Below are positions 1 to 64,000 of a DNA stretch of 64,000 bases, piece by piece. Position 1 is the first letter of the stretch. The number at the start of each line of letters is the position of its first letter. The stretch is taken from NCBI GenBank assembly GCA_026390815.1, contig JAPLFH010000040.1, positions 1 through 64,000 of the forward strand, read 5' to 3'. Source of the stretch: Ignavibacteriales bacterium. GTDB taxonomy: Bacteria > Bacteroidota > Ignavibacteria > Ignavibacteriales > SURF-24. The notes under the pieces were generated by a model. It worked only from the letters and a program-made list of their open reading frames with translations, was not told the DNA's origin and ran no database searches. The position numbers were made by a program, and so were the translations under genes.

Positions 1-1
1 A

Positions 2-340
2 ATAACATTTATAAGCAAGGATGGAAAGCTGAAAATTAAATTAGATGATAAGAATGAAAAGTTGATGGATCAGCAAGAAAAGGAAGTAACAGTAGGAATC
101 CGACCGGAAGATATATCCGATACAAAGACAGATAATAAAAATATGCAGCAGATAGAAGCAACGCTAGAAGTGGTAGAGCCGATGGGAAATGAAATCTTCT
201 TATACTTTACTCTGGCAGATTCGCAAATAATAGCAAGAATACCGGCAAGAGAAAAACCAGATGTAGGGAAGAAGGTAAATTTATATCTGAACTTAGACAA
301 GCTTCATTTCTTTGATAAAACTCTGGAAACTAAAATTTAA
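2..340 (+). CDS. ABC transporter ATP-binding protein, C-terminal TOBE part (partial, runs off left edge)
   Basis: The frame is open from base 2, so the gene starts outside the window. What remains reads like the C-terminal TOBE region of a MalK/UgpC-type sugar ABC ATPase: the sequence VGIRPEDI is the typical entry to that domain, followed by VVEPMGNEIFLYF and a final strand ending LHFFDKTLE. This domain normally regulates or docks the ATPase dimer; the Walker motifs are not in the window. It ends 140 bases before the nickel permease and has no visible link to the hydrogenase genes. Family assignment is good; the substrate cannot be told. Confidence 0.8.
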   Translation: MTFISKDGKLKIKLDDKNEKLMDQQEKEVTVGIRPEDISDTKTDNKNMQQIEATLEVVEPMGNEIFLYFTLADSQIIARIPAREKPDVGKKVNLYLNLDKLHFFDKTLETKI

Positions 341-480
341 TTTATTTTATTCATTAACTATAACAAACATTTCCATTGAGTTATTACCTACATGGTTTCT
401 TCTAATTATTTCTGTTTTGTTTATTGATATATTTTTCTATTTTCGCATATCAAAAGATCACAATAAACATATATATAAAC

Positions 481-1149
481 ATGATTGCTATCATTTCTGG
501 TTTTGCAGCAGGTTTTTTGCATGTTCTTTCAGGTCCAGATCATTTGGCAGCTATTGCACCATTAGCAGCAGAAAAGAGGAAGTCAACCTGGAATATTGGT
601 TTACGCTGGGGATTGGGGCATACTTCCGGTGTATTTATTATTGGCGTGCTACTAATTATTTTTCGCGATCTTATTCCATTTTATATTTTCTCTTCTTTTA
701 GCGAAAAATTGGTAGGCATCATTTTAATTGGGATTGGTTTATGGGGATTACAAAAAGTATTTACCAATAAAATACATGTTCATGAACATGAACATAATGG
801 AATTACTCACAAGCATTTCCATTCTCATACACACACTGCAAATAATGATAAGCCTTCTACTCACTTTCATACTCATACTGCGCTTGCAGTTGGTTTATTG
901 CATGGGTTAGCCGGAAGCTCTCACATTTTTGGTGTTTTACCAGCTCTTGCATTTTCCAACAAGGTACAATCAATAGAATATTTAATTTCATTTGGAATGG
1001 GAACAATTTTAGCTATGATGGCATTTTCTCAGCTTATTGGCATATCATCAAATTATTTTGTTAATAAACAAATAAATTTCTATAAAGGATTAATGTTCGG
1101 ATTTAGTATTGTTGCAATTGGAGTTGGAATTGTCTGGATATTTATTTAA
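481..1149 (+). CDS. NicO/RcnA-like nickel (cobalt) permease with histidine-rich loop
   Basis: A membrane protein of 222 residues if started at ATG 481; an in-frame TTG at 424 would add 19 residues, and neither start has a clear ribosome site. Two internal repeats are visible: HVLSGPDHLAAIAP near the N-terminus and HGLAGSSHIFGVLPALA in the second half, the paired His/Asp helices of the NicO family. Between them lies a cytoplasmic or periplasmic loop very rich in His (runs such as HVHEHEHN and HSHTHT), a metal-binding feature of Ni/Co transporters. It sits 26 bases upstream of hypA, so it most likely supplies nickel for the [NiFe] hydrogenase. An efflux role, as in RcnA, cannot be excluded from sequence, but the context favours uptake. 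Confidence 0.8.
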   Translation: MIAIISGFAAGFLHVLSGPDHLAAIAPLAAEKRKSTWNIGLRWGLGHTSGVFIIGVLLIIFRDLIPFYIFSSFSEKLVGIILIGIGLWGLQKVFTNKIHVHEHEHNGITHKHFHSHTHTANNDKPSTHFHTHTALAVGLLHGLAGSSHIFGVLPALAFSNKVQSIEYLISFGMGTILAMMAFSQLIGISSNYFVNKQINFYKGLMFGFSIVAIGVGIVWIFI

Positions 1150-1175
1150 AAAGCAGGATCTTCAAAAAAATAATT

Positions 1176-1520
1176 ATGCACGAATCAAGTATAGCACAAA
1201 AAATTATTGAGATCGTAAAAGAAAATTTAGATTTACAGGATATAAATAAATTAAGTTCTATAAAAGTTAAAATTGGAAAATTGAGCAACATCTTTCCAAA
1301 CGCACTATTATCAGCTTTTAATTCTATAATTGATAACACTCCTTTTTATAAGACTAAACTCGATATCGAGATTTCTCCAATTGTTTTGAAATGCGGTAAT
1401 TGTGACTTTGTTTTTTCAGATGAAGATTTCATTTTCAATTGTAAAAAATGCGGTAGCAATAATTTATCCGTTATTACCGGCGATGAACTTGAATTAAGTG
1501 AATTAATTTTAAATTCTTAA
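1176..1520 (+). CDS. hypA: Hydrogenase nickel insertion protein HypA
   Basis: 114 residues, normal length for HypA. It begins with the obligatory MHE nickel-binding N-terminus (MHESSIAQ). It carries the zinc site as two CxxC pairs, CGNC and CKKC, in the C-terminal half. HypA delivers nickel to the hydrogenase large subunit together with HypB, whose gene starts 12 bases downstream. It follows the nickel permease and heads the hyp run. Confidence 0.96.
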   Translation: MHESSIAQKIIEIVKENLDLQDINKLSSIKVKIGKLSNIFPNALLSAFNSIIDNTPFYKTKLDIEISPIVLKCGNCDFVFSDEDFIFNCKKCGSNNLSVITGDELELSELILNS

Positions 1521-1532
1521 TTGTGGTGAAAA

Positions 1533-2183
1533 ATGACGGTTATTAAAATTGAGCGGAAAATTTTAGAAAAGAATGATGCAATTGCCGGAGATTTAAAAAA
1601 ATATTTTAATGATAGGAATATTTTTGTAATAAATCTGTTAAGCTCACCCGGATCCGGCAAAACAAGCATTATCGAGAGAACGATCATTAATAGTAGATAT
1701 GATTTTAATATTGCTGTAATAGTGGGAGACGTTCAGACGGATAATGATGCAAAGCGGGTTGCCGAACTAAAAACTCCTGTTGTACAAATAATAACAAACG
1801 GGGCATGTCATCTGGAAGCTAATTTAATCCGCGATGCTGTTAATAATTTAAAGCAAAAAATTGATTTATTGTTCATCGAAAATGTTGGAAATCTTGTATG
1901 TCCGGCTGGTTTCAATTTGGGTGAGGACATAAAAGTAATTGTTGCCAGTACAACTGAAGGGGATGACAAACCGCTTAAATATCCGGTTGCGTATAGAAAT
2001 TCAGAAGCGCTAATTATCAATAAAATTGATCTATGTCCCCACCTTAATAGCAATGTAGACATTTTAAGAAAAAATGCTCTTTTAATAAATCCTAAGCTAA
2101 AAGTTTTCGAAACTTCTTGCACAACCGACGAAGGTATTACCAAATGGATCGATTGGTTAAAATTGAATCTTAAAAAAAAATGA
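1533..2183 (+). CDS. hypB: Hydrogenase nickel incorporation GTPase HypB
   Basis: 216-residue SIMIBI GTPase. The P-loop SSPGSGKTSI, the base-recognition motif NKID, and the metal site of the G domain (Cys-His in NGACHLEA, Cys in NLVCPAGF) are all present. It lacks both the N-terminal CxxCGC nickel site and a poly-His stretch found in some HypBs, so storage of nickel may fall on other proteins such as the His-rich permease. Its GTPase cycle drives nickel transfer with HypA. The stop overlaps the hypF start (ATGA), indicating translational coupling. Confidence 0.96.
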   Translation: MTVIKIERKILEKNDAIAGDLKKYFNDRNIFVINLLSSPGSGKTSIIERTIINSRYDFNIAVIVGDVQTDNDAKRVAELKTPVVQIITNGACHLEANLIRDAVNNLKQKIDLLFIENVGNLVCPAGFNLGEDIKVIVASTTEGDDKPLKYPVAYRNSEALIINKIDLCPHLNSNVDILRKNALLINPKLKVFETSCTTDEGITKWIDWLKLNLKKK

Positions 2184-4501
2184 AAAAAAGAATGCAAATA
2201 TCTATTCAAGGGATTGTACAAGGTGTTGGATTTCGTCCATTCATTTATAAACTTGCTTCCCAATTAAATATTAATGGATTTGTATTAAATTCTAATTCCG
2301 GAGTTTTTATTGAAATAGAAGGCGATTCAGTTTCTTTGCAAAATTTCCTTACAAGATTACATTCCGAAAGACCAGTTCATTGTGAAATAACTAATCTTGA
2401 ATTTTCCTATTTAGACATTTACGGTTATAAAAACTTTGAAATAAAAGAAAGTTATTGTGCAGGAAATGATTTAACATTAATCCTGCCCGATATTGCAACC
2501 TGCAAAGATTGTCTAAATGAATTGTATGATCCATCAAACCGTCGTTATCTCTATCCATTTATCAATTGTACTAACTGTGGTCCTCGTCTTTCGATTATAC
2601 ATAGTTTACCATACGATAGACCAAATACTTCTATGAAATTATTTAAGATGTGTGATAAGTGTAAAGAAGAATATGAAAATCCTGATAACCGAAGATTTCA
2701 TGCTCAACCGATTTCTTGCTACGATTGCGGTCCTACTCTTTCGCTCTTTAACTCTGCCAGTGCTTCCCTTTGTAATAATTTGGAAGTAATAAAAAAAGCA
2801 GTTCAGCTCATCAAAGAAGGAAATATTGTTGCTATAAAAGGGATTGGCGGTTTTCATCTTGTGGTTGATGCGACTAACGAAAAAGCAATACTAAGATTAC
2901 GGCAAAGAAAATCCAGGGAAGAAAAACCGTTTGCTTTGATGTTCTCCAACTTGAATCAGGTAAAACAAGCATGTGCTGTGGATGAATTGGAAGAAAAAAT
3001 ACTATGTTCTGTGCAATCACCCATTGTTCTTTTAAAAAAGAAGATGAACTTTTTGATTGCAAAATCTGCTGCTCCTTCAAATCCGTACCTTGGCGCGATG
3101 CTACCGTATTCCCCGCTTCACCATCTTTTAATGCATGAACTGAGGACACCGATTGTTGCTACCAGCGGAAATCTATCAGAAGAACCAATTTGTTATGACG
3201 AGATTGAAGCTCTTAATAGACTACACGGAATTGCCGATTTTTTTCTTGTTCATAATAGACCGATTGTTCGACCCTTGGATGATTCTATCATTAAAATTGT
3301 AATGAATAGACCAATGCTGTTACGCCGTGCTCGTGGGTTTGCGCCGCTTCCTATTATAAAACAAATAAACAATAGTATTCTTTCAGATAAGTATGGCAAC
3401 CTGGTTGCTCTCGGAGCACATCAAAAAAACACTATATCATTTATTAAAAATGGTAACATTTTTGTAAGCCAGCACATTGGAGATCTTTCTACATTAGAGG
3501 CGAACTTAAATTTTGAAAATGTGTATAACGATTATAAAAATCTTTATAAGATTGATAATGAAAATGTTGTTTGTGATCTGCATCCGGATTATACAGCCAC
3601 AAAATTTGCTAAAACAAATTTCCAAAATCATATTTCAGTTCAACATCATATTGCTCATCTTGCGTCTTGTAAATTAGAAAATCAAGTTGAAGGCTCCGCA
3701 CTCGGTGTTGCCTGGGATGGAACCGGTCTCGGTTTAGATGGAACAATTTGGGGAGGCGAATTTTTTCTTTGTGATGAAAACAGCTTTAAGCATTTAGCTC
3801 AGTTCAGAAGGTTTAAACTTCCGGGCGGTGATAAAGCAATCAAAGATATTAGGCGTTCTACAATAGGAATTTTATTTGAGTGTTATGGAGACCAACTTAA
3901 ATCTTTTGAAAAGATTGCAGGAATTAGATATTCAAATAAAGAGCTTAAATTATTCTTTAACATTTTGCAAAAAAATATTAACTGCTTTACTACATCCAGT
4001 GTGGGAAGATTATTTGATGCAATATCATATCTGTTAGGCATCGTAGAAAAATCTTCGTTTGAAGGGCAGGCAGCTATGATGTTAGAATATGCGGCTGATC
4101 CTTGTGAAAGCTCTTCATATCCATTTAATTTTATAGCGGATGAAGAGATTATTGATTGGGAACCAATGCTCGATAAAATTCTGGAAGATATCCGAGTAAA
4201 AAAATCGCCCGGTACCATTTCTGGCAAATTCCATAATACACTTGTTGAAATTATCCTCTATATGGCAAATTATTTCCGGCAAGAAAAAGTTATTTTAAGC
4301 GGTGGGTGTTTTCAAAATGTATTATTGCTCGAAAAGACAATTAAAAAACTGCAAGCGGAAAAAATTAAAGTCTACTGGCACCAGCTTGTTCCAACTAACG
4401 ATGGCGGAATATCATTCGGGCAAATCGCCTATGTTTTAAGTAAATCTAAAAAAGAAATCAACAAACAGGGAAATCAAAATGTGTTTAGCAATTCCAGGTA
4501 A
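2180..4501 (+). CDS. hypF: Carbamoyltransferase HypF
   Basis: 773 residues, full length. Domain order: acylphosphatase-like N-terminus (GIVQGVGFRPFIYKLA), two zinc-finger units (CKDC, CTNCGPR, CDKC, CYDCGP at about 105-185), a YrdC-like nucleotide domain (from about 200; KGIGGFHL), and a Kae1-like carbamoyltransferase domain (HPDYTATKF, QHHIAHLASC). HypF makes thiocarbamate on HypE from carbamoyl phosphate and ATP, the source of the cyanide ligands of the active-site iron. Its 3' end overlaps hypC by 23 bases. Confidence 0.97.
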   Translation: MKKRMQISIQGIVQGVGFRPFIYKLASQLNINGFVLNSNSGVFIEIEGDSVSLQNFLTRLHSERPVHCEITNLEFSYLDIYGYKNFEIKESYCAGNDLTLILPDIATCKDCLNELYDPSNRRYLYPFINCTNCGPRLSIIHSLPYDRPNTSMKLFKMCDKCKEEYENPDNRRFHAQPISCYDCGPTLSLFNSASASLCNNLEVIKKAVQLIKEGNIVAIKGIGGFHLVVDATNEKAILRLRQRKSREEKPFALMFSNLNQVKQACAVDELEEKILCSVQSPIVLLKKKMNFLIAKSAAPSNPYLGAMLPYSPLHHLLMHELRTPIVATSGNLSEEPICYDEIEALNRLHGIADFFLVHNRPIVRPLDDSIIKIVMNRPMLLRRARGFAPLPIIKQINNSILSDKYGNLVALGAHQKNTISFIKNGNIFVSQHIGDLSTLEANLNFENVYNDYKNLYKIDNENVVCDLHPDYTATKFAKTNFQNHISVQHHIAHLASCKLENQVEGSALGVAWDGTGLGLDGTIWGGEFFLCDENSFKHLAQFRRFKLPGGDKAIKDIRRSTIGILFECYGDQLKSFEKIAGIRYSNKELKLFFNILQKNINCFTTSSVGRLFDAISYLLGIVEKSSFEGQAAMMLEYAADPCESSSYPFNFIADEEIIDWEPMLDKILEDIRVKKSPGTISGKFHNTLVEIILYMANYFRQEKVILSGGCFQNVLLLEKTIKKLQAEKIKVYWHQLVPTNDGGISFGQIAYVLSKSKKEINKQGNQNVFSNSR

Positions 4502-4730
4502 AATAATTTCAATCGATGATACACAAGAATCGCCACGAATGGCAAAAGTAAATTTTGGCGGAGTTATTAAATCTGTTTGTATTGATTGGTTACCCGATGC
4601 AAAATTGGGAGAATATGTAATGGTGCACGTTGGTTTTGCTATTTCAAAAGTTGATGAAAAAGAAGCAGAAGAAAATCTAAATTTAATAGTTGAAATGGAA
4701 GAAGAGTTAAAGAAAAGAATTGAAAAATAG
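4479..4730 (+). CDS. hypC: Hydrogenase assembly chaperone HypC
   Basis: 83 residues with the invariant N-terminus MCLAIPGKI, whose Cys2 binds the Fe(CN)2CO unit with HypD and docks on the large-subunit precursor. The body is an OB-like fold (VNFGGVIKSVCIDWLPDAKLG). It is nested in the hypF 3' end and is followed 72 bases later by hypD. A single HypC is seen, matching a single hydrogenase large subunit in the window. Confidence 0.96.
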   Translation: MCLAIPGKIISIDDTQESPRMAKVNFGGVIKSVCIDWLPDAKLGEYVMVHVGFAISKVDEKEAEENLNLIVEMEEELKKRIEK

Positions 4731-4802
4731 AATTAAGAATGAAAGGGAACAGAAGAGTTAAATATATTTCAAATGCTCAAAAATTTTAATTTATAAACTA
4801 CT

Positions 4803-5894
4803 ATGCGTTTTATTGATGAGTATAGAGACAGTAAGATCATCAGAGTTTTAGCTGAAAAAATTAAATCTATTTCTAAAAACAGTTGGTCGATTATGGAGGT
4901 ATGCGGAGGTCAAACTCATACAATTTTAAAGTATGGGCTGGAAGAGTTACTTCCTGATAAAATATCGTTGATTCATGGTCCTGGATGTCCGGTATGTGTT
5001 ACATCAGTGGAAGTAATTGATAAGGCACTTTATTTGGTTTCTAATTTCGATGTTATTCTTGCTTCTTATGGAGACATGCTTAGAGTTCCGGGTTCTAATA
5101 ATGATTTACTAAAAGTTAAAGCTTCCGGTGGTGATGTTCGAATAGTATATTCTCCCATAGATGCATTAAAAATTGCTGAAGCCGAAAAAGAGAAAGCGGT
5201 TGTGTTTTTTGCTGTTGGATTTGAAACAACTGCACCAGCTACTGCCCACGCAATTAAACTGGCAGAAAAAAAAGGAATACATAATTTTTTTACACTCTGT
5301 GCCCATGTTCTTATTCCACCGGCTATTGAAGCTATTCTTTCTTCAGATTCTGTAAAAGTAAATGGATTGATTGCGCCCGGACATGTTTGCAGTATCATAG
5401 GGTATAATTGTTTTGAACCGATTTCATTAAAGTATAAAATCCCTATAGTAATAACCGGCTTTGAGCCAATAGATATAATTCAAGGAATCTTACTCAATAT
5501 AATTCAATTAGAATCCGGACGGCACACGGTTGAAAATCAATATTCGCGTACAGTTAGGAAGGAAGGAAATCTGTATGCGAAAAAAATAATGGATGAAGTT
5601 TTTGAGATTATTGATAGAGATTGGCGTGGGATAGGAATTATTAAAGACAGCGGTTTAAAATTAAAACAAGACTATTCTGATTATGATGCGGAAATTGTAT
5701 TTAATTTGAATGTGGTTCCTTCGAATCAAAAATCTAATTGCATTGCCGGAGAAATCCTTCGTGGAATTAAGAAACCAATTGAGTGTGCTGAATTTGGAAA
5801 AGCTTGTTCACCCTCTTCACCAGTTGGTGCACCAATGGTTTCTTCGGAAGGTGCATGCGCAGCTTTTTTCAAATACAAACGTCAGCCAATTTAG
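4803..5894 (+). CDS. hypD: Hydrogenase Fe-ligand assembly protein HypD
   Basis: 363 residues. Conserved motifs are visible: MEVCGGQTHTILKYG, IHGPGCPVCVT, the GFETTAPAT helix, and the C-terminal cluster-binding region with spaced cysteines (CIAGEILRG, CAEFGKACSPSSPVGAP, SEGACAA) for the [4Fe-4S] cluster. HypD with HypC assembles the Fe(CN)2CO group. A 72-base gap separates it from hypC, and 109 bases with no recognised feature separate it from hypE. Confidence 0.97.
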   Translation: MRFIDEYRDSKIIRVLAEKIKSISKNSWSIMEVCGGQTHTILKYGLEELLPDKISLIHGPGCPVCVTSVEVIDKALYLVSNFDVILASYGDMLRVPGSNNDLLKVKASGGDVRIVYSPIDALKIAEAEKEKAVVFFAVGFETTAPATAHAIKLAEKKGIHNFFTLCAHVLIPPAIEAILSSDSVKVNGLIAPGHVCSIIGYNCFEPISLKYKIPIVITGFEPIDIIQGILLNIIQLESGRHTVENQYSRTVRKEGNLYAKKIMDEVFEIIDRDWRGIGIIKDSGLKLKQDYSDYDAEIVFNLNVVPSNQKSNCIAGEILRGIKKPIECAEFGKACSPSSPVGAPMVSSEGACAAFFKYKRQPI

Positions 5895-6003
5895 TTGCAA
5901 TGTTTTTACAGAACATAATTTATTTTATTATCCATTTCAAGTTCGGCATTTGATATTAAAATTAACGTATAACTTTAGTTGGCTTTTTTCTCGGGAATAT
6001 TAA

Positions 6004-7065
6004 ATGAAAAAAAAAGAAACACCAGACTTTGCTATGCAATGTCCAATTCCTATTTCAAAGACTGATAAAATTTTACTTGCACACGGAAGCGGTGGCTTAT
6101 TAACCCATCAGCTTATTCAAAAAGTTTTTTTACCGGCTTTTCAATCTGAATTACTAAATGTTCAGCACGATGGAGCAATATTTACAATTGATAATCAAAG
6201 ATTGGCTTTTACAACTGATAGTTACGTTGTCCAACCAATTTTTTTTCCGGGTGGTGATATTGGAAAATTAGCTGTGAATGGAACTGTAAACGATCTTTCT
6301 GTGTGCGGAGCAAAACCGCTTTATATTTCCACCAGCTTCATTATTGAAGAGGGTTTTCCAATGGAAGATTTGTATAAGATTGTAAAGTCAATAAAGGCTG
6401 CTGCTCAAGCATCCAATGTTGAGATTGTTACTGGTGATACGAAAGTGGTTGAACATGGCAAAGGAGATAAAATTTTTATTAACACTTCCGGAATTGGTAA
6501 AGTCTATGATGGGATCGAAATTTCTCCCGGGAGAGTTTGTAAAGGCGATGTTATTATTCTAAGTGGTTCGATAGCGGATCATGGGATAGCCATTCTTGCA
6601 GCCAGGGAAGAACTTGGATTTGAAACAACAATTGAAAGCGATACGGCTTCTTTAAATGAATTAGTCGAGAACATTCTTATTTGTTCGAAAGACGTTCATA
6701 TGATGCGGGATCCAACTCGGGGAGGCTTATCAAGTGCATTAAACGAAATAGCTGAAGCATCTCAATTGGGAATTGAAATAGATGAGAACAAAATTCCAAT
6801 AAAGGAAGAAGTTAAGGGCGCGTGCGAATTATTAGGTTTTGATCCGTTATATATTGCCAATGAAGGAAAACTCCTTGTCTTTGTTCCTAAGAAAGATGCT
6901 GAAAATGTTCTGAGAGTAATGCGCTTGCAAAGACTTGGTAAAGATGCTGTAATTATTGGCGGCATGGTTGAAGATCATCCTGGTGTTGTAGTTATGAAAA
7001 CCTTAATTGGAAGTAAGAGGATTGTTGATATGCTTTCCGATGACCAACTGCCCAGGATTTGTTGA
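6004..7065 (+). CDS. hypE: Carbamoyl dehydratase HypE
   Basis: 353 residues of the PurM/AIRS-like ATPase fold. The N-terminal LLAHGSGGLLTHQLI and the TGDTKVVEHGKGDKIFIN nucleotide-binding region are conserved. The protein ends in the diagnostic PRIC tail, whose C-terminal Cys353 receives the carbamoyl group from HypF and becomes thiocyanate. It is the last gene of the + strand nickel/hyp run and faces the minus-strand hydrogenase operon, ending 51 bases from the sensor kinase gene. Confidence 0.97.
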   Translation: MKKKETPDFAMQCPIPISKTDKILLAHGSGGLLTHQLIQKVFLPAFQSELLNVQHDGAIFTIDNQRLAFTTDSYVVQPIFFPGGDIGKLAVNGTVNDLSVCGAKPLYISTSFIIEEGFPMEDLYKIVKSIKAAAQASNVEIVTGDTKVVEHGKGDKIFINTSGIGKVYDGIEISPGRVCKGDVIILSGSIADHGIAILAAREELGFETTIESDTASLNELVENILICSKDVHMMRDPTRGGLSSALNEIAEASQLGIEIDENKIPIKEEVKGACELLGFDPLYIANEGKLLVFVPKKDAENVLRVMRLQRLGKDAVIIGGMVEDHPGVVVMKTLIGSKRIVDMLSDDQLPRIC

Positions 7066-7116
7066 TATCATTTTTATGCTGTGCAGGTATTAAAATGCAA
7101 TTAGCCCGAAAAATTT

Positions 7117-8511
7117 TTATTCAAAAAGGTAATGTTTGTGCACATCTTTATATTCGGGTTCTTCTTCCTCTTCATTTGAAAACAAGGGTAGTTCTATCTT
7201 AAAAGTACTGCCTTTGCCAACTATACTTGTTACACTAATTGTCCCATCATTCTTCTTAATAATTTCCTTTACAAGGTTCAATCCAAGACCCGTACCAATC
7301 TGCTCCATCTGTTTTGCTTCTTTTGTTCTGTAGAATTCATCGAAGATATGCTCTAAATCTTTTTCTTCAATTCCAATGCCCGTATCCGAAATAGAAAACC
7401 CAAACGAATGTTTCTTCATAAATGGCTCAACATTTACAGCACCACCACAGGGTGTATATCGAATAGCATTACTTAATAAATTATCTAAAACTTTCTCCAT
7501 TCCTACTTTATCAATCTCCACTTCTTTTAATTTACCTGATGAAATAACAAAAAGTTTTATTCCTTTTGCTAAAGCAGAAGATTGTTGTTGTATTACTAAT
7601 TGCCACATCCATTCTTCCATGTTAACTTTTTCTAAGACAGGTTTTTCGGTTAAAAGATTATATTGTGTTATCATTATCATTTCTTTAACCATTCCCAAAA
7701 CTTGATCAGATCTTCTTTCCGCTCTTTGTACTAAATCAAATACTTCCGGTTTAAGATCGTTTTTATACAAATCTTTTACAACTTCCAGTGTGCTTTTGAT
7801 AGCAGTTAAAGGGGCTTTAATTTCGTGAGCAGCAAATCTGAATGTTTTACTTCTCTGTTCGATAGATTTTTCAAGAAGATCATTTTTCTCATCGATAATT
7901 TTTTTAAGGCTCCGGTATCTAAGCATAAAATTGTTAATAATGTAGATGCCAGAAAAGTTAATTATATAAAATGCGGATAAGGATACAATAAGCATAGAAA
8001 GAGGAACTGAAACTGACAGAAGTGTGTATTGAGCTACTACATTAAAATATTCGAGAATGGACCAGATGGTAAACAGTAAAGCAGCAAAAGTAGCATTAAT
8101 ATAAGGTAGAACTGTCCCCGGGAATAATATCCCCGATAAAATTACATGAACGAGATATAAGAAAAAAAATGGATTATCCACTCCTCCAGAATAATGAATA
8201 AGAAATGAGATTAATATCAAATCCAAAAATATTTGAACTTCAGCAAAAGCTAATTCAAGAATTGCATTTTTTTGCGGTAGATGTTTCCATAGAAAGAAGT
8301 ATATCAAATTTAATACAACCAATATTGAAGCAACGAATAGCATTTCTGTGTATGCTATTTTAAAGTGAAACATTCCTTGACTAATAGGTACAGAAGCCAA
8401 AACCCCGAATACTGCAATCCATCTTAAGTTAACATACCAGCCAATACGTGTTCTAAGATCCTCCACGGTATAAAATGGTAAGGAAATATTTATTGAAAAC
8501 GTAGTGAACAT
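7117..8511 (-). CDS. RegB/PrrB-like membrane sensor histidine kinase
   Basis: 464 residues: about six membrane segments (to roughly residue 195), a short coiled linker, HisKA with His229 in FAAHEIKAPLTAIKS, and HATPase with N box DNLLSNAIRYTP and G boxes DTGIGIEE and GTGLGLNLVKEI. Between helices three and four is GGVDNPF (residues 109-115), matching the GGxxNPF quinone-sensing heptad of RegB/PrrB kinases. No redox-active Cys is seen near the H box. It lies 10 bases behind the maturation protease, so it is probably the last gene of the hydrogenase operon. No partner response regulator is adjacent. A redox or quinone-pool sensing role is inferred. Confidence 0.85.
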   Translation of the reverse strand: MFTTFSINISLPFYTVEDLRTRIGWYVNLRWIAVFGVLASVPISQGMFHFKIAYTEMLFVASILVVLNLIYFFLWKHLPQKNAILELAFAEVQIFLDLILISFLIHYSGGVDNPFFFLYLVHVILSGILFPGTVLPYINATFAALLFTIWSILEYFNVVAQYTLLSVSVPLSMLIVSLSAFYIINFSGIYIINNFMLRYRSLKKIIDEKNDLLEKSIEQRSKTFRFAAHEIKAPLTAIKSTLEVVKDLYKNDLKPEVFDLVQRAERRSDQVLGMVKEMIMITQYNLLTEKPVLEKVNMEEWMWQLVIQQQSSALAKGIKLFVISSGKLKEVEIDKVGMEKVLDNLLSNAIRYTPCGGAVNVEPFMKKHSFGFSISDTGIGIEEKDLEHIFDEFYRTKEAKQMEQIGTGLGLNLVKEIIKKNDGTISVTSIVGKGSTFKIELPLFSNEEEEEPEYKDVHKHYLFE

Positions 8512-8521
8512 ATTTAGTTGA

Positions 8522-8995
8522 TTAGGTTACAAAATTATTAAAGAATAATTCAATTTTCTTTTGGACAACATTGGTTGTTTCTTTGTCAAATTGTAAAGTG
8601 CCTGGTTGAATTCCAATATATAAAAATTTTAACTCCTGTAAGATGCCCAGGTATTCCTCTATCATTTTTATTGAGAATGTATGCGTACTAATACTCAGAG
8701 AATCAATTTTGTCCGCTGGTAATAATATTATTTCACCTGTTTCTCCACCCCAATTAATGGCATCAATAAAAACTATTACTTTTGCATTCAAATTTAATAT
8801 TTGCTGCAGATAATTTTCTGGGTTAGTACCAGCTTCTATAAAATGAGCTTTACTAAATTGAGAGATTAATTGAAGTTTATCAATGAAGATTAATCCAGCT
8901 ATATCATCACCTCTGGATGGATTGCCTAGCCCAACAAAAACGATCTCCTGAGGATTAAAATCAGATAGAATTTCCGAAAGTTCTTTTAGGTTCAC
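8522..8995 (-). CDS. HycI-type hydrogenase maturation endopeptidase
   Basis: 157 residues of the HybD/HycI protease family. Nickel-sensing acidic and His residues appear in GLGNPSRGDDIAG, FIDAINWGGETGEI and the STHTFSIKMIEEYL segment, the last resembling HycI (group 4) rather than HyaD. It removes the C-terminal peptide of the large subunit after nickel insertion. The large subunit at 15623-16813 has a 35-residue tail after DPCYCCTER, a plausible substrate. The gene lies in the same minus-strand run. Confidence 0.93.
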   Translation of the reverse strand: MNLKELSEILSDFNPQEIVFVGLGNPSRGDDIAGLIFIDKLQLISQFSKAHFIEAGTNPENYLQQILNLNAKVIVFIDAINWGGETGEIILLPADKIDSLSISTHTFSIKMIEEYLGILQELKFLYIGIQPGTLQFDKETTNVVQKKIELFFNNFVT

Positions 8996-9052
8996 TTCAA
9001 ACCGTGTTTAAATTGAATGGTGACTGAAAAAATGCTCCTTTAAACTTTCTAA

Positions 9053-9655
9053 TTAAAATTCATCTGCAACTACAACCGTATGCCGGCATTTCGGGCAGAC
9101 TTCCTTTATATAATCTTCTCTTCTTATTTTACTTTTGGACACTGATGTTTCAGAATCAAAAAATTGTCTTTGCATTTCAAGTAAAAAGTTGGGATGAGCA
9201 AATGCTTTAGCTCCTAATCTTTCTTTTATCCACAATAGGTGATCGCGGCAAGCTATAATTTCTCCGCATATTTCACAATAAACAATTTCTTTTTCTAATG
9301 TTTCAAATACTTCGGGTGCAGTTGTTGAAGTTACAGCCATTGAATAATTGTTGGATAATTTAATGCCTTTTTGAGTGATACATTTTTCTTCGCATTGTCC
9401 GCAGTTTATGCAGGAGCAATAATCTATACAAAGAGTACGTGTCAATGTGTTTTTATCATCAACAATTTTTATTGCTGCGGGCGGACATACCTGTGCACAC
9501 GTACCACAACCGACACAATACTCTTTATAATATTTGGGGTATCCTCTAAATTGCACCGGTGCTTTATAAGCTACCGCAGGAAACTTAGTTGTGTAAGGTT
9601 TAGTAAAAAAAGAGTTAAGCGCTTCTTTTATTTCCCGAACTTTTGGTAAATACAT
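9053..9655 (-). CDS. mbhN: NuoI/HycF-like 2x[4Fe-4S] subunit of the group 4 hydrogenase
   Basis: 200 residues. Two ferredoxin motifs: CVGCGTCAQVCP and CINCGQCEEKC, preceded by an extra CIDYC. The C-terminal half adds a likely zinc-binding extension with CEICGEIIAC and CPKC, as in HycF/MbhN-type proteins. Such subunits wire electrons from ferredoxin or another donor to the NuoB-like small subunit. In other Mbh operons this gene is beside the hydrogenase core; here it follows the Mrp block (110 bases after mrpG). Confidence 0.88.
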   Translation of the reverse strand: MYLPKVREIKEALNSFFTKPYTTKFPAVAYKAPVQFRGYPKYYKEYCVGCGTCAQVCPPAAIKIVDDKNTLTRTLCIDYCSCINCGQCEEKCITQKGIKLSNNYSMAVTSTTAPEVFETLEKEIVYCEICGEIIACRDHLLWIKERLGAKAFAHPNFLLEMQRQFFDSETSVSKSKIRREDYIKEVCPKCRHTVVVADEF

Positions 9656-9765
9656 CTTTTGATTTCTCCTAAAGCAGAATTAACAATAAAGTTTTAATAA
9701 ATCAGCACCTTTATTAATTTCCAGGGAATTTCCTAAGTAGTAATTCTATTATTCAATTGTATTTT

Positions 9766-10146
9766 TCAACTAAAGATGTGTCCCTCGTTTTTTCCGGTTG
9801 TAACCGTTTCATCTTTTAGGTCATTGTCATCAGCATAGCTGTCAATAATAGATTCTTTAGTCAATTTAATTCCACTTCTATGGGATGCTCTTGCAATTGC
9901 ATGCGCAGCCACAGGTGAAGTTAGAAAAATAAATGCAATTCCAAGAAGAGCCTTAAAACCAAAACTTGTAAATCCTTGAATAATAAAAACGCCAAATAAA
10001 ATTCCCGCAGACCCGAATGTTACACATTTGGTGGCTGCTTGCAGACGATTATACACATCGGGAAGTCTTACTAATCCAAGTACGCCAAGAAAATCAAAAG
10101 CGACTCCAATACAAATAAAAATATAGCCGATTGTTTCGTTAATCAT
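9766..10146 (-). CDS. mrpG: Mrp-type cation antiporter subunit G
   Basis: 126 residues, three predicted membrane helices, with the family motif LVRLPDVYNRLQAATK. MrpG is a small structural subunit of Na+/H+ antiporters and of Mbh-type hydrogenases (MbhC). It overlaps mrpF by 8 bases. The hydrophilic C-terminal extension (about 35 residues, Asp/Glu-rich) is longer than the minimal family member. Confidence 0.92.
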   Translation of the reverse strand: MINETIGYIFICIGVAFDFLGVLGLVRLPDVYNRLQAATKCVTFGSAGILFGVFIIQGFTSFGFKALLGIAFIFLTSPVAAHAIARASHRSGIKLTKESIIDSYADDNDLKDETVTTGKNEGHIFS

Positions 10147-10477
10147 CTAATTGCCTCCCTTCTAAAATTTTTGCAAAAGCAATTGAAGCAACAAAGCTTA
10201 GTAATGCCCAAATTAATCCAATATCCATAAAGAATCCTTCTTTATAATAAAGTCCCATCAGGGCTAACATTCCAATTATCAGTACGCCAAGAATATCAAC
10301 TGCTATGATTCTATCTGCAGGAGATGGTCCGAACATTACCCTGTACAGAATAAACAAAGTGCTAAAAAGAATAACGTTGATTAGCTTGAAAATAAGTTCA
10401 CCAGTGTAAAAGAAAAAGTTGAAGTAAATAAATCCCAATATTAATATTAATCCTATGGTCCATCTTATAATTCTCAT
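10139..10477 (-). CDS. mrpF: Mrp-type cation antiporter subunit F
   Basis: 112 residues, three membrane helices. The segment RVMFGPSPADRIIAVDIL is the MrpF signature (GPSxxDRxxAxD). It is encoded between mrpE and mrpG with short overlaps on both sides, the standard E-F-G order. The conserved Asp near the end of helix two is thought to lie in the sodium path of Mrp complexes. Confidence 0.93.
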   Translation of the reverse strand: MRIIRWTIGLILILGFIYFNFFFYTGELIFKLINVILFSTLFILYRVMFGPSPADRIIAVDILGVLIIGMLALMGLYYKEGFFMDIGLIWALLSFVASIAFAKILEGRQLDD

Positions 10478-10989
10478 TCGAATACCTCCTTCAAAATTTT
10501 CTCGAACATAGCAGAAATAATTCGAGTATTTTCTTTAATATCTGCCGGATCTTTAGAAAGAACATCTATCCAATGAATGTAGTATTCATTTTTATCAGGA
10601 TTAATATCAACAGACATTGTTCCGGGTGTTAACGTTATTGAGTTTGCAAGTATGGTCCTTGCCGAATCCTTAGTTAAGTCGGTTTTTATTTTTACAATTC
10701 CTGGTTTAATTGGCAGCTTTGGATGGATAACAATATATGCAACATGAAGGTTTGCCTTAATCATCTCCCAAATAAACACAAAAAAATATTTGATTATAAA
10801 AACAAACCTGATAAATAGATTTTTCTTTTTTTCAGTAGTTACCAGGAAATGACCTGCAATTAAGCTGACAATAATTGAGAGAAATATTCCAGCAATAACC
10901 TCTTGAATGTCCACAATATTTGTCAGGGCAATCCAGATAAGAAACGATAAAACAAAAACAATAATTCTGCTGCGGTTTTCAGTTTTCAT
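10474..10989 (-). CDS. mrpE: Mrp-type cation antiporter subunit E
   Basis: 171 residues with two or three N-terminal helices and a soluble C-terminal domain. Recognisable family features are IKYFFVFIWEMIKANLHVAY and the segment ILANSITLTPGTMSVDI, which is highly conserved in MrpE. It overlaps mrpF by 4 bases and lies 2 bases after mrpD, so translation is probably coupled. Confidence 0.93.
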   Translation of the reverse strand: MKTENRSRIIVFVLSFLIWIALTNIVDIQEVIAGIFLSIIVSLIAGHFLVTTEKKKNLFIRFVFIIKYFFVFIWEMIKANLHVAYIVIHPKLPIKPGIVKIKTDLTKDSARTILANSITLTPGTMSVDINPDKNEYYIHWIDVLSKDPADIKENTRIISAMFEKILKEVFE

Positions 10990-10991
10990 CT

Positions 10992-12467
10992 TTATCTTCC
11001 CATTACTAAGTTGATGTATTGTGTCTTGTTCATAATATTGTTTACAACAGGATCGAGAGTTACTTCCCTAATTCCAGGGATGATCAATAAGCTTGAAAGC
11101 AAACAAAGAGAGGCTAAAACGATCATTGCAGATTTCATTCTCCACCCGATTTTAACATCGGAGTGCTCCACCAGGTTTTCCCCTCTAAATCCATATCTTT
11201 GTACTTTCATAAATGAAGCAAGTGTAAGTATGCTTCCAATTACCGCAAGCAATGCATAAACTGGTTGGTTGGATTGAATTGCAGCGATAATAATTATAAG
11301 CTTACTAAAAAAACCATTAAAGGGAGGGATTCCGGAGATTGATAATGAAGCAATAAGCGAAGTTCCGGAAGTTACAGGAAGAAGTTTAGTAAGATCTCCC
11401 ATTTTTTTTAAATTGCGTGTTCCCAAAACCATCTCTATTGTACCTGCATTATAAAACAGCAATGATTTAAATATAGCATGGTTTAATAAATGGAAGACCG
11501 CTCCAAGAATTCCCAACGGTGTGGCTAATCCAATCCCAAGCAAAATATAACCTATCTGGCTAATGCTATGATAAGCTAACAGTCTTTTTAAATCCCATTG
11601 ACCAATTGCCAGAAAAACCCCAACTATGATTGAGACAGCACCCATAATTAGAAAAACCGTTAAAAATATTTGCGGTGCTCCAAGAACATTATAAAAGATT
11701 CTGATTAGGACATAAATGCCAAGAGCTTTTATTAAAACACCGGAAAGCATTGAAGAAATTGGTGCCGGTGCAGATGAATGTGCATCCGGAAGCCAGGCAT
11801 GAAATGGCATTGCGGCTGCTTTTAATCCAAAACCCGCCATAAACAAACTGCCAATCCAAATTGTAATTTTAGGATTTACATGTGTGATCATCTCAGCGAT
11901 TTTTGCCATATTTAAATTGGAGGTAGCGCTATACGTAATTGCTATACCAACCAAAACAAGGATAGAAGAAAGAGAACCCATAACAGCATATTTAAATGAT
12001 GCTTCAAACTCTTCGGCTTTACCACCAAATGCTACAAGAGCAAAAGCGGCAAATAATGCTATTTCCATAAACACAAATAAATTAAATAAGTCGCCAGTGA
12101 TAATAACACCATTCATTCCGGTAACTAAAAGATTGAAGAGGGCATAATATTTCCAATCTTCCCCAAGATGCCTGATATAATTAACAGAGAACAGGATTGA
12201 TGTAAAAGAAATAACGCTAACCATAACTAACATAAAAGAAGAAAATGAATCTTGTACAAGAACAATTCCATACGGAAGCTTCCAGTTGCTCATTGAGTAG
12301 GTAATAGTTTCAGATCCAACACTTATGAATGAAAAGAAAGAAAGAACCAGCAAAGCTATAGAAGCAACAAATGATAGGATTACAGCCCAGTCATCTTTTA
12401 TACCGCCAATTAGGGTAATAAGAAATGCTGCTAGTAAAGGAATTACAACAAAGTAAGGTAATATCAT
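10992..12467 (-). CDS. mrpD: Mrp/Mbh antiporter-like subunit D (NuoN/M-like)
   Basis: 491 residues, about 14 membrane helices. The ion-channel residues expected of an active unit are present: Glu135 in NLFVFMEIALFA (helix 5) and Lys216 in FGLKAAAMPFHAWLPDAHSS (helix 7), with AYHSISQIGYILLG (helix 8) and NGFFSKLIII (helix 12 Lys). It corresponds to MrpD/MbhH and should carry one of the ion translocation paths of the complex. It overlaps mrpC by 4 bases. Confidence 0.94.
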   Translation of the reverse strand: MILPYFVVIPLLAAFLITLIGGIKDDWAVILSFVASIALLVLSFFSFISVGSETITYSMSNWKLPYGIVLVQDSFSSFMLVMVSVISFTSILFSVNYIRHLGEDWKYYALFNLLVTGMNGVIITGDLFNLFVFMEIALFAAFALVAFGGKAEEFEASFKYAVMGSLSSILVLVGIAITYSATSNLNMAKIAEMITHVNPKITIWIGSLFMAGFGLKAAAMPFHAWLPDAHSSAPAPISSMLSGVLIKALGIYVLIRIFYNVLGAPQIFLTVFLIMGAVSIIVGVFLAIGQWDLKRLLAYHSISQIGYILLGIGLATPLGILGAVFHLLNHAIFKSLLFYNAGTIEMVLGTRNLKKMGDLTKLLPVTSGTSLIASLSISGIPPFNGFFSKLIIIIAAIQSNQPVYALLAVIGSILTLASFMKVQRYGFRGENLVEHSDVKIGWRMKSAMIVLASLCLLSSLLIIPGIREVTLDPVVNNIMNKTQYINLVMGR

Positions 12468-12802
12468 CCTTGCAGCCTCCTTATTTTTGTTATGTCAAAA
12501 GTCTTATATTTTTCTAATAAACGAATGGCAAGTGCTACAAGCATAGCTGTTGTACCCAATTCAATCACAATAGAAGTAAGAACCAAAGCTTGCGGCAATG
12601 GATCGACCATTTTTTCAATCTTTTTTCCTTCAGTTAAAATTGGATAAATGGAATTGTTTCTATATGCAATTAATATTAAAAATAAATTTGCAGCATAACC
12701 CATTATTCCAATAGAAAGAATTATCTTAACCAGATCACGCTTGGTTAGAACACCATACAATCCAACTAAGAAAAGAGCAAAGCATAGAAGATAAATAATC
12801 AT
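12464..12802 (-). CDS. mrpC: Mrp-type cation antiporter subunit C (NuoK-like)
   Basis: 112 residues with three helices, homologous to NuoK. Visible motifs include LTKRDLVKIILSIGIMGYAA and DPLPQALVLTSIVIELGTTA; the DPLPQALVLTAIVI box is the MrpC hallmark. It overlaps both mrpB and mrpD by 4 bases, giving the usual B-C-D order. Confidence 0.94.
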   Translation of the reverse strand: MIIYLLCFALFLVGLYGVLTKRDLVKIILSIGIMGYAANLFLILIAYRNNSIYPILTEGKKIEKMVDPLPQALVLTSIVIELGTTAMLVALAIRLLEKYKTFDITKIRRLQG

Positions 12803-13248
12803 TCGTCCTCTCCTTTTTCAATTTTGAATTTTGCCAGAACCCAAACAACTAAGAATAAGGACAACGCCACTTTAATACCGATAATAATATTTAACGGAAG
12901 TATTGTTCCTGAGCTTATTAAATGAAATAGTTTTCCATGATCAATAAAATTTGCTAAAAATGCTCCGCCAAATCCAATGCCTAAAATACCAACAACAAGA
13001 AATAATGTGGCACTGGTCGATTCAAGATCGTAAAGAAGTTCTATCTTCAACCATTTACTTGTTTCGTCTCTGCCATATGCAAGCATAAAGTTTAAAAAAG
13101 CTAAGGCAAAAACTACACCTCCACCAAATCCACCTCCAGGTGTCAGGTGCCCGTGAAAAATAATATAGAAACTATAAAGAATGATTACCCAAACCGTTAT
13201 TCTTGTTACAGTCTTAACTATAAGGGTCATTCCATTATTTTGATTCAT
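12799..13248 (-). CDS. mrpB: Mrp-type cation antiporter subunit B
   Basis: 149 residues, four membrane helices. The motif GHLTPGGGFGGGVVFALAF is the signature of MrpB and of the equivalent domain MbhF. The start overlaps the preceding MbhDE-like gene by 14 bases. It forms part of the conserved membrane block shared by Mrp antiporters and Mbh hydrogenases. Confidence 0.94.
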   Translation of the reverse strand: MNQNNGMTLIVKTVTRITVWVIILYSFYIIFHGHLTPGGGFGGGVVFALAFLNFMLAYGRDETSKWLKIELLYDLESTSATLFLVVGILGIGFGGAFLANFIDHGKLFHLISSGTILPLNIIIGIKVALSLFLVVWVLAKFKIEKGEDE

Positions 13249-13798
13249 CGTTTCTCTCCTTATGGCTGGCTTTGGACTTAGATTTAATCCTCAAAATTGT
13301 AAGTGTTCCTAAAATTGCCGTGAATAGAACTGTTACTTCACCCAAAGTATCGTACGCTCTATAATCCAGCACTATTGATGAAACAAGATTAGCCGCACCG
13401 GTTTGTGCAGCTCCGTTGTCAAGATAGTATTGTCCGATACTCATTATTGGCTGCCCAAATGGAGGTAAAAGTTTAAATACTGAAATACTTAAATAGAAAA
13501 TTGCAGCCAGAGTAATTATTGTAACTCCAATTAAAATCTTGTTTACCTTTGACGGCTCTTCATTGTGATATTCCTTTTTAATGAAAGCTTTAATAAGAAT
13601 AATTAAAGCAAAAATTTCAAAAAGAAATTGGACGATAGCAAGGTCCGGTGCTTGAAGAAAAAGAAAAGACATTGAAACACCCAGCCCTACAACACCAACT
13701 GCAATAATTGAAGAAAGAATATCTTTTATTTCAAGCGCAACAATAGAAGCAACTATCATAAAGCAGAGGATAAATATTAACCATGTTTCTATGGGCAT
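13235..13798 (-). CDS. MrpA C-terminal-like subunit (fused MbhD plus MbhE)
   Basis: 187 residues. The first half (QAPDLAIVQFLFEIFALIIL) matches MbhD, the DUF4040-type region of MrpA. The second half (VSSIVLDYRAYDTLGEVTVL) matches MbhE, the last part of MrpA; the DYRAYDTLGE box is diagnostic. In archaeal Mbh these are two separate proteins, and in true Mrp antiporters both are at the end of MrpA. Here they form one gene while the MrpA/NuoL-like N-terminal part is separate (13822-15636). Two or three helices precede each conserved box. It begins 23 bases after the NuoL-like gene. Confidence 0.88.
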   Translation of the reverse strand: MPIETWLIFILCFMIVASIVALEIKDILSSIIAVGVVGLGVSMSFLFLQAPDLAIVQFLFEIFALIILIKAFIKKEYHNEEPSKVNKILIGVTIITLAAIFYLSISVFKLLPPFGQPIMSIGQYYLDNGAAQTGAANLVSSIVLDYRAYDTLGEVTVLFTAILGTLTILRIKSKSKASHKERNDESK

Positions 13799-13821
13799 TA
13801 CACTCTCCGTTTTATTTATTT

Positions 13822-15636
13822 TTATATGAATAAAATGAAAATCAAAAATCCCAGTGTTAAGTATAAAATATAAAGCTGTAACTGTCCCGGATGTGCCTTT
13901 TGAAAAACATCAGAAAAAGCAAAAGTAGATTTCGAACCGATACTATATAAATCAAAATACTTTTTTTCAGCCCAATTGTAGATGTAACGAATCGGAATCA
14001 TATTTCTAATCTCATTGTAAAATGCTGTTCCAGAAATTCTGAATTTTTCTGACGGCGACATTCCGCCTAAGTAGACTTCATCATACCTAACCTTACTGGT
14101 GGAAAGATAAATGATTAATCCAACAATGAATGCTATTCCAAACAAAATGAAAATTATTTGCGGATTGTATAAGCCAATAAATTGTGGCAGAGGCAATTGG
14201 CTATCTAATAAAACCGGATAAATAAATTTGTTCAGCGGAATTTGTATAGCGAATATTCCGAAAAGCAAACAAAGAAAAGAGAGCAACCCGGTTGCAATCC
14301 ACTGATTTGCTGGCGCCTCTTTAATATTATCATAAATTTGTGGGCGCTTACCAAGGTAAATGGCGTGCAGAAATTTCATGAAACTGGCTAATGTTAATGC
14401 GCTTCCGAACACTGCAAGAATTAAACAGATGAGTAGCCAAATTTGATATCCGGGAGATAAGTCCCTTGTTTTTTCAAGAAGTCCCTGATAAATCATCCAT
14501 TTAGAAAAGAATCCGTTGAAAGGCGGAATGCCAGAAATTGAAAGCGCTCCAACCAAAGCCATAACAAATGTAGCCGGCATTTTTTTACCCAAGCCCCCAA
14601 GGTTATCTAAATCATTCGTGCCGGTTTGTTTTTCAACTGAACCTAAAGATAGAAAAAGATTCGATTTGTAAATAGTATTATTGATCATATGAAAAAGTCC
14701 GCCGGCAAAGGCTAAAACACTACCGCTGCCAACCCCCATAATCATATATCCAACCTGGCTGACGGCATGATAGCCCAGAAGTTTTCTTCCATTGTGCTGA
14801 TTCATCGCCATCATTACAGCGGTGATTACAGTAATTGCACCCAGAGAAATCAGTAACATATTAATTAAAATATCAACAATAAATAAAGATGTTACCATCC
14901 GTGCGAGAAGATAAATACCCAATAATTTGTCTAATGAAGAAGGAAGGAGTGCAACACTTTCTATTGGGGCATCTTTACTGAAATCCGGAACCCAAGTATG
15001 CAATGGAAAACCGCCAGCTTTAGCGAATGATGCTACCAGCAAAAAGAAAAAAGCTATGTATGATAATTCTCCGGTTAAAGGTAGTTGGAAATTTTTTAGC
15101 ATCCATCCAGTCTCAGGTTTTAAAAACCACATTATTACTAATCCCATTATTAAAAAAGCGTCGCTTCCGCCTACTATAATGAAAGTTTTTTTGGCAGTGG
15201 AAGGTGCTTCTTGAGTCTTTCCTAACAAAGCAAACATATAAAGAGCTAAACCAGAGAGTCCCCAAAAAATTAAAAAGCTTATAGAGTTTTGGCTTACAAC
15301 AGTTCCATTACAAAATGCAAGTGTAAGCGGATATAGAATAAAAAATCTTTTTTCTATTGCTTTAGAAATACCCTTCAATGAAAAGATTAGAATAATAATA
15401 CTAAGAAGCTGAATGAAGATTAAAACAAATAAACTCATCTGATCCGCAGCAAAAACAACATTATTAAATAATATCAGGTTTTCTGCCGGCGATGTATAAA
15501 GCTTATGAACTATAACAAATGAAAAGAGTATTGTAAGGAAAGTAAGAACCTTTCTTACTATAACTGGTAAGAAGATATTTAATACCGCTATTCCAAAAGG
15601 AATATAAACAAGTATAGCCAGCTCATTTTCCAGCAT
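13822..15636 (-). CDS. NuoL/MrpA-like large antiporter subunit lacking the helix 5 glutamate
   Basis: 604 residues, about 16 membrane helices, in the proton-conducting family of NuoL and MrpA. Helix 7 Lys206 is kept (VASFAKAGGFPLHTWVPDF), as are GYHAVSQVGYMIMG and NGFFSKWMIY. In the helix 5 segment SFLIFWGLSGLALYMF the usual WE(G/L)xGLxSY glutamate is Gly126. The last 150 residues form an extra tail with helices and a terminal segment, as in NuoL-like proteins. It overlaps the hydrogenase large subunit gene by 14 bases. It gives the complex a second antiporter-like module beside MrpD, perhaps with an altered or disabled ion path. Confidence 0.88.
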   Translation of the reverse strand: MLENELAILVYIPFGIAVLNIFLPVIVRKVLTFLTILFSFVIVHKLYTSPAENLILFNNVVFAADQMSLFVLIFIQLLSIIILIFSLKGISKAIEKRFFILYPLTLAFCNGTVVSQNSISFLIFWGLSGLALYMFALLGKTQEAPSTAKKTFIIVGGSDAFLIMGLVIMWFLKPETGWMLKNFQLPLTGELSYIAFFFLLVASFAKAGGFPLHTWVPDFSKDAPIESVALLPSSLDKLLGIYLLARMVTSLFIVDILINMLLISLGAITVITAVMMAMNQHNGRKLLGYHAVSQVGYMIMGVGSGSVLAFAGGLFHMINNTIYKSNLFLSLGSVEKQTGTNDLDNLGGLGKKMPATFVMALVGALSISGIPPFNGFFSKWMIYQGLLEKTRDLSPGYQIWLLICLILAVFGSALTLASFMKFLHAIYLGKRPQIYDNIKEAPANQWIATGLLSFLCLLFGIFAIQIPLNKFIYPVLLDSQLPLPQFIGLYNPQIIFILFGIAFIVGLIIYLSTSKVRYDEVYLGGMSPSEKFRISGTAFYNEIRNMIPIRYIYNWAEKKYFDLYSIGSKSTFAFSDVFQKAHPGQLQLYILYLTLGFLIFILFI

Positions 15637-16813
15637 TACTCTCTCTCCTAAGTTGTTCGGTTTTTGCTTTTGATAATTTCAGCAGATCTATATTAAATGG
15701 ATCTCTATTTACGTTCTTAATCTTAATTGATCTTTCAGTGCAACAGTAACAAGGATCGACAGATGCTAGTGTGATCAAGGCGTCGGCGATAGGTATTCCT
15801 TTGCAAGATGCTTCAAAAGTTGGAATATTAACATAACTTGGTGCTCTAACTTTATGTCTAAGTGGACGGTTTGTTCCATCTGTTTTTACGTAATGAAATA
15901 CTTCACCACGCGGGGCTTCGTATCTGCCAATTCCTTCACCCGGAGAAATTTCTTTTACATTATTTAGAATTGGTCCATTTATAGTTTTTAATTTATCTAA
16001 ACACTGTCGGACAATTTTTATTGATTCCAATGTTTCGAGAACACGAACAACCAATTTATCATAAACATCACCATTACTTAAAACGATTTCGTTGAACTCC
16101 ACAAGATCATAGGCATCAGTTGGTTCATCCTTTCTAACATCAACAGAAATGCCTGATGCCCGTGCAGTTGGACCTACTGCACAGAAATCTATTGCTGCCT
16201 GTTTTGAGAGAATGCCGACATTTTTTAACCTTGAGTGAAGAACGGGATCATCATTGGCGGCTTTTGCAATCATATCCATCTTCTTATCCAGTTCACTTAA
16301 AATATTCAGCAATTCCGGAATGGAATCAGGAATAACATCTTTTGAAACTCCTCCAACTCTCATCATTCCATAATGATTCCTGTTCCCGGAAATAATCTCA
16401 AACATTTGAAGAACAGGTTCCCGCCATTTCCATGCCCACATCCAAAGAGTATCATACCCGATGAAATGACCCGCTAACCCTAACCAAAGAAGGTGGCTAT
16501 GAATTCTTTCAAGTTCTCCAATCAGAGTTCGTATATAGCGCGCACGCAATGGAATTTCAATATTATCTACATCTTCAATCGCATGCACACAGGCAAGCGG
16601 ATGGGAGGTTGAACAAATACCACAAATTCTTTCAACCAGATAAATTGATTGAGTAAAACTTTTGGTCTCTGAAATAAATTCATGTCCGCGATGCATCCAT
16701 CCGATTTCCAAATCAATATCAACTACTTTTTCACCATCAACAATCAAAGTAAAATATTCTGCTTCCTCCAACAGCGGATGGAAAGGACCAACAGGAATAG
16801 TGTTATTGTTCAT
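15623..16813 (-). CDS. mbhL: Group 4 [NiFe] hydrogenase large (catalytic) subunit, NuoD-like
   Basis: 396 residues. Both nickel-binding Cys pairs are intact: RICGICS (Cys64, Cys67) and DPCYCCTER (Cys355, Cys358), so this is a real hydrogenase and not a Cys-less relative such as Mbx or Nuo. The short N-terminus and the DPCxxCTxR ending place it in group 4 (Ech/Mbh/Hyc). A 35-residue tail follows DPCYCCTER and should be cut by the HycI-type protease encoded at 8522-8995. It would reduce protons to H2, or the reverse, facing the cytoplasm on the NuoH-like anchor. It lies 35 bases after the NuoC-like gene. Confidence 0.95.
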   Translation of the reverse strand: MNNNTIPVGPFHPLLEEAEYFTLIVDGEKVVDIDLEIGWMHRGHEFISETKSFTQSIYLVERICGICSTSHPLACVHAIEDVDNIEIPLRARYIRTLIGELERIHSHLLWLGLAGHFIGYDTLWMWAWKWREPVLQMFEIISGNRNHYGMMRVGGVSKDVIPDSIPELLNILSELDKKMDMIAKAANDDPVLHSRLKNVGILSKQAAIDFCAVGPTARASGISVDVRKDEPTDAYDLVEFNEIVLSNGDVYDKLVVRVLETLESIKIVRQCLDKLKTINGPILNNVKEISPGEGIGRYEAPRGEVFHYVKTDGTNRPLRHKVRAPSYVNIPTFEASCKGIPIADALITLASVDPCYCCTERSIKIKNVNRDPFNIDLLKLSKAKTEQLRRESNAGK

Positions 16814-16848
16814 AATTTATCCACTTGAAATATTTATATTCTTTTTTG

Positions 16849-17280
16849 CTACGATAGCTTAGTAATCCTCAAAGGTTGTCTTAATCCCTTTGGATGATTG
16901 CCGGTTAATAGTAGCTCTTTTCTTGGATGTCCTTCAAAATCAATTCCGAACAAGTCGAACATTTCTCTTTCAATCCACTCGGCACCTTTTACAATTGGTG
17001 TAATAGAATTCATCCTTGGATTTTTCTTATCAACTATAATTATTCTTGGACAAAAATAATCACCAGTTTCATCGTGAGAGAAATGATATAAAACCTCCAA
17101 GCCATTATAAACTTCAGTTGCTGTAGCTGTTGATAACCTGCATCCTAAACCAGTAAAAAGATAATCTGCAACTTCCCGGACATTTTCATTTTTTACTTCA
17201 AAATAAAGTCTCTTTTTCTTTTTAATAATGTTAAAGATTTTATTTTGCATTCGATTTAAGAATTCTTCGGTTCTATCCAT
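16849..17280 (-). CDS. mbhK: NuoC-like (30 kDa) subunit of the group 4 hydrogenase
   Basis: 143 residues. The C-terminal segment EWIEREMFDLFGIDFEGHP is the NuoC/complex I 30 kDa signature, followed by a short LLTGNHPKGLRQPLR tail. It helps hold the large and small subunits together. It overlaps the small-subunit gene by 8 bases. Confidence 0.9.
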   Translation of the reverse strand: MDRTEEFLNRMQNKIFNIIKKKKRLYFEVKNENVREVADYLFTGLGCRLSTATATEVYNGLEVLYHFSHDETGDYFCPRIIIVDKKNPRMNSITPIVKGAEWIEREMFDLFGIDFEGHPRKELLLTGNHPKGLRQPLRITKLS

Positions 17281-17716
17281 TTAAAACCTCCATAAGTTTT
17301 GCCACACCTTCAATCATTGCTTCCGGTTTTGGCGGGCATCCGGGGATGTACATATTAATAGGGATTACATCTTCGCGTTTAGGTACAATATTATAGCTAT
17401 CCTTAAAGCAGCAGCCTGAAGCTGGACAGGTTCCTACAGCGACAACAAAAACTGGCTTTGGTGCTTGCTCATATATTTTTTTAATCTTGGGCGCAATCTT
17501 TTGATTTATTACTCCGCTTAAAAGCAGAACATCGGCATGTCTAACTGAACCCACTAATTTGATCCCGAATCTTTCCAAATCATATTTTGGTGTAAGCAGG
17601 TCTAAAATTTCAATATCACAATTATTACATGGCGAACCGCTTACGTGAAATACCCAGATTGATTTTGCTAATCGTTTGTTGTACCAGCCCATCAGTACCT
17701 CATCAGATTGATTCAT
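17273..17716 (-). CDS. mbhJ: Group 4 [NiFe] hydrogenase small subunit, NuoB-like
   Basis: 147 residues. The four cysteines of the proximal [4Fe-4S] cluster are visible in SPCNNCDIE, GTCPASGCC and PGCPPKPEAM, as in NuoB and EchC/MbhJ. It carries electrons to the NiFe site of the large subunit. The gene is separated from the NuoH-like gene upstream by 62 bases and overlaps the NuoC-like gene downstream. Confidence 0.95.
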   Translation of the reverse strand: MNQSDEVLMGWYNKRLAKSIWVFHVSGSPCNNCDIEILDLLTPKYDLERFGIKLVGSVRHADVLLLSGVINQKIAPKIKKIYEQAPKPVFVVAVGTCPASGCCFKDSYNIVPKREDVIPINMYIPGCPPKPEAMIEGVAKLMEVLNG

Positions 17717-17778
17717 TATTTAATATTTGTTTTTCCTAATAATCAAATCAACATTAAAAAAATTAAAATGTTGATCTT

Positions 17779-18708
17779 TTAGTAACCGAATACTGCCAGG
17801 ATTACTGCAATAAAACTTAACCCGGCTGCATAACGCCAGAAAAAATTAAGCGCAGTATCTATGCGAATTCTTGGATTTGTATTTTTAATAATTATCATCA
17901 AAACAACTATTACTAAATATTTTAGTACAGCCCACAGAATTCCAATTCCAGTAAAATTAAATCCTGCAAGGAAAAGAACAATTAGTAAGAACGGAAAAAG
18001 AACATACATCATAAAATGATTTAGCTTCCAAAATGCTAATGGAGGTCCGCTGTATTCCATAAATGGTCCCTCAACAAGTTCTGTTTCGGCTTCGGGAATG
18101 TGGAATGGCGGCAATGTCATCTTTGCCTGGATGCAAATCAAACCAATGATAAATCCAATTGTGCCGGAGATAGATCCTATAAATGCACCAGTTGTTTCTT
18201 GTACCAGTAAAATTTTAGTAAGATCTAATTGGTAGCCGGATTTAATAATTGGAACCAGACATATTAGAATGAATGCCAGTTCATCGGCAAGAAGAAGTTT
18301 TATCTCTCTGCCTGCGCCAATACTTGAGTATACATTTCCAGTTGATGCTCCACCAAGGATTACCATTACAGAATAAATCATTAACAAATACATAATAACA
18401 ATTAAGTCACCGCTAAAACTTTCGTTAAAGAATAGAGCTGTACCAATCATAGACGAAACAAGAACCAGCATTCCGAATGAAACCAAAGGAGCGATTAAAA
18501 AAAGTGAATGGATTCCATCTTTTACTAATATTGTTTCTTTACCAAGTAATTTGAAAAAATCATTAAAGTTTTGGAAGAAAGGAGGACCAACACGGAACTG
18601 AAAACGTGCAGAAACTTTTCTATCAACCCAGCCAACTGTTAAGCCTATAATACCGGTAAAAAGCAGACCCGGAAAAATTAATAAATAAAAAATGAATTCA
18701 GGTTTCAT
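17779..18708 (-). CDS. mbhM: NuoH-like membrane anchor subunit of the group 4 hydrogenase
   Basis: 309 residues, about eight helices. Complex I motifs are kept: RKVSARFQFRVGPPFFQNF near the start and the acidic funnel PFHIPEAETELVEGPFMEYSG. This subunit docks the hydrophilic arm and links the redox site to the antiporter-like subunits. It overlaps the polyferredoxin gene by 4 bases. Confidence 0.94.
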   Translation of the reverse strand: MKPEFIFYLLIFPGLLFTGIIGLTVGWVDRKVSARFQFRVGPPFFQNFNDFFKLLGKETILVKDGIHSLFLIAPLVSFGMLVLVSSMIGTALFFNESFSGDLIVIMYLLMIYSVMVILGGASTGNVYSSIGAGREIKLLLADELAFILICLVPIIKSGYQLDLTKILLVQETTGAFIGSISGTIGFIIGLICIQAKMTLPPFHIPEAETELVEGPFMEYSGPPLAFWKLNHFMMYVLFPFLLIVLFLAGFNFTGIGILWAVLKYLVIVVLMIIIKNTNPRIRIDTALNFFWRYAAGLSFIAVILAVFGY

Positions 18709-19214
18709 CTTCTCTCCTCCTTACTCATCCAGCTATATTCCTTGATAGCAAGATGTTCACCGACAATGTAAAGATGTTCTTTCGGTATTTCTTTTTCAAT
18801 TTCTTTCATCGAGAATGAATTGTTTGGTGCAGTTTTAACACAAGACGGTTCGTATTCCGGGTTTTCCTTAAGTTGATTAAGACAATAATCACATTTAGCA
18901 GTTATATAATTAATCACCTCCGGAAAGATTGTGCCGAATGGACAAGCTAAGATGCAGCTTTTACATCCCACGCAACGCATATTATATCGCTTAATCATTC
19001 CTGAATCAAGACGTTCCAAAGCCTCTTTGGGACATGCTTCAACGCAGAAAGCTTCTTTGCATTGTCTGCAATAAACAGCAAACTGTGCTATTTCCAATAG
19101 AGAAAAATGACCATCGTTTTTACGATGGAACATATATTCGCATTCTATTTTCTGTGCTGGAATTCGTGAGTCAATTAAAACCGGTATATCTATTAAAAGT
19201 TTTTTCATTCCCAA
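18705..19214 (-). CDS. HycB/CooF-like polyferredoxin subunit
   Basis: 169 residues with three or four [4Fe-4S] motifs: CRQCKEAFCVEACP, CVGCKSCILACPFG, and CDYC with a later lone Cys (EPSCVKTAP). This pattern matches the HycB/HydN/CooF family that brings electrons to group 4 hydrogenases. It lies between the diaphorase pair and the NuoH-like gene, overlapping both neighbours (10 and 4 bases). That fits a role as a wire from the diaphorase to the hydrogenase core. Confidence 0.9.
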   Translation of the reverse strand: MGMKKLLIDIPVLIDSRIPAQKIECEYMFHRKNDGHFSLLEIAQFAVYCRQCKEAFCVEACPKEALERLDSGMIKRYNMRCVGCKSCILACPFGTIFPEVINYITAKCDYCLNQLKENPEYEPSCVKTAPNNSFSMKEIEKEIPKEHLYIVGEHLAIKEYSWMSKEERR

Positions 19215-20026
19215 ATTGCCTCCTCATTTTTTATCAGATCATATGTGAAGACTGGACCATCCTTGCAAGCGTAATAGCTGCCCATAACGCAGTGCCTGCA
19301 TTGACCAAATCCGCAGTACATTTTCTTTTCCATCGAGAGGTAAATATTATGCTCTTCATAACCATATTTTAATAAATCCATCGTACCGAATTTCATCATA
19401 ACTGGCGGACCACAAACAATAGCAGGATTTCCTTTAGGATTTAGTGATATTTTTTGAAGTAATTTTGTTACCAGGCAAACATCTTCATCCCATTGTTCGC
19501 CTTCAGGAACCATATCTACAGCACGAATAAATTTAACCTTACTATATTTTCTCCATTCACTAACAAAATCTTTGTAAATACAATCCTTCGGAGTTTTTGC
19601 TCCTGCACAAAAAGTAATGCTGTTATATCTGTCAATATCATGAATGAGCGTTAAGAAAAGAGAGCGCAAAGGGGCAAGACCACAACCTCCTCCAAGTATT
19701 AGTATATCTTTATTCTCAAATTTTTCTAATGGATAACGTGAACCGTATGGACCTCTTAATCCAACTACATCACCAATCTTTGTTTGATGTATGTATTCCG
19801 TAACAAAACCTGTCTTCATAATTGTTATATCCATTTCTTCGGAAATGTAATGTGAAGATGAAGGAGTAAAAGGACCTTCCCCAATTCCAGGTACAGTAAG
19901 TTCAACAAACTGTCCAGTTTTAAAAGAGATTGGTTGTTCTGGACGAATTTTAAGTGTTCTTATTAAAGGGGATTCCTGAACAATGTTATAAATGGTTCCC
20001 GGTATCACCTCATATGGATTTTGCAT
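19205..20026 (-). CDS. HydG/AsrB-like FAD and NAD(P)H-binding diaphorase subunit
   Basis: 273 residues in the ferredoxin-NADP reductase-like family of sulfhydrogenase gamma (HydG) and sulfite reductase AsrB. An FAD barrel occupies the first 100 residues (FKTGQFVELTVPG). The NAD(P) domain starts with ILILGGGCGLAPLRSLF. A C-terminal [2Fe-2S] site is CGFGQCRHCVMG plus a later Cys. In soluble group 3b hydrogenases this subunit oxidises or reduces NAD(P)H. Here it is translationally coupled (10-base overlap) to a group 4 hydrogenase polyferredoxin, a combination I do not recognise from the standard Mbh, Ech or Hyc sets. Whether NADH or NADPH is used cannot be read. Confidence 0.88.
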   Translation of the reverse strand: MQNPYEVIPGTIYNIVQESPLIRTLKIRPEQPISFKTGQFVELTVPGIGEGPFTPSSSHYISEEMDITIMKTGFVTEYIHQTKIGDVVGLRGPYGSRYPLEKFENKDILILGGGCGLAPLRSLFLTLIHDIDRYNSITFCAGAKTPKDCIYKDFVSEWRKYSKVKFIRAVDMVPEGEQWDEDVCLVTKLLQKISLNPKGNPAIVCGPPVMMKFGTMDLLKYGYEEHNIYLSMEKKMYCGFGQCRHCVMGSYYACKDGPVFTYDLIKNEEAIWE

Positions 20027-20066
20027 TTAATTCCTCCACTTTAAATAGAGTGCGTTTTTCAATTTA

Positions 20067-21089
20067 TTAAACAACAACACCTTCTTTAACTGTTTTTCCT
20101 AATTTCATAAAAGTCGATTCCGGACCGCATGCCTCAATACAGCGTCCACATCCTGTACAGCCAAACATTTTAAAATTGCTTTTCATATAAGAAAATTTAC
20201 AAAGTACTCTGTTTTTAAATCTCTGATAAGCCCTTGGGCGGGGTGTACCGCCTCCAGCAACTCGGGCGTATCCGTGTAGTTGGCAGGAATCATAAGATCG
20301 TACTTTTATAAAATTATTTTCTTTTGATTCATCATTCAGAATTAAACAATAGCAAGTGGGACAAATGTTAGTGCAGGCTCCGCAATTAACGCAATTTCCA
20401 CTTTCACTCAACCATACATCACTATTTTTCAGGGAGGTTTGTTCTCTAACTTCCGGTTTGAATTGGAGTTCTATTTTTTTTGATAACTCTTCAATGCAAT
20501 GCTGTCTTTGTATATTCAATGCAGAAAGTTCAGTTGGGGTTTCCTCGCTGATTGAAACAAATAGTTCCATCAACTTCACAAATTCATTTCCCTTATTAGA
20601 ATTGACTTCAAAAAGATAATTATTATCTATTCTTGAAATATTTAAATCAAATCCCTTTTCAGGATAAGGTTTACCATCTAGCAGCAGACATAGGCAATTT
20701 GGTCCGCTATTCATACAATCGGAACTGATAATTGTTGTATTGTTTCGCCAGTAACTGTAACATGGATCTACAAATCCAGAATTTAATAAGGCTTCGTCCA
20801 GCAATAATAAAGCACTAAGGTCGCAAGCTTTAATACCAATTATCAGTCTTTTTTTAGAAGTTTGGTAAGAAGGAAGAACCCTTTCTCTCGGAGGATAGAA
20901 TAGTATTTTTGCAGGTTCAACTGTTCTGAAAGAATCTAATTCAAAAGCTTTTCCTTCCGAGAAAAATGTAAAAAATGTTTTTTCACTTGCTTGATCGAAT
21001 GGTTTTGCGGGCAGGATAATTTCATCAAATATTTTTTGTTCGGTTAGTTGGTTTAAAAAAGAATAAAAATCACTCACTGATACGATCAT
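20067..21089 (-). CDS. HydB/AsrA-like iron-sulfur subunit
   Basis: 340 residues from the ATG at 21087-21089, which has GGGAGG 7 bases upstream; a longer frame starting at 21161 adds 24 residues without such a site. It has two C-terminal [4Fe-4S] motifs, CVNCGACTNICPTCYC and CTGCGRCIEACGP. An N-terminal Cys-rich part (GIKACDLSALLLLDEA, then DCMNSGPNCLC) matches the third cluster of the beta subunit of sulfhydrogenase or AsrA. It pairs with the HydG/AsrB-like protein 40 bases downstream to form a diaphorase. It is the first gene of the minus-strand hydrogenase operon. Confidence 0.88.
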   Translation of the reverse strand: MIVSVSDFYSFLNQLTEQKIFDEIILPAKPFDQASEKTFFTFFSEGKAFELDSFRTVEPAKILFYPPRERVLPSYQTSKKRLIIGIKACDLSALLLLDEALLNSGFVDPCYSYWRNNTTIISSDCMNSGPNCLCLLLDGKPYPEKGFDLNISRIDNNYLFEVNSNKGNEFVKLMELFVSISEETPTELSALNIQRQHCIEELSKKIELQFKPEVREQTSLKNSDVWLSESGNCVNCGACTNICPTCYCLILNDESKENNFIKVRSYDSCQLHGYARVAGGGTPRPRAYQRFKNRVLCKFSYMKSNFKMFGCTGCGRCIEACGPESTFMKLGKTVKEGVVV

Positions 21090-21448
21090 CTGTCTACCTC
21101 CCTGCTTAATGGAAGCATTACAAGTATTATTCGGGGCACTTGCACAAAAAGATTTATTCAAAATATTTAGAATTATCTTTCAGACAGAATGTATTCGTAT
21201 TCTTTTCTTTAAAGCAAAGTTTTCAATTCACGCTTTATATAAAAGCTATTCTTATCCTTTTTTAATTGATGGCTAATTTATATTCCAGATTTTAGAAAGT
21301 CAAGTAAATATTTAAAAAAAAAATTTCTTTTAATAATACGAAGCCTTAAATAGCAAACTGATGTACAATATATTGCTTCTGCCAATCTTGACATTTAAAA
21401 ACATTATAATTAAGATGTTTTCGTATTTCTATAATTAATGAGCATCCA
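21090..21448. promoter_or_regulatory. Divergent intergenic region carrying the hydrogenase operon promoter
   Basis: A 359-base, very AT-rich stretch between the first hydrogenase operon gene (minus) and the amidohydrolase (plus). It must hold both promoters, but I could not pick out a convincing -35/-10, a Bacteroidota-type -7 box or a sigma-54 GG-N10-GC element. The only firm signal is the GGGAGG ribosome site of the HydB-like gene at its left edge. Confidence 0.5.
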
Positions 21449-23218
21449 TTGTCAGCCAAACATTCAACTCCAAAATATTTTTCGGCTGAAAACAATAAAT
21501 CCAAGAACTTTTTAATTTTTTGTTTTTCTTTAATACTTATTGGCAGTCTTTGCAGTTCCTGCCATCAGAATAATTACTCCATTGCTGATCTCGTTTTAAA
21601 AAATGGTTCTATCTACACCGTTGATAACAAGCGAACTATAGCCGAAGCTGTTGCAATTAAAGATGGAAAGTTCGTTTATGTCGGTACTAATAATGAAGTT
21701 AATAAATACATTGGTAAAGAGACAAAAGTAATTGACCTTGATAAAAGGATGGTTCTTCCCGGTTTTATCGATAGCCACTGCCATCCGGCATACGGTGCAG
21801 CCCATGAACTTTTTGATGTTAATTTCAATGGGTTGAATTCAATTGAAGATTATCAAAAGGCAATTAAAGATTTTGTTGCTAAACATCCTGATGCAAAATT
21901 TATAAAGGGAAGAGGTTGGAAGAATACTTTATTCAGCAAAACCGGTCCTGATAAAAAATTCATTGATGAAATAATCAAAGATATTCCCGTTTCTCTTTCC
22001 GATGAAGGAGGTCATTCCCAATGGGTAAATTCAAAAACTCTTGAGTTGGCTGGAATTACGAAAGAAACTAAAGACCCACCTGGCGGCGTAATTGAAAAAG
22101 ATCCAGGAAGCGGTGAACCTACCGGAACTTTGCGAGAAAATGCTGCTGACTTAGTTGCAAAATTTTTTCCAGAATATACAGTTGATCAGTTGGTGCTAGC
22201 ACTTGAGTCATACCAGAAAATGGCTGCTTCATTTGGAATCACAACAGCTCACGATGCTTCTGTTGATGCCGGTGGAAATGATTTTAATGCATACAAAAAT
22301 CTTGAGAAAGAAAATCGATTAACAATGAGATTCCGTGCTTCACTTTATGTTGATCCTGCCAAAGGAATTGAACAGATAAAACAACTAATTACAGAAAGAG
22401 AAAAAAACAAGGGATCATTTTTTCTAACAAATGGAGCAAAAATATTTATTGATGGCGTAGTTGAAGGAAGTACGGCTTATCTTAAAGAATCTTATAAACA
22501 TCTTCCTGGTTCACGCGGAGAGTTTTTCTGGAAAGCCGATGATCTAAATAAAATTTGTGCTGAACTAGACAAGAATAAATTTCAAATTCATGTTCATTCA
22601 ATTGGCGATGCTGCAACTTCAGTAACATTAGATGCTTTTGAGTTTGTACAAAAGAAAAATGGAAAACGCGATTCAAGAAATTTAATAACTCATCTTCAAT
22701 TGGTTGATCCAAAAGAGATTTTACGATTTAAGGAGCTTGGAGTGATTGCAGTTCCTCAACCATATTGGTTTATGAAAGATGATTATTACTATAATATTCA
22801 GGTTCCGTATCTTGGACAGAAGCGTGCTGACATGGAATATCCAATGGAAAGTTTTTTTAAAGCTGGAGTTATGGTGGCTTCTGCAAGTGATTATGCTGTT
22901 ACTATCCCCTGCAATCCTTTAAATGCAATACAAACCGGGATTACACGCAGTAAATTAAATGTTATTGATCCGAAAGAAATTCTTTGGCAGCAGGAAAGGG
23001 CATCGCTTGATCAGATGATTGCCAGCTTTACAATTAATGGAGCTTATGCAAATTTCATCGAAAATACTATTGGTTCAATTGAAACAGGTAAGTTGGCAGA
23101 TATAATTGTGCTTGATAAAAACCTGTTTAATATATCGGTTAATGAAATTTGTAAAACAAAAGTGCTGCTAACTTTATTCGAAGGAAAAGAAGTTTTTCGC
23201 GATAGTTCATTCAAATAG
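21449..23218 (+). CDS. Exported YtcJ-like amidohydrolase (amidohydrolase family 3)
   Basis: 589 residues. The N-terminus has a hydrophobic segment ending IGSLCSSC, a plausible but non-standard lipoprotein signal. The TTG start at 21449 lacks a good ribosome site and is the only usual start before the conserved domain, so the exact start is unsure. Metal-binding features of the family are clear: the HxH in GFIDSHCHPAYGA, HVHSIGDAATSV, and SASDYAVT. Members hydrolyse C-N bonds of unknown small molecules. It appears to be a single gene unrelated to the hydrogenase cluster. Confidence 0.85.
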   Translation: MSAKHSTPKYFSAENNKSKNFLIFCFSLILIGSLCSSCHQNNYSIADLVLKNGSIYTVDNKRTIAEAVAIKDGKFVYVGTNNEVNKYIGKETKVIDLDKRMVLPGFIDSHCHPAYGAAHELFDVNFNGLNSIEDYQKAIKDFVAKHPDAKFIKGRGWKNTLFSKTGPDKKFIDEIIKDIPVSLSDEGGHSQWVNSKTLELAGITKETKDPPGGVIEKDPGSGEPTGTLRENAADLVAKFFPEYTVDQLVLALESYQKMAASFGITTAHDASVDAGGNDFNAYKNLEKENRLTMRFRASLYVDPAKGIEQIKQLITEREKNKGSFFLTNGAKIFIDGVVEGSTAYLKESYKHLPGSRGEFFWKADDLNKICAELDKNKFQIHVHSIGDAATSVTLDAFEFVQKKNGKRDSRNLITHLQLVDPKEILRFKELGVIAVPQPYWFMKDDYYYNIQVPYLGQKRADMEYPMESFFKAGVMVASASDYAVTIPCNPLNAIQTGITRSKLNVIDPKEILWQQERASLDQMIASFTINGAYANFIENTIGSIETGKLADIIVLDKNLFNISVNEICKTKVLLTLFEGKEVFRDSSFK

Positions 23219-23256
23219 AATAAAATCGTAGAGCTACAGTATAAACAAAAACTATA

Positions 23257-23526
23257 GTGCTTAATTATCATATTAATAGATTAAAGATTGATAACCATAC
23301 TAAAGAACAAATAAATTATCCGCACAATTATTTTGCATTTCAAATAGAATTAAAGTTGGAATAGTATTTAAATGCAACCGATTATGGAAATAAATTTTAT
23401 ATAATTAATCGATTATCTTCAAATTTAGAAGAAAATGGAATTATTAAAGATAAACTTTTGATTTTTATGCTCATTCTTTTTACTTTTATAAAGACCTTTT
23501 GTCCATTAAAGCGAAAAACAGCTTAA
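23257..23526 (+). pseudogene. Possible broken open frame upstream of the AAA+ regulator
   Basis: In the 454-base gap 23219-23672, one frame reads 90 codons with a single internal TAG at 23362-23364 and no other stop. That is unusually open for DNA this AT-rich. The translation contains TDYGNKFYIINRLSSNLEEN. I do not recognise it. It may be a decayed gene or chance. Confidence 0.25.
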
Positions 23527-23568
23527 GTCTTTCAAAAAAAAATTCCTTAAAATAAATTTTGAAAGACT
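23526..23568. repeat. Perfect 12-base inverted repeat in the AAA+ regulator leader
   Basis: AGTCTTTCAAAA at 23526-23537 pairs exactly with TTTTGAAAGACT at 23557-23568, leaving a 19-base AT loop. It lies 104 bases before the start codon of the regulator. It could be a terminator-like hairpin for the upstream gene (no GC-rich stem), or an operator. Confidence 0.55.
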
Positions 23569-23672
23569 ACTAAAATATTTTTTCAGCTTACAATAACAAT
23601 TTTATTTATCCGGCTAATTATTTTTTAATCTTTTCCAAGATTGTCTGGCTAATATAAAGGAAGTAAAAAACA

Positions 23673-24632
23673 ATGTTAACTCATCCTGAAATTATTACTC
23701 AAGATCTACTAATGCTTGATATTCTTAGCCGTATAAATAAAATATCAATGTCTGATACAAGCGTTCTACTTGTAGGAGAAACTGGAGTTGGAAAAGAGAT
23801 TTTTGCAGAATATATTCACAACTCAAGTTCAAGAAGAGATAATACTTTAGTAAAAATAAGTTTAGCTTCTTTGCCATTCGAGTTATTAGAAAGCGAACTG
23901 TTTGGTCATGAAAAAGGTGCGTATACAACTGCATTTAATGAAAAGAAAGGTTTATTTGAAATTGCTAATAACGGCACAATATTTTTAGATGATATAGATG
24001 ATGTTCCGCTAAATATTCAAACCAAGCTTTTAAGAGTGATTGAAAATAAGGAGTTGAATCGAATCGGGGGAATTTCTCCAATACCAATTGATGTAAGATT
24101 AATTACTGCTTCCAAAATCGATTTAAAAAAACTAACTGATGAAGGACGCTTTAGAGCAGATTTGTACTATCGTATTAACGCCGTCCCATTTTTTATACCT
24201 CCATTACGAGAACGACAAGATGATATTCCTTTCCTTATAAATCATTTTACAAAAAAGTTTGTTCCGTTAAAAAAAATTACTTTTTCAGATCAATCGTTAC
24301 TGGCTCTTAAAACATACAATTATCCTGGTAATATTAGAGAACTTAAAAATATTGTTCAGCGGATTGTGTTGTTTGCAGAGAATGAAGTCAATGTAGAGGA
24401 CCTTCCAAATGAAATTTTTAATGGTAATTACACTAATTTTGTAGTGAATGAATGTGAGAAATGTTATATAGCAAACTCCATGAGTTATGAAGAAGTAATA
24501 TCCTGCGTTGAAAGCAATTTATTAAAAAAGGCACTCGCTAGAGCCGAAGGTAATTTAACCAAAGCAGCAAATTTATTAAATCTAAATCTTTCAACTTTTC
24601 GCGATAAGATTAAAAAACACAAACTTCATTAA
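23673..24632 (+). CDS. Sigma-54-type AAA+ transcription regulator without receiver domain
   Basis: 319 residues: an AAA+ domain from the very N-terminus, then a Fis-type helix-turn-helix (GNLTKAANLLNLNLSTFRD). Walker A is GETGVGKE (35-42), Walker B is GTIFLDDIDD, and the arginine-finger region is FRADLYYRINAVPFFIPPLR. The sigma-54 contact loop, normally GAFTGA, reads GAYTTA (residues 82-87). No receiver, PAS or GAF domain is present, so it is either constitutively active or controlled by a partner, as PspF is. An AGGAAG ribosome site precedes the ATG. Likely targets are nearby genes; a candidate sigma-54 site lies after it at 24765. Confidence 0.88.
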   Translation: MLTHPEIITQDLLMLDILSRINKISMSDTSVLLVGETGVGKEIFAEYIHNSSSRRDNTLVKISLASLPFELLESELFGHEKGAYTTAFNEKKGLFEIANNGTIFLDDIDDVPLNIQTKLLRVIENKELNRIGGISPIPIDVRLITASKIDLKKLTDEGRFRADLYYRINAVPFFIPPLRERQDDIPFLINHFTKKFVPLKKITFSDQSLLALKTYNYPGNIRELKNIVQRIVLFAENEVNVEDLPNEIFNGNYTNFVVNECEKCYIANSMSYEEVISCVESNLLKKALARAEGNLTKAANLLNLNLSTFRDKIKKHKLH

Positions 24633-24764
24633 CACTAAAATATTTAATTCAAATTTTTACATACGCAACGTAGTTCACCCTATGGTTTTCCACTAACAAT
24701 AAGTCAATATCCGTTATTAAAATAAAATTCTCCGCATAAAATCCTTATTACTCAACAATTTTAT

Positions 24765-24780
24765 AGGCACTATTATTGTG
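24765..24780 (+). promoter_or_regulatory. Candidate sigma-54 promoter for the small protein and cytochrome genes
   Basis: The sequence AGGCACTATTATTGTG fits the -24/-12 spacing of sigma-54 promoters (GGCAC, then TTGT where TTGC is usual). The -12 element is imperfect. It ends 27 bases before the ATG at 24808 and lies just downstream of a sigma-54-type activator gene, which adds plausibility. No second support is available from sequence alone. Confidence 0.35.
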
Positions 24781-24807
24781 TAATTATATAAAACAAAATA
24801 AAGCTTT

Positions 24808-25047
24808 ATGGAAAATAATTATATTACCTGCAAACTTTGCATTACCGGAGAAGTTGTAGCTGCAATTAAAACAGGTGAAAAAAACTTTGTGAAAATTTTA
24901 GTTAATAGTATTTGCACTGAATTGCCTAACAATAATTTTAATGAGATTAAATTGGGTGATAAAGTAATTGTGCAAGCTAAAATATTAACTGAATCAATTT
25001 GTTCAAATATTCCTTTTGCAGATCAAGGAACAATTTCAGTTAACTGA
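24808..25047 (+). CDS. Small hypothetical protein, possibly OB/TOBE-like
   Basis: 79 residues. The pattern GEVVAAIKTG ... EIKLGDKVIVQAKI resembles small TOBE/OB barrels such as molybdate-binding Mop proteins, but no diagnostic residues settle it. It has no signal peptide and four cysteines (two near the N-terminus, CKLC). It lies between the AAA+ regulator and the multihaem cytochrome and may share transcription with the latter (65-base gap). No function is claimed. Confidence 0.55.
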   Translation: MENNYITCKLCITGEVVAAIKTGEKNFVKILVNSICTELPNNNFNEIKLGDKVIVQAKILTESICSNIPFADQGTISVN

Positions 25048-25112
25048 ATTTGGTTTAAAAATCGTATAGAACCAATATCTGGAAATATTATACTCATTAA
25101 TAGGAGGTTGGA

Positions 25113-26588
25113 ATGAAATACACAGTTATTTTAAAACTTTTTTTAATAATGATGTTTAGCTCTCTTTCAGTTTTTGCGCAGCAATACGTATTAATTGGGT
25201 GGAATGATTTGGGAATGCATTGTTCCAATAAGAATTTTTCAAAAATTGTTGTACTTCCCCCTTACAATAATGTTCGTGCACAGTTGATAAGAAAAATACC
25301 AGGACAAAAACCGCAAGTTTTAACTGCAGGTTATACAATTGCATATTCTATTCCAGGTAATTCCTATTCTGTAGGGAAAACTAATTTTTGGACTTATGCC
25401 CAACAGCTCTTCAATCTTGCCCAACCATTAGCTGCAAATATTGGTCTTACTGGCAATGGTTTAACCGGCGTAATGAAAATTGATGGGAATAATTTTATAG
25501 CAACAGGAATTCCGATTACACCTTATCAGGATAAAGATCTTGTAAATGAAAATCCATATCAATTGATGCATATAGTCGCCAGGTTAAATAATAGTTCAAC
25601 TATACTTGCTACAACTGATTTTGTAATTCCTGTTAGCAATGAAATGAGTTGCATAAGTTCCGGCTGTCACTCATCAGAAACTCAAATACTAAATGAACAT
25701 GAAAGAGTAAATGGATTTAACAGGAATGGACCTGTACTTTGCGCTAAATGCCACGCCTCTAATGCTTTGGGAATGGCAGGAAATAGAGAAGCTAAATCTT
25801 TATCATTTCGTTTACATGAAAAGCACAAAGATCTTCTTGCTCTGAATTCAATGGCAACCTGTTATAAATGTCATCCCGGGGCTAAAACCCAATGTTTAAG
25901 AGATGTAATGCGAAATGGTAAAACAAAACAAATGATTTGTCAGGATTGCCATGGTAATATGAAGCAGGTAACCGAGTCAATTGAAAAGGGAAGAAGACCC
26001 TGGCTGGATGAACCTAAATGCGGAACTTGCCATGGTAGTAAATTTGCTGAGAATACAGGAAAACTTTTTAGAGAATCGAAAGGTCATGGCGGTCTTTACT
26101 GCTCTTCCTGCCATGGAAGTCCACATGCAATATATCCAACTTCACAACCGAACGACAATTTACAAAACATCCGGCTGCAAGGATTTGCTGGTACATTGAA
26201 GAAATGCGTGGTTTGCCATACTACCACACCTACAGGTGCAGGTCCACATGGAATATTAGCTTCTGCTAATGTTACTGCGCAAAATGATAATGAAAGTAAT
26301 ACTATCGAGACAAACAATTTATTAAATACTTTTGAGTTAAAGCAGAATTATCCTAATCCTTTTAATCCAACCACAAAAATAATTTATTCAATTCCAGTTG
26401 AAAGTTTTGTAACACTAAAAGTTTATGATTTGCAGGGTAAAGAAATATCCACGCTGGTAAGCAGCAAAGAAGATGCTGGAAGTTATGAAGCAATTTTTGA
26501 TGCGAGTAATTTGCCCAGCGGAGTTTACCTATATAGATTAGAGGCAGGAAGTTACAAGGAAACAAAAAAATTAATTTTGATGAGATAA
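25113..26588 (+). CDS. Secreted multihaem cytochrome c with type IX sorting domain
   Basis: 491 residues. A signal peptide (to about FAQQ) follows a strong ribosome site (AGGAGG). The N-terminal domain has GWNDLGMHCSNKNFSKIVVL, a motif I know from outer-surface cytochromes of metal-reducing bacteria. Six CxxCH haem sites follow (CAKCH, CYKCH, CQDCH, CGTCH, CSSCH, CVVCH), plus CISSGCH as a possible CX4CH site. The last 85 residues are a T9SS type A sorting domain beginning QNYPNPFNPTT and ending KKLILMR. The protein should be delivered across the outer membrane and anchored or released at the surface. Extracellular electron transfer is a fair inference. A terminator follows. Confidence 0.92.
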   Translation: MKYTVILKLFLIMMFSSLSVFAQQYVLIGWNDLGMHCSNKNFSKIVVLPPYNNVRAQLIRKIPGQKPQVLTAGYTIAYSIPGNSYSVGKTNFWTYAQQLFNLAQPLAANIGLTGNGLTGVMKIDGNNFIATGIPITPYQDKDLVNENPYQLMHIVARLNNSSTILATTDFVIPVSNEMSCISSGCHSSETQILNEHERVNGFNRNGPVLCAKCHASNALGMAGNREAKSLSFRLHEKHKDLLALNSMATCYKCHPGAKTQCLRDVMRNGKTKQMICQDCHGNMKQVTESIEKGRRPWLDEPKCGTCHGSKFAENTGKLFRESKGHGGLYCSSCHGSPHAIYPTSQPNDNLQNIRLQGFAGTLKKCVVCHTTTPTGAGPHGILASANVTAQNDNESNTIETNNLLNTFELKQNYPNPFNPTTKIIYSIPVESFVTLKVYDLQGKEISTLVSSKEDAGSYEAIFDASNLPSGVYLYRLEAGSYKETKKLILMR

Positions 26589-26629
26589 TTTATACCAAAT
26601 GTTTTAATCATTAAAACATTTATAGTTAT

Positions 26630-26660
26630 AAAAAAGGCGAGCATTTGACTCGCCTTTTTT
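26630..26660 (+). terminator. Rho-independent terminator after the multihaem cytochrome
   Basis: The stem AGGCGAG / CTCGCCT with a 7-base loop is flanked by A- and T-runs (AAAAA...TTTTTT), so it can act in either direction. It lies 42 bases after the cytochrome stop. A second, AT-only palindrome, GTTTTAAT-C-ATTAAAAC, sits at 26601-26617. Confidence 0.9.
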
Positions 26661-26695
26661 ATTATCTTGCAATAGTTAATTAAGAGGAGTTCAAA

Positions 26696-27058
26696 ATGCC
26701 AAAATTAATTATTTCACCAAACCGAATTGAAGCTGTGGGCAATAAACCCAAAATTATTGATGAATTTGTTGGAAGAGTAAACACTGCTACCAACGCTGTA
26801 AGTATTGCCAGAATGATTAGTCCTTCAGGATGGATAGAACCAAAACAAACTCCTGAGTTTGATGAGTATACGGTGGTCTTTAAAGGGATGCTGCGGGTTA
26901 CTTCGTGTGATGGTTCAATCGATGTTAAAGAAGGACAGACGATAATTGTTCCCAAAGGTAAATGGGTTCAATACAGCACACCGGCAGAGGACGGGGCAGA
27001 ATATATTGCTGTTTGTTTGCCTGCGTTTTCACCTATACTTGTTCATCGGGAAAGTTAA
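26696..27058 (+). CDS. Small cupin-domain protein
   Basis: 120 residues preceded by a GAGGAG ribosome site. The fold is a single cupin: DEYTVVFKGMLRVT and VKEGQTIIVPKGKWVQYS give the two motif regions, but the usual His pair of motif 1 is largely missing (Glu and Tyr instead), so metal binding is uncertain. It begins right after the terminator of the cytochrome gene. The next small gene starts 46 bases downstream, so they may be co-transcribed. Confidence 0.8.
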   Translation: MPKLIISPNRIEAVGNKPKIIDEFVGRVNTATNAVSIARMISPSGWIEPKQTPEFDEYTVVFKGMLRVTSCDGSIDVKEGQTIIVPKGKWVQYSTPAEDGAEYIAVCLPAFSPILVHRES

Positions 27059-27104
27059 ACGAAAAGTAAATTCATCTAAAGTATTTTTGATTGTTGGAGG
27101 TATT

Positions 27105-27386
27105 ATGGTTTATGGAACAGAAGCTGCCGTTGCTGCTAATGCAATTGCACAAGCAATTAAAGCATCCGGAGTAATTGTACATGTGGAACCCACCGAGTTT
27201 TTGCGTATTCTACAAAAAGGAAGAGGATTAGTTATTGTACAATCAACCGGCGGAATATTTAAAAAAAATTATCAATACCTTACCAGTTATAAAGGACTTG
27301 CGTTCTTTGCAAAATCTTCCAGTCCATTAATCTTACCTTCAGAATCCGAATTGATTGTTGCTGGTAAGATATGGATCCCCGGATAA
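27105..27386 (+). CDS. Hypothetical small protein
   Basis: 93 residues from the ATG at 27105, which has TTGGAGG 4 bases upstream; the frame extends further 5' but only across the cupin gene. No family is recognised. The sequence is rich in Val, Ile and Ala with a YGTEAAVAANAIAQAIKASG helix and alternating strands, suggesting a small alpha/beta fold. No signal peptide. Confidence 0.6.
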   Translation: MVYGTEAAVAANAIAQAIKASGVIVHVEPTEFLRILQKGRGLVIVQSTGGIFKKNYQYLTSYKGLAFFAKSSSPLILPSESELIVAGKIWIPG

Positions 27387-27550
27387 AATCTTTTCTTCTA
27401 AAAAGAATTCTTGTCTGGCTAAGAAGCCAATCTTTTGAAAATAAGAATTTAAATAATGTACTATTTCTGCGGTAACTTTTCTAAACGGGTTGTAATTTTA
27501 AGTGGAAATTGGTTCAAGACAGTTCATGGATTTTTACATTTTTGAAAATG

Positions 27551-28573
27551 TTAGAATACTCCAGCGATATTTTCTCCGCACTTAAAACATTTTCCATTAA
27601 GCAATTTATTATTTAATACGCTGTGCCAATCACGTTTTATTAATTCAGTCTTGCAGGATGGACAAAAAGTTGTTTGTCCTTCTATGTTGTGAACATTTCC
27701 TACATAGCAATATTTTATTCCGGTAGCGATGGCAATGCTTCTTGCCATATCTAAAGTTTTCCCCGGAGTGCGGATATTATTTATCATCTTAAAATCGGGA
27801 TGGAATGCTGTGAAGTGAAGAGGAACCGAATCGCCAAGGTTCTTCAAAATCCAATCGCACATTTGTTTTATTTCATCCAGTAAATCATTTTCATCAGGAA
27901 TTAGTAAGGTTGTAATCTCAAACCAAATTTCAGTTTCATTCTTAAGCCATACTAAAGTATCAAGAACATCGTTCAGATGAGAGAAAGTAAGTTTATGATA
28001 GAAATTTTCTGTGAATGCTTTCAAATCCACATTGGCTGCATCAATATACTTGTAAACATCTTTTCGTGCTTCTTTATCGATATATCCGGCAGTAACCATT
28101 ACAGAATGAATTCCTTCTTCACGGGCAATCCTGGAAATATCAACAACATACTCACCAAAAATTGTTGGATCATTATAAGTAAATGCGATGGAAGGAGTAT
28201 TATACTTTTTTGCCAACTCAACAACTTGTTCGGGAGAAGCTTCAAGTGAATTTAAATCATCGAGCCGTGCTTTACTTATCGACCAATTTTGGCAGAACTT
28301 GCATCCAAGATTGCATCCGGCAGTTCCAAAACTAAGTATTGTTGTACCAGGATAAAAATGGCTCAACGGTTTTTTCTCGATTGGATCAATTCCAAATCCG
28401 GTTGGTCTGCCATATCCTAAAGAGTATAGCTTACCATCAATATTTTTTCTAATGAAACAGAAACCCGCCTGCCCATTGCCGATGGTGCAATACCGGGGGC
28501 AAAGAGTACAAAGAATTTTTTCATTCTCTGTTTGTTCCCACCACTTAGCGAGTTTAAATGTTTCTGCGTCCAT
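27551..28573 (-). CDS. amrS: AmrS-type radical SAM protein (AmmeMemoRadiSam family)
   Basis: 340 residues. The radical SAM triad CNLGCKFCQNW is present, with an N-terminal CTLCPRYC site, the motif FTYNDPTIFGEY, and a C-terminal zinc-ribbon (CPSC and CFKC). This architecture matches AmrS of the AmmeMemoRadiSam set. The usual partners (AMMECR1 and Memo domains) are not in the window. The start abuts the end of the Lon-like gene with no gap (28573/28574), so the two are probably one transcript. The reaction is unknown. Confidence 0.88.
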   Translation of the reverse strand: MDAETFKLAKWWEQTENEKILCTLCPRYCTIGNGQAGFCFIRKNIDGKLYSLGYGRPTGFGIDPIEKKPLSHFYPGTTILSFGTAGCNLGCKFCQNWSISKARLDDLNSLEASPEQVVELAKKYNTPSIAFTYNDPTIFGEYVVDISRIAREEGIHSVMVTAGYIDKEARKDVYKYIDAANVDLKAFTENFYHKLTFSHLNDVLDTLVWLKNETEIWFEITTLLIPDENDLLDEIKQMCDWILKNLGDSVPLHFTAFHPDFKMINNIRTPGKTLDMARSIAIATGIKYCYVGNVHNIEGQTTFCPSCKTELIKRDWHSVLNNKLLNGKCFKCGENIAGVF

Positions 28574-31039
28574 TTATTTTTTCTTTGCCGGATGATTTTT
28601 ATCCGAATTATTGGAGTTCTTTTTTTTCACTTTTGTACGCTGGTGCAAAAGTTTAAGTTTACTTTCCACCATTCCAAAAATTGTTCTGGCTTGATAGCTT
28701 CCATTTGCCAATTTCTTTCCAGCTTTAACTCCTGTTAAAATTTCAATTGCTTCTTCAATTCTGGAAATTGGATAAACATGAAAATCCCCTTTTTTAACAG
28801 CTTCAATTACTTTATCATTCAACATCAAATTTTTTACATTCTGAAATGGAATTATTACTCCATGTTTCTTATCCAATCCGCGCGCTTTACAAACATCAAA
28901 ATAACCTTCAATCTTTTCATTAACACCACCAATCGGTTGTACATCTCCTTTCTGATTTACCGATCCAGTAATTGCTAATGATTGCTTAATTGGAATCTCC
29001 GCCAGAGTAGAAAGTAAAACACAAATTTCCGCACATGAAGCGCTGTCGCCGTCAATCATTCCATAACCTTGTTCAAAAACCAAGCTTGCGGAAAAGGAAA
29101 GCGGTGTTTTTTGTCCAAACGTTTCTCTAAAGTAACCGGAAATAATCAACATTCCTTTGTTATGTGTATTTCCGCTTAGCCCTGCTTCTCGATCAACATT
29201 AATAATGTTTCCAATTCCAAGCGAAACAGTTGCAGTAATCCTTGTCGGTTTACCAAATGAATAATAATCTGTTCCGTAAACTGCCAGCCCGTTTACCTGT
29301 CCTATGCGTTCACCATCAGTGTCAATCAAAAGTTCATTATCCTTAATCATTTCAGAAATTTTTGATTCATATAAACTATGCCGGTCCCGTGCGGAGTTAT
29401 AGGCCTGTTGGACATGATATCCTGAAACAAGTTTGCTTCCGTTATCGCCCGCCCAAAAATTAGCTTCACGTAAAAGATCTGCAATAAAAGAAAATCTTGT
29501 TGTTAATTTAGTTTTATTGTCAGCATAACGCGAAGCATATTCAAGCACTTTGGCAATAGCATCTTTGTCAAATTCCATTAGTTTTTCGTTTTCAATTATT
29601 TTTTTTACAACTTTAATGTACTGCTCCAGATTTTTTTCATTGCGATTCATCTCATAATCAAAATCCGATTTTATCTTAAACAATTTTTTAAAATCGTCTT
29701 CATAAGAAGCAAGAATTGAGTAAAGGTAACTGCTGCCGATAAAAATTATTTTGGTGTTTACTTCAATTGGTTCTGGTTTTAGTATGGATGGTGAAAACTG
29801 GTAATAACTTACAAAATCCTGAATCTCAAGTAAACTATATAGCAATACGCGTTTCAGCGCTTTCCATACACCTGGTTCCTGTATTGCGTCTGATGCGTTC
29901 AGAACTAAATATCCGCCATTAGCTTTTAGGATTGAGCCAGCTTTAATTCTTGTAAAATCAGAATACCATCCTCCTTTGCCATCAGAAAATTTTTCAATCG
30001 TTCCAAAAATATTATTGTAGGACGGTGTTGTTTCTATAATGATCGGGCATTCAACTACATTGGAATTATCCAAAATTATATTTACCTCATACTCCTTAAA
30101 GTAATCTATTATTATTCCTTCCTCTGTCTGTTCAGTTTTTGGCTTAGCTCCTTTGAATACATCCAGCGTTTCGAAAATATTATTTTCAACCTGCTCAAGG
30201 TAAAGTTTAATTTTTTCGTCTTTATATTTTTCTTTTAAACTGCCTATTGCTGCAACTATAACTACTCTAACAGTTTTCTTTTCCAAGTTCTGCAATTTGG
30301 ATTGATAATCCTGGCTAAGTTGTAAACCTTGCCGGAAGATTCCCTGCAACTCTTCCTGGTACACAACAAACTTCTGAGTAATTTCCGCCGCTTTTTCTTT
30401 ATTTATTTTTCCTAATCTAACCTGTTCCTCAATCTGTTGAATAAGTACAGGTTGATTATCTATTACCGGAACAATTTCCGGGCGGGATAGCTCGCCAACC
30501 TTAACCTGTCCAATAGAAAAATTTTCCGTCTTTAATTTTTCTTCAAAGGAAACCATTAATTCATTTTCTTTTTTACTGAACTCAGATACTATTTTTTTCT
30601 TTTCATTTTTAAAAGGATCACCTTCCAGTACCTGGGGAATTTTAGTTTGCAAATATTGAATTGTAGAAATTAAATCCCGCTTAAACTTGATTGCATCACC
30701 GGCAGTAAAAACAATCAATATTGGTTCGCTGTCATTTTCAAAATTATTAACATATGCATAATCGTAAAGTGTTGGGCACTGAGGTCGAATTGTTTCTAAC
30801 ATTTGCTTTACAGTGGTTGCTTTGCCAGTGCCGGATAATCCGGTTATGAAAATATTGTAACCTGGGCTCCATAATGCCACACCAACTTTAAGTGCTTTAA
30901 GAGCGCGCTCCTGCCCAATAATTTCCTGGATGGATGGTACGTTTGATGTGGATTTGAAATTAATAAATTTCGGTTCACATTTTTGTTTTAATTCGCCGAT
31001 AGTAAGTTCATTATGTTTAGCGGATTTTAAATGATTCAT
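28574..31039 (-). CDS. Lon-like ATP-dependent protease (AAA_32/LonC-B type)
   Basis: 821 residues. An N-terminal ATPase with Walker A GLSGTGKATT is followed by a long coiled inserted region (about 150-290), then a Lon-type protease domain. Its catalytic Ser lies in GDSASCAE and its Lys in GGVNEKIEGY. The ITGSVNQKGDVQPIGG strand is typical of this family. It is distinct from canonical LonA, lacking the LAN N-domain. Coupling to the radical SAM gene is tight. Likely cytoplasmic protein quality control. Confidence 0.9.
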   Translation of the reverse strand: MNHLKSAKHNELTIGELKQKCEPKFINFKSTSNVPSIQEIIGQERALKALKVGVALWSPGYNIFITGLSGTGKATTVKQMLETIRPQCPTLYDYAYVNNFENDSEPILIVFTAGDAIKFKRDLISTIQYLQTKIPQVLEGDPFKNEKKKIVSEFSKKENELMVSFEEKLKTENFSIGQVKVGELSRPEIVPVIDNQPVLIQQIEEQVRLGKINKEKAAEITQKFVVYQEELQGIFRQGLQLSQDYQSKLQNLEKKTVRVVIVAAIGSLKEKYKDEKIKLYLEQVENNIFETLDVFKGAKPKTEQTEEGIIIDYFKEYEVNIILDNSNVVECPIIIETTPSYNNIFGTIEKFSDGKGGWYSDFTRIKAGSILKANGGYLVLNASDAIQEPGVWKALKRVLLYSLLEIQDFVSYYQFSPSILKPEPIEVNTKIIFIGSSYLYSILASYEDDFKKLFKIKSDFDYEMNRNEKNLEQYIKVVKKIIENEKLMEFDKDAIAKVLEYASRYADNKTKLTTRFSFIADLLREANFWAGDNGSKLVSGYHVQQAYNSARDRHSLYESKISEMIKDNELLIDTDGERIGQVNGLAVYGTDYYSFGKPTRITATVSLGIGNIINVDREAGLSGNTHNKGMLIISGYFRETFGQKTPLSFSASLVFEQGYGMIDGDSASCAEICVLLSTLAEIPIKQSLAITGSVNQKGDVQPIGGVNEKIEGYFDVCKARGLDKKHGVIIPFQNVKNLMLNDKVIEAVKKGDFHVYPISRIEEAIEILTGVKAGKKLANGSYQARTIFGMVESKLKLLHQRTKVKKKNSNNSDKNHPAKKK

Positions 31040-31345
31040 AAAATTTCCCTATGATAAGTGTAGAAAATCCTGATTCTAAAATAAACAATAACTAACAATA
31101 ATTAAATTGAAGATTAGATATTCATATTCAGGACAAGCCGGAGCCAAAAGAATGACAAACTTACTAATTGTTTCACTTATCTTAATAGAAACGCGGAGGT
31201 TAAATTGTTAGATTGTTAAATTGCTTAAGCTAAAGATACATTTTCAAAACAATTCAACAATTGAACAATAGTAAGCCAGAGAAAGCTAAACTGCCAAATA
31301 TTTAGTAAATTATAACAGGAAATAATTCATACGAAAGGAAATAAT
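31040..31345. promoter_or_regulatory. Divergent intergenic region
   Basis: 306 bases between the Lon-like gene (minus) and the DUF2911 gene (plus). AT-rich with short repeats of the TTGTTAAATTG / CAATTGAACAAT type near 31204-31270, but no element I can name. It must carry both promoters. An AAAGGAAATAAT ribosome site lies at its right edge. Confidence 0.4.
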
Positions 31346-32206
31346 ATGTACAAATTGGGTATTCAAAAATATTTATTTGCACTGCTTTTAATTTTATTTG
31401 CAAATGTAAGCGCTCAACTTGAATTGCCAAGAATCAGCCAGAAAGCTTCAGTTATGCAGCGGATCGGTTTAACAGATGTTACTATCAATTATAGTAGACC
31501 AAATGTTAAGGGAAGAGTTATTTGGGGCGATCTTGTCCCATTCAACCAGGTTTGGCGCAACGGTGCAGATGAAGCAACTACAATTTCTTTTAGTGAAGAT
31601 GTAATTGTTAATGGAAATAAAATAATTGCCGGCAAGTATGGATTGTTTACAATTCCTACGAAGGATTATTGGATTGTTGTAATAAACTCTGTAGCAAAGC
31701 AGTGGGGTGCATTTAATTACGACAGCACCAAAGATGTGGTTCGTTTTAAAGTTAAACCTTCAGAAAATCGTTTTTTAGAATCGATGACTTTTTATTTTTC
31801 GGATGTTACTACAAATAGTGCAACTGTTAATCTTGCCTGGGAAAAATTGAAGGTATCTTTTAATCTTTTAGTTAATACTGATTCTTTAGCTTATGATAAT
31901 ATTAAAAAAGCAATTGACGAAGTTAAACCAGATGACTGGGTAACTTTTGCCGCATCTGCTAATTATGCCGCCGATAATGATGTGCATTTAGTTGAAGCAA
32001 TGGATTGGATAGAGAAATCAATTGCTATGAAAGGAACATATTACAATTATTTTGTTAAGGCTAAGCTGCTTGGAAAGAAAGGACAAATTAAAGAAGCCAT
32101 TAAGTTGATTAACAAATCGCGCGAACTTGGTAAGAATGATAAAGAGTTTAAAACATTTTCTCCACTGGTTAGTAAGTTAGAGAATGAATTAAAAAGTAAG
32201 AAGTGA
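31346..32206 (+). CDS. Secreted DUF2911 protein with helical C-terminus
   Basis: 286 residues with a signal peptide (LLILFANVSAQ). The DUF2911 domain is clear: INYSRPNVKGRVIWGDLVP, VWRNGADEATTI, and AGKYGLFTIP. The C-terminal 90 residues look like TPR helices (YFVKAKLLGKKGQIKEAIKL). Such proteins are common and uncharacterised in Bacteroidota and relatives. Its function is unknown. It stands alone. Confidence 0.87.
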   Translation: MYKLGIQKYLFALLLILFANVSAQLELPRISQKASVMQRIGLTDVTINYSRPNVKGRVIWGDLVPFNQVWRNGADEATTISFSEDVIVNGNKIIAGKYGLFTIPTKDYWIVVINSVAKQWGAFNYDSTKDVVRFKVKPSENRFLESMTFYFSDVTTNSATVNLAWEKLKVSFNLLVNTDSLAYDNIKKAIDEVKPDDWVTFAASANYAADNDVHLVEAMDWIEKSIAMKGTYYNYFVKAKLLGKKGQIKEAIKLINKSRELGKNDKEFKTFSPLVSKLENELKSKK

Positions 32207-32210
32207 TTTT

Positions 32211-32297
32211 GTGGTTCGACTCCCTGTCTGCTCGATAGGCAGGTACTCACCACGATAAAAATAGCATTCTGCAACAACCTAGTAGGTAGGGGGAGTC
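32211..32297. repeat. Palindromic intergenic repeat element
   Basis: Nested inverted repeats follow the DUF2911 gene. There is an outer GTGGT (32211) with ACCAC (32249-32253), an inner CCTGTCT (32223-32229) with AGGCAGG (32237-32243, one wobble), and a wider GACTCCC (32218) with GGGAGTC (32291-32297). The CCTGYCT...AGGCAGG core resembles dispersed palindromes seen in many genomes of this group. It may also end transcription. Confidence 0.55.
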
Positions 32298-32459
32298 TAA
32301 AATTATTTAAATGAATTCCTGTTGGAGTTTATCATAACGAAAAGTCGGGACTGGAATAACAAGTCGATTTTTTTTGAACTCTTTAATAATAACTTAATTA
32401 GAAATTAACGTAGATATTTCTTTTATTTCATCCAGCTTTTAACAATAGATTGCATAATA

Positions 32460-35400
32460 ATGTCAGTTTATAAATCTCTCGGTATTTGTGTCGGTGCATC
32501 CACAATTTCTGCGGTCTACGCAAGTAAACAGCACAATTCTATAACTGTAGATTCCGCAAAAAGTTTTACTCATAATGGCAATCCGCAAGAAGTACTTGTG
32601 AAAATTCTCGAAAGCATTTCAGATCAAAAAATTACTATTACCGGAAAGAAGTACAGAAAATTTCTAAATCTCACTTCAATATCAGAAGCTGAAGCAATTG
32701 AATTTGCACTTGAAAATCAGAAACTATCAGCCGATTTAATAATTAGTGCTGGTGGAGAAAATTTTATTGTTTATTCATTAGACAAAGAAAATAAAATCGC
32801 GAAAGTTTCTACCGGAAATAAATGTGCATCAGGTACCGGGGAATTTTTTCTGCAGCAGATTAAACGGATGGATTTAAGTATTGAAGAAGCTGTAAAGTTT
32901 GGAGTAAAGGGAGAACCATACAATATCTCCGGCAGATGCTCTGTATTCTGTAAATCGGATTGCACCCACGCATTGAACAAAGGAATTCCTAAAGAAAATG
33001 TTATTGCCGGCTTATCTAAAATGATGGCACAAAAGATAATTGAACTTACCTCCAAGATACCGCATAAATCTGCGATATTGATTGGCGGAACAACAAAGAA
33101 TAAAGCAATGCTCCGCTTTCTTAAAGAACATTTTGAAAATGTATTAATTCCGGAAGAAGCGCCATATTTTGAAGCCCTTGGTGCGGCAGTATTTGCGTTG
33201 AAGAATGATACAATTAAATATGAAATGGAAAATCTTTTCATTGACGGACATTCGGCTTTTTCTTTCCATAAACCGTTGAACGCATTTACTTCAATGGTTC
33301 ACTTTAAAGAAATGAAAAGAGAAATACCTGTAGAAAATGACGTTTGTATTATTGGTCTGGATGTTGGCTCAACAACAACTAAAACAATTCTGCTTAGATT
33401 AAATGATAATTCTATTTTAGCATCTGAGTACTTAAGAACAAACGGAGATCCGGTTAAAGCATCGATAGAATGCTATAAAAGTTTGAAAAGCCAATTGCAA
33501 GTACCGGTAAAAATAGTTGGACTCGGTGTAACAGGTTCAGGTCGTCAAATTGCAGGATTACACGCTCTTACAAAAGGAATTATAAATGAAATAATTGCGC
33601 ATGCCACCGCAACAATTTATTTTGATAAAGATGTCGATACGATTTTTGAAATCGGTGGACAGGATGCTAAATATACTTACATTACTTCGGGGATCGCCTC
33701 AGACTATGCAATGAATGAAGCTTGCTCTGCTGGTACCGGATCCTTTCTTGAAGAAGCAGCTAATGAATCGCTTCATATAGATTATGAAGAGATTGGCAGT
33801 ATTGCGTTGCTGGCAGACAGACCTCCGAATTTTAATGATCAATGTGCAGCATTCATTAGTAGTGATATTAAGAATGCGTTGCACGAAGGATTATCGAAAG
33901 AGAATATAGTTGCCGGTTTAGTTTATTCAATTTGCATGAATTATAATAACCGCGTAAAAGGAAATCGTCCTGTTGGTAAAAAAGTTTTTATGCAGGGTGG
34001 AGTTTGTTACAACAAAGCTGTGCCAGTTGCAATGGCGGCATTAACAGGAAAAGAAATTATTGTTCCCCCTGAGCCCGGTTTAATGGGCGCATTTGGTGTT
34101 GCATTGGAAATTAAAAATCGTTTAGAACTGGGATTGATTAAAGAAAATACTTTTAATCTTGATGAGCTAATTAACAGGCAGGTAGAATACGAAAACTCAT
34201 TTGTTTGTGCCGGTGGTGCCGAAAAATGCGATAGAAAATGCGGAGTATCTTTAATTAAAATTGAAGGAAAAAAATATCCTTTCGGCGGAGCCTGCAACAA
34301 GTATTACAATCTTCAACTTGATATTAATCCTTCTTCCAAAGAAAATGATCTGGTAAAACTTCGCCAACATTTGGTTTACGAAAAATACATTCATCCAATT
34401 GAATTAGAAGATAATGCTCCGACAATCGGAATTTCAAAATCATTTCTGACGAATACACTTTATCCGTTGTACTACAATTTCTTTACGCAACTTGGATTTA
34501 GAATTATCCTTGGCAGCGATGCCAAACCAAATGGAATAGACAAAAAGGAATCGACATTCTGTTACCCGGCAGAACTTGCGCATGGATTTTTCCAGGATTT
34601 AATTGATAAAAAACCGGATTATATTTTTCTTCCGCACATAAGTGAGATTCAAAATCAGGATTCCAATTCACAGAAAAAAACCTGCGTGCTGCTTCAATCA
34701 GAAAGTTACTATCTACAAACCACGTTTAAAGATGAGTTAAAAGGAATCAAAATTCTTTCTCCGGTATTAAATTTTTCCGCTGGTTATGAAAGTGAAAAGA
34801 ACAAATTTATTACTTTAGCCGTTGAGTTAGCTAAAGATAAAGTAACTGCTTCAGCCGCATTTGATTTTGCAGTTGATAATTTAATGATGATGTTAAGCGA
34901 ATTCAAACAAATCGGCAAAAATTTTCTTGCAAAGCTGGAAGAAGATCCGGAAAGATTTGCCGTTGTATTATTTGGCAGGAGCTATAACGCTTTTGCAAAG
35001 GAAGCCAATCTGGGAATTCCGCAAAAGTTTGCTTCAAGAAATTTTGAAATTATTCCGCATGATTTTCTTCCAACGGAAGAACTGGAAAGTTATCAGCATA
35101 TGTATTGGGGTTTAGGGCAGCAGGTGCTTAAAACTGCGCGATTTGTTAAAAGCCATCCGCAATTGTTTGGTGCATTTATTACAAACTTTAGCTGTGGTCC
35201 GGATTCGTTCATCATTGGTTACTTCCGAAATATTATGGGAAAGAAACCATCACTTACACTTGAGCTGGACAGCCACTCTGCTGATGCAGGAATCAATACA
35301 AGAATTGAAGCTGCGATTGATATAATAAAAAGTTACCGCGAACTGAACAAAGACAAAATTGAAGTAGAAAGTCATAATGATTTTATTCCACTGCGAATTA

Positions 35401-36836
35401 AAGACTCACATTGTATTGTTGATTCTGATGGAAATGAGTTTTCAATTAGCGATCCTTCCATAAAGGTGCTTGTTCCAAGTATGGGCAGATTGGGGACAGA
35501 ACTTTTTTCTGCGGCATTCAGATCAGTGGGAATAAATTCCGAACCACTTCCTGTTTATGATTTTGAAACATTAATGATCGGAAGAGGAAATTCCACCTGT
35601 AAAGAATGTTTGCCACTTCAATTAAATGCCGGCTCGATGATAGACTATTATAACTACCGAAAAAATCCAAATGAAAAAACTCTTTTCTTTATGACAAAAG
35701 GCGATGGACCTTGCCGGCTTGGGCAATATCACGTTTTTCTTGAAGACTTGATTAATAAACGGGAAATGAAAAACGTTGGTGTTTACACTTTAACAGATGA
35801 AGATTCTTATGGTGGACTTGGAAACGATTTTGTAATTCGTGGCTGGGCTGCCGTTACTGTTTCTGATGTTCTGAAAGATATTTATACAGCAATCCAGGCA
35901 TTAGCTGTTGATAAAGAAAAAGCAAACCAGATTTTTGAAGAGGAGTTTAAAAAAGTTCTTTCTGGGTTTTCAAAACTAAAGTTAAGTAGTATTTATAAGT
36001 TGATTGAAAAATCAGCCATAGTCTTATCAAAAATTGAAACAAAAGAATCGATTAAAGATGCAAAGAAGGTTGCATTGATTGGAGAAATATTTGTCCGCCA
36101 CGATGAATTTTCCAGGATGGATTTGATTGAAAGATTATCCGAAAAAGGATTTGTTGTTAAAACTGCTCCAATCGGTGAATATGTTTATTACTCAAATTAT
36201 CTTGCAGGAAAGAATGGTGATGGAACTTTGGGGCTTGGCGATAGAGTTAAATTTAAGATAAGAGATATTACCCAAAGAGAAATTGAAAAGAAAATCAAGA
36301 AAGCTCTGGCTATGTCTGGTTTCTACGAATATCACTTAACCGATGTTGAAGAAGTAATTGAAAGTGCCTCACCGTTCATAAAAGATAAACTGGAAGGTGA
36401 AGCTGTCTTAACAGTTGGTTCTGCCTTAAGTGAAATTTTAGATCATACTTGCGGAGTAGTTTCTTTGGGACCATTCGGATGTATGCCATCGCGGGTTGCA
36501 GAATCGATCCTGAATGTAGAAATGAATATTGATGGAAAGATAAAATCTCAGTTAAAAAAGAAAAAAGTAAATTATCCTGATGTTGAAGATTTGCCGTTTC
36601 TTACAGTTGAAACTGACGGAAATTTATTCCCGCAGATAATACAATCGAAGATTGAAATTTTTATGCTTCAGGCGGAGCGATTGCATGAAAAGCTAAAATC
36701 CAAAGATGAACCAACAAAAAGAAAGTACCGGGAAGTTTTCACAAGATTGGTTGAAAGTTTTCAAACCAAAGGATGGGATATTCCCGAAGGAGAAACTTTA
36801 CCGCAGTACAATAGCGCTGTTTCAGAAGTTGAATAG
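32460..36836 (+). CDS. Giant BcrAD/HgdC-type activase fused to DUF2229 and dehydratase-like parts
   Basis: 1458 residues. There are two ASKHA ATPase domains of the 2-hydroxyacyl-CoA dehydratase activator type: residues 5-240 (NKCASGTGEFF) and about 290-560 (IIGLDVGSTTTKT, EIGGQDAKYT, EACSAGTGSF). Next come a Cys-rich linker (CAGGAEKCDRKCG), a DUF2229-like part (from about 660; CYPAELAHGFF), and a HgdB-like C-terminal region (KECLPLQLNAGS). These proteins couple ATP hydrolysis to low-potential electron transfer through a [4Fe-4S] cluster; the substrate of this large fused form is not known. It is a single gene. Confidence 0.88.
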   Translation: MSVYKSLGICVGASTISAVYASKQHNSITVDSAKSFTHNGNPQEVLVKILESISDQKITITGKKYRKFLNLTSISEAEAIEFALENQKLSADLIISAGGENFIVYSLDKENKIAKVSTGNKCASGTGEFFLQQIKRMDLSIEEAVKFGVKGEPYNISGRCSVFCKSDCTHALNKGIPKENVIAGLSKMMAQKIIELTSKIPHKSAILIGGTTKNKAMLRFLKEHFENVLIPEEAPYFEALGAAVFALKNDTIKYEMENLFIDGHSAFSFHKPLNAFTSMVHFKEMKREIPVENDVCIIGLDVGSTTTKTILLRLNDNSILASEYLRTNGDPVKASIECYKSLKSQLQVPVKIVGLGVTGSGRQIAGLHALTKGIINEIIAHATATIYFDKDVDTIFEIGGQDAKYTYITSGIASDYAMNEACSAGTGSFLEEAANESLHIDYEEIGSIALLADRPPNFNDQCAAFISSDIKNALHEGLSKENIVAGLVYSICMNYNNRVKGNRPVGKKVFMQGGVCYNKAVPVAMAALTGKEIIVPPEPGLMGAFGVALEIKNRLELGLIKENTFNLDELINRQVEYENSFVCAGGAEKCDRKCGVSLIKIEGKKYPFGGACNKYYNLQLDINPSSKENDLVKLRQHLVYEKYIHPIELEDNAPTIGISKSFLTNTLYPLYYNFFTQLGFRIILGSDAKPNGIDKKESTFCYPAELAHGFFQDLIDKKPDYIFLPHISEIQNQDSNSQKKTCVLLQSESYYLQTTFKDELKGIKILSPVLNFSAGYESEKNKFITLAVELAKDKVTASAAFDFAVDNLMMMLSEFKQIGKNFLAKLEEDPERFAVVLFGRSYNAFAKEANLGIPQKFASRNFEIIPHDFLPTEELESYQHMYWGLGQQVLKTARFVKSHPQLFGAFITNFSCGPDSFIIGYFRNIMGKKPSLTLELDSHSADAGINTRIEAAIDIIKSYRELNKDKIEVESHNDFIPLRIKDSHCIVDSDGNEFSISDPSIKVLVPSMGRLGTELFSAAFRSVGINSEPLPVYDFETLMIGRGNSTCKECLPLQLNAGSMIDYYNYRKNPNEKTLFFMTKGDGPCRLGQYHVFLEDLINKREMKNVGVYTLTDEDSYGGLGNDFVIRGWAAVTVSDVLKDIYTAIQALAVDKEKANQIFEEEFKKVLSGFSKLKLSSIYKLIEKSAIVLSKIETKESIKDAKKVALIGEIFVRHDEFSRMDLIERLSEKGFVVKTAPIGEYVYYSNYLAGKNGDGTLGLGDRVKFKIRDITQREIEKKIKKALAMSGFYEYHLTDVEEVIESASPFIKDKLEGEAVLTVGSALSEILDHTCGVVSLGPFGCMPSRVAESILNVEMNIDGKIKSQLKKKKVNYPDVEDLPFLTVETDGNLFPQIIQSKIEIFMLQAERLHEKLKSKDEPTKRKYREVFTRLVESFQTKGWDIPEGETLPQYNSAVSEVE

Positions 36837-36857
36837 AATTTGATCCAACCATAAAAA

Positions 36858-36886
36858 AGCCCGATGGAAACATCGGGCTCTGTTTT
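36858..36886. terminator. Bidirectional terminator between the activase and NOR-like operons
   Basis: Perfect 9-base stem AGCCCGATG / CATCGGGCT with GAAA loop. A-run on the left (T-run for the minus strand) and TGTTTT on the right. It sits between convergent genes and can stop both. Confidence 0.92.
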
Positions 36887-36909
36887 ACAGATCTTAAAAA
36901 ATATTTATC

Positions 36910-38544
36910 TCATTTCTCGGCTGGCAATAAATCAGTCGTTTTTAATTTAGAAGGCATAAAGATTCCAATTACACCTTTCAATCCAACACTCATAACAATA
37001 TTATAGAAGAACGCCAAAAATGCCAGAAGAATCAATGAGCCGGAAAGCGCTGCTAATATCATATAAACATTGAATTCGCCGTTGAGGTAAATTGAACGGC
37101 GTAACATTCCCCTTAATCCAGCCATCCCCATAAAAGCGCCCATTCCAATTCCACCAAGAAGATGTGCCCAGAAATGGAAGTTCGCCAATTTGTTGCTATA
37201 AAGTTTTGCTCCGTTAGTAAGGATTGGAAAGAGAAAATATATTGCCGAATATAGTGTCATTGTCAATCCTACTAAAATTGCAACGTGAACGTGAGGACCA
37301 ACAATCCATTGAGTGTTATGAAGAATTCTATTCAATCCTAAATCAGCCTGCATAATACCCGCTGGAACAGCTAAAGCAAATCCGAGCAATCCGCCAAGTA
37401 AAAATTTTAATGGATGACTCATTTTTAATGGTCTTGCGCTCCAAAGTGTTGCAAGTGTAATAAAGAAAGCTAAACCTTGTGTAATCAGTTCAAACGCAGT
37501 AACCATTTCCCCGGATAGAATTTTTAATATACCTGGCTGTGCCTGATCTGACATTAAATGATGCGACCAGACAGTCCAGCTAACAACCATTTCAATAAAT
37601 AAAGCTGCACGCGCCCAGTTTTCCATAAATAATTTTTTGCCAGTAATTAATGTTGCAAGTAAATACCATGTACCGGCAACAAATATTAAAACCAGTCCAT
37701 CGGCAATTAAATCAAGACCCCACCAGAAAAAATTTTTATATAATAAAGCATCAATAGCAGAATGTTTTAGACTTACTCCAAATAATTCGGCAACCATATA
37801 AACTAATATTAAAACACCGGCGAATAAAATAACCACAGCATTAAAAGCAGTGTCAACTGTTCCTCTTGCTATTGCAGCAACAGGTAGAGAAACCAAATGT
37901 TCTTTTTTCTTTTTTGAAAATAGATTTGTTAAACCAGTTAATCCGAGTGCAGATTTTATTAATGCGCCTTTAGGTTGTTTCTCCCAGCCATCGGGAGTAT
38001 ATGTAATAGTCTTGTAAATATTGATAACAAAAAATGCAGTCCCTACCATTACGAGTGCAATCCCAACGATAAAGAAAGTTCCACCTAAAACACTAAACTG
38101 CGAAAAATCTGCCGGCAAAGGCCAATAAAGTGTGTAGAGAGGAGAATAGTGAGATACAAATCCAGCAAACCAAAACACAAAAGTGCCGATTGCAATTAAC
38201 CAAAAGTTCCAGTTTCCTAATTTAATACTCCACAATGGTTTTTTCATTAAGAATGGAACAAGGAAAAGAAAGGCGCCAAATACAATGGAATATGTAGAAC
38301 CAAAAATTCCTACAAGTGGGTGTGCCGTCATTATAGCAAAAAACTGTTTTGGTTCTACGCCCAAAGCAAGATTGGGATTAACTTCAAATAATCTCATCAA
38401 CATTCCTTCAATAACAACAACACCGTAATAGATCAATCCAACTACAACAAACCGCAATGTTAATTTTTGCATTGGCGTTAGGGAATTAGGTTTGAATAAA
38501 CCTTGTTCTCCGTTTGTTAATATTTGTAAAAAACTCATTTTCAA
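36910..38544 (-). CDS. Haem-copper oxidase-family subunit I, NO-reductase-like, variant active site
   Basis: 544 residues, about 14 helices. Haem ligands are visible: His75 (MTAHPLVGIFG), the pair His418 and His420 (GPHVHVAI), and the metal-binding pair His328-His329 (WTVWSHHLMSD). The helix that should give the first Cu-B or Fe-B ligand reads FFWWGLDLIADG (272-283). Aligned with the NorB motif WWVVHLWVEG, the His is Asp278 and the Glu is Asp282; no HPEVY is found. This argues against O2 reduction by a Cu-B oxidase and for one of the alternative NOR families. From memory, some of those use two His plus one Asp. The operon also has a cupredoxin-like subunit without CuA. Confidence 0.85.
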   Translation of the reverse strand: MKMSFLQILTNGEQGLFKPNSLTPMQKLTLRFVVVGLIYYGVVVIEGMLMRLFEVNPNLALGVEPKQFFAIMTAHPLVGIFGSTYSIVFGAFLFLVPFLMKKPLWSIKLGNWNFWLIAIGTFVFWFAGFVSHYSPLYTLYWPLPADFSQFSVLGGTFFIVGIALVMVGTAFFVINIYKTITYTPDGWEKQPKGALIKSALGLTGLTNLFSKKKKEHLVSLPVAAIARGTVDTAFNAVVILFAGVLILVYMVAELFGVSLKHSAIDALLYKNFFWWGLDLIADGLVLIFVAGTWYLLATLITGKKLFMENWARAALFIEMVVSWTVWSHHLMSDQAQPGILKILSGEMVTAFELITQGLAFFITLATLWSARPLKMSHPLKFLLGGLLGFALAVPAGIMQADLGLNRILHNTQWIVGPHVHVAILVGLTMTLYSAIYFLFPILTNGAKLYSNKLANFHFWAHLLGGIGMGAFMGMAGLRGMLRRSIYLNGEFNVYMILAALSGSLILLAFLAFFYNIVMSVGLKGVIGIFMPSKLKTTDLLPAEK

Positions 38545-38568
38545 ATTCCTTATAAGTTGTAAAATTTT

Positions 38569-39117
38569 TTATTCAACTACTTCGATAGCATTTCTCACGA
38601 TCATATTTACTCCCTTAGGACCCGAATATTCAGTTGATCGGATAGAATAAACAGCCGCGCGGTCGAACTGCCAAAGAATATCATTAAGATGACCGGGAAT
38701 TACCTGCATCTGGAATACCATTGAGTTGTCGCTTCTGAATAATCCAAAACCATAAGTTAGATCTTTCGAATCAACTATAAATCTTACTATCTCATTTTTT
38801 GTTATTATTAGTTTTGTTGATGGGAGTTGAATTAGGTGGTTCTTCATAGTGATATGAAATTCCTTATCGGCTTTAATCTCTGCACGATTTAAATCCATCG
38901 GTTTCCATGGAATTGTTTCATGCGTTACAATATGAAGAGAGACTCCGATAACTACCAGAAAAACTACAAACGAATAAAATATTGCTGGTTTGATTCCTTT
39001 ACCGGAACCATCTCTTGTTATCTTGTATGCAAACCACCCCATTAAAGCCATAATTGCAAGGACATAAAAAGTGTAGGCGATTGTTTGTCCCGTCAATACA
39101 GTATTTGAATCAATCAT
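38569..39117 (-). CDS. Cupredoxin-like subunit II lacking CuA ligands
   Basis: 182 residues: two membrane helices, then a beta domain of the cytochrome oxidase subunit II type. Where CuA would bind (CxEYCGxxHxxM) the sequence reads STEYSGPKGVNM, so both Cys and the His are gone; only EY, G and M remain. It therefore cannot carry CuA and should not accept electrons from cytochrome c by that route. Paired by a 24-base gap with the NOR-like subunit I. Confidence 0.82.
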   Translation of the reverse strand: MIDSNTVLTGQTIAYTFYVLAIMALMGWFAYKITRDGSGKGIKPAIFYSFVVFLVVIGVSLHIVTHETIPWKPMDLNRAEIKADKEFHITMKNHLIQLPSTKLIITKNEIVRFIVDSKDLTYGFGLFRSDNSMVFQMQVIPGHLNDILWQFDRAAVYSIRSTEYSGPKGVNMIVRNAIEVVE

Positions 39118-39191
39118 AGTTTAACCTTTTTTTTGTAAATCTATTTGTTTATTTAAATTCAGTACGTTGTATTTGATAATAAAATTATTGA

Positions 39192-39650
39192 TTAAAACTT
39201 TTCTCCTTTAGCTTCCCGAATATGACTACCAACAGATCTAATTCTTCCCCACATAGAAATAAAAAAAATAATGATTCCAAATACCTGTCCAGCGGCAGAA
39301 GCCACAAGTAATAATTTTAGAAGTTGGTTTGGCAAAATAAAAGATGAAATAACTTGAGATAAAAATCTGATTATAGTTGAGGAAGTAATTATAAAATATG
39401 TAGTAAGAATCAGATCCGGTTTGTAAAGTTTATCATCTTTCTCGGCTCGTGGAAAGAACCATAACGCCACACCCATAATCATCATCATTACAGAACCAAG
39501 CAGTATTATATTTGTGTGGGCAGAAACCAATTCCGGATGTGGCCAAATGCTATAGAATTCTTTTGCTATCAAAATGTAAAGTCCGGATAGTATTCCTGTT
39601 ACAAGAAAGATTATGCTGGTTTTTATAAAATACCTAACTGTGGAAAACAT
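39192..39650 (-). CDS. Four-helix membrane protein related to haem-copper subunit I helices
   Basis: 152 residues with four predicted helices. The segment SAHTNIILLGSVMMMIMGVALWFFPR resembles the helix with the low-spin haem His of haem-copper oxidases (a His in SAHTN). The protein is too short to be a full subunit I. The start overlaps the stop of the ABM gene by one base. It may be a small accessory subunit of the NOR-like enzyme. Assignment is by resemblance and context. Confidence 0.7.
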   Translation of the reverse strand: MFSTVRYFIKTSIIFLVTGILSGLYILIAKEFYSIWPHPELVSAHTNIILLGSVMMMIMGVALWFFPRAEKDDKLYKPDLILTTYFIITSSTIIRFLSQVISSFILPNQLLKLLLVASAAGQVFGIIIFFISMWGRIRSVGSHIREAKGEKF

Positions 39651-39994
39651 TAGATATCCTTGTTAAAATCTCTTGAATTAAAATAATATTTTTTTTGTTC
39701 GTTATCTATAATAACATTATAAAACTTTGCTGAAGGCGAACCTTCAAGTAATGGTTTTAATTTAGCAAAAGATTCTTTTTGTTCTTTGCTTGTATGCATA
39801 TTCATAAAGGTCTTATCGTTTTCGTGTTCCATTAAAATAACATAGCTTCCAGTTCCTTTAGTGTGTTGCAAGAGTCGCCTGGAAATAAATCCAGTAAATT
39901 TTTTGTAAACGCTATTCGACCATTTAAACCACTCAAGAAACTCAGATTCTTTGCCAGCTTTTATTGGCGGGAACTCAATAGTGTTTATAAACAT
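39650..39994 (-). CDS. ABM-domain (antibiotic biosynthesis monooxygenase-like) protein
   Basis: 114 residues with the ferredoxin-like ABM fold: FPPIKAGKESEFLEWF, GFISRRLLQHTKGTGSYVIL, and an alpha/beta end. Such proteins can be haem-degrading or small monooxygenases, but many have no known role. It is in the NOR-like operon between the DUF6448 gene and the small membrane protein. A haem-related role is possible but not shown. Confidence 0.8.
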   Translation of the reverse strand: MFINTIEFPPIKAGKESEFLEWFKWSNSVYKKFTGFISRRLLQHTKGTGSYVILMEHENDKTFMNMHTSKEQKESFAKLKPLLEGSPSAKFYNVIIDNEQKKYYFNSRDFNKDI

Positions 39995-40009
39995 AAATTA
40001 TTCTCCTTT

Positions 40010-40636
40010 TTAATGTTTGTGATTAGATTCTGCTTTTTCCAATTTGTGCTTTTTCTCAGCCTTTGTCTTTTCAGATGAATCATACAAGTGCTCAGCCGTA
40101 TGCAGAAACTCTACATATGCCTTTACATACTTTCTACCTGCATCAACATCATTGATATTATAATTCTTATTTTCAATTACTTCTTTAAAGAGCATTTGAA
40201 TTTTATCAATTGGCAGATTTTTCTGTTTATAAACTTTTTCGAGGGGTTCTAGTTTGCCTTTCTCAATAGATAAATCTGCGGCGGGTATCACTGCACCTAA
40301 ATCTCTTCCGGCTGGTTTCAATCCTGTATATGGTTCGCCTTCACCTGCTCTATGTATTCTTACTAAGGTTTCAAAGAAGTACATATCAGCAAGGTCTTTT
40401 GCTTCCTCATTCAGTTTCCTTACGGAAAGAGTTTTCTTAAAAGCATCTTTAATAAAATATTCATCTTCCTTTTGAACCCATATCAGGACTAAATTCACAT
40501 TGTTGGATTCCAAAGCTTTCATTGCAGTTTTTACAACCGGACCATCCAGTCCGTCGCAATGAGCATAAATATTTTTTGGAGACAAGATTAATATGCTGAA
40601 TATAATTAGTAAACTGATTCTTCTTAATGTTCTCAT
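40010..40636 (-). CDS. Exported DUF6448 protein with a His-Cys-Asp mature N-terminus
   Basis: 208 residues. The signal peptide should be cut after IYA, leaving a mature N-terminus HCDGLDGPVV. The rest is helical (KAMKALESNNVNLVLIWVQ, then VEFLHTAEHLY) and ends in a His/Lys-rich tail. I recognise the family as DUF6448, of unknown function. The first residues recall the nickel hook of Ni-superoxide dismutase (HCDLPCG), with His1, Cys2, Asp3 and Gly7 matched but Cys6 replaced by Asp. The gene is first in the NOR-like operon, behind an FNR/DNR-type site. Confidence 0.85.
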   Translation of the reverse strand: MRTLRRISLLIIFSILILSPKNIYAHCDGLDGPVVKTAMKALESNNVNLVLIWVQKEDEYFIKDAFKKTLSVRKLNEEAKDLADMYFFETLVRIHRAGEGEPYTGLKPAGRDLGAVIPAADLSIEKGKLEPLEKVYKQKNLPIDKIQMLFKEVIENKNYNINDVDAGRKYVKAYVEFLHTAEHLYDSSEKTKAEKKHKLEKAESNHKH

Positions 40637-40703
40637 TTTATACCTCTTTTTTATTGTTTCTAAATATTAAAACAACAATAACACAAAGAAGTATCCATTA
40701 AAG

Positions 40704-40719
40704 ATTGACTTAAGTCAAT
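40704..40719. promoter_or_regulatory. FNR/DNR/FixK-type operator, perfect palindrome
   Basis: ATTGACTTAAGTCAAT is an exact 16-base palindrome of the TTGAC-N4-GTCAA class. It lies 67 bases upstream of the DUF6448 start codon on the minus strand and next to a CRP/FNR-family gene. It most likely controls the NOR-like operon, probably as an activator site. Confidence 0.75.
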
Positions 40720-40808
40720 TAATCAAAAATTATTTACTTATTCAAGTTTTATTAGAAACGGTGGAGGAAAGAAATATAATTTAATAAGTCGTGCGGTATT
40801 TCAGGAAA

Positions 40809-41504
40809 TCAACGAGCCATTTCTCTTAAGCGATTGAAGTCCTTAATAAATATTTTTTTATCTGCAACTCTAATAAGTCCTTCATTTTCAAGTTTGTGAA
40901 AAGTACGGGAAAGTATTTCGGTGATTGTTCCAAGATAGGAAGCAAGTGTTTTTTTAGAAATGACTAGTTTAATAATTGGTTCAGTAAGTTTTTCTGTACC
41001 TGATCGAATAACTTCATTTATTAAATATTCAGCAAGACGGATTGAAACATCCTTTAGAGTCAAGTCTTCGACTTTTCTTGTTAGCGCTCTCATTCTTTTT
41101 GCAAAACCGCTTAACATTTTAAAGCAAATTGTTGGGTTCTCCAACAATAATTTCTTAAAACCGTCGCCTGGAATAAATAATAAAGTACAATCATCCACAG
41201 CCTGCGCATTAACAGGATAAATTTTTCCTTCAAATAATGGGACATCTGCAAATGCATTAAACGGTTTAATTATATGAAGAGTTAGTTCTTTACCCCGGGA
41301 AGTTTTTCTATAAACCTTTATTGTTCCTTTTAGTAAAATATAAAAGCCTTTGTATATACTACCTTCCCTAAAAATAACATCATTTTTTTTATGGCAATCA
41401 ATACTGCTGATAGATGCTATTTGCATTAACTGTTCTGTATCAAGTTCAGAGAATAGATGAAGCTCGCGAAGTTTATCTTTTATTATTATCCGGTTAATAT
41501 TCAT
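40809..41504 (-). CDS. CRP/FNR-family transcription regulator (probable NO/redox responder)
   Basis: 231 residues: cyclic-nucleotide-like sensor domain, long dimerisation helix, and winged helix SKKTLASYLGTITEILSRTF. There is no N-terminal FNR-type Cys cluster, so it is not an iron-sulfur oxygen sensor. DNR/NnrR-like haem or NO sensing is plausible since it sits directly upstream of a NOR-like operon whose promoter carries a TTGAC-N4-GTCAA palindrome. It has its own promoter in the 45-base gap after uvrB, or is co-transcribed with uvrB. Confidence 0.88.
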   Translation of the reverse strand: MNINRIIIKDKLRELHLFSELDTEQLMQIASISSIDCHKKNDVIFREGSIYKGFYILLKGTIKVYRKTSRGKELTLHIIKPFNAFADVPLFEGKIYPVNAQAVDDCTLLFIPGDGFKKLLLENPTICFKMLSGFAKRMRALTRKVEDLTLKDVSIRLAEYLINEVIRSGTEKLTEPIIKLVISKKTLASYLGTITEILSRTFHKLENEGLIRVADKKIFIKDFNRLREMAR

Positions 41505-41549
41505 AATGCAAAAATAACTAAGATTAACTTATGTAAAAGAGGGAAAATT

Positions 41550-43580
41550 CTATTTCATCATTTTTTTCAATTTATCAATTTCGTCCCGTAGCGATGCAGC
41601 ACGTTCAAACTCCAAATCTTTTGCAGCGTTAAGCATTTCCTCAGTAAGCTGTTCAACTAAATCCTGTTTTTGTTCGTTGCTCATATACTTTATTACAGGT
41701 TCGGCAACCTTAGTAAAGGAAGCCGGTTTGTCGCTCTCTTTTTTTCTAACATCGGCTATTGAAGTAGAGCTCATGATTTCTTCTACGCTTTTATAAATTG
41801 TAACAGGAGTAATGTTGTTTTCCTGGTTATATTCCGTCTGTATTTTTCTCCGGCGGTTTGTTTCATCGATTGTTTTCTTCATTGATTGGGTAAGCTTATC
41901 AGCATACATAATTACTCTTCCATTTATATTTCGTGCGGTTCTGCCAGCAGTCTGCATCAACGAGCGCTCGCTTCGTAAGAATCCTTCCTTGTCAGCATCA
42001 ATGATTGCAACCAGAGAAACCTCAGGCAGGTCGAGTCCTTCCCTTAAAAGATTTACACCAACAAGAACATCAAAATCACCCAAACGTAAATCACGGATAA
42101 TCTCAACTCTTTCAAGTGATTCAACATCGCTGTGAATGAAGCGAACCTGAATTCCAATCTTGTCAAGATAGTCTGTTAAATCTTCAGCCATTTTTTTTGT
42201 TAATGTGGTAACAAGAATTCTTTCCTTTCTGGCAACACGAATTCTTATTTCACCAATCAGATCATCAATCTGTCCTTTAATCGGGCGGATTTCAATTTCA
42301 GGATCAATCAATCCAGTGGGACGAATAACCTGTTCTACAAAGGCACCCTTCGATTGTTCAAGCTCATAATCGGCAGGAGTTGCGCTAACATAAATAACCT
42401 GGTTAACCAAGTCCTGGAATTCATCAAACTTTAGCGGGCGGTTATCCAGAGCAGAAGGAAGACGGAAACCATATTCAACTAAAACTTCTTTCCGCGAGCG
42501 GTCGCCATTATACATTCCTCTTATCTGCGGCATCGTTACATGCGATTCATCCACTATCAAAAGATAGTCTTTGGGAAAGTAATCGAACAAGCAGGAAGGA
42601 CGAGAACCGGGTGGGCGATTTTCCATATGCCTTGAGTAGTTCTCAATGCCAGAACAGTAACCAATTTCCTTTATCATCTCAATATCAAATTTGGTCCTTT
42701 GTTCTATTCGTTGCGCTTCCAAATATTTTTCCTGCTGGTTAAAGTATTTTAATCTGTCGTGCAGTTCATCATCAATATCCTTTATAGCACGGTTTACCTG
42801 CTCTCTTGTAGTAACAAAATACTTTGCTGGATAAATTGGGACTGAATCAACTTCGCGAATAATATTACCCGTTGTCGAATCAATTATCGAAATTCTTTCA
42901 ATCTCATCTCCCCAATATTCTATTCTTACTGCTTCATCGTTTTGATAAGCAGGAATTACTTCCACTACATCACCTCGTGCGCGGAAAGTGCCACGGGTAA
43001 ACTCGATATCGTTCCTGGTGTAATAAATATCAATCAGTTTACGCATTAGTTGTTTGCGGGTAAGGGCAATTCCTTTTTTTATAAAAATGATTTGTCGTGC
43101 GTATTCTTGCGGTGCACCAATTCCATATATGCAGCTTACACTTGCAACAATTATTACATCCCGTCTTCCTTCAATTAAGGAAGTAGTAGCTTTAAGCCGC
43201 AGCCGGTCAATCTCTTCATTTACGGAAAAATCTTTTTCGATGTATAAATCTCTTTTAATAACATAAGCTTCGGGCTGATAGTAATCGTAATAACTAATAA
43301 AAAACTCAACTGCATTATTTGGAAAGAAGGATTTGAATTCGGAGTAAAGTTGAGCGGCTAAAGTTTTATTGTGCGAAATGATTAAAGTAGGTTTATTCAC
43401 CTGGGCGATAACATTAGACATTGTAAAAGTTTTACCGCTGCCGGTTACTCCAAGCAATACCTGGTGCTTTTCTGCGCGGTTTAATCCTTCAACCAATTCT
43501 TGTATTGCTTTTGGTTGATCACCCGTAGGTTTGTAGGTAGACTCAAGTTGGAATTCTGGCATATAATCTTTCTTATTCAT
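41550..43580 (-). CDS. uvrB: Excinuclease ABC subunit B (UvrB)
   Basis: 676 residues, full length. Walker [11 protein letters not shown], the beta-hairpin region [12 protein letters not shown] that clamps the damaged strand, helicase motifs [16 protein letters not shown] and QTAGRTARN, and a C-terminal UVR domain ([16 protein letters not shown]) that binds UvrC are all present. Nucleotide excision repair. It is an ordinary core gene and makes a good anchor for placing this region in other genomes. Confidence 0.98.
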
Positions 43581-43721
43581 TTTTTCTTTCTTAGATAATG
43601 TAAAGAAGGAAGTATAAAAATAAAAGGAATAATAAAATATCTAATCGAAAAGTTTGGAAATCTTAATGAAATATTATTTACTTGCGTTAAAATAAAAGTT
43701 ATATTACACCATAAAAAGATT

Positions 43722-44207
43722 ATGTCATATTTAATAACACAAACTGAAGCAGATTATTTTTTCCAAATAGAAAAAATACCTGAAGACGATGCAAAATATA
43801 CATTCCCTGTGTCCGGGGATAAATTAGTAATTCCTTTTACATCCCTGGATAAAAGAGAAAGTTTTTTATTTGATATAACAAGATCAATAATAAAAATAAG
43901 GAAAGTTACTTATCAGAGTCGTGTCAGGAAGATATATATACTTAGAAGATTGGATATTGACGGACCTGCACATCTTAACCCAGAAATAAATGAAGTCCCG
44001 CTGGAAATTTTAAAACCGTATAATGGACAAGAAATTGAGTGTCCCCATTTGCATATTTACATAGAAGATTTTAATAATAAATGGGCAGTACCTGCTGATT
44101 TATTTTTTAATTTTAAGGGAAAGGACATTTATGATATTATGATAGAATTTTTTACTTATTGTAATGCTAAAAAATTACCAGAAATTGAAAAGAGATTATT
44201 ATTATGA
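43722..44207 (+). CDS. DUF6978-like hypothetical protein
   Basis: 161 residues. I recognise it as probably DUF6978: the opening TEADYFFQIEK and DKRESFLFDITR are the features I rely on. It has no signal peptide or membrane helix, and no catalytic motif is evident; a conserved-looking CPHLHIYIEDF occurs in the middle. Its stop overlaps the start of the next gene by 4 bases (ATGA), so the two proteins are made together. The pair stands alone between uvrB and an OsmC gene. Confidence 0.7.
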   Translation: MSYLITQTEADYFFQIEKIPEDDAKYTFPVSGDKLVIPFTSLDKRESFLFDITRSIIKIRKVTYQSRVRKIYILRRLDIDGPAHLNPEINEVPLEILKPYNGQEIECPHLHIYIEDFNNKWAVPADLFFNFKGKDIYDIMIEFFTYCNAKKLPEIEKRLLL

Positions 44208-44953
44208 AAGATCTTATACAAAGCTATATTGATTGGTTAAGACAAAAAATAAATTACAAGGAAGTAAATGGATATTACGAAATATCCACTCCTTTCGTAA
44301 ATCACATTAATGACTATATTCAAATCTATCTTAAAAGAGATGCTAACGATAGAATAGTAATAACAGATGATGGTGATACAATTAAAAATCTTGAAATGGA
44401 AGGATTGGAGTTTAATACACCATCTAGGAAGAAGGAACTTGAAGTTATATTAAATGGTTTCGGAATATCAGTAAGTGGGAATGAATTACTAAGTTACGCC
44501 ACACCTCAGACTTTTCCAATGAGGAAGCATAATTTTATTCAAGCAATTTTAGCTGTAGATGATTTACATGTTTTAGCACAACCAAAAGTCGAATCATATT
44601 TTATTGAAGATGTTGTAAATTATTTAAACCATAACTCTGTCCGTTTTTCAAGGAATATTATATTGCAAGGAAAAAGTACATTTCAGCACAAGTTTGATAT
44701 TCTGATTCCTGCTTCACAAAAAGAAACTGAAAGAATATTAAAAATTGTAGTTAATCCCAAAAAACAAAATATTATTTCACATCTATTTGGATTTGAGGAT
44801 ACAAAATTGGCTCGCGATAATGAAGGTATAATGGTACTAAATGATATTGATAAAGAAATACCCGTCGATGTCATTCAAGCGATAAAGGAATATGGAATTT
44901 ATGATATTCCTTGGTCTCAAAGAGAAAAACACAAATTTAAGCTCGTTGCATAA
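44204..44953 (+). CDS. DUF1828/DUF1829 domain protein
   Basis: 249 residues. The N-terminal half, with DYIQIYLKRDANDRIVITDDGDTI, matches DUF1828; the second half, with FSRNIILQGKSTFQHKFDIL, matches DUF1829. The family has no known function and occurs on plasmids, prophages and islands. An acidic/basic strand pattern ending DILIP and KIVVNPK recalls restriction-like nuclease folds, but I cannot show an active site. It is coupled to the DUF6978-like gene. Confidence 0.75.
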   Translation: MKDLIQSYIDWLRQKINYKEVNGYYEISTPFVNHINDYIQIYLKRDANDRIVITDDGDTIKNLEMEGLEFNTPSRKKELEVILNGFGISVSGNELLSYATPQTFPMRKHNFIQAILAVDDLHVLAQPKVESYFIEDVVNYLNHNSVRFSRNIILQGKSTFQHKFDILIPASQKETERILKIVVNPKKQNIISHLFGFEDTKLARDNEGIMVLNDIDKEIPVDVIQAIKEYGIYDIPWSQREKHKFKLVA

Positions 44954-45036
44954 TAAATTTATAATTATCTAAATTATTTTTATTTAATTATCATCAGAAA
45001 TCCACCTGTTTTTTTCTATAAATAATTAGGTAATAA

Positions 45037-45462
45037 ATGGGAACCAGAAAAGCTTATATCAAACAAATAAAAGGAATCACCTTTGCAGGCAAAACGGATT
45101 CCAACCATTGGATTACTATGGACGGACCCGAGGAATTTGGTGGAAGCAATGCCGGCATTAGACCTAAAGAATTGTTGTTGATCGGTTTAGGTGGCTGCAC
45201 AGGAAGCGATGTTGTTTCTATTCTTCAGAAAAAAAGAATTAACATGAAAGATTTTGAAATTAACATTTCGGCAGATCTTGCAGACGAACATCCGCAGGTT
45301 TTTACAAAGATTCACATTGAATATGTTTTTTATGGAGATAACCTTCCTGTAAAAGATATTGAAAGAGCGATAGATCTTTCGCAAACGAAATATTGTGCAG
45401 TTACCAAGATGCTTGAAAAAGCTGCTGAAGTTACTCATTCGTATAGGATTGAAGCGAAGTAA
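45037..45462 (+). CDS. OsmC/Ohr family protein
   Basis: 141 residues with the two peroxidatic and resolving cysteines of the family in GLGGCTGSDV and KYCAVTKML. OsmC proteins reduce organic hydroperoxides with thiols. Length is normal. It stands alone, with 83 bases before it and a convergent DUF2203 gene after it. Confidence 0.93.
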   Translation: MGTRKAYIKQIKGITFAGKTDSNHWITMDGPEEFGGSNAGIRPKELLLIGLGGCTGSDVVSILQKKRINMKDFEINISADLADEHPQVFTKIHIEYVFYGDNLPVKDIERAIDLSQTKYCAVTKMLEKAAEVTHSYRIEAK

Positions 45463-45540
45463 TAATTAGAATCATGAAAGTTGGGTTTAAGATTCTGGAA
45501 ACCAGATGTATTACTTTATCAAGCATCCAGAATTCCAAAG

Positions 45541-45939
45541 CTAATCCAGCACTTTTTCTTTATTTAAAAAATATTCTTCTGGAATTAATTTACGACCCGC
45601 ATAACCGGATTGGGATTCGTGGTAATAAATAATTTCATCTTCATCGCTGCGCCAGCAGAGCATTGCTTCTTTTTTATCTATGATTGAAGGGAAGTCCACC
45701 AGACCAATTGTAAAATTCCAGTCTTTATAATAGCAGCCAACTTCTTCAAGTTCCTTAATATAATTATTTATAGTTTTAGCTAAAGTTTGCATCTCTAAAT
45801 TTTTAAATTCGTCTTTTTCTCCTTGCGTGGCTAATGAACGTATAAATTCACTTGTGTTTATTATATCGCGCACAATCCTTTTAACATACGGTAATGTTTT
45901 GCTTGCTTCATCTGGAGTAAAGTATTTTGTAAAATTCAT
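45541..45939 (-). CDS. DUF2203 family protein
   Basis: 132 residues: a helical N-terminal part (TPDEASKTLPYVKRIVRDI) followed by VGCYYKDWNFTIGLVDFP and CWRSDEDEIIYYHE, the conserved end of DUF2203. The function is unknown. Convergent with the OsmC gene. Confidence 0.88.
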   Translation of the reverse strand: MNFTKYFTPDEASKTLPYVKRIVRDIINTSEFIRSLATQGEKDEFKNLEMQTLAKTINNYIKELEEVGCYYKDWNFTIGLVDFPSIIDKKEAMLCWRSDEDEIIYYHESQSGYAGRKLIPEEYFLNKEKVLD

Positions 45940-46102
45940 AAGTTCATTCTTTCATATTAAATTCTGGCAATAATATTCCTTCTTTACCTCTCTATTTATA
46001 AAGATAATCACTATTCGGTTAATTGCAACATGTTAGTTGAATGAATGGGATAGTATATGATTTGCGTTACAGATTGGCAACGTTAATTGTGATTTCAAAA
46101 AA

Positions 46103-46126
46103 AACTCCAATTATTAAATTGGAGTT
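46103..46126 (-). terminator. Terminator for the M24 peptidase gene
   Basis: Perfect 10-base stem AACTCCAATT / AATTGGAGTT with a 4-base loop, followed on the minus strand by a run of eight T (bases 46097-46104 on the plus strand are A). It is 42 bases beyond the peptidase stop codon. Confidence 0.92.
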
Positions 46127-46167
46127 AAAATCTTATCTAAAAGATTATTTTGAAGTAAAAATTGAAC

Positions 46168-47358
46168 TTATCTTATCAAATAAATTTCTTCCTGGGGATC
46201 AGACAGAAATTCGCACCCATCTTTAGTTACAACAACTTCTTCCTCAATAGTTGCTATGCCGTAATCTTTTATTGGTAATCTCGGTTCAAGAGTATAAACT
46301 TGTGCTTCTTCAACAAGTTTAAATGGAAGATTGCCATACCTTTCCCAGCGTGGTGCTAATAAGCCTCCGCCATCGTGGGCAACCTTACCAATTTGATGAC
46401 CGAGAGCATGCGGATATTCTTCATAGCCATTTTTCAAAATATAATTTCTTGCTACGTCATCAATTTCGCAGCCTTGTTTGCCGGGTTTTAATTCTTTTGC
46501 GGAAAGTTTAATGGAATCCTTTATGACATTAAATCCTCTCAAAACTTCTTCCGGTGTTTTATCTTCGCCATCTCTTAGGATATACCACGTACGCTGCAGA
46601 TCGGAACAATATCCGTTAATAGAAATTCCAAAATCAATATTTAGAACATGTCCAGGTGCAACTTTACGTACAGTTGGTCCTGCATGTGCTCCTGCTGTAT
46701 CTGGTCCGGTAAAAACTGATGGACAATAATCAGCTTCCCAGGCTAAACCAAAGCCTTTTTGTTTTACCAAATTTTTCATATAGTCAGAAATTTCCTGTTC
46801 ACTTATACCAACACGAATAAATCCTGTAACCTGATCAAATATTTTAAGTGTTTCGTTGATGGCTTCTTTCATTATTCCAAGTTCCGCCTGAGATTTCCTT
46901 CCACGTAATGCTGAAATAATTTCTTCAGATGATATTAATCGGTTTGCAAATTTTGTATCCTTAAGATGATCAATTAACTCAAGGTACATTCCATGTGTTA
47001 ATCCATCTGCCAAATTGGAATCGCGGGAAAAGTTGATAGCAATTTTATTTGGATTATACTTATTTAATGTTGCAAGTAACGATTCTTGAATTGATTTTAG
47101 ATAACCAACCACTGTTCCATATGTTTCCTGCATTTTCATATTGGGGACATCAAGCGAACCAAGGATAGCAATTGTATCACCATTTTTATTTATTATGAAC
47201 GCCGATTGCCATGTGCAGTTTGTTCCAACAACTATTTCCATACTTGGATCTTTTATAGTTGAGCTTTCGCGGGTGAAAATCAACCACATATCAACATCTT
47301 TTTCCTGCAGAATTTTTACAGCTTGATTTAGTTTCTCTTTAATCATCTCTTTCGACAT
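46168..47358 (-). CDS. M24 family Xaa-Pro peptidase
   Basis: 396 residues with the creatinase-type N-domain and the pita-bread catalytic domain. The five metal ligands are visible: Asp in NIDFGISI and CSDLQRTWY, His in HALGHQIGK, Glu in YTLEPRLP, and Glu in TIEEEVVVT. It cleaves N-terminal Xaa-Pro bonds or a related substrate. The gene is monocistronic with its own terminator. Confidence 0.94.
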   Translation of the reverse strand: MSKEMIKEKLNQAVKILQEKDVDMWLIFTRESSTIKDPSMEIVVGTNCTWQSAFIINKNGDTIAILGSLDVPNMKMQETYGTVVGYLKSIQESLLATLNKYNPNKIAINFSRDSNLADGLTHGMYLELIDHLKDTKFANRLISSEEIISALRGRKSQAELGIMKEAINETLKIFDQVTGFIRVGISEQEISDYMKNLVKQKGFGLAWEADYCPSVFTGPDTAGAHAGPTVRKVAPGHVLNIDFGISINGYCSDLQRTWYILRDGEDKTPEEVLRGFNVIKDSIKLSAKELKPGKQGCEIDDVARNYILKNGYEEYPHALGHQIGKVAHDGGGLLAPRWERYGNLPFKLVEEAQVYTLEPRLPIKDYGIATIEEEVVVTKDGCEFLSDPQEEIYLIR

Positions 47359-47463
47359 TGCAACTCCAAATTTGTTAACGAAAGAATTTTTTAAATCCAG
47401 TTTTATTTATATTAAAGTTAGCCAATTAAGAATAGTTAGGCAAGAAACAATTTTTAGTGTAAT

Positions 47464-47766
47464 ATGCCACAGATAAAAATTATAAAAGAACTGAGTATAA
47501 TTTTTTCAGTATCAATGATTATTAAATCAACGCAAGACATTAGCAAAGTTATTCAAGAATCATATTCCACTAAATATTCGGGTCGTTTCATTTATGGTAA
47601 TCATCTTTCAGTTGATAAAGCAATAGATTTACTTAATTCACCAAACTTGTAAGGTTCCGCAGAACTACTTTCTGATTTCTTTGACAAGAGAACATTAAAC
47701 AAGCCCAATGTTCAATACCTATTTTTGAAAATATGCTTTACTATTTTTAAGAAAAAAAATATGTAA
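47464..47766 (+). pseudogene. Possible broken gene upstream of gdh1
   Basis: In the 566-base gap 47359-47924, an ATG frame reads 62 codons to TAA (47650-47652). The same frame then stays open for 37 more codons (SAELLSDFFDKRTLNKPN) to TAA at 47764. An interrupted gene is possible, but no family is recognised and no ribosome site is seen before 47464. Confidence 0.3.
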
Positions 47767-47848
47767 TAAAAGAGTATATTCACTTAAAACAACTTAAACC
47801 AAATTTTTGATGGGCATGGAAGTTGCGTCTGGGCAGTGTTGAAAATAA

Positions 47849-49265
<1,417 letters not shown>

Positions 49266-49280
49266 AATGCCCATCCCCAA

Positions 49281-49310
49281 CCCCTTCCCAAAAGGAAGGG
49301 GATTTATTTT
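49281..49310 (+). terminator. Terminator after gdh1
   Basis: Stem CCCCTTCC / GGAAGGGG with loop CAAAA, then ATTTATTTT. The same CATCCCCAACCCCTTCCC start is also found behind gdh2 (58905-58922), so it is a shared or dispersed element. Confidence 0.88.
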
Positions 49311-49427
49311 CATATTTCTTATTCGGGGTTAAAAAATGAAAGTAAAATATTTTTGTAAACAAAGTTTTTTGTCTGGAGAAAATCTTCCTATAGAAGTCTG
49401 ATACAAGAATACTTTCTCGAGGAGACT

Positions 49428-50921
49428 ATGAAATTTCTATTAAGTATTGTTCTTTTATTCTTTTCAATTAATATAATTGATGCGCAGGAAATTTTTGAAC
49501 ATTATGAAAATTATAAACCAGCGTTTATTAAAGAATTAGAAAAGAAAAAGAAACCGGTATTTCAGAGATTGGAAACTAACGAGAAAATAAATCCTAACAA
49601 CAGTAAGCCTGATTTTTACCCTCTTAATACAGGTGATTTCTGGGAATATATTGAAGAAGATACAACTACTTTATTTAACAACAAGGAATATTTAAAATTT
49701 TCATATATCAAAGAGATTATTGGTGATACACTAATGCCTAATGGAATAAGTTATAAAGTAATAAGAGAAGGTAAATACTGCAACAGTATTAATGAAAAGC
49801 CAAGTTATAGCTATCAAAGAAAAGATTCTACAAATAAAATATATATTTATTATGATGATAAGGATAGTCTTCTTTTTGACTATCCTCTTAAAGAATACAC
49901 ATTTTATATCTCACCCTATCCAGATAAAATTTGGAGAATTGATGAAATATATAATGTAGCAGCATTCGGAGATACGCTACAAGCCATTGATATTAGTTTA
50001 ATAGATACTGTTGATTGGTATTTTGAATATAATATTACATTAGTCGAAAATTTTGGGATTATTAACTATAAAGGGAGAGCCGAAAAAAAAGAACTACTTC
50101 AAGGAAGTTTTTTCGGTGGAATAATAAAAGACATTACCTATGGTTACCTTCTTGCAAAGAGGCAGAAGATAGACTGGAATGAGTTTTATCCACTTCACGT
50201 TGGGGATTATTGGGTGTACTTGAGTTTTTCAGGTACCATGAAATATTATACAACCAGCAGAGTAACGGGTGATACTCTACTACCAGATGGAAACAGATAT
50301 TTTGTTTTTAATGGTTCAACATTTGTTAGGAATGAGAACAATGTTATTTATAGCTGGCAGAACAATACTCAATCATCGATGCCTGTATACAAATTTAGTT
50401 CTTGTTTAGGTGATACTATTAAAATGAATCAAAGTTTCAATAAAATACAAAGAATAAACAATAAAAATTATAACACAATTTATTTTTTCCGGTATCCTGA
50501 CATGCTTAATGATGGTATATATTTTACAAGAGGACTTGGATTAACTGAATCAACTATAGAAGGTGGTGGTAGTTATCTTATCGGAGCATATATTAATGGA
50601 AAATTATATGGAGATACTACTGTAACAAATGTTGAGTATGAAGATAATAATACCCTAAAAAAATTCGAGTTGTATCAAAACTACCCTAATCCATTCAATC
50701 CAACAACGGTAATTAGCTATCAGTTATCAGACCTCAGCGATGTTAAATTGAAAATATATGATGTATTGGGAAGAGAAGTAGCAATGTTAGTAAATAAATT
50801 TCAAAAAGAAGGTAAATATTTGGTTAATTACAATGCCGACGGACTATCAAGCGGAGTTTATTTCTACCAGTTAACAACGGGATCAACTTCCGTTACAAAA
50901 AAGATGGTACTTATACGATAA
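49428..50921 (+). CDS. Secreted protein with type IX sorting domain, unknown function
   Basis: 497 residues with a signal peptide (ending IIDAQE) after a strong GAGGAG ribosome site. The middle is a beta-rich region with a repeated layout: FYPLNTGDFWEYIE and FYPLHVGDYWVYLS mark two similar modules of about 200 residues. The end, QNYPNPFNPTT to VTKKMVLIR, is a T9SS type A sorting domain. No enzymatic motif is seen. It interrupts the run of glutamate dehydrogenase genes and is probably unrelated to them. Confidence 0.88.
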   Translation: MKFLLSIVLLFFSINIIDAQEIFEHYENYKPAFIKELEKKKKPVFQRLETNEKINPNNSKPDFYPLNTGDFWEYIEEDTTTLFNNKEYLKFSYIKEIIGDTLMPNGISYKVIREGKYCNSINEKPSYSYQRKDSTNKIYIYYDDKDSLLFDYPLKEYTFYISPYPDKIWRIDEIYNVAAFGDTLQAIDISLIDTVDWYFEYNITLVENFGIINYKGRAEKKELLQGSFFGGIIKDITYGYLLAKRQKIDWNEFYPLHVGDYWVYLSFSGTMKYYTTSRVTGDTLLPDGNRYFVFNGSTFVRNENNVIYSWQNNTQSSMPVYKFSSCLGDTIKMNQSFNKIQRINNKNYNTIYFFRYPDMLNDGIYFTRGLGLTESTIEGGGSYLIGAYINGKLYGDTTVTNVEYEDNNTLKKFELYQNYPNPFNPTTVISYQLSDLSDVKLKIYDVLGREVAMLVNKFQKEGKYLVNYNADGLSSGVYFYQLTTGSTSVTKKMVLIR

Positions 50922-51075
50922 GAGAATAAGAACAGTTCGACTATACTGCTGAATACAACTATTAAAAATCCTTTTAATTTCCGCTTCCTCTCACTCTGCT
51001 TCTCTATTCCAAATACAGAATTATTTTTATTATATTAACCATCAAATTATTGATAGCAACATTCCGCATTAAATC

Positions 51076-54063
51076 ATGAACAAGTTTAAAGAACTACATA
51101 CTGAGTATTCTTACGGGGAACGGATCCAGAAATTCCAGAAACTGATGCACTATAAAATCAGGGATATTCTTCTTGTCTCTAGCCTTTACGATTCTTACCT
51201 CTTTGAAGAAGATGGCAGATTGTATGAATTACTAAGAAAGGAATACCAGGGATTAAATCTAAATCACTCCCCGGAAATAACACATATTTCAAGCGGAGCA
51301 GAAGCAATCGAAATTGCCAAGGAAGCGGATCATTTTGATATAATCATTACAACGCTGCATATAGATGATATGCACGTTATAAAATTTGCAAAACAGTTAC
51401 GCGAGGAAGGAATAACAATTCCGATTATTCTTCTTGCGTATGATAACAGGGAACGGAAAGAATTAGTCTCAAATTTTGATACTTCAATTTTTGAAAGAAT
51501 ATTTATTTGGCAGGGAGATTACAGGTTACTAATTGGAATTATAAAGTGCATCGAAGACAAAATGAATGTTGAGAACGACAGCAAAGTTGTTGGTGTTCAA
51601 TCAATTATTTTAATTGAGGACAATGTAAAATTTTATTCATCATACCTGCCAATAATTTACAATGAGTTGTTCCAGCAATCGCAGAGATTGCTTTCTGAAG
51701 GCGTGAACTTAACACATAAATTTTTGCGTATGCGGGCAAGACCTAAAATTCTTTTATGTACAAACTACGAAGAAGCCTGGGGCTTTTACGAAAAATATTC
51801 CGACTCTATTCTCGGGATCATTTCTGACATAAATTTTAAAAGGAATGGAGTTAAGGATCCAATCTCGGGAATTCGTTTTGCACAGGCAGTTAAAGAACGG
51901 CATGCAGATATTCCAATCCTGCTCCAATCGAGTAATGCTGAATTAGCAGAAAAAGCACGCGCTGTTGGTGTATCGTTCTTACAGAAAGGATCACCAAGAC
52001 TTTTACATGAATTGCGTGAGTTTATGATCAACAATTTTGGGTTCGGTGACTTTACATTTAGAACCTTTGATGGTGGTGAAGTTGGCAAAGCAACTAACAT
52101 TAAGGAATTGGAAGAGCAGTTAAAGGTTGTACCGGCGGAGAGCATACAGTATCATGCTGAACGAAATCATTTTTCAATTTGGTTAAAAGCAAGAACGGAA
52201 TTTTGGCTGGCACACCGGCTTCGCCCGCGCAAGGTTACCGATTTTGTTTCAGTTGAAGATTTACGTAAGGAATTAATTTCATCCATCCAACTTTATCAAT
52301 CATTGCGAACAAGAGGAATAACCACAGATTTTGCTAAAGATACTTTTGATGAGCAAAACAGTTTTGCACGTATTGGCGGCGGTTCACTTGGCGGTAAAGC
52401 GCGTGGTTTGGGATTCATCAACAACTTAATTACAAACTTTAACATCACAAATAAGTTTGAAGGAATTGATATTTATGTTCCATCTGCAATTGTTATTGGA
52501 ACAGATGTTTTCGATCAGTTCATGGAAGATAACCAGTTAATAGGTTTTGCTCTTAATACAGATGATGATGAAATTCTTACCAAAAAGTTTTTATCAGCAA
52601 AGAAATTTCCAAAAGATATTATCCATCGGTTGAAAGATTTTTTGGAATTGGTTAAGGTTCCTCTTGCTGTACGTTCTTCCAGCTTGTTAGAAGATTCCCA
52701 ATTTCAGCCTTTTGCCGGTGTTTACCAGACTTATATGATTCCAAATAATAATACTGATCCAAAAATTAGAATTCGTGAACTGTTAAATAGTATAAAACGG
52801 GTTTACGCTTCCACTTTCTACAAAGCAGCCAAAGATTATATGAAAGCAACTTCATACCGGCTAGAAGAAGAAAAGATGGCGGTTATAATTCAAAAGATGG
52901 TTGGTTCCGAAAGAAAAGAAGGAAGACATTATCCTGATTTTGCGGGCGTTGCAAAATCTTATAACTTTTATCCGGTTCCTCCACAAAAATCTTCGGATGG
53001 CATTGCGTTAATAGCTTTAGGTCTTGGTAAAACAGTAGTTGAAGGTGGGAACACTGTTCGTTTCTGTCCAAAGTATCCGCGGCATCTTCTGCAGTTTTTT
53101 TCAACAAAGGAAACAATACGTAACGCACAGCAGGATTTTTATGCGCTTAATTTAAATGCTTTTTCTAAAGATTGTACGGCACATCCGGAAGATGTTTATG
53201 TGCAGAATTATGAACTTCAAAAATCAGAAGAAGACTTAACATTGTTTACAGTTGGGTCTACATATTCAGCAGAAAATGATTCTGTTTATGATGGAATATC
53301 CCGCGCTGGAACAAGGGTGGTTACATTTGCTCCAATTCTAAAACATAAAATATTTCCTCTACCGGAAATTCTGGATTTGCTTTTGGATTTAGGGCACTGG
53401 GGAATGGGTGCCCAAATTGAAATAGAATTTGCTGTTAATCTGAAAACTCCACCCGGAGTTTTGAAAGAGTTTGGTTTACTGCAAATGCGCCCAATGGTTC
53501 TTAGCAGCGAAAATGAAATTTTAATTGTTGATGATCTTAATCAGGAAGATTTAATTGTACAAAGTACACAGGTGCTTGGCAATGGTGAAATTAAAGACAT
53601 CTATGATATAATAGTTGTGGATATTGAAAAATTTGACAGAAGTAAAAGCAGGGATGTAGCATATGAAGTTGGTTCGCTTAACACAAAATTACTAAACCAG
53701 AAAAGACCATACTTATTGGTAGGAGTTGGAAGATGGGGCTCGCTCGATCATTGGCTTGGTATTCCCGTTACGTGGGATCAAATCTCAGGCGCTCATGCAA
53801 TTGTAGAATCTGGATTTAAAGATTTTAGCGTTACTCCATCACAAGGTTCGCACTTCTTTCAAAATCTAACATCATTCCGAGTTGGATATTTTACAGTCAA
53901 CTCACATTTAAAAGAAGATTTTATTGATTGGGATTGGTTATCTAACCAGCCGGTTATAGAGGAATTAAAATTCACAAAGCATCTTCAGTTTGAAAACCCG
54001 ATAATTGTAAAAATAAATGGTCATCAAAATAAAGGAGTCGTTTTAAAACCAAAAGCAGGTTGA
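51076..54063 (+). CDS. Receiver-domain protein fused to PEP synthase/PPDK ATP-binding domain (copy 1)
   Basis: 995 residues. Receiver-like domain 1 (about 30-160) has DIIITTLHIDDMH, with Thr where the phosphorylated Asp should be. Receiver domain 2 (about 175-320) keeps IEDN, Asp251 in IISDINF and Lys304. From about 430 it carries the N-terminal ATP-grasp of PEP synthase or pyruvate-phosphate dikinase (FARIGGGSLGGKARGLGF, VRSSSLLEDSQFQPFAGVY). The phosphohistidine and PEP/pyruvate domains are missing. It cannot be a complete PEP synthase; a regulatory kinase or phosphotransferase role is the natural guess. A paralogue lies at 59214; each copy follows a class I gdh. Confidence 0.88.
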   Translation: MNKFKELHTEYSYGERIQKFQKLMHYKIRDILLVSSLYDSYLFEEDGRLYELLRKEYQGLNLNHSPEITHISSGAEAIEIAKEADHFDIIITTLHIDDMHVIKFAKQLREEGITIPIILLAYDNRERKELVSNFDTSIFERIFIWQGDYRLLIGIIKCIEDKMNVENDSKVVGVQSIILIEDNVKFYSSYLPIIYNELFQQSQRLLSEGVNLTHKFLRMRARPKILLCTNYEEAWGFYEKYSDSILGIISDINFKRNGVKDPISGIRFAQAVKERHADIPILLQSSNAELAEKARAVGVSFLQKGSPRLLHELREFMINNFGFGDFTFRTFDGGEVGKATNIKELEEQLKVVPAESIQYHAERNHFSIWLKARTEFWLAHRLRPRKVTDFVSVEDLRKELISSIQLYQSLRTRGITTDFAKDTFDEQNSFARIGGGSLGGKARGLGFINNLITNFNITNKFEGIDIYVPSAIVIGTDVFDQFMEDNQLIGFALNTDDDEILTKKFLSAKKFPKDIIHRLKDFLELVKVPLAVRSSSLLEDSQFQPFAGVYQTYMIPNNNTDPKIRIRELLNSIKRVYASTFYKAAKDYMKATSYRLEEEKMAVIIQKMVGSERKEGRHYPDFAGVAKSYNFYPVPPQKSSDGIALIALGLGKTVVEGGNTVRFCPKYPRHLLQFFSTKETIRNAQQDFYALNLNAFSKDCTAHPEDVYVQNYELQKSEEDLTLFTVGSTYSAENDSVYDGISRAGTRVVTFAPILKHKIFPLPEILDLLLDLGHWGMGAQIEIEFAVNLKTPPGVLKEFGLLQMRPMVLSSENEILIVDDLNQEDLIVQSTQVLGNGEIKDIYDIIVVDIEKFDRSKSRDVAYEVGSLNTKLLNQKRPYLLVGVGRWGSLDHWLGIPVTWDQISGAHAIVESGFKDFSVTPSQGSHFFQNLTSFRVGYFTVNSHLKEDFIDWDWLSNQPVIEELKFTKHLQFENPIIVKINGHQNKGVVLKPKAG

Positions 54064-54211
54064 TTCCTTTGATATACTCCGATGTGATGCTGGAGTTGGA
54101 ATTGATTTCAAATTTATCAAATTTGATTTACCGTTTTATATCAACAAACCTTTGAGCGGGAAAAAGAATTTTGATTTTAGATGGTTGCTGGAATTAAATT
54201 TTTCATTATAG
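54062..54211 (+). pseudogene. Remnant of the C-terminus of an outer-membrane or secreted protein
   Basis: Directly behind copy 1, in a shifted frame, 49 codons read to TAG (54209-54211) with DAGVGIDFKFIKFDLPFYIN and later FDFRWLLELNFSL. That is the pattern of alternating strands and a final aromatic/hydrophobic segment typical of outer-membrane beta-barrels or barrel-like C-termini. No start or upstream part is present; the coding frame of copy 1 occupies its 5' side. A deletion has probably fused its tail here. Confidence 0.55.
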
Positions 54212-54239
54212 ACTATATTTAACCTGAAATAAATTATAA

Positions 54240-55280
54240 ATGGAAAACTTTCTTAACCTTGTATTTGATAACCTTAGCGACCCGGTTTTTGTCTGCAACT
54301 TAAACTACGGTAAAACCCTCGGTAATTTTACGATGGTTAACGAGTCCGCATGTAAAAAACTTGGTTATACAAAAAATCAACTCTCGCAGTTAAATTTACT
54401 TTCAATATGTGAGGTAAGTTTTGAGAAGGAATTAATCCCGGTTATTGAAAGGTTAATTGAAGAAGGTGAAATTAATTTTGATGCCCCGCTTATTACAAAA
54501 AATAACCTAAAATTAATTTTGGAAATCAATTCTATCCTTTTTGAATTAGACGGAAAACAAATAGTTATCTCTGTTGGGAGGGAACCAGTCGGTAGAAAAC
54601 GTGTGGAGGAAAAACTAAAAAGTACAACCGAGCAGTTGCGAAATCTTTCTTCACATTTACAATCAATCCGCGAAGAAGAACGTACAAATATAGCGCGCGA
54701 AATTCACGATGAACTTGGGCAGGTATTAACTGTTCTTAAAATTCAAATAACATTACTTTCTAAAAAACTACGGGAGGATCAACAGGATTTAAAGTTAAGG
54801 TTGGAATCTGCTGCAAAACTTTTAGATGATTCAGTTGAGTCTGTCCAGCGCATCACCTCAAAACTACGCCCTGGAATTTTGGATGAGCTTGGATTAATAC
54901 CGGCTATCGAGTGGCAAGCACAGGAATTTCACACGCGTACCGGAATTAACTTTGAGTGGCTTTTACCCAAAGAAGAAATTTTACTCGAACAAGAAAAGGC
55001 TACTGCAATATTCAGAATATTTCAGGAAGCTTTGACGAATGTTGCAAGGCATGCTAACGCAACAAGAGTTAGAATTTATCTTGAAGAATTAAAGAATAAT
55101 TTTATTTTGGAAATTACTGATAATGGAAAGGGAATAACGATGAATCAGATTAATGATCCAAAATCGCTTGGTATTTTGGGAATGAAAGAACGAGCACTAC
55201 TTCTTGGCGGCGAAGTTATAATTAAAAGTACAATGGAAAGAGGAACTACGGTTAAGGTGGAAATTCCGATTGATAATTAG
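54240..55280 (+). CDS. PAS-type NarX-family sensor histidine kinase
   Basis: 346 residues, no membrane helices. PAS-like N-terminus (about 1-115), then HisKA_3 with His156 in REIHDELGQVLTVLK, and HATPase with DNGKGI and GILGMKERALLLGG. It belongs to the NarL/DegU-type kinases and pairs with the response regulator 36 bases downstream. Being cytoplasmic, it should sense an internal signal. It lies between the two gdh/PPDK-like sets and upstream of the ammonium transporter, so nitrogen control is plausible. Confidence 0.93.
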   Translation: MENFLNLVFDNLSDPVFVCNLNYGKTLGNFTMVNESACKKLGYTKNQLSQLNLLSICEVSFEKELIPVIERLIEEGEINFDAPLITKNNLKLILEINSILFELDGKQIVISVGREPVGRKRVEEKLKSTTEQLRNLSSHLQSIREEERTNIAREIHDELGQVLTVLKIQITLLSKKLREDQQDLKLRLESAAKLLDDSVESVQRITSKLRPGILDELGLIPAIEWQAQEFHTRTGINFEWLLPKEEILLEQEKATAIFRIFQEALTNVARHANATRVRIYLEELKNNFILEITDNGKGITMNQINDPKSLGILGMKERALLLGGEVIIKSTMERGTTVKVEIPIDN

Positions 55281-55316
55281 AGGTTGAGTATAAAATGAAA
55301 GACGGAATGAAAAAAC

Positions 55317-55949
55317 ATGATTAAAATATTAATAGCCGATGATCACTCAATTGTACGGCAAGGTTTGAAGCAGATAGTTGCTGAAGAAAATGATATTGTT
55401 GTTCAGGGAGAAGCGGGCAGCGCGGAGGAATTGTTTCCTATTTTAGAAAAGCAGGAATTTGATTTAATAATTCTAGATATAAACATGCCGGGTAAAAGTG
55501 GCATTGAAATTTTAAAAGATATATCCATTCGTTTCCCACAAATTCCTGTTTTAATTCTTAGTATGTATGGTGAAGAGCAATATGGAATAAGAGCTATAAA
55601 AGCAGGAGCTGCCGGTTATCTTAAAAAAGTTAGTGCCCCGGAAGAATTAGTGAAGGCAATTAAAAAAATTGTTGGCGGTGGAAAATATATTAGTCCAACT
55701 CTTGCAGAAAAACTTGCTGATAGACTTGGAGATAAAACTAATAAATCTCCACATGAAATTTTATCAAACCGGGAATATGAAATAATGTGTAAAATTGCAT
55801 CCGGAAAATCAATAGAAGAAATAGCAGAAGAATTATCCATCAGTGTTCCAACAGTTTATACTTATCGCAATAGAATTTTTGAAAAAATGAATCTTAAATC
55901 CAATGTTGAATTGACTCAGTATGTTCTTCAAAACAAATTAATTGACTGA
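55317..55949 (+). CDS. NarL/FixJ-family response regulator
   Basis: 210 residues. Receiver with DDH (acidic pocket), Asp54 in LIILDINMPGKSG, and Lys in AAGYLKK; LuxR-type HTH at the end (SNREYEIMCKIASGKSIEEI, then SVPTVYTYRNRIFEKM). Partner of the kinase 36 bases upstream. Its targets are probably nearby, including the amt gene 166 bases downstream. Confidence 0.95.
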   Translation: MIKILIADDHSIVRQGLKQIVAEENDIVVQGEAGSAEELFPILEKQEFDLIILDINMPGKSGIEILKDISIRFPQIPVLILSMYGEEQYGIRAIKAGAAGYLKKVSAPEELVKAIKKIVGGGKYISPTLAEKLADRLGDKTNKSPHEILSNREYEIMCKIASGKSIEEIAEELSISVPTVYTYRNRIFEKMNLKSNVELTQYVLQNKLID

Positions 55950-56115
55950 CATTGATTTTAACCAGCCATCTTGTAATAATTTTTACTACACAATTATCAT
56001 AAAAATTATTCTTTCACCATCCTTATCAACCACCTATTTTGCTTCCCATATTGAAAGAATAAATTCTTTTGATCTGTAAATCAAAAAATTCAACTGTGCA
56101 AATACCGGAGGTAAA

Positions 56116-57342
56116 ATGTTCGATACTGGTAATACTGGTTTTATGCTAATAGCTACAAGTCTTGTAATGCTTATGACGCCCGGCTTAGCATTCTTTTATG
56201 GCGGACTTGTTGGACGGAAAAATGTTCTTGCGATTATGATACAGAGTTTTGTTTCAATGGGAATAACTACTGTTCTATGGTGGGCTGTTGGCTACTCACT
56301 TTGCTTTAGCGGAGATATTGCAAGCGGTACTGACTGGGGTGGAATATTTGGAAACTTGAATAATGCTTTTCTTTTGGGAATAAATCCCCTGACGCCAACG
56401 CCAATAAATCATAGTATCCCGTTAATTGTTTTTGTTGCCTATCAAATGATGTTTGCAATTATAACTCCTGCTTTAATTACCGGTGCATTCACAAACCGCG
56501 TAAGGTTTAGTTCGTATCTCATATTTTTAATTCTGTGGCTTCTCTTTGTGTATTTTCCTTTTGTTCATATGGTTTGGGGCGGTGGATTATTTGCAGTTTG
56601 GGGCGTAAAAGATTTTGCAGGCGGTATTGTAGTCCATAACATTGCTGGAATGGCAGCACTTGCTTCCGTAGTTTATTTAGGTAAAAGAAAAGTTTCAGAT
56701 CCCGGTCTTCATAACATACCATTAATAGCTTTAGGCACCGGGTTGCTTTGGTTTGGATGGTATGGATTTAATGCTGGAAGTCAATTTGCCGTTGACGGCA
56801 TTACTGCAATGGCATTTCTTAATACTGATACCGCTGCTTCCTTTGCAGCAGTTACCTGGATGTTCTTAGCCTGGCGCCTTGAAAAGAAACCAAAATTTGT
56901 TGGTTTATTAACCGGAGCCGTTGCTGGTCTTGCTACAATTACACCCGCAGCCGGATTTGTAAGCATAAATTCAGCTGTAATAATTGGCATCTCTGCTGGT
57001 GTAGTTTGTTACTTTGCTGTTGCTCTTAAGAATAAATTAGGATGGGATGACGCACTTGATGTATGGGGTGTTCACGGTGTAGGAGGAATGCTCGGAGTAA
57101 TTCTGCTTGGAGTATTTAGTTCGGTAAGCATTAATCCAGCAGGAACAGATGGTTTGATTTTCGGCGGCACAAAATTCTTTCAGGTTCAGCTTTTGGCTAT
57201 AGCAATAAGTTCAGTGTACGCGTTTGGGTTTACCTACTTTGTTCTTTGGCTAATTGATAAAGTTTCTGTGGTAGGCTTAACAAAGGAAGAAGAGGAAAAA
57301 GGATTGGATGCTGTATTACATGGAGAGACGGCATATTTATGA
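56116..57342 (+). CDS. amt: Ammonium transporter (Amt/MEP/Rh family)
   Basis: 408 residues, about 11 helices. The conserved pore residues are visible: Asp in VKDFAGGIVVHNIAG and the twin histidines in YFPFVHMVWGGG and VWGVHGVGGMLG. Ribosome site GGAGG precedes the start. No PII (GlnK) gene accompanies it, which is unusual for bacterial amt loci; another regulator may do this job. Confidence 0.96.
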   Translation: MFDTGNTGFMLIATSLVMLMTPGLAFFYGGLVGRKNVLAIMIQSFVSMGITTVLWWAVGYSLCFSGDIASGTDWGGIFGNLNNAFLLGINPLTPTPINHSIPLIVFVAYQMMFAIITPALITGAFTNRVRFSSYLIFLILWLLFVYFPFVHMVWGGGLFAVWGVKDFAGGIVVHNIAGMAALASVVYLGKRKVSDPGLHNIPLIALGTGLLWFGWYGFNAGSQFAVDGITAMAFLNTDTAASFAAVTWMFLAWRLEKKPKFVGLLTGAVAGLATITPAAGFVSINSAVIIGISAGVVCYFAVALKNKLGWDDALDVWGVHGVGGMLGVILLGVFSSVSINPAGTDGLIFGGTKFFQVQLLAIAISSVYAFGFTYFVLWLIDKVSVVGLTKEEEEKGLDAVLHGETAYL

Positions 57343-57452
57343 AAATATTTTTTATTAATTCAGAATTAAAAGTAAATGACAATTTGATTATCCGTAGAGA
57401 TATAAGGTTTGAAAAATCAAATAAAAAAGTATTTGTAAAAGAAAAAAGTTAA
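57339..57452 (+). CDS. Tiny ORF overlapping the amt stop
   Basis: 37 codons beginning in the ATGA overlap with amt. It is rich in Lys, Ile, Asn and Phe, with no recognised family. The overlap suggests possible translation, but the composition is typical of AT-rich non-coding DNA. Confidence 0.2.
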   Translation: MKIFFINSELKVNDNLIIRRDIRFEKSNKKVFVKEKS

Positions 57453-57535
57453 GCGATAGTCAAACAACATTTTTAATTAACCTGTTGTTCAAATTTTAAA
57501 TCAAATAATTTTTAAACCAAAATTGGAGGTCTACA

Positions 57536-58897
57536 ATGTCTGATTTCGTAAAAGATTTAATGGCTGAAGTGAAAGCGAAAAATCCAGCCGAACCAGAATT
57601 TCATCAAGCAGTGCAGGAAGTAGCAGATTCGCTTGTGCTTGTAATGGAACGCCATCCTGAATATCGATCTGCAAAAATATTAGAGCGATTAATAGAACCA
57701 GAGCGAGTGATTTTATTCCGCGTTCCCTGGGTTGATGAACAAGGTGAAGTTCATATCAATCGTGGTTACAGGATCGAAATGAACAGTGCAATTGGTCCGT
57801 ACAAAGGTGGATTAAGATTCCATCCATCAGTAAATCTTGGCATTCTAAAATTTTTAGCATTCGAACAGGTATTCAAAAACAGCTTAACAACATTACCTAT
57901 GGGCGGCGGTAAAGGTGGTTCCGATTTCGATCCAAAAGGAAAAAGCGATTTGAAAATTATGCGCTTCTGCCAGGCATTTATGAGTGAATTGTTCCGTCAT
58001 ATCGGTCCGGATACAGATGTTCCTGCCGGTGATATTGGTGTTGGCGGAAGAGAGATTGGTTATCTGTTTGGAATGTACAAAAAATTAAGAAATGAATTTA
58101 CCGGTGTTTTAACTGGTAAAGGATTGAACTGGGGCGGCTCACTCATTCGTCCGGAAGCAACTGGTTTTGGTGCTGTTTATTTTGCTTCAGAAATGCTTGC
58201 AACCAAAGAACAAACATTTGATGGAAAGGTTTGTTTAGTTTCTGGCAGCGGCAACGTTGCCCAGTACACAGTTGAAAAAATAAATGAGCTTGGTGGTAAG
58301 GTAGTTACCCTTTCCGATTCCAATGGGTACATATACGATGAGGAAGGAATTGATAACGGAAAACTAAAATATATTATGGATCTAAAGAATGTAAGACGCG
58401 GAAGAATTAAAGAATACACTGACAAATACAAGAGCGCTATTTTCACACCGATTGATCCGAAGCTGGATTATAATCCAATGTGGAGCCACAAAGCACAATG
58501 TGCATTTCCATGCGCTACACAAAATGAAATAAATGTAAAGGATGCAAATAACTTAGTGAACAATGGGGTTTATGTTGTAAGCGAAGGTGCAAATATGCCA
58601 ACTACTCCGGATGGAGTTGAGATTTTCCTTGATAAAAAAATTCTTTATGGACCAGGAAAAGCAGCAAATGCTGGTGGCGTTGCAACAAGCGGTTTGGAAA
58701 TGACACAGAACAGCATGCGCCTGCCATGGTCTAGAGAAGAAGTTGATAGCCGTTTAAGAATGATTATGAAAAGCATACACAAAACCTGCGTAGTAACAGC
58801 GGAAAGATTTGGAACCCCGGGTAATTACGTTAATGGTGCCAATATTGGTGGCTTCTTAAAAGTAGCTGATGCAATGATGGATCAGGGAGTGGTATAG
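57536..58897 (+). CDS. Glutamate dehydrogenase 2 (hexameric class I)
   Basis: 453 residues. The first 200 residues nearly repeat gdh1 ([49 protein letters not shown]). The coenzyme domain differs: VSGSGNVAQYT, and a changed, slightly longer segment (YNPMWSHKAQCAFPCATQNE). GGAGG ribosome site 8 bases before the ATG. The two enzymes may use different coenzymes or be made under different conditions. Followed by palindromic repeats and a copy of its own 3' end. Confidence 0.96.
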   Translation: MSDFVKDLMAEVKAKNPAEPEFHQAVQEVADSLVLVMERHPEYRSAKILERLIEPERVILFRVPWVDEQGEVHINRGYRIEMNSAIGPYKGGLRFHPSVNLGILKFLAFEQVFKNSLTTLPMGGGKGGSDFDPKGKSDLKIMRFCQAFMSELFRHIGPDTDVPAGDIGVGGREIGYLFGMYKKLRNEFTGVLTGKGLNWGGSLIRPEATGFGAVYFASEMLATKEQTFDGKVCLVSGSGNVAQYTVEKINELGGKVVTLSDSNGYIYDEEGIDNGKLKYIMDLKNVRRGRIKEYTDKYKSAIFTPIDPKLDYNPMWSHKAQCAFPCATQNEINVKDANNLVNNGVYVVSEGANMPTTPDGVEIFLDKKILYGPGKAANAGGVATSGLEMTQNSMRLPWSREEVDSRLRMIMKSIHKTCVVTAERFGTPGNYVNGANIGGFLKVADAMMDQGVV

Positions 58898-59003
58898 TAC
58901 AGCCCATCCCCAACCCCTTCCCAAAGGGAAGGGGAATCTATTTAAGTCCCCCATAGGGGGATTTAGGGGGCTGAGTTCTTGATGCAATGATGGATCAGGG
59001 AGT
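58867..59003 (+). repeat. 24-base direct repeat: 3' end of gdh duplicated downstream
   Basis: TGATGCAATGATGG plus ATCAGGGAGT at 58867-58890 is repeated exactly at 58980-59003. Both copies continue to a stop codon (GTGGTATAG, GTTGTGTAA) and encode the same ending DAMMDQGVV. The second copy has no gene before it and is a leftover of another gdh copy or a partial duplication around the hairpin elements between them. Confidence 0.85.
58914..58960. repeat. Pair of palindromic repeats between the two gdh 3' ends
   Basis: Hairpin CCCCTTCCC / GGGAAGGGG (58914-58934) and hairpin CCCCC / GGGGG (58948-58960), within the 316-base gap 58898-59213. The second, with its AAGTCCCCCATAGGGGGATT context, resembles dispersed intergenic palindromes known from Bacteroidota-type genomes. 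The remainder of the gap downstream of the terminator is AT-rich and featureless. Confidence 0.7.
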
Positions 59004-59026
59004 TGTGTAAATAGAGCCTATCTATC

Positions 59027-59056
59027 AGCCCCTTCCCTTAGTGAAGGGGCTTTTTA
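59027..59056 (+). terminator. Terminator behind the residual gdh 3' end
   Basis: Stem AGCCCCTTC / GAAGGGGCT, 7-base loop, then TTTTTAATTAA. Probably the original terminator of the lost or duplicated gdh copy. Confidence 0.88.
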
Positions 59057-59213
59057 ATTAATCGCATTCCCCAGCAAAATTCTTAAGTGCAAAAATATAA
59101 TTCTTTCTTTATTTTGGTTGTGAAAATCATGTTCCTTATTTATCACTATTTTATTATAGTATCTTTTAAAGGAATTTGAAAGGTTATAGAAATAAATTTT
59201 TGCAGTTAATTAA

Positions 59214-62200
59214 ATGCCAATAAATCCTTTAGAAACCTGGGACAATTTTGACCTGATGTGGGTGGAGCATGGTTATGGCAACCGCTTCCAGGGTTTCCAG
59301 AATTTAATGCGGCTCCGCATCAGAGATATTCTTATTGTCTCAAGTTTATATGATCTTTATCTTTTTGAAGAAGATGGCAGACTTTACGAATTGATCAGGA
59401 ATGAATACCAGGGATTAAATCTTAGCCACTCACCGGAATTAACAAGAGTCTCCAGCGGTAATGAAGCAATTGCGCTTGCAAAGGAAGAGAACCGTTTCGA
59501 TCTTATCATAACAACGTTGCATATTGAAGATATGCACGCGCTTGAGTTTGCAAAACTTCTAAAGGAAAATAATCTAAACATTCCTATTGTTCTGCTTGCT
59601 TACGATAACAGGGAGCTTAAAGAACTACTGCTTCATCACGATACTTCTGTGTTTAGCAAAATATTTATCTGGCAGGGAGATTTCCGTTTAATCATTGCTA
59701 TAATAAAATTTCTTGAAGATAAAATTAATGTCGATCACGATACCAGGATGGTTGGTGTTCAAAGCATAATTGTTATTGAAGATAATGTACGGTTTTATTC
59801 ATCGTTTCTTCCAATCATTTACACTGAAATTCTTAAGCAATCCCAGCGGTTAATTCTGGAAGGAATTAATCTCTCGCATAAATTTTTACGTATGCGTGCC
59901 CGCCCCAAAATTCTTCTCTGTTCAACATACGAAGAAGCCTGGGAATATTACACAAAGTATAAAGAATTTATTCTTGGAATAATTTCAGACATAGACTTTC
60001 AGCGGAATGATGTTCAGGATCCGCTTGCCGGAGTAAAGTTCGTCGAGTCTGTTAGAAAAGAACATTCGGATATACCAGCGTTACTTCAGTCTAATGATCC
60101 GGAAAAAGAAATGCTTGCGCAATTAGTTGGAGCCAAATTCCTTTTAAAAGACTCTCCAACATTTCTTAGCGAGCTTCGCCAGTTTATGAACAACTACTTT
60201 AGTTTTGGTGACTTCTCTTTTAGAACACCGGAAGGATTTGAAGTTGGTCACGCAAGTAATCTTAGACAATTAGAAGAACAGCTTCAGGTAGTTCCTGATG
60301 AAAGCATTTTATATCATTCAGAACGAAATCATTTTTCCAATTGGTTAAAAGCAAGAACAGAATTTTGGCTTGCCCATAAATTGCGTCCGCGGAAAATTAC
60401 TGATTATCCTTCCGTAGCTGAGTTAAGAAAAGATTTAATTGATTCACTTCATAATTACCGCACAATGCGCCAGCGCGGGTTGATAACTGATTTTCATAAA
60501 GAATCTTTCGATCCGGAAACCAGCTTTGCGCGCATTGGTGGCGGTTCACTTGGTGGTAAGGCGCGTGGTCTTGGCTTTGTAAATACATTAATAAATGATT
60601 ACAACCTTCGCGACCGTTTTGAAAAAGTTGTTATCTATGTTCCGCCCGCAGTAGTTTTAGGCACCGATGTTTTCGATCAGTTTGTTGATGAAAATAATTT
60701 AAGGAAGTTTGCACTTAACTGTACTGATGACCGTGAGATTACGAAAAGATTTCTGGAAGCAAGTAAATTTCCGGAAGAAATTCTTGGCGAACTTGCTGCA
60801 TTCCTTGATATTATCAGAACACCGATTGCCGTTCGCTCATCCAGCTTGTTGGAAGATTCGCAGTATCATCCTTTTGCAGGTGTTTATGAAACTTATATGC
60901 TTCCAAACAGGCACCCAAACCAGCTTATCAGGTTGAATGATTTGCTCAACACAATCAAGCGGGTTTACGCATCAACTTTTTACCAGGGTGCAAAAGATTA
61001 TTTTAAGGTAACAACCTACCGTCTTGAAGAAGAAAAAATGGCGGTGATAATCCAGAAGCTGATCGGGTCGTTACATCAGAATCGCTTTTACCCGGATTTT
61101 GCTGGTGTTGCAAAATCTTATAACTTCTATCCAGTTGCACCACAGAAATCAAATGACGGCACTGTTTCCGCTGCGCTTGGTTTGGGTAAAACCGTTGTTG
61201 ATGGCGGCAATGCTTTACGGTTCTGTCCAAAATATCCAACGGATTTGATGCAGTTCTATTCGGTAAAAGAAGCATTGAACAATAATCAAATAGAATTTTA
61301 TGCTCTCGATCTGGACGGTTACTCCGAAGGCTTTGAAGAAACACATGATGTTTTGGTGAAGCAATATGGATTAAATATTGCCGAAGATGATGGAACGCTT
61401 ACGTATGTTGGTTCAACTTACTCCAAAGAAAATGATGCTATCTATGATGGCATAGGAAGAAGTGGTGCACGTGTTGTTACATTTGCCCCGGTTCTTCAAA
61501 ATAAAATATTTCCGTTGCCACAAATCCTGGAGCTGCTACTTGATATGGGTACCTGGGGAATGGGAACACCAGTAGAAATTGAATTTGCTGTTAGAATGTC
61601 AGCCCCTAAAGGAGAACCCAGAGAGTTTGGACTACTTCAAATGCGCCCATTGGTAATTAACCGTGAAGTAGAAGAATTGCGTCTTGAAGAGACGGATAAG
61701 AATAAAATCATCTGTCAGAGTAATCATGTTCTTGGCAACGGCGCCATTAGGGATATTAAAGATATTGTTGTTGTAGATTATCATAAATTTGAAAGAGCTA
61801 AAAGTCGGGAAGTTGCCAAAGAAGTTTCTTCTTTTAATACACGACTTATTTCTGAATCGCGTCCGTATCTTTTAATAGGTGTTGGAAGATGGGGAACTCT
61901 GGATCCATGGCTTGGAATTCCAGTAAAGTGGGAAGAGATTGCCGGCGCAAGGGCAATTGTTGAAACTACTTTTAAAGAATTTTCCGTTACACCGTCGCAG
62001 GGTTCTCATTTTTTTCAGAACATAACTTCATTCCAGGTTGGATACTTTACCATTAACGAAAAAGATCAGCATAGTTTTTTGGATTGGGACTGGCTGTTAA
62101 ATCGCGAGCCATATGATCAACTGGAATTTACAAAGTTAATTCGTTTTGAAAAACCAATAACTATAAAAATGAATGGTCAGCAAAGTAAAGGAATAATTTT

Positions 62201-62222
62201 GAAACCGGAGGATGAAAATTGA
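59214..62222 (+). CDS. Receiver-domain protein fused to PEP synthase/PPDK ATP-binding domain (copy 2)
   Basis: 1002 residues, collinear with copy 1 at 51076. Receiver 1 again has Thr-Thr at the phosphoacceptor position (DLIITTLHIEDMH). Receiver 2 keeps Asp in IISDIDF and Lys in FLLKDSP. The ATP-grasp has FARIGGGSLGGKARGLGF and VRSSSLLEDSQYHPFAGVY. It also lacks the phosphohistidine and PEP domains. Conservation is high through the ATP-grasp and the last 150 residues (VTPSQGSHFFQN), so both copies are probably functional. It overlaps the zinc-ribbon gene by 4 bases, which in turn overlaps gdh3, tying it to glutamate dehydrogenase. Confidence 0.88.
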   Translation: MPINPLETWDNFDLMWVEHGYGNRFQGFQNLMRLRIRDILIVSSLYDLYLFEEDGRLYELIRNEYQGLNLSHSPELTRVSSGNEAIALAKEENRFDLIITTLHIEDMHALEFAKLLKENNLNIPIVLLAYDNRELKELLLHHDTSVFSKIFIWQGDFRLIIAIIKFLEDKINVDHDTRMVGVQSIIVIEDNVRFYSSFLPIIYTEILKQSQRLILEGINLSHKFLRMRARPKILLCSTYEEAWEYYTKYKEFILGIISDIDFQRNDVQDPLAGVKFVESVRKEHSDIPALLQSNDPEKEMLAQLVGAKFLLKDSPTFLSELRQFMNNYFSFGDFSFRTPEGFEVGHASNLRQLEEQLQVVPDESILYHSERNHFSNWLKARTEFWLAHKLRPRKITDYPSVAELRKDLIDSLHNYRTMRQRGLITDFHKESFDPETSFARIGGGSLGGKARGLGFVNTLINDYNLRDRFEKVVIYVPPAVVLGTDVFDQFVDENNLRKFALNCTDDREITKRFLEASKFPEEILGELAAFLDIIRTPIAVRSSSLLEDSQYHPFAGVYETYMLPNRHPNQLIRLNDLLNTIKRVYASTFYQGAKDYFKVTTYRLEEEKMAVIIQKLIGSLHQNRFYPDFAGVAKSYNFYPVAPQKSNDGTVSAALGLGKTVVDGGNALRFCPKYPTDLMQFYSVKEALNNNQIEFYALDLDGYSEGFEETHDVLVKQYGLNIAEDDGTLTYVGSTYSKENDAIYDGIGRSGARVVTFAPVLQNKIFPLPQILELLLDMGTWGMGTPVEIEFAVRMSAPKGEPREFGLLQMRPLVINREVEELRLEETDKNKIICQSNHVLGNGAIRDIKDIVVVDYHKFERAKSREVAKEVSSFNTRLISESRPYLLIGVGRWGTLDPWLGIPVKWEEIAGARAIVETTFKEFSVTPSQGSHFFQNITSFQVGYFTINEKDQHSFLDWDWLLNREPYDQLEFTKLIRFEKPITIKMNGQQSKGIILKPEDEN

Positions 62223-62428
62223 ACGAAGAAAAACCTGATCCGACCAGGAGAGCCGCAGTTTTCGATTCCTGCCCGCATTGCGGAAGAGTATTAAGCCCGT
62301 GGGAAAAAGTACTGCTTAATGTTGATCGTATGCTGATGTGTAAAGGCTGCTGGTATAGAATTGTTCTTGATGTCTTTACAGATGATAAATCAGCCGATGA
62401 GAAAAACAAGAAGGATAAAAATAAATGA
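62219..62428 (+). CDS. Small zinc-ribbon protein coupled to gdh3
   Basis: 69 residues from TTG at 62219, supported by GGAGG 7 bases upstream inside the preceding gene. It contains CPHCGR and CKGCW, a four-Cys zinc ribbon, and a charged Lys/Asp-rich tail. It overlaps the PPDK-like gene before it and gdh3 after it by 4 bases each. Such small ribbons often bind nucleic acid or act as adaptors. No family name is claimed. Confidence 0.75.
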   Translation: MNEEKPDPTRRAAVFDSCPHCGRVLSPWEKVLLNVDRMLMCKGCWYRIVLDVFTDDKSADEKNKKDKNK

Positions 62429-63669
62429 AATCTTACAATTCTTTTGATGTTGCACAAGAACAAATTCTTCAGGCAGCAAACCTGCTTAACCTTGATGAAG
62501 CTACAAAAGAGCTTTTACTATGGCCCCAGAAAGAGTTCAAATTTACTTTGCCTATAAGAATGGATAATGGAAAAGTAAAAATTTTTCATGCTTACAGGAT
62601 TCAATACAATTATGCAAGAGGACCAGCAAAAGGTGGCATCCGTTTTCATCCTGATGAAACAGTAGATGTAATCCGTGCACTTGCAAGCTGGATGTGCTGG
62701 AAAACCGCAGTAGTTGATCTTCCGCTTGGTGGTGGTAAAGGTGGTGTTGTTTGCGATCCTAAAAATATGTCTGAACGTGAACTCGAAAATCTTTCCCGCG
62801 CTTACATCCGTGCTGTTGCACATTATATTGGATTGGATAAAGATGTGCCAGCACCGGATGTTTATACAAATCCTCAAACCATGGCTTGGATGATGGACGA
62901 ATACGAAACAATAATGAATCGTCATCATACCGGAGTTTTAACAGACAAGCCAATGCAGCTTGGCGGAACTGAAGGAAGAAGAGATGCTACTGCCCGCGGT
63001 GGAGTAATTACAGTAAGGGAAGCCTGCAAACGACTTAACATAGATCCCAAAAAATTTGCAATCCAGGGATTTGGAAATGCCGGACAACGCGCCGCATTGC
63101 TTCACCAGGAAATTTTAGGAACCGGAAAACTAATTGCGTGCAGCGATAGCCGCGGTGCTGTTTATAATGAAAACGGGATGGATCCCAAAGAACTTGTTAC
63201 TCATAAACTAAAGACAGGTTCTGTAAAAGGATTCCCCGGTGGAAAAGAATTTCCGCATAAGGGAGTTCTTGAACTTGATGTGGATGTTCTCTATCCGGCA
63301 GCTTTAGAAAATTCAATTACTGCTGAGAATGCAAATAATATAAAAGCAAAAATAGTTTGTGAACTTGCAAATGGTCCAACAACTCCAGAGGCAGATTTAA
63401 TTTTGAATCATAAAGGTGTTTACGTTATTCCGGATATTTTGGCAAGCGCCGGAGGTGTAACAGTCTCTTATTTTGAAATGGTTCAGGACAGCTATTCATA
63501 TTTTTGGGATGAAAATCTGGTTCATCAACGGCTTGATGATAAACTTACAAAAGCATACAATACTGTACACGAAGCAGAGCGTGAAAAGAAAGTACACCCG
63601 CGTTTAGCTGCCATGGTTGTAGGTGTTGCCCGCGTGTCCGAAGCATGCAAATTAAGAGGATGGGTGTGA
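62425..63669 (+). CDS. Glutamate dehydrogenase 3 (class II-like, 414 residues)
   Basis: 414 residues of the Glu/Leu/Phe/Val dehydrogenase family, clearly a different branch from gdh1 and gdh2. Substrate region GPAKGGIRFHPDETVD, PLGGGKGGVVCDPKNMSE, DVPAPDVYTNPQTMAWMMDE; Rossmann motif IQGFGNAGQRAA; and a late LASAGGVTVSYFEMVQD. This branch often uses NAD and works in glutamate breakdown. It is translationally coupled to the zinc ribbon and through it to the PPDK-like copy 2. Confidence 0.96.
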   Translation: MKSYNSFDVAQEQILQAANLLNLDEATKELLLWPQKEFKFTLPIRMDNGKVKIFHAYRIQYNYARGPAKGGIRFHPDETVDVIRALASWMCWKTAVVDLPLGGGKGGVVCDPKNMSERELENLSRAYIRAVAHYIGLDKDVPAPDVYTNPQTMAWMMDEYETIMNRHHTGVLTDKPMQLGGTEGRRDATARGGVITVREACKRLNIDPKKFAIQGFGNAGQRAALLHQEILGTGKLIACSDSRGAVYNENGMDPKELVTHKLKTGSVKGFPGGKEFPHKGVLELDVDVLYPAALENSITAENANNIKAKIVCELANGPTTPEADLILNHKGVYVIPDILASAGGVTVSYFEMVQDSYSYFWDENLVHQRLDDKLTKAYNTVHEAEREKKVHPRLAAMVVGVARVSEACKLRGWV

Positions 63670-64000
63670 TTCTTTTATTTTTTATTGTTATTTAAGTAAA
63701 ATTCTTGATTTTAACCTTGATCTCCTTTCAAAATAAAAGTTAAGATCAGGAGCAAGATTAAAAAAGATCTAATATTATTTTGTGAGGACTTAGTTATTCA
63801 AACATTGTTTGTAGAGTTCACCGACTAATTTCCTGCTTTAACCGATTAACTGTTCATCAAAATAAACATACCCATTATTTTACCATCAACTTTTAGAATA
63901 ATAATTCACATTACGGAACTAAACCATATTTTGCGACGTCTGAATCTGAAAATCGAATAATCGTTCAATCAATGAATTAGAATTCATAAAATAAACGGGT
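63670..64000 (-). pseudogene. Right-end gap with a possible decayed GAF-domain fragment
   Basis: No intact gene lies in these 331 bases. On the minus strand, two short frames one shift apart read FSDSDVAKYGLVP (63911-63955) and IIILKVDGKIMGMFILMNS (63846-63905). Joined, they look like the core of a GAF domain (DVAKYGLxxxxxxPLxVDGKxxGxL). Both have nearby stops. This is a weak but structured resemblance. Confidence 0.25.

Follow-up and report, generated by a model that had tools for sequence, protein, structure and literature searches.

Conserved His-Cys-Asp start of DUF6448 proteins, a candidate exported metal-binding family linked to nitric oxide detoxification genes

The nickel hook of nickel superoxide dismutase (Ni-SOD), HCXXPCGXY at the start of the mature protein, needs Cys6, and the signature HCXXPCG does not include Asp3. 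Histidine is the first mature residue in just 2.6% of the exported proteins in a published signal-peptide set, and exported N-terminal-His proteins of other families have been found experimentally to bind metals (PMC12537917). Three such families, DUF4198, DUF6702 and the anglerases, are presented as exported N-terminal-His metalloproteins found by signal-strapping, and they are described as beta-sandwich proteins (PMC12537917). A third point of reference is the nitric oxide (NO) reductase gNOR, for which an Asp is listed as an active-site residue (PMC8756737, Table A4). The DUF6448 family (PF20046), which occurs widely in bacteria and also in some archaea, has no function recorded in its Pfam entry and is named nowhere in the literature searched, PMC12537917 included. 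The comparisons below give this widespread, functionally unassigned family a testable hypothesis, in which an N-terminal His-Cys-Asp site created by cleavage and carried on an unrecognised fold is tied to NO detoxification in bacteria and archaea.

The window, i.e. the whole stretch of 64,000 nucleotides from an Ignavibacteriales contig that was analysed, encodes on the reverse strand a DUF6448 precursor of 208 residues (40010..40636), identified from its open reading frame and a Pfam match (E 7.3e-55, 185.4 bits against a curated cut-off of 27). Since this match covers the whole PF20046 model (positions 1–147) above the cut-off, the protein is a full-length member of the family. The match starts only at precursor residue 31, past the His-Cys-Asp (HCD) motif, and the Pfam model thus misses the conserved mature start. 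Residues 1–25 (40562..40636, reverse strand) form a basic-hydrophobic predicted signal peptide, which by the family-wide cleavage register ends in IYA directly before His, and open reading frame and signal prediction agree with the mature start HCDGLDGPVV given in the first-pass annotation of this DNA (H1, C2, D3, G4, L5, D6, G7 and Val9 in mature numbering). The codons of mature residues 1–3 lie at 40553..40561, those of a strictly conserved segment, HRAGEGEPYTGLKP (mature residues 70–83, with H70, R71, E74 and G80), at 40313..40354, and those of a His-containing C-terminal tail that is a feature of the family (mature residues 160–183) at 40013..40084, all on the reverse strand. A weak match to TetR_C_5/QacR (E 0.006) fell below the cut-off of that family, and a cluster of antisense open reading frames across the gene was judged spurious.

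The conservation of the mature start was assessed on homologues from the window's phylum, a named genome collection and plasmids, and further from the phyla of the Methanosarcina, betaproteobacterial and deltaproteobacterial centre genomes. The 134 distinct sequences entered via the loose pattern [HQ]CD...[GV]P, by which members lacking the motif would be missed, and in the homologue listings a single fragment with an in-frame stop codon was without HCD. Cys2 and Asp3 were present in all 134 and His1 in 133, the one exception starting its mature protein with QCD. The following positions were nearly as constant (G7 133/134, P8 134/134, V9 130/134), as were those of the internal segment, with H70 in 133 sequences (one gap) and R71, E74 and G80 in 134 each, so that over many phyla HCD, H70, R71, E74 and G80 vary hardly or not at all. 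In 128 of 133 mature proteins there is no cysteine besides Cys2, and at least three histidines occur in the last 30 residues of 87% of the family, compared to 4% of neighbouring genes.

Export, which had been proposed for the window protein, is supported by the register of the predicted signal-peptidase site. Ala directly precedes His in 115 of the 123 exported homologues, and a simplified -3/-1 rule is satisfied exactly at His in 118, at +1, +2 or +3 in none, and at a rival site two residues earlier in 54. As residue -2 is variable while the register is exact, the register has probably been selected, and signal cleavage in exported DUF6448 is predicted to fall directly before His1. A conserved His immediately after the predicted site, the mark of exported N-terminal-His metalloproteins, is accordingly found in 118/123. 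DUF6448 resembles the signal-strapping families in this cut before a conserved His and in residues and context that suggest metal binding, which for DUF6448 is a prediction. It differs from them in being all-helical, in its invariant adjacent Cys-Asp pair and in its NO-stress context, and its first His is conserved in 133/134 sequences, compared to the 79% and 65% reported for signal-strapping families (PMC12537917).

Ten archaeal proteins, to which a fragment adds an eleventh, lack a signal peptide, and their plausible start leads directly into MPPHCD. A tree with a midpoint root only places them as a single group (support 93/97) within the exported family, which indicates from the sequences that the signal peptide was lost in a monophyletic archaeal clade while HCD was kept. 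Homologues without His or Cys at the mature N-terminus had been named in advance as evidence against the first-pass reading; the archaeal MPPHCD proteins, in which His is not at the encoded N-terminus, are partly of this kind, while exported members are predicted to keep the His start. Retention of HCD without export means that there is no obvious need for a free N-terminal amine. The MPP is invariant in this group, so removal by an aminopeptidase is possible, and a role of the free amine as a ligand there becomes less likely. Some of the cytosolic archaeal copies lie near Hcp genes, and in one Methanosarcina locus (L051, 5865-7259) an exported and a cytosolic copy stand in tandem.

An AlphaFold2 model built from 61 mature sequences is all helical (pLDDT 95.2, pTM 0.86), in line with the helical remainder expected for the window protein. 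DSSP assigned isolated bridge residues at positions 4 and 82 of the model, for which the simplest placement is that the HCD start rests against the HRxGEGxPYTGLKP segment; as the bridge partners are deduced from the DSSP assignment, this packing is stated as what the model seems to show. A model of a cytosolic archaeal protein (pLDDT 91.9) has a nearly identical helix order and equivalent bridge residues at 7 and 85. Foldseek comparison of the DUF6448 model with solved structures (PDB) and viral models returned nothing with E below 1; the best PDB match had an E-value of 1.2, and all matches in the PDB and the viral library, two cytochrome c' chains included, were set aside as noise. The predicted fold is thus new relative to the solved structures and viral models compared. 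In one clade (L026-L028, L031, L051 and L127-L136) H154/E157/D96 are exchanged for V or L154/H157/E96 in mature numbering, i.e. a His moved by one helical turn together with an Asp-to-Glu change, which suggests that these residues touch and matter. The exchange was considered as repeated co-variation and as an answer to losing the free N-terminus. In the tree, all members with it fall into a single group that also holds exported proteins, so the exchange may have happened once and is not correlated with localisation.

In the window, DUF6448 heads a tight run of five genes on the reverse strand. It is followed by a small protein with an antibiotic biosynthesis monooxygenase-like (ABM) domain (39650..39994, PF03992), a 152-aa membrane protein with a weak COX1-like match under the Pfam cut-off (39192..39650), a CoxB-like subunit II (38569..39117) and a COX1-family catalytic subunit (36910..38544), and a terminator-like hairpin (36856..36881, reverse strand) closes the run. 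The CoxB-like subunit has zero cysteines and hence no CuA site. The COX1-family protein keeps a conserved HH pair and shows WGLDLIADG where a ligand helix would be usual, a feature conserved in aligned relatives and positioned by eye. As Asp is an active-site residue of gNOR (PMC8756737), this Asp-containing helix led to the COX1-family partner being called a gNOR-like NO reductase, a putative assignment drawn from the helix and not from named gNOR sequences. The likeness to gNOR would thus comprise a COX1-family subunit with an Asp in its putative active-site helix, along with a CoxB-like subunit that lacks CuA, whereas the window enzyme differs in having two Asp residues (LDLIAD) and additional genes for the ABM, 152-aa and DUF6448 proteins.

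Upstream and in the same direction lies a gene for a CRP/FNR-family regulator (40809..41504, reverse strand), which also adjoins DUF6448 in many relatives. Between the two genes, with its centre about 75 bases before the ATG, stands a perfect FNR/CRP-type palindrome, TTGACTTAAGTCAA (40705..40718); an exact TTGACN4GTCAA occurs nowhere else in this 4.5 Mb genome. A perfect TTGAN6TCAA was present upstream of 11 family members (8 distinct), compared to 1.3 expected from mononucleotide shuffles.

Elsewhere, the neighbours of DUF6448 include, in various genomes, qNOR, cNOR, gNOR-like enzymes, Hcp, flavorubredoxin, RIC, hemerythrin and HAO-like multihaem proteins. When qNOR, cNOR, gNOR-like, Hcp, flavorubredoxin, RIC and hemerythrin genes were counted, at least one lay within about 6 kb at 31 of 72 loci, or at 28 of 72 without hemerythrin-only loci; the remaining ~57%, some of them incomplete loci, had none of these genes within reach. 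In the window's phylum, qNOR was found in 9/34 genomes with DUF6448 and 30/362 without (Fisher p=0.003, uncorrected for kinship), and 7 of the 9 qNOR genes in DUF6448 genomes were within about 2 kb of DUF6448. A gNOR-like gene occurred in 15 of 164 genomes of the window's order, 9 of which also had DUF6448, within about 2.5 kb in 8 cases; in the other 6, some of them incomplete assemblies, no DUF6448 was detected. Its presence in 9/15 gNOR-like genomes marks DUF6448 as an accessory rather than an obligate NOR factor. Hcp (PF03063) was found in none of the 34 phylum genomes with DUF6448, which limits the Hcp link to archaea and some other bacteria. Gene order in a Pelobacter NO cluster is hcp-PAS-ric-flavorubredoxin-DUF6448-ferredoxin-ABM, with the small ABM gene again after DUF6448 as in the window, and in Tetragenococcus osmophilus it is CRP/FNR-DUF6448-HMA-ric. 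The link between DUF6448 and NO detoxification genes is real, and the tie to an NO-reductase-like system noted at first pass is borne out by the gNOR-like operon, the FNR-type palindrome and the NO genes near homologues. In Nitrospirota and Elusimicrobia, the genes flanking DUF6448 include multihaem cytochromes with a match to the hydroxylamine/hydrazine dehydrogenase family.

The reading preferred here, with a probability of roughly 60%, is that DUF6448 serves the nitric-oxide/nitrosative-stress response as an exported accessory protein which binds a transition metal. Signal peptidase I would cut exactly before His1, as the conserved register suggests, and place HCD at the new N-terminus, where His1 (through its side chain, and its amine where free), Cys2 and Asp3 would lie against the HRxGEGxPYTGLKP segment of the helical domain and may form one metal site together with it, while the His-rich tail may capture or exchange metal. 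In the window, the protein would be made from the first gene of the five-gene operon with the putative gNOR-like NO reductase; the upstream CRP/FNR-type regulator probably switches this operon on via the palindrome at 40705-40718, presumably in response to NO, and outside the cytoplasm DUF6448 would most likely deal with NO chemistry or with metal that NO has displaced. The invariant HCD, H70, R71, E74 and G80, the exact register, the single Cys and the His-rich tail count for metal binding, as does the metal binding found by experiment for exported N-terminal-His proteins of other families (PMC12537917), and the NO gene context and FNR-type palindrome for a role in nitrosative stress. Against this explanation count the ~57% of loci where none of the counted NO genes was found, the non-terminal His of the archaeal proteins and the six gNOR-like genomes without DUF6448. 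If DUF6448 does bind metal, the N-terminal-histidine metalloproteins gain a class that is helical and contains cysteine, and NO defence perhaps gains an extracytoplasmic component missing so far.

A sharper form of this explanation, possible though tentative, is that DUF6448 is a metal chaperone or buffer and not an enzyme, with HCD and the His-rich tail serving to capture or deliver Fe, Cu or Zn displaced by NO or needed by NO reductases and repair proteins. Apart from the tail itself, this would fit the neighbours, which include HMA metal-binding proteins, RIC and Dps-type proteins as well as a metal P-type ATPase beside DUF6448 in Lactobacillales plasmids, and it would fit an accessory, non-obligate relation to the gNOR-like enzyme. 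The strict conservation of H70, R71, E74 and the GEGxPYTGLKP loop, however, looks more like a specific site than like loose buffering, and DUF6448 accompanies NO reductases with differing metal needs.

The other sharper form makes DUF6448 an enzyme whose N-terminal His-Cys-Asp metal centre removes NO or reactive nitrogen or oxygen species outside the cytoplasm. The near-invariant set of candidate ligands and the co-location with three unrelated types of NO reductase, Hcp and flavorubredoxin are in its favour, but no electron donor is consistently encoded alongside, and neither fold nor sequence comparison gave a relative of known activity, which leaves it rather unlikely. The most specific version would be a new class of NO-stress metalloenzyme, all-helical and with a fold unseen in solved structures, in which cleavage creates a single HCD metal site and a cytosolic archaeal branch has kept that site; this version is held to be about as unlikely.

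Less probable again is that HCD serves as a structural cap, in which N-terminal packing accounts for the motif and the Cys is no ligand; the protein would then act, free of metal, as a scaffold or binding protein. Persistence of the motif in cytosolic homologues, away from the encoded N-terminus, agrees with such a cap, as do the bridge residues 4 and 82, which imply that the segment packs onto the domain; a cap would nevertheless leave unexplained why practically all members have retained three neighbouring side chains of the metal-binding kind together with a His-rich tail, and why the cleavage register is held exactly at His.

The suggestion that DUF6448 is a distant Ni-SOD relative with a nickel hook is highly improbable: H1, C2, D3 and G7 agree with mature Ni-SOD (PF09055, PDB 1Q0D), and both proteins are processed and helical, but position 6 is Asp, as already recognised at first pass, usually no other cysteine is present to supply the second thiolate, and the reading therefore fails. 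DUF6448 is also longer, and of Pro5, Gly7 and Tyr9 in the hook only Gly7 agrees, with Leu5 and Val9 in the window protein; the shared D3 lies outside the signature. Alignment of DUF6448 to 1Q0D with hhalign gave a probability of 0.3% (E 0.21), PF09055 was absent from the Pfam search of DUF6448 and Ni-SOD chains from the PDB profile search, both to E≤10, and no Ni-SOD was among the best 50 of 63 Foldseek PDB matches. A search of the window's own genome for Ni-SOD found none, but carries no weight as the control gave no signal either; nickel families were absent from the 25 commonest neighbour families. DUF6448 thus shows no detectable relation to Ni-SOD, nickel is without specific support, and an HCD start alone is insufficient to make a Ni-SOD.

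A signal peptidase I gene lies directly 3' of DUF6448 on plasmids of Aerococcus (L113, 6683-7216) and Tetragenococcus halophilus (L114, 6936-7496), an arrangement that recalls the dedicated maturation protease of Ni-SOD; in these two plasmids its similarity to sod_Ni_protease is weak and far below the cut-off, and no signal peptidase stands beside DUF6448 on the T. osmophilus plasmid. Large plasmids of, among others, Klebsiella, Citrobacter and Salmonella carry DUF6448 too, and at one locus (L117) it lies near a ferric-reductase/PepSY and two-component cluster, not NO genes. An unannotated, apparently partial DUF6448 match is present on pSymA of Sinorhizobium meliloti (NC_003037.1, 618975-619304).
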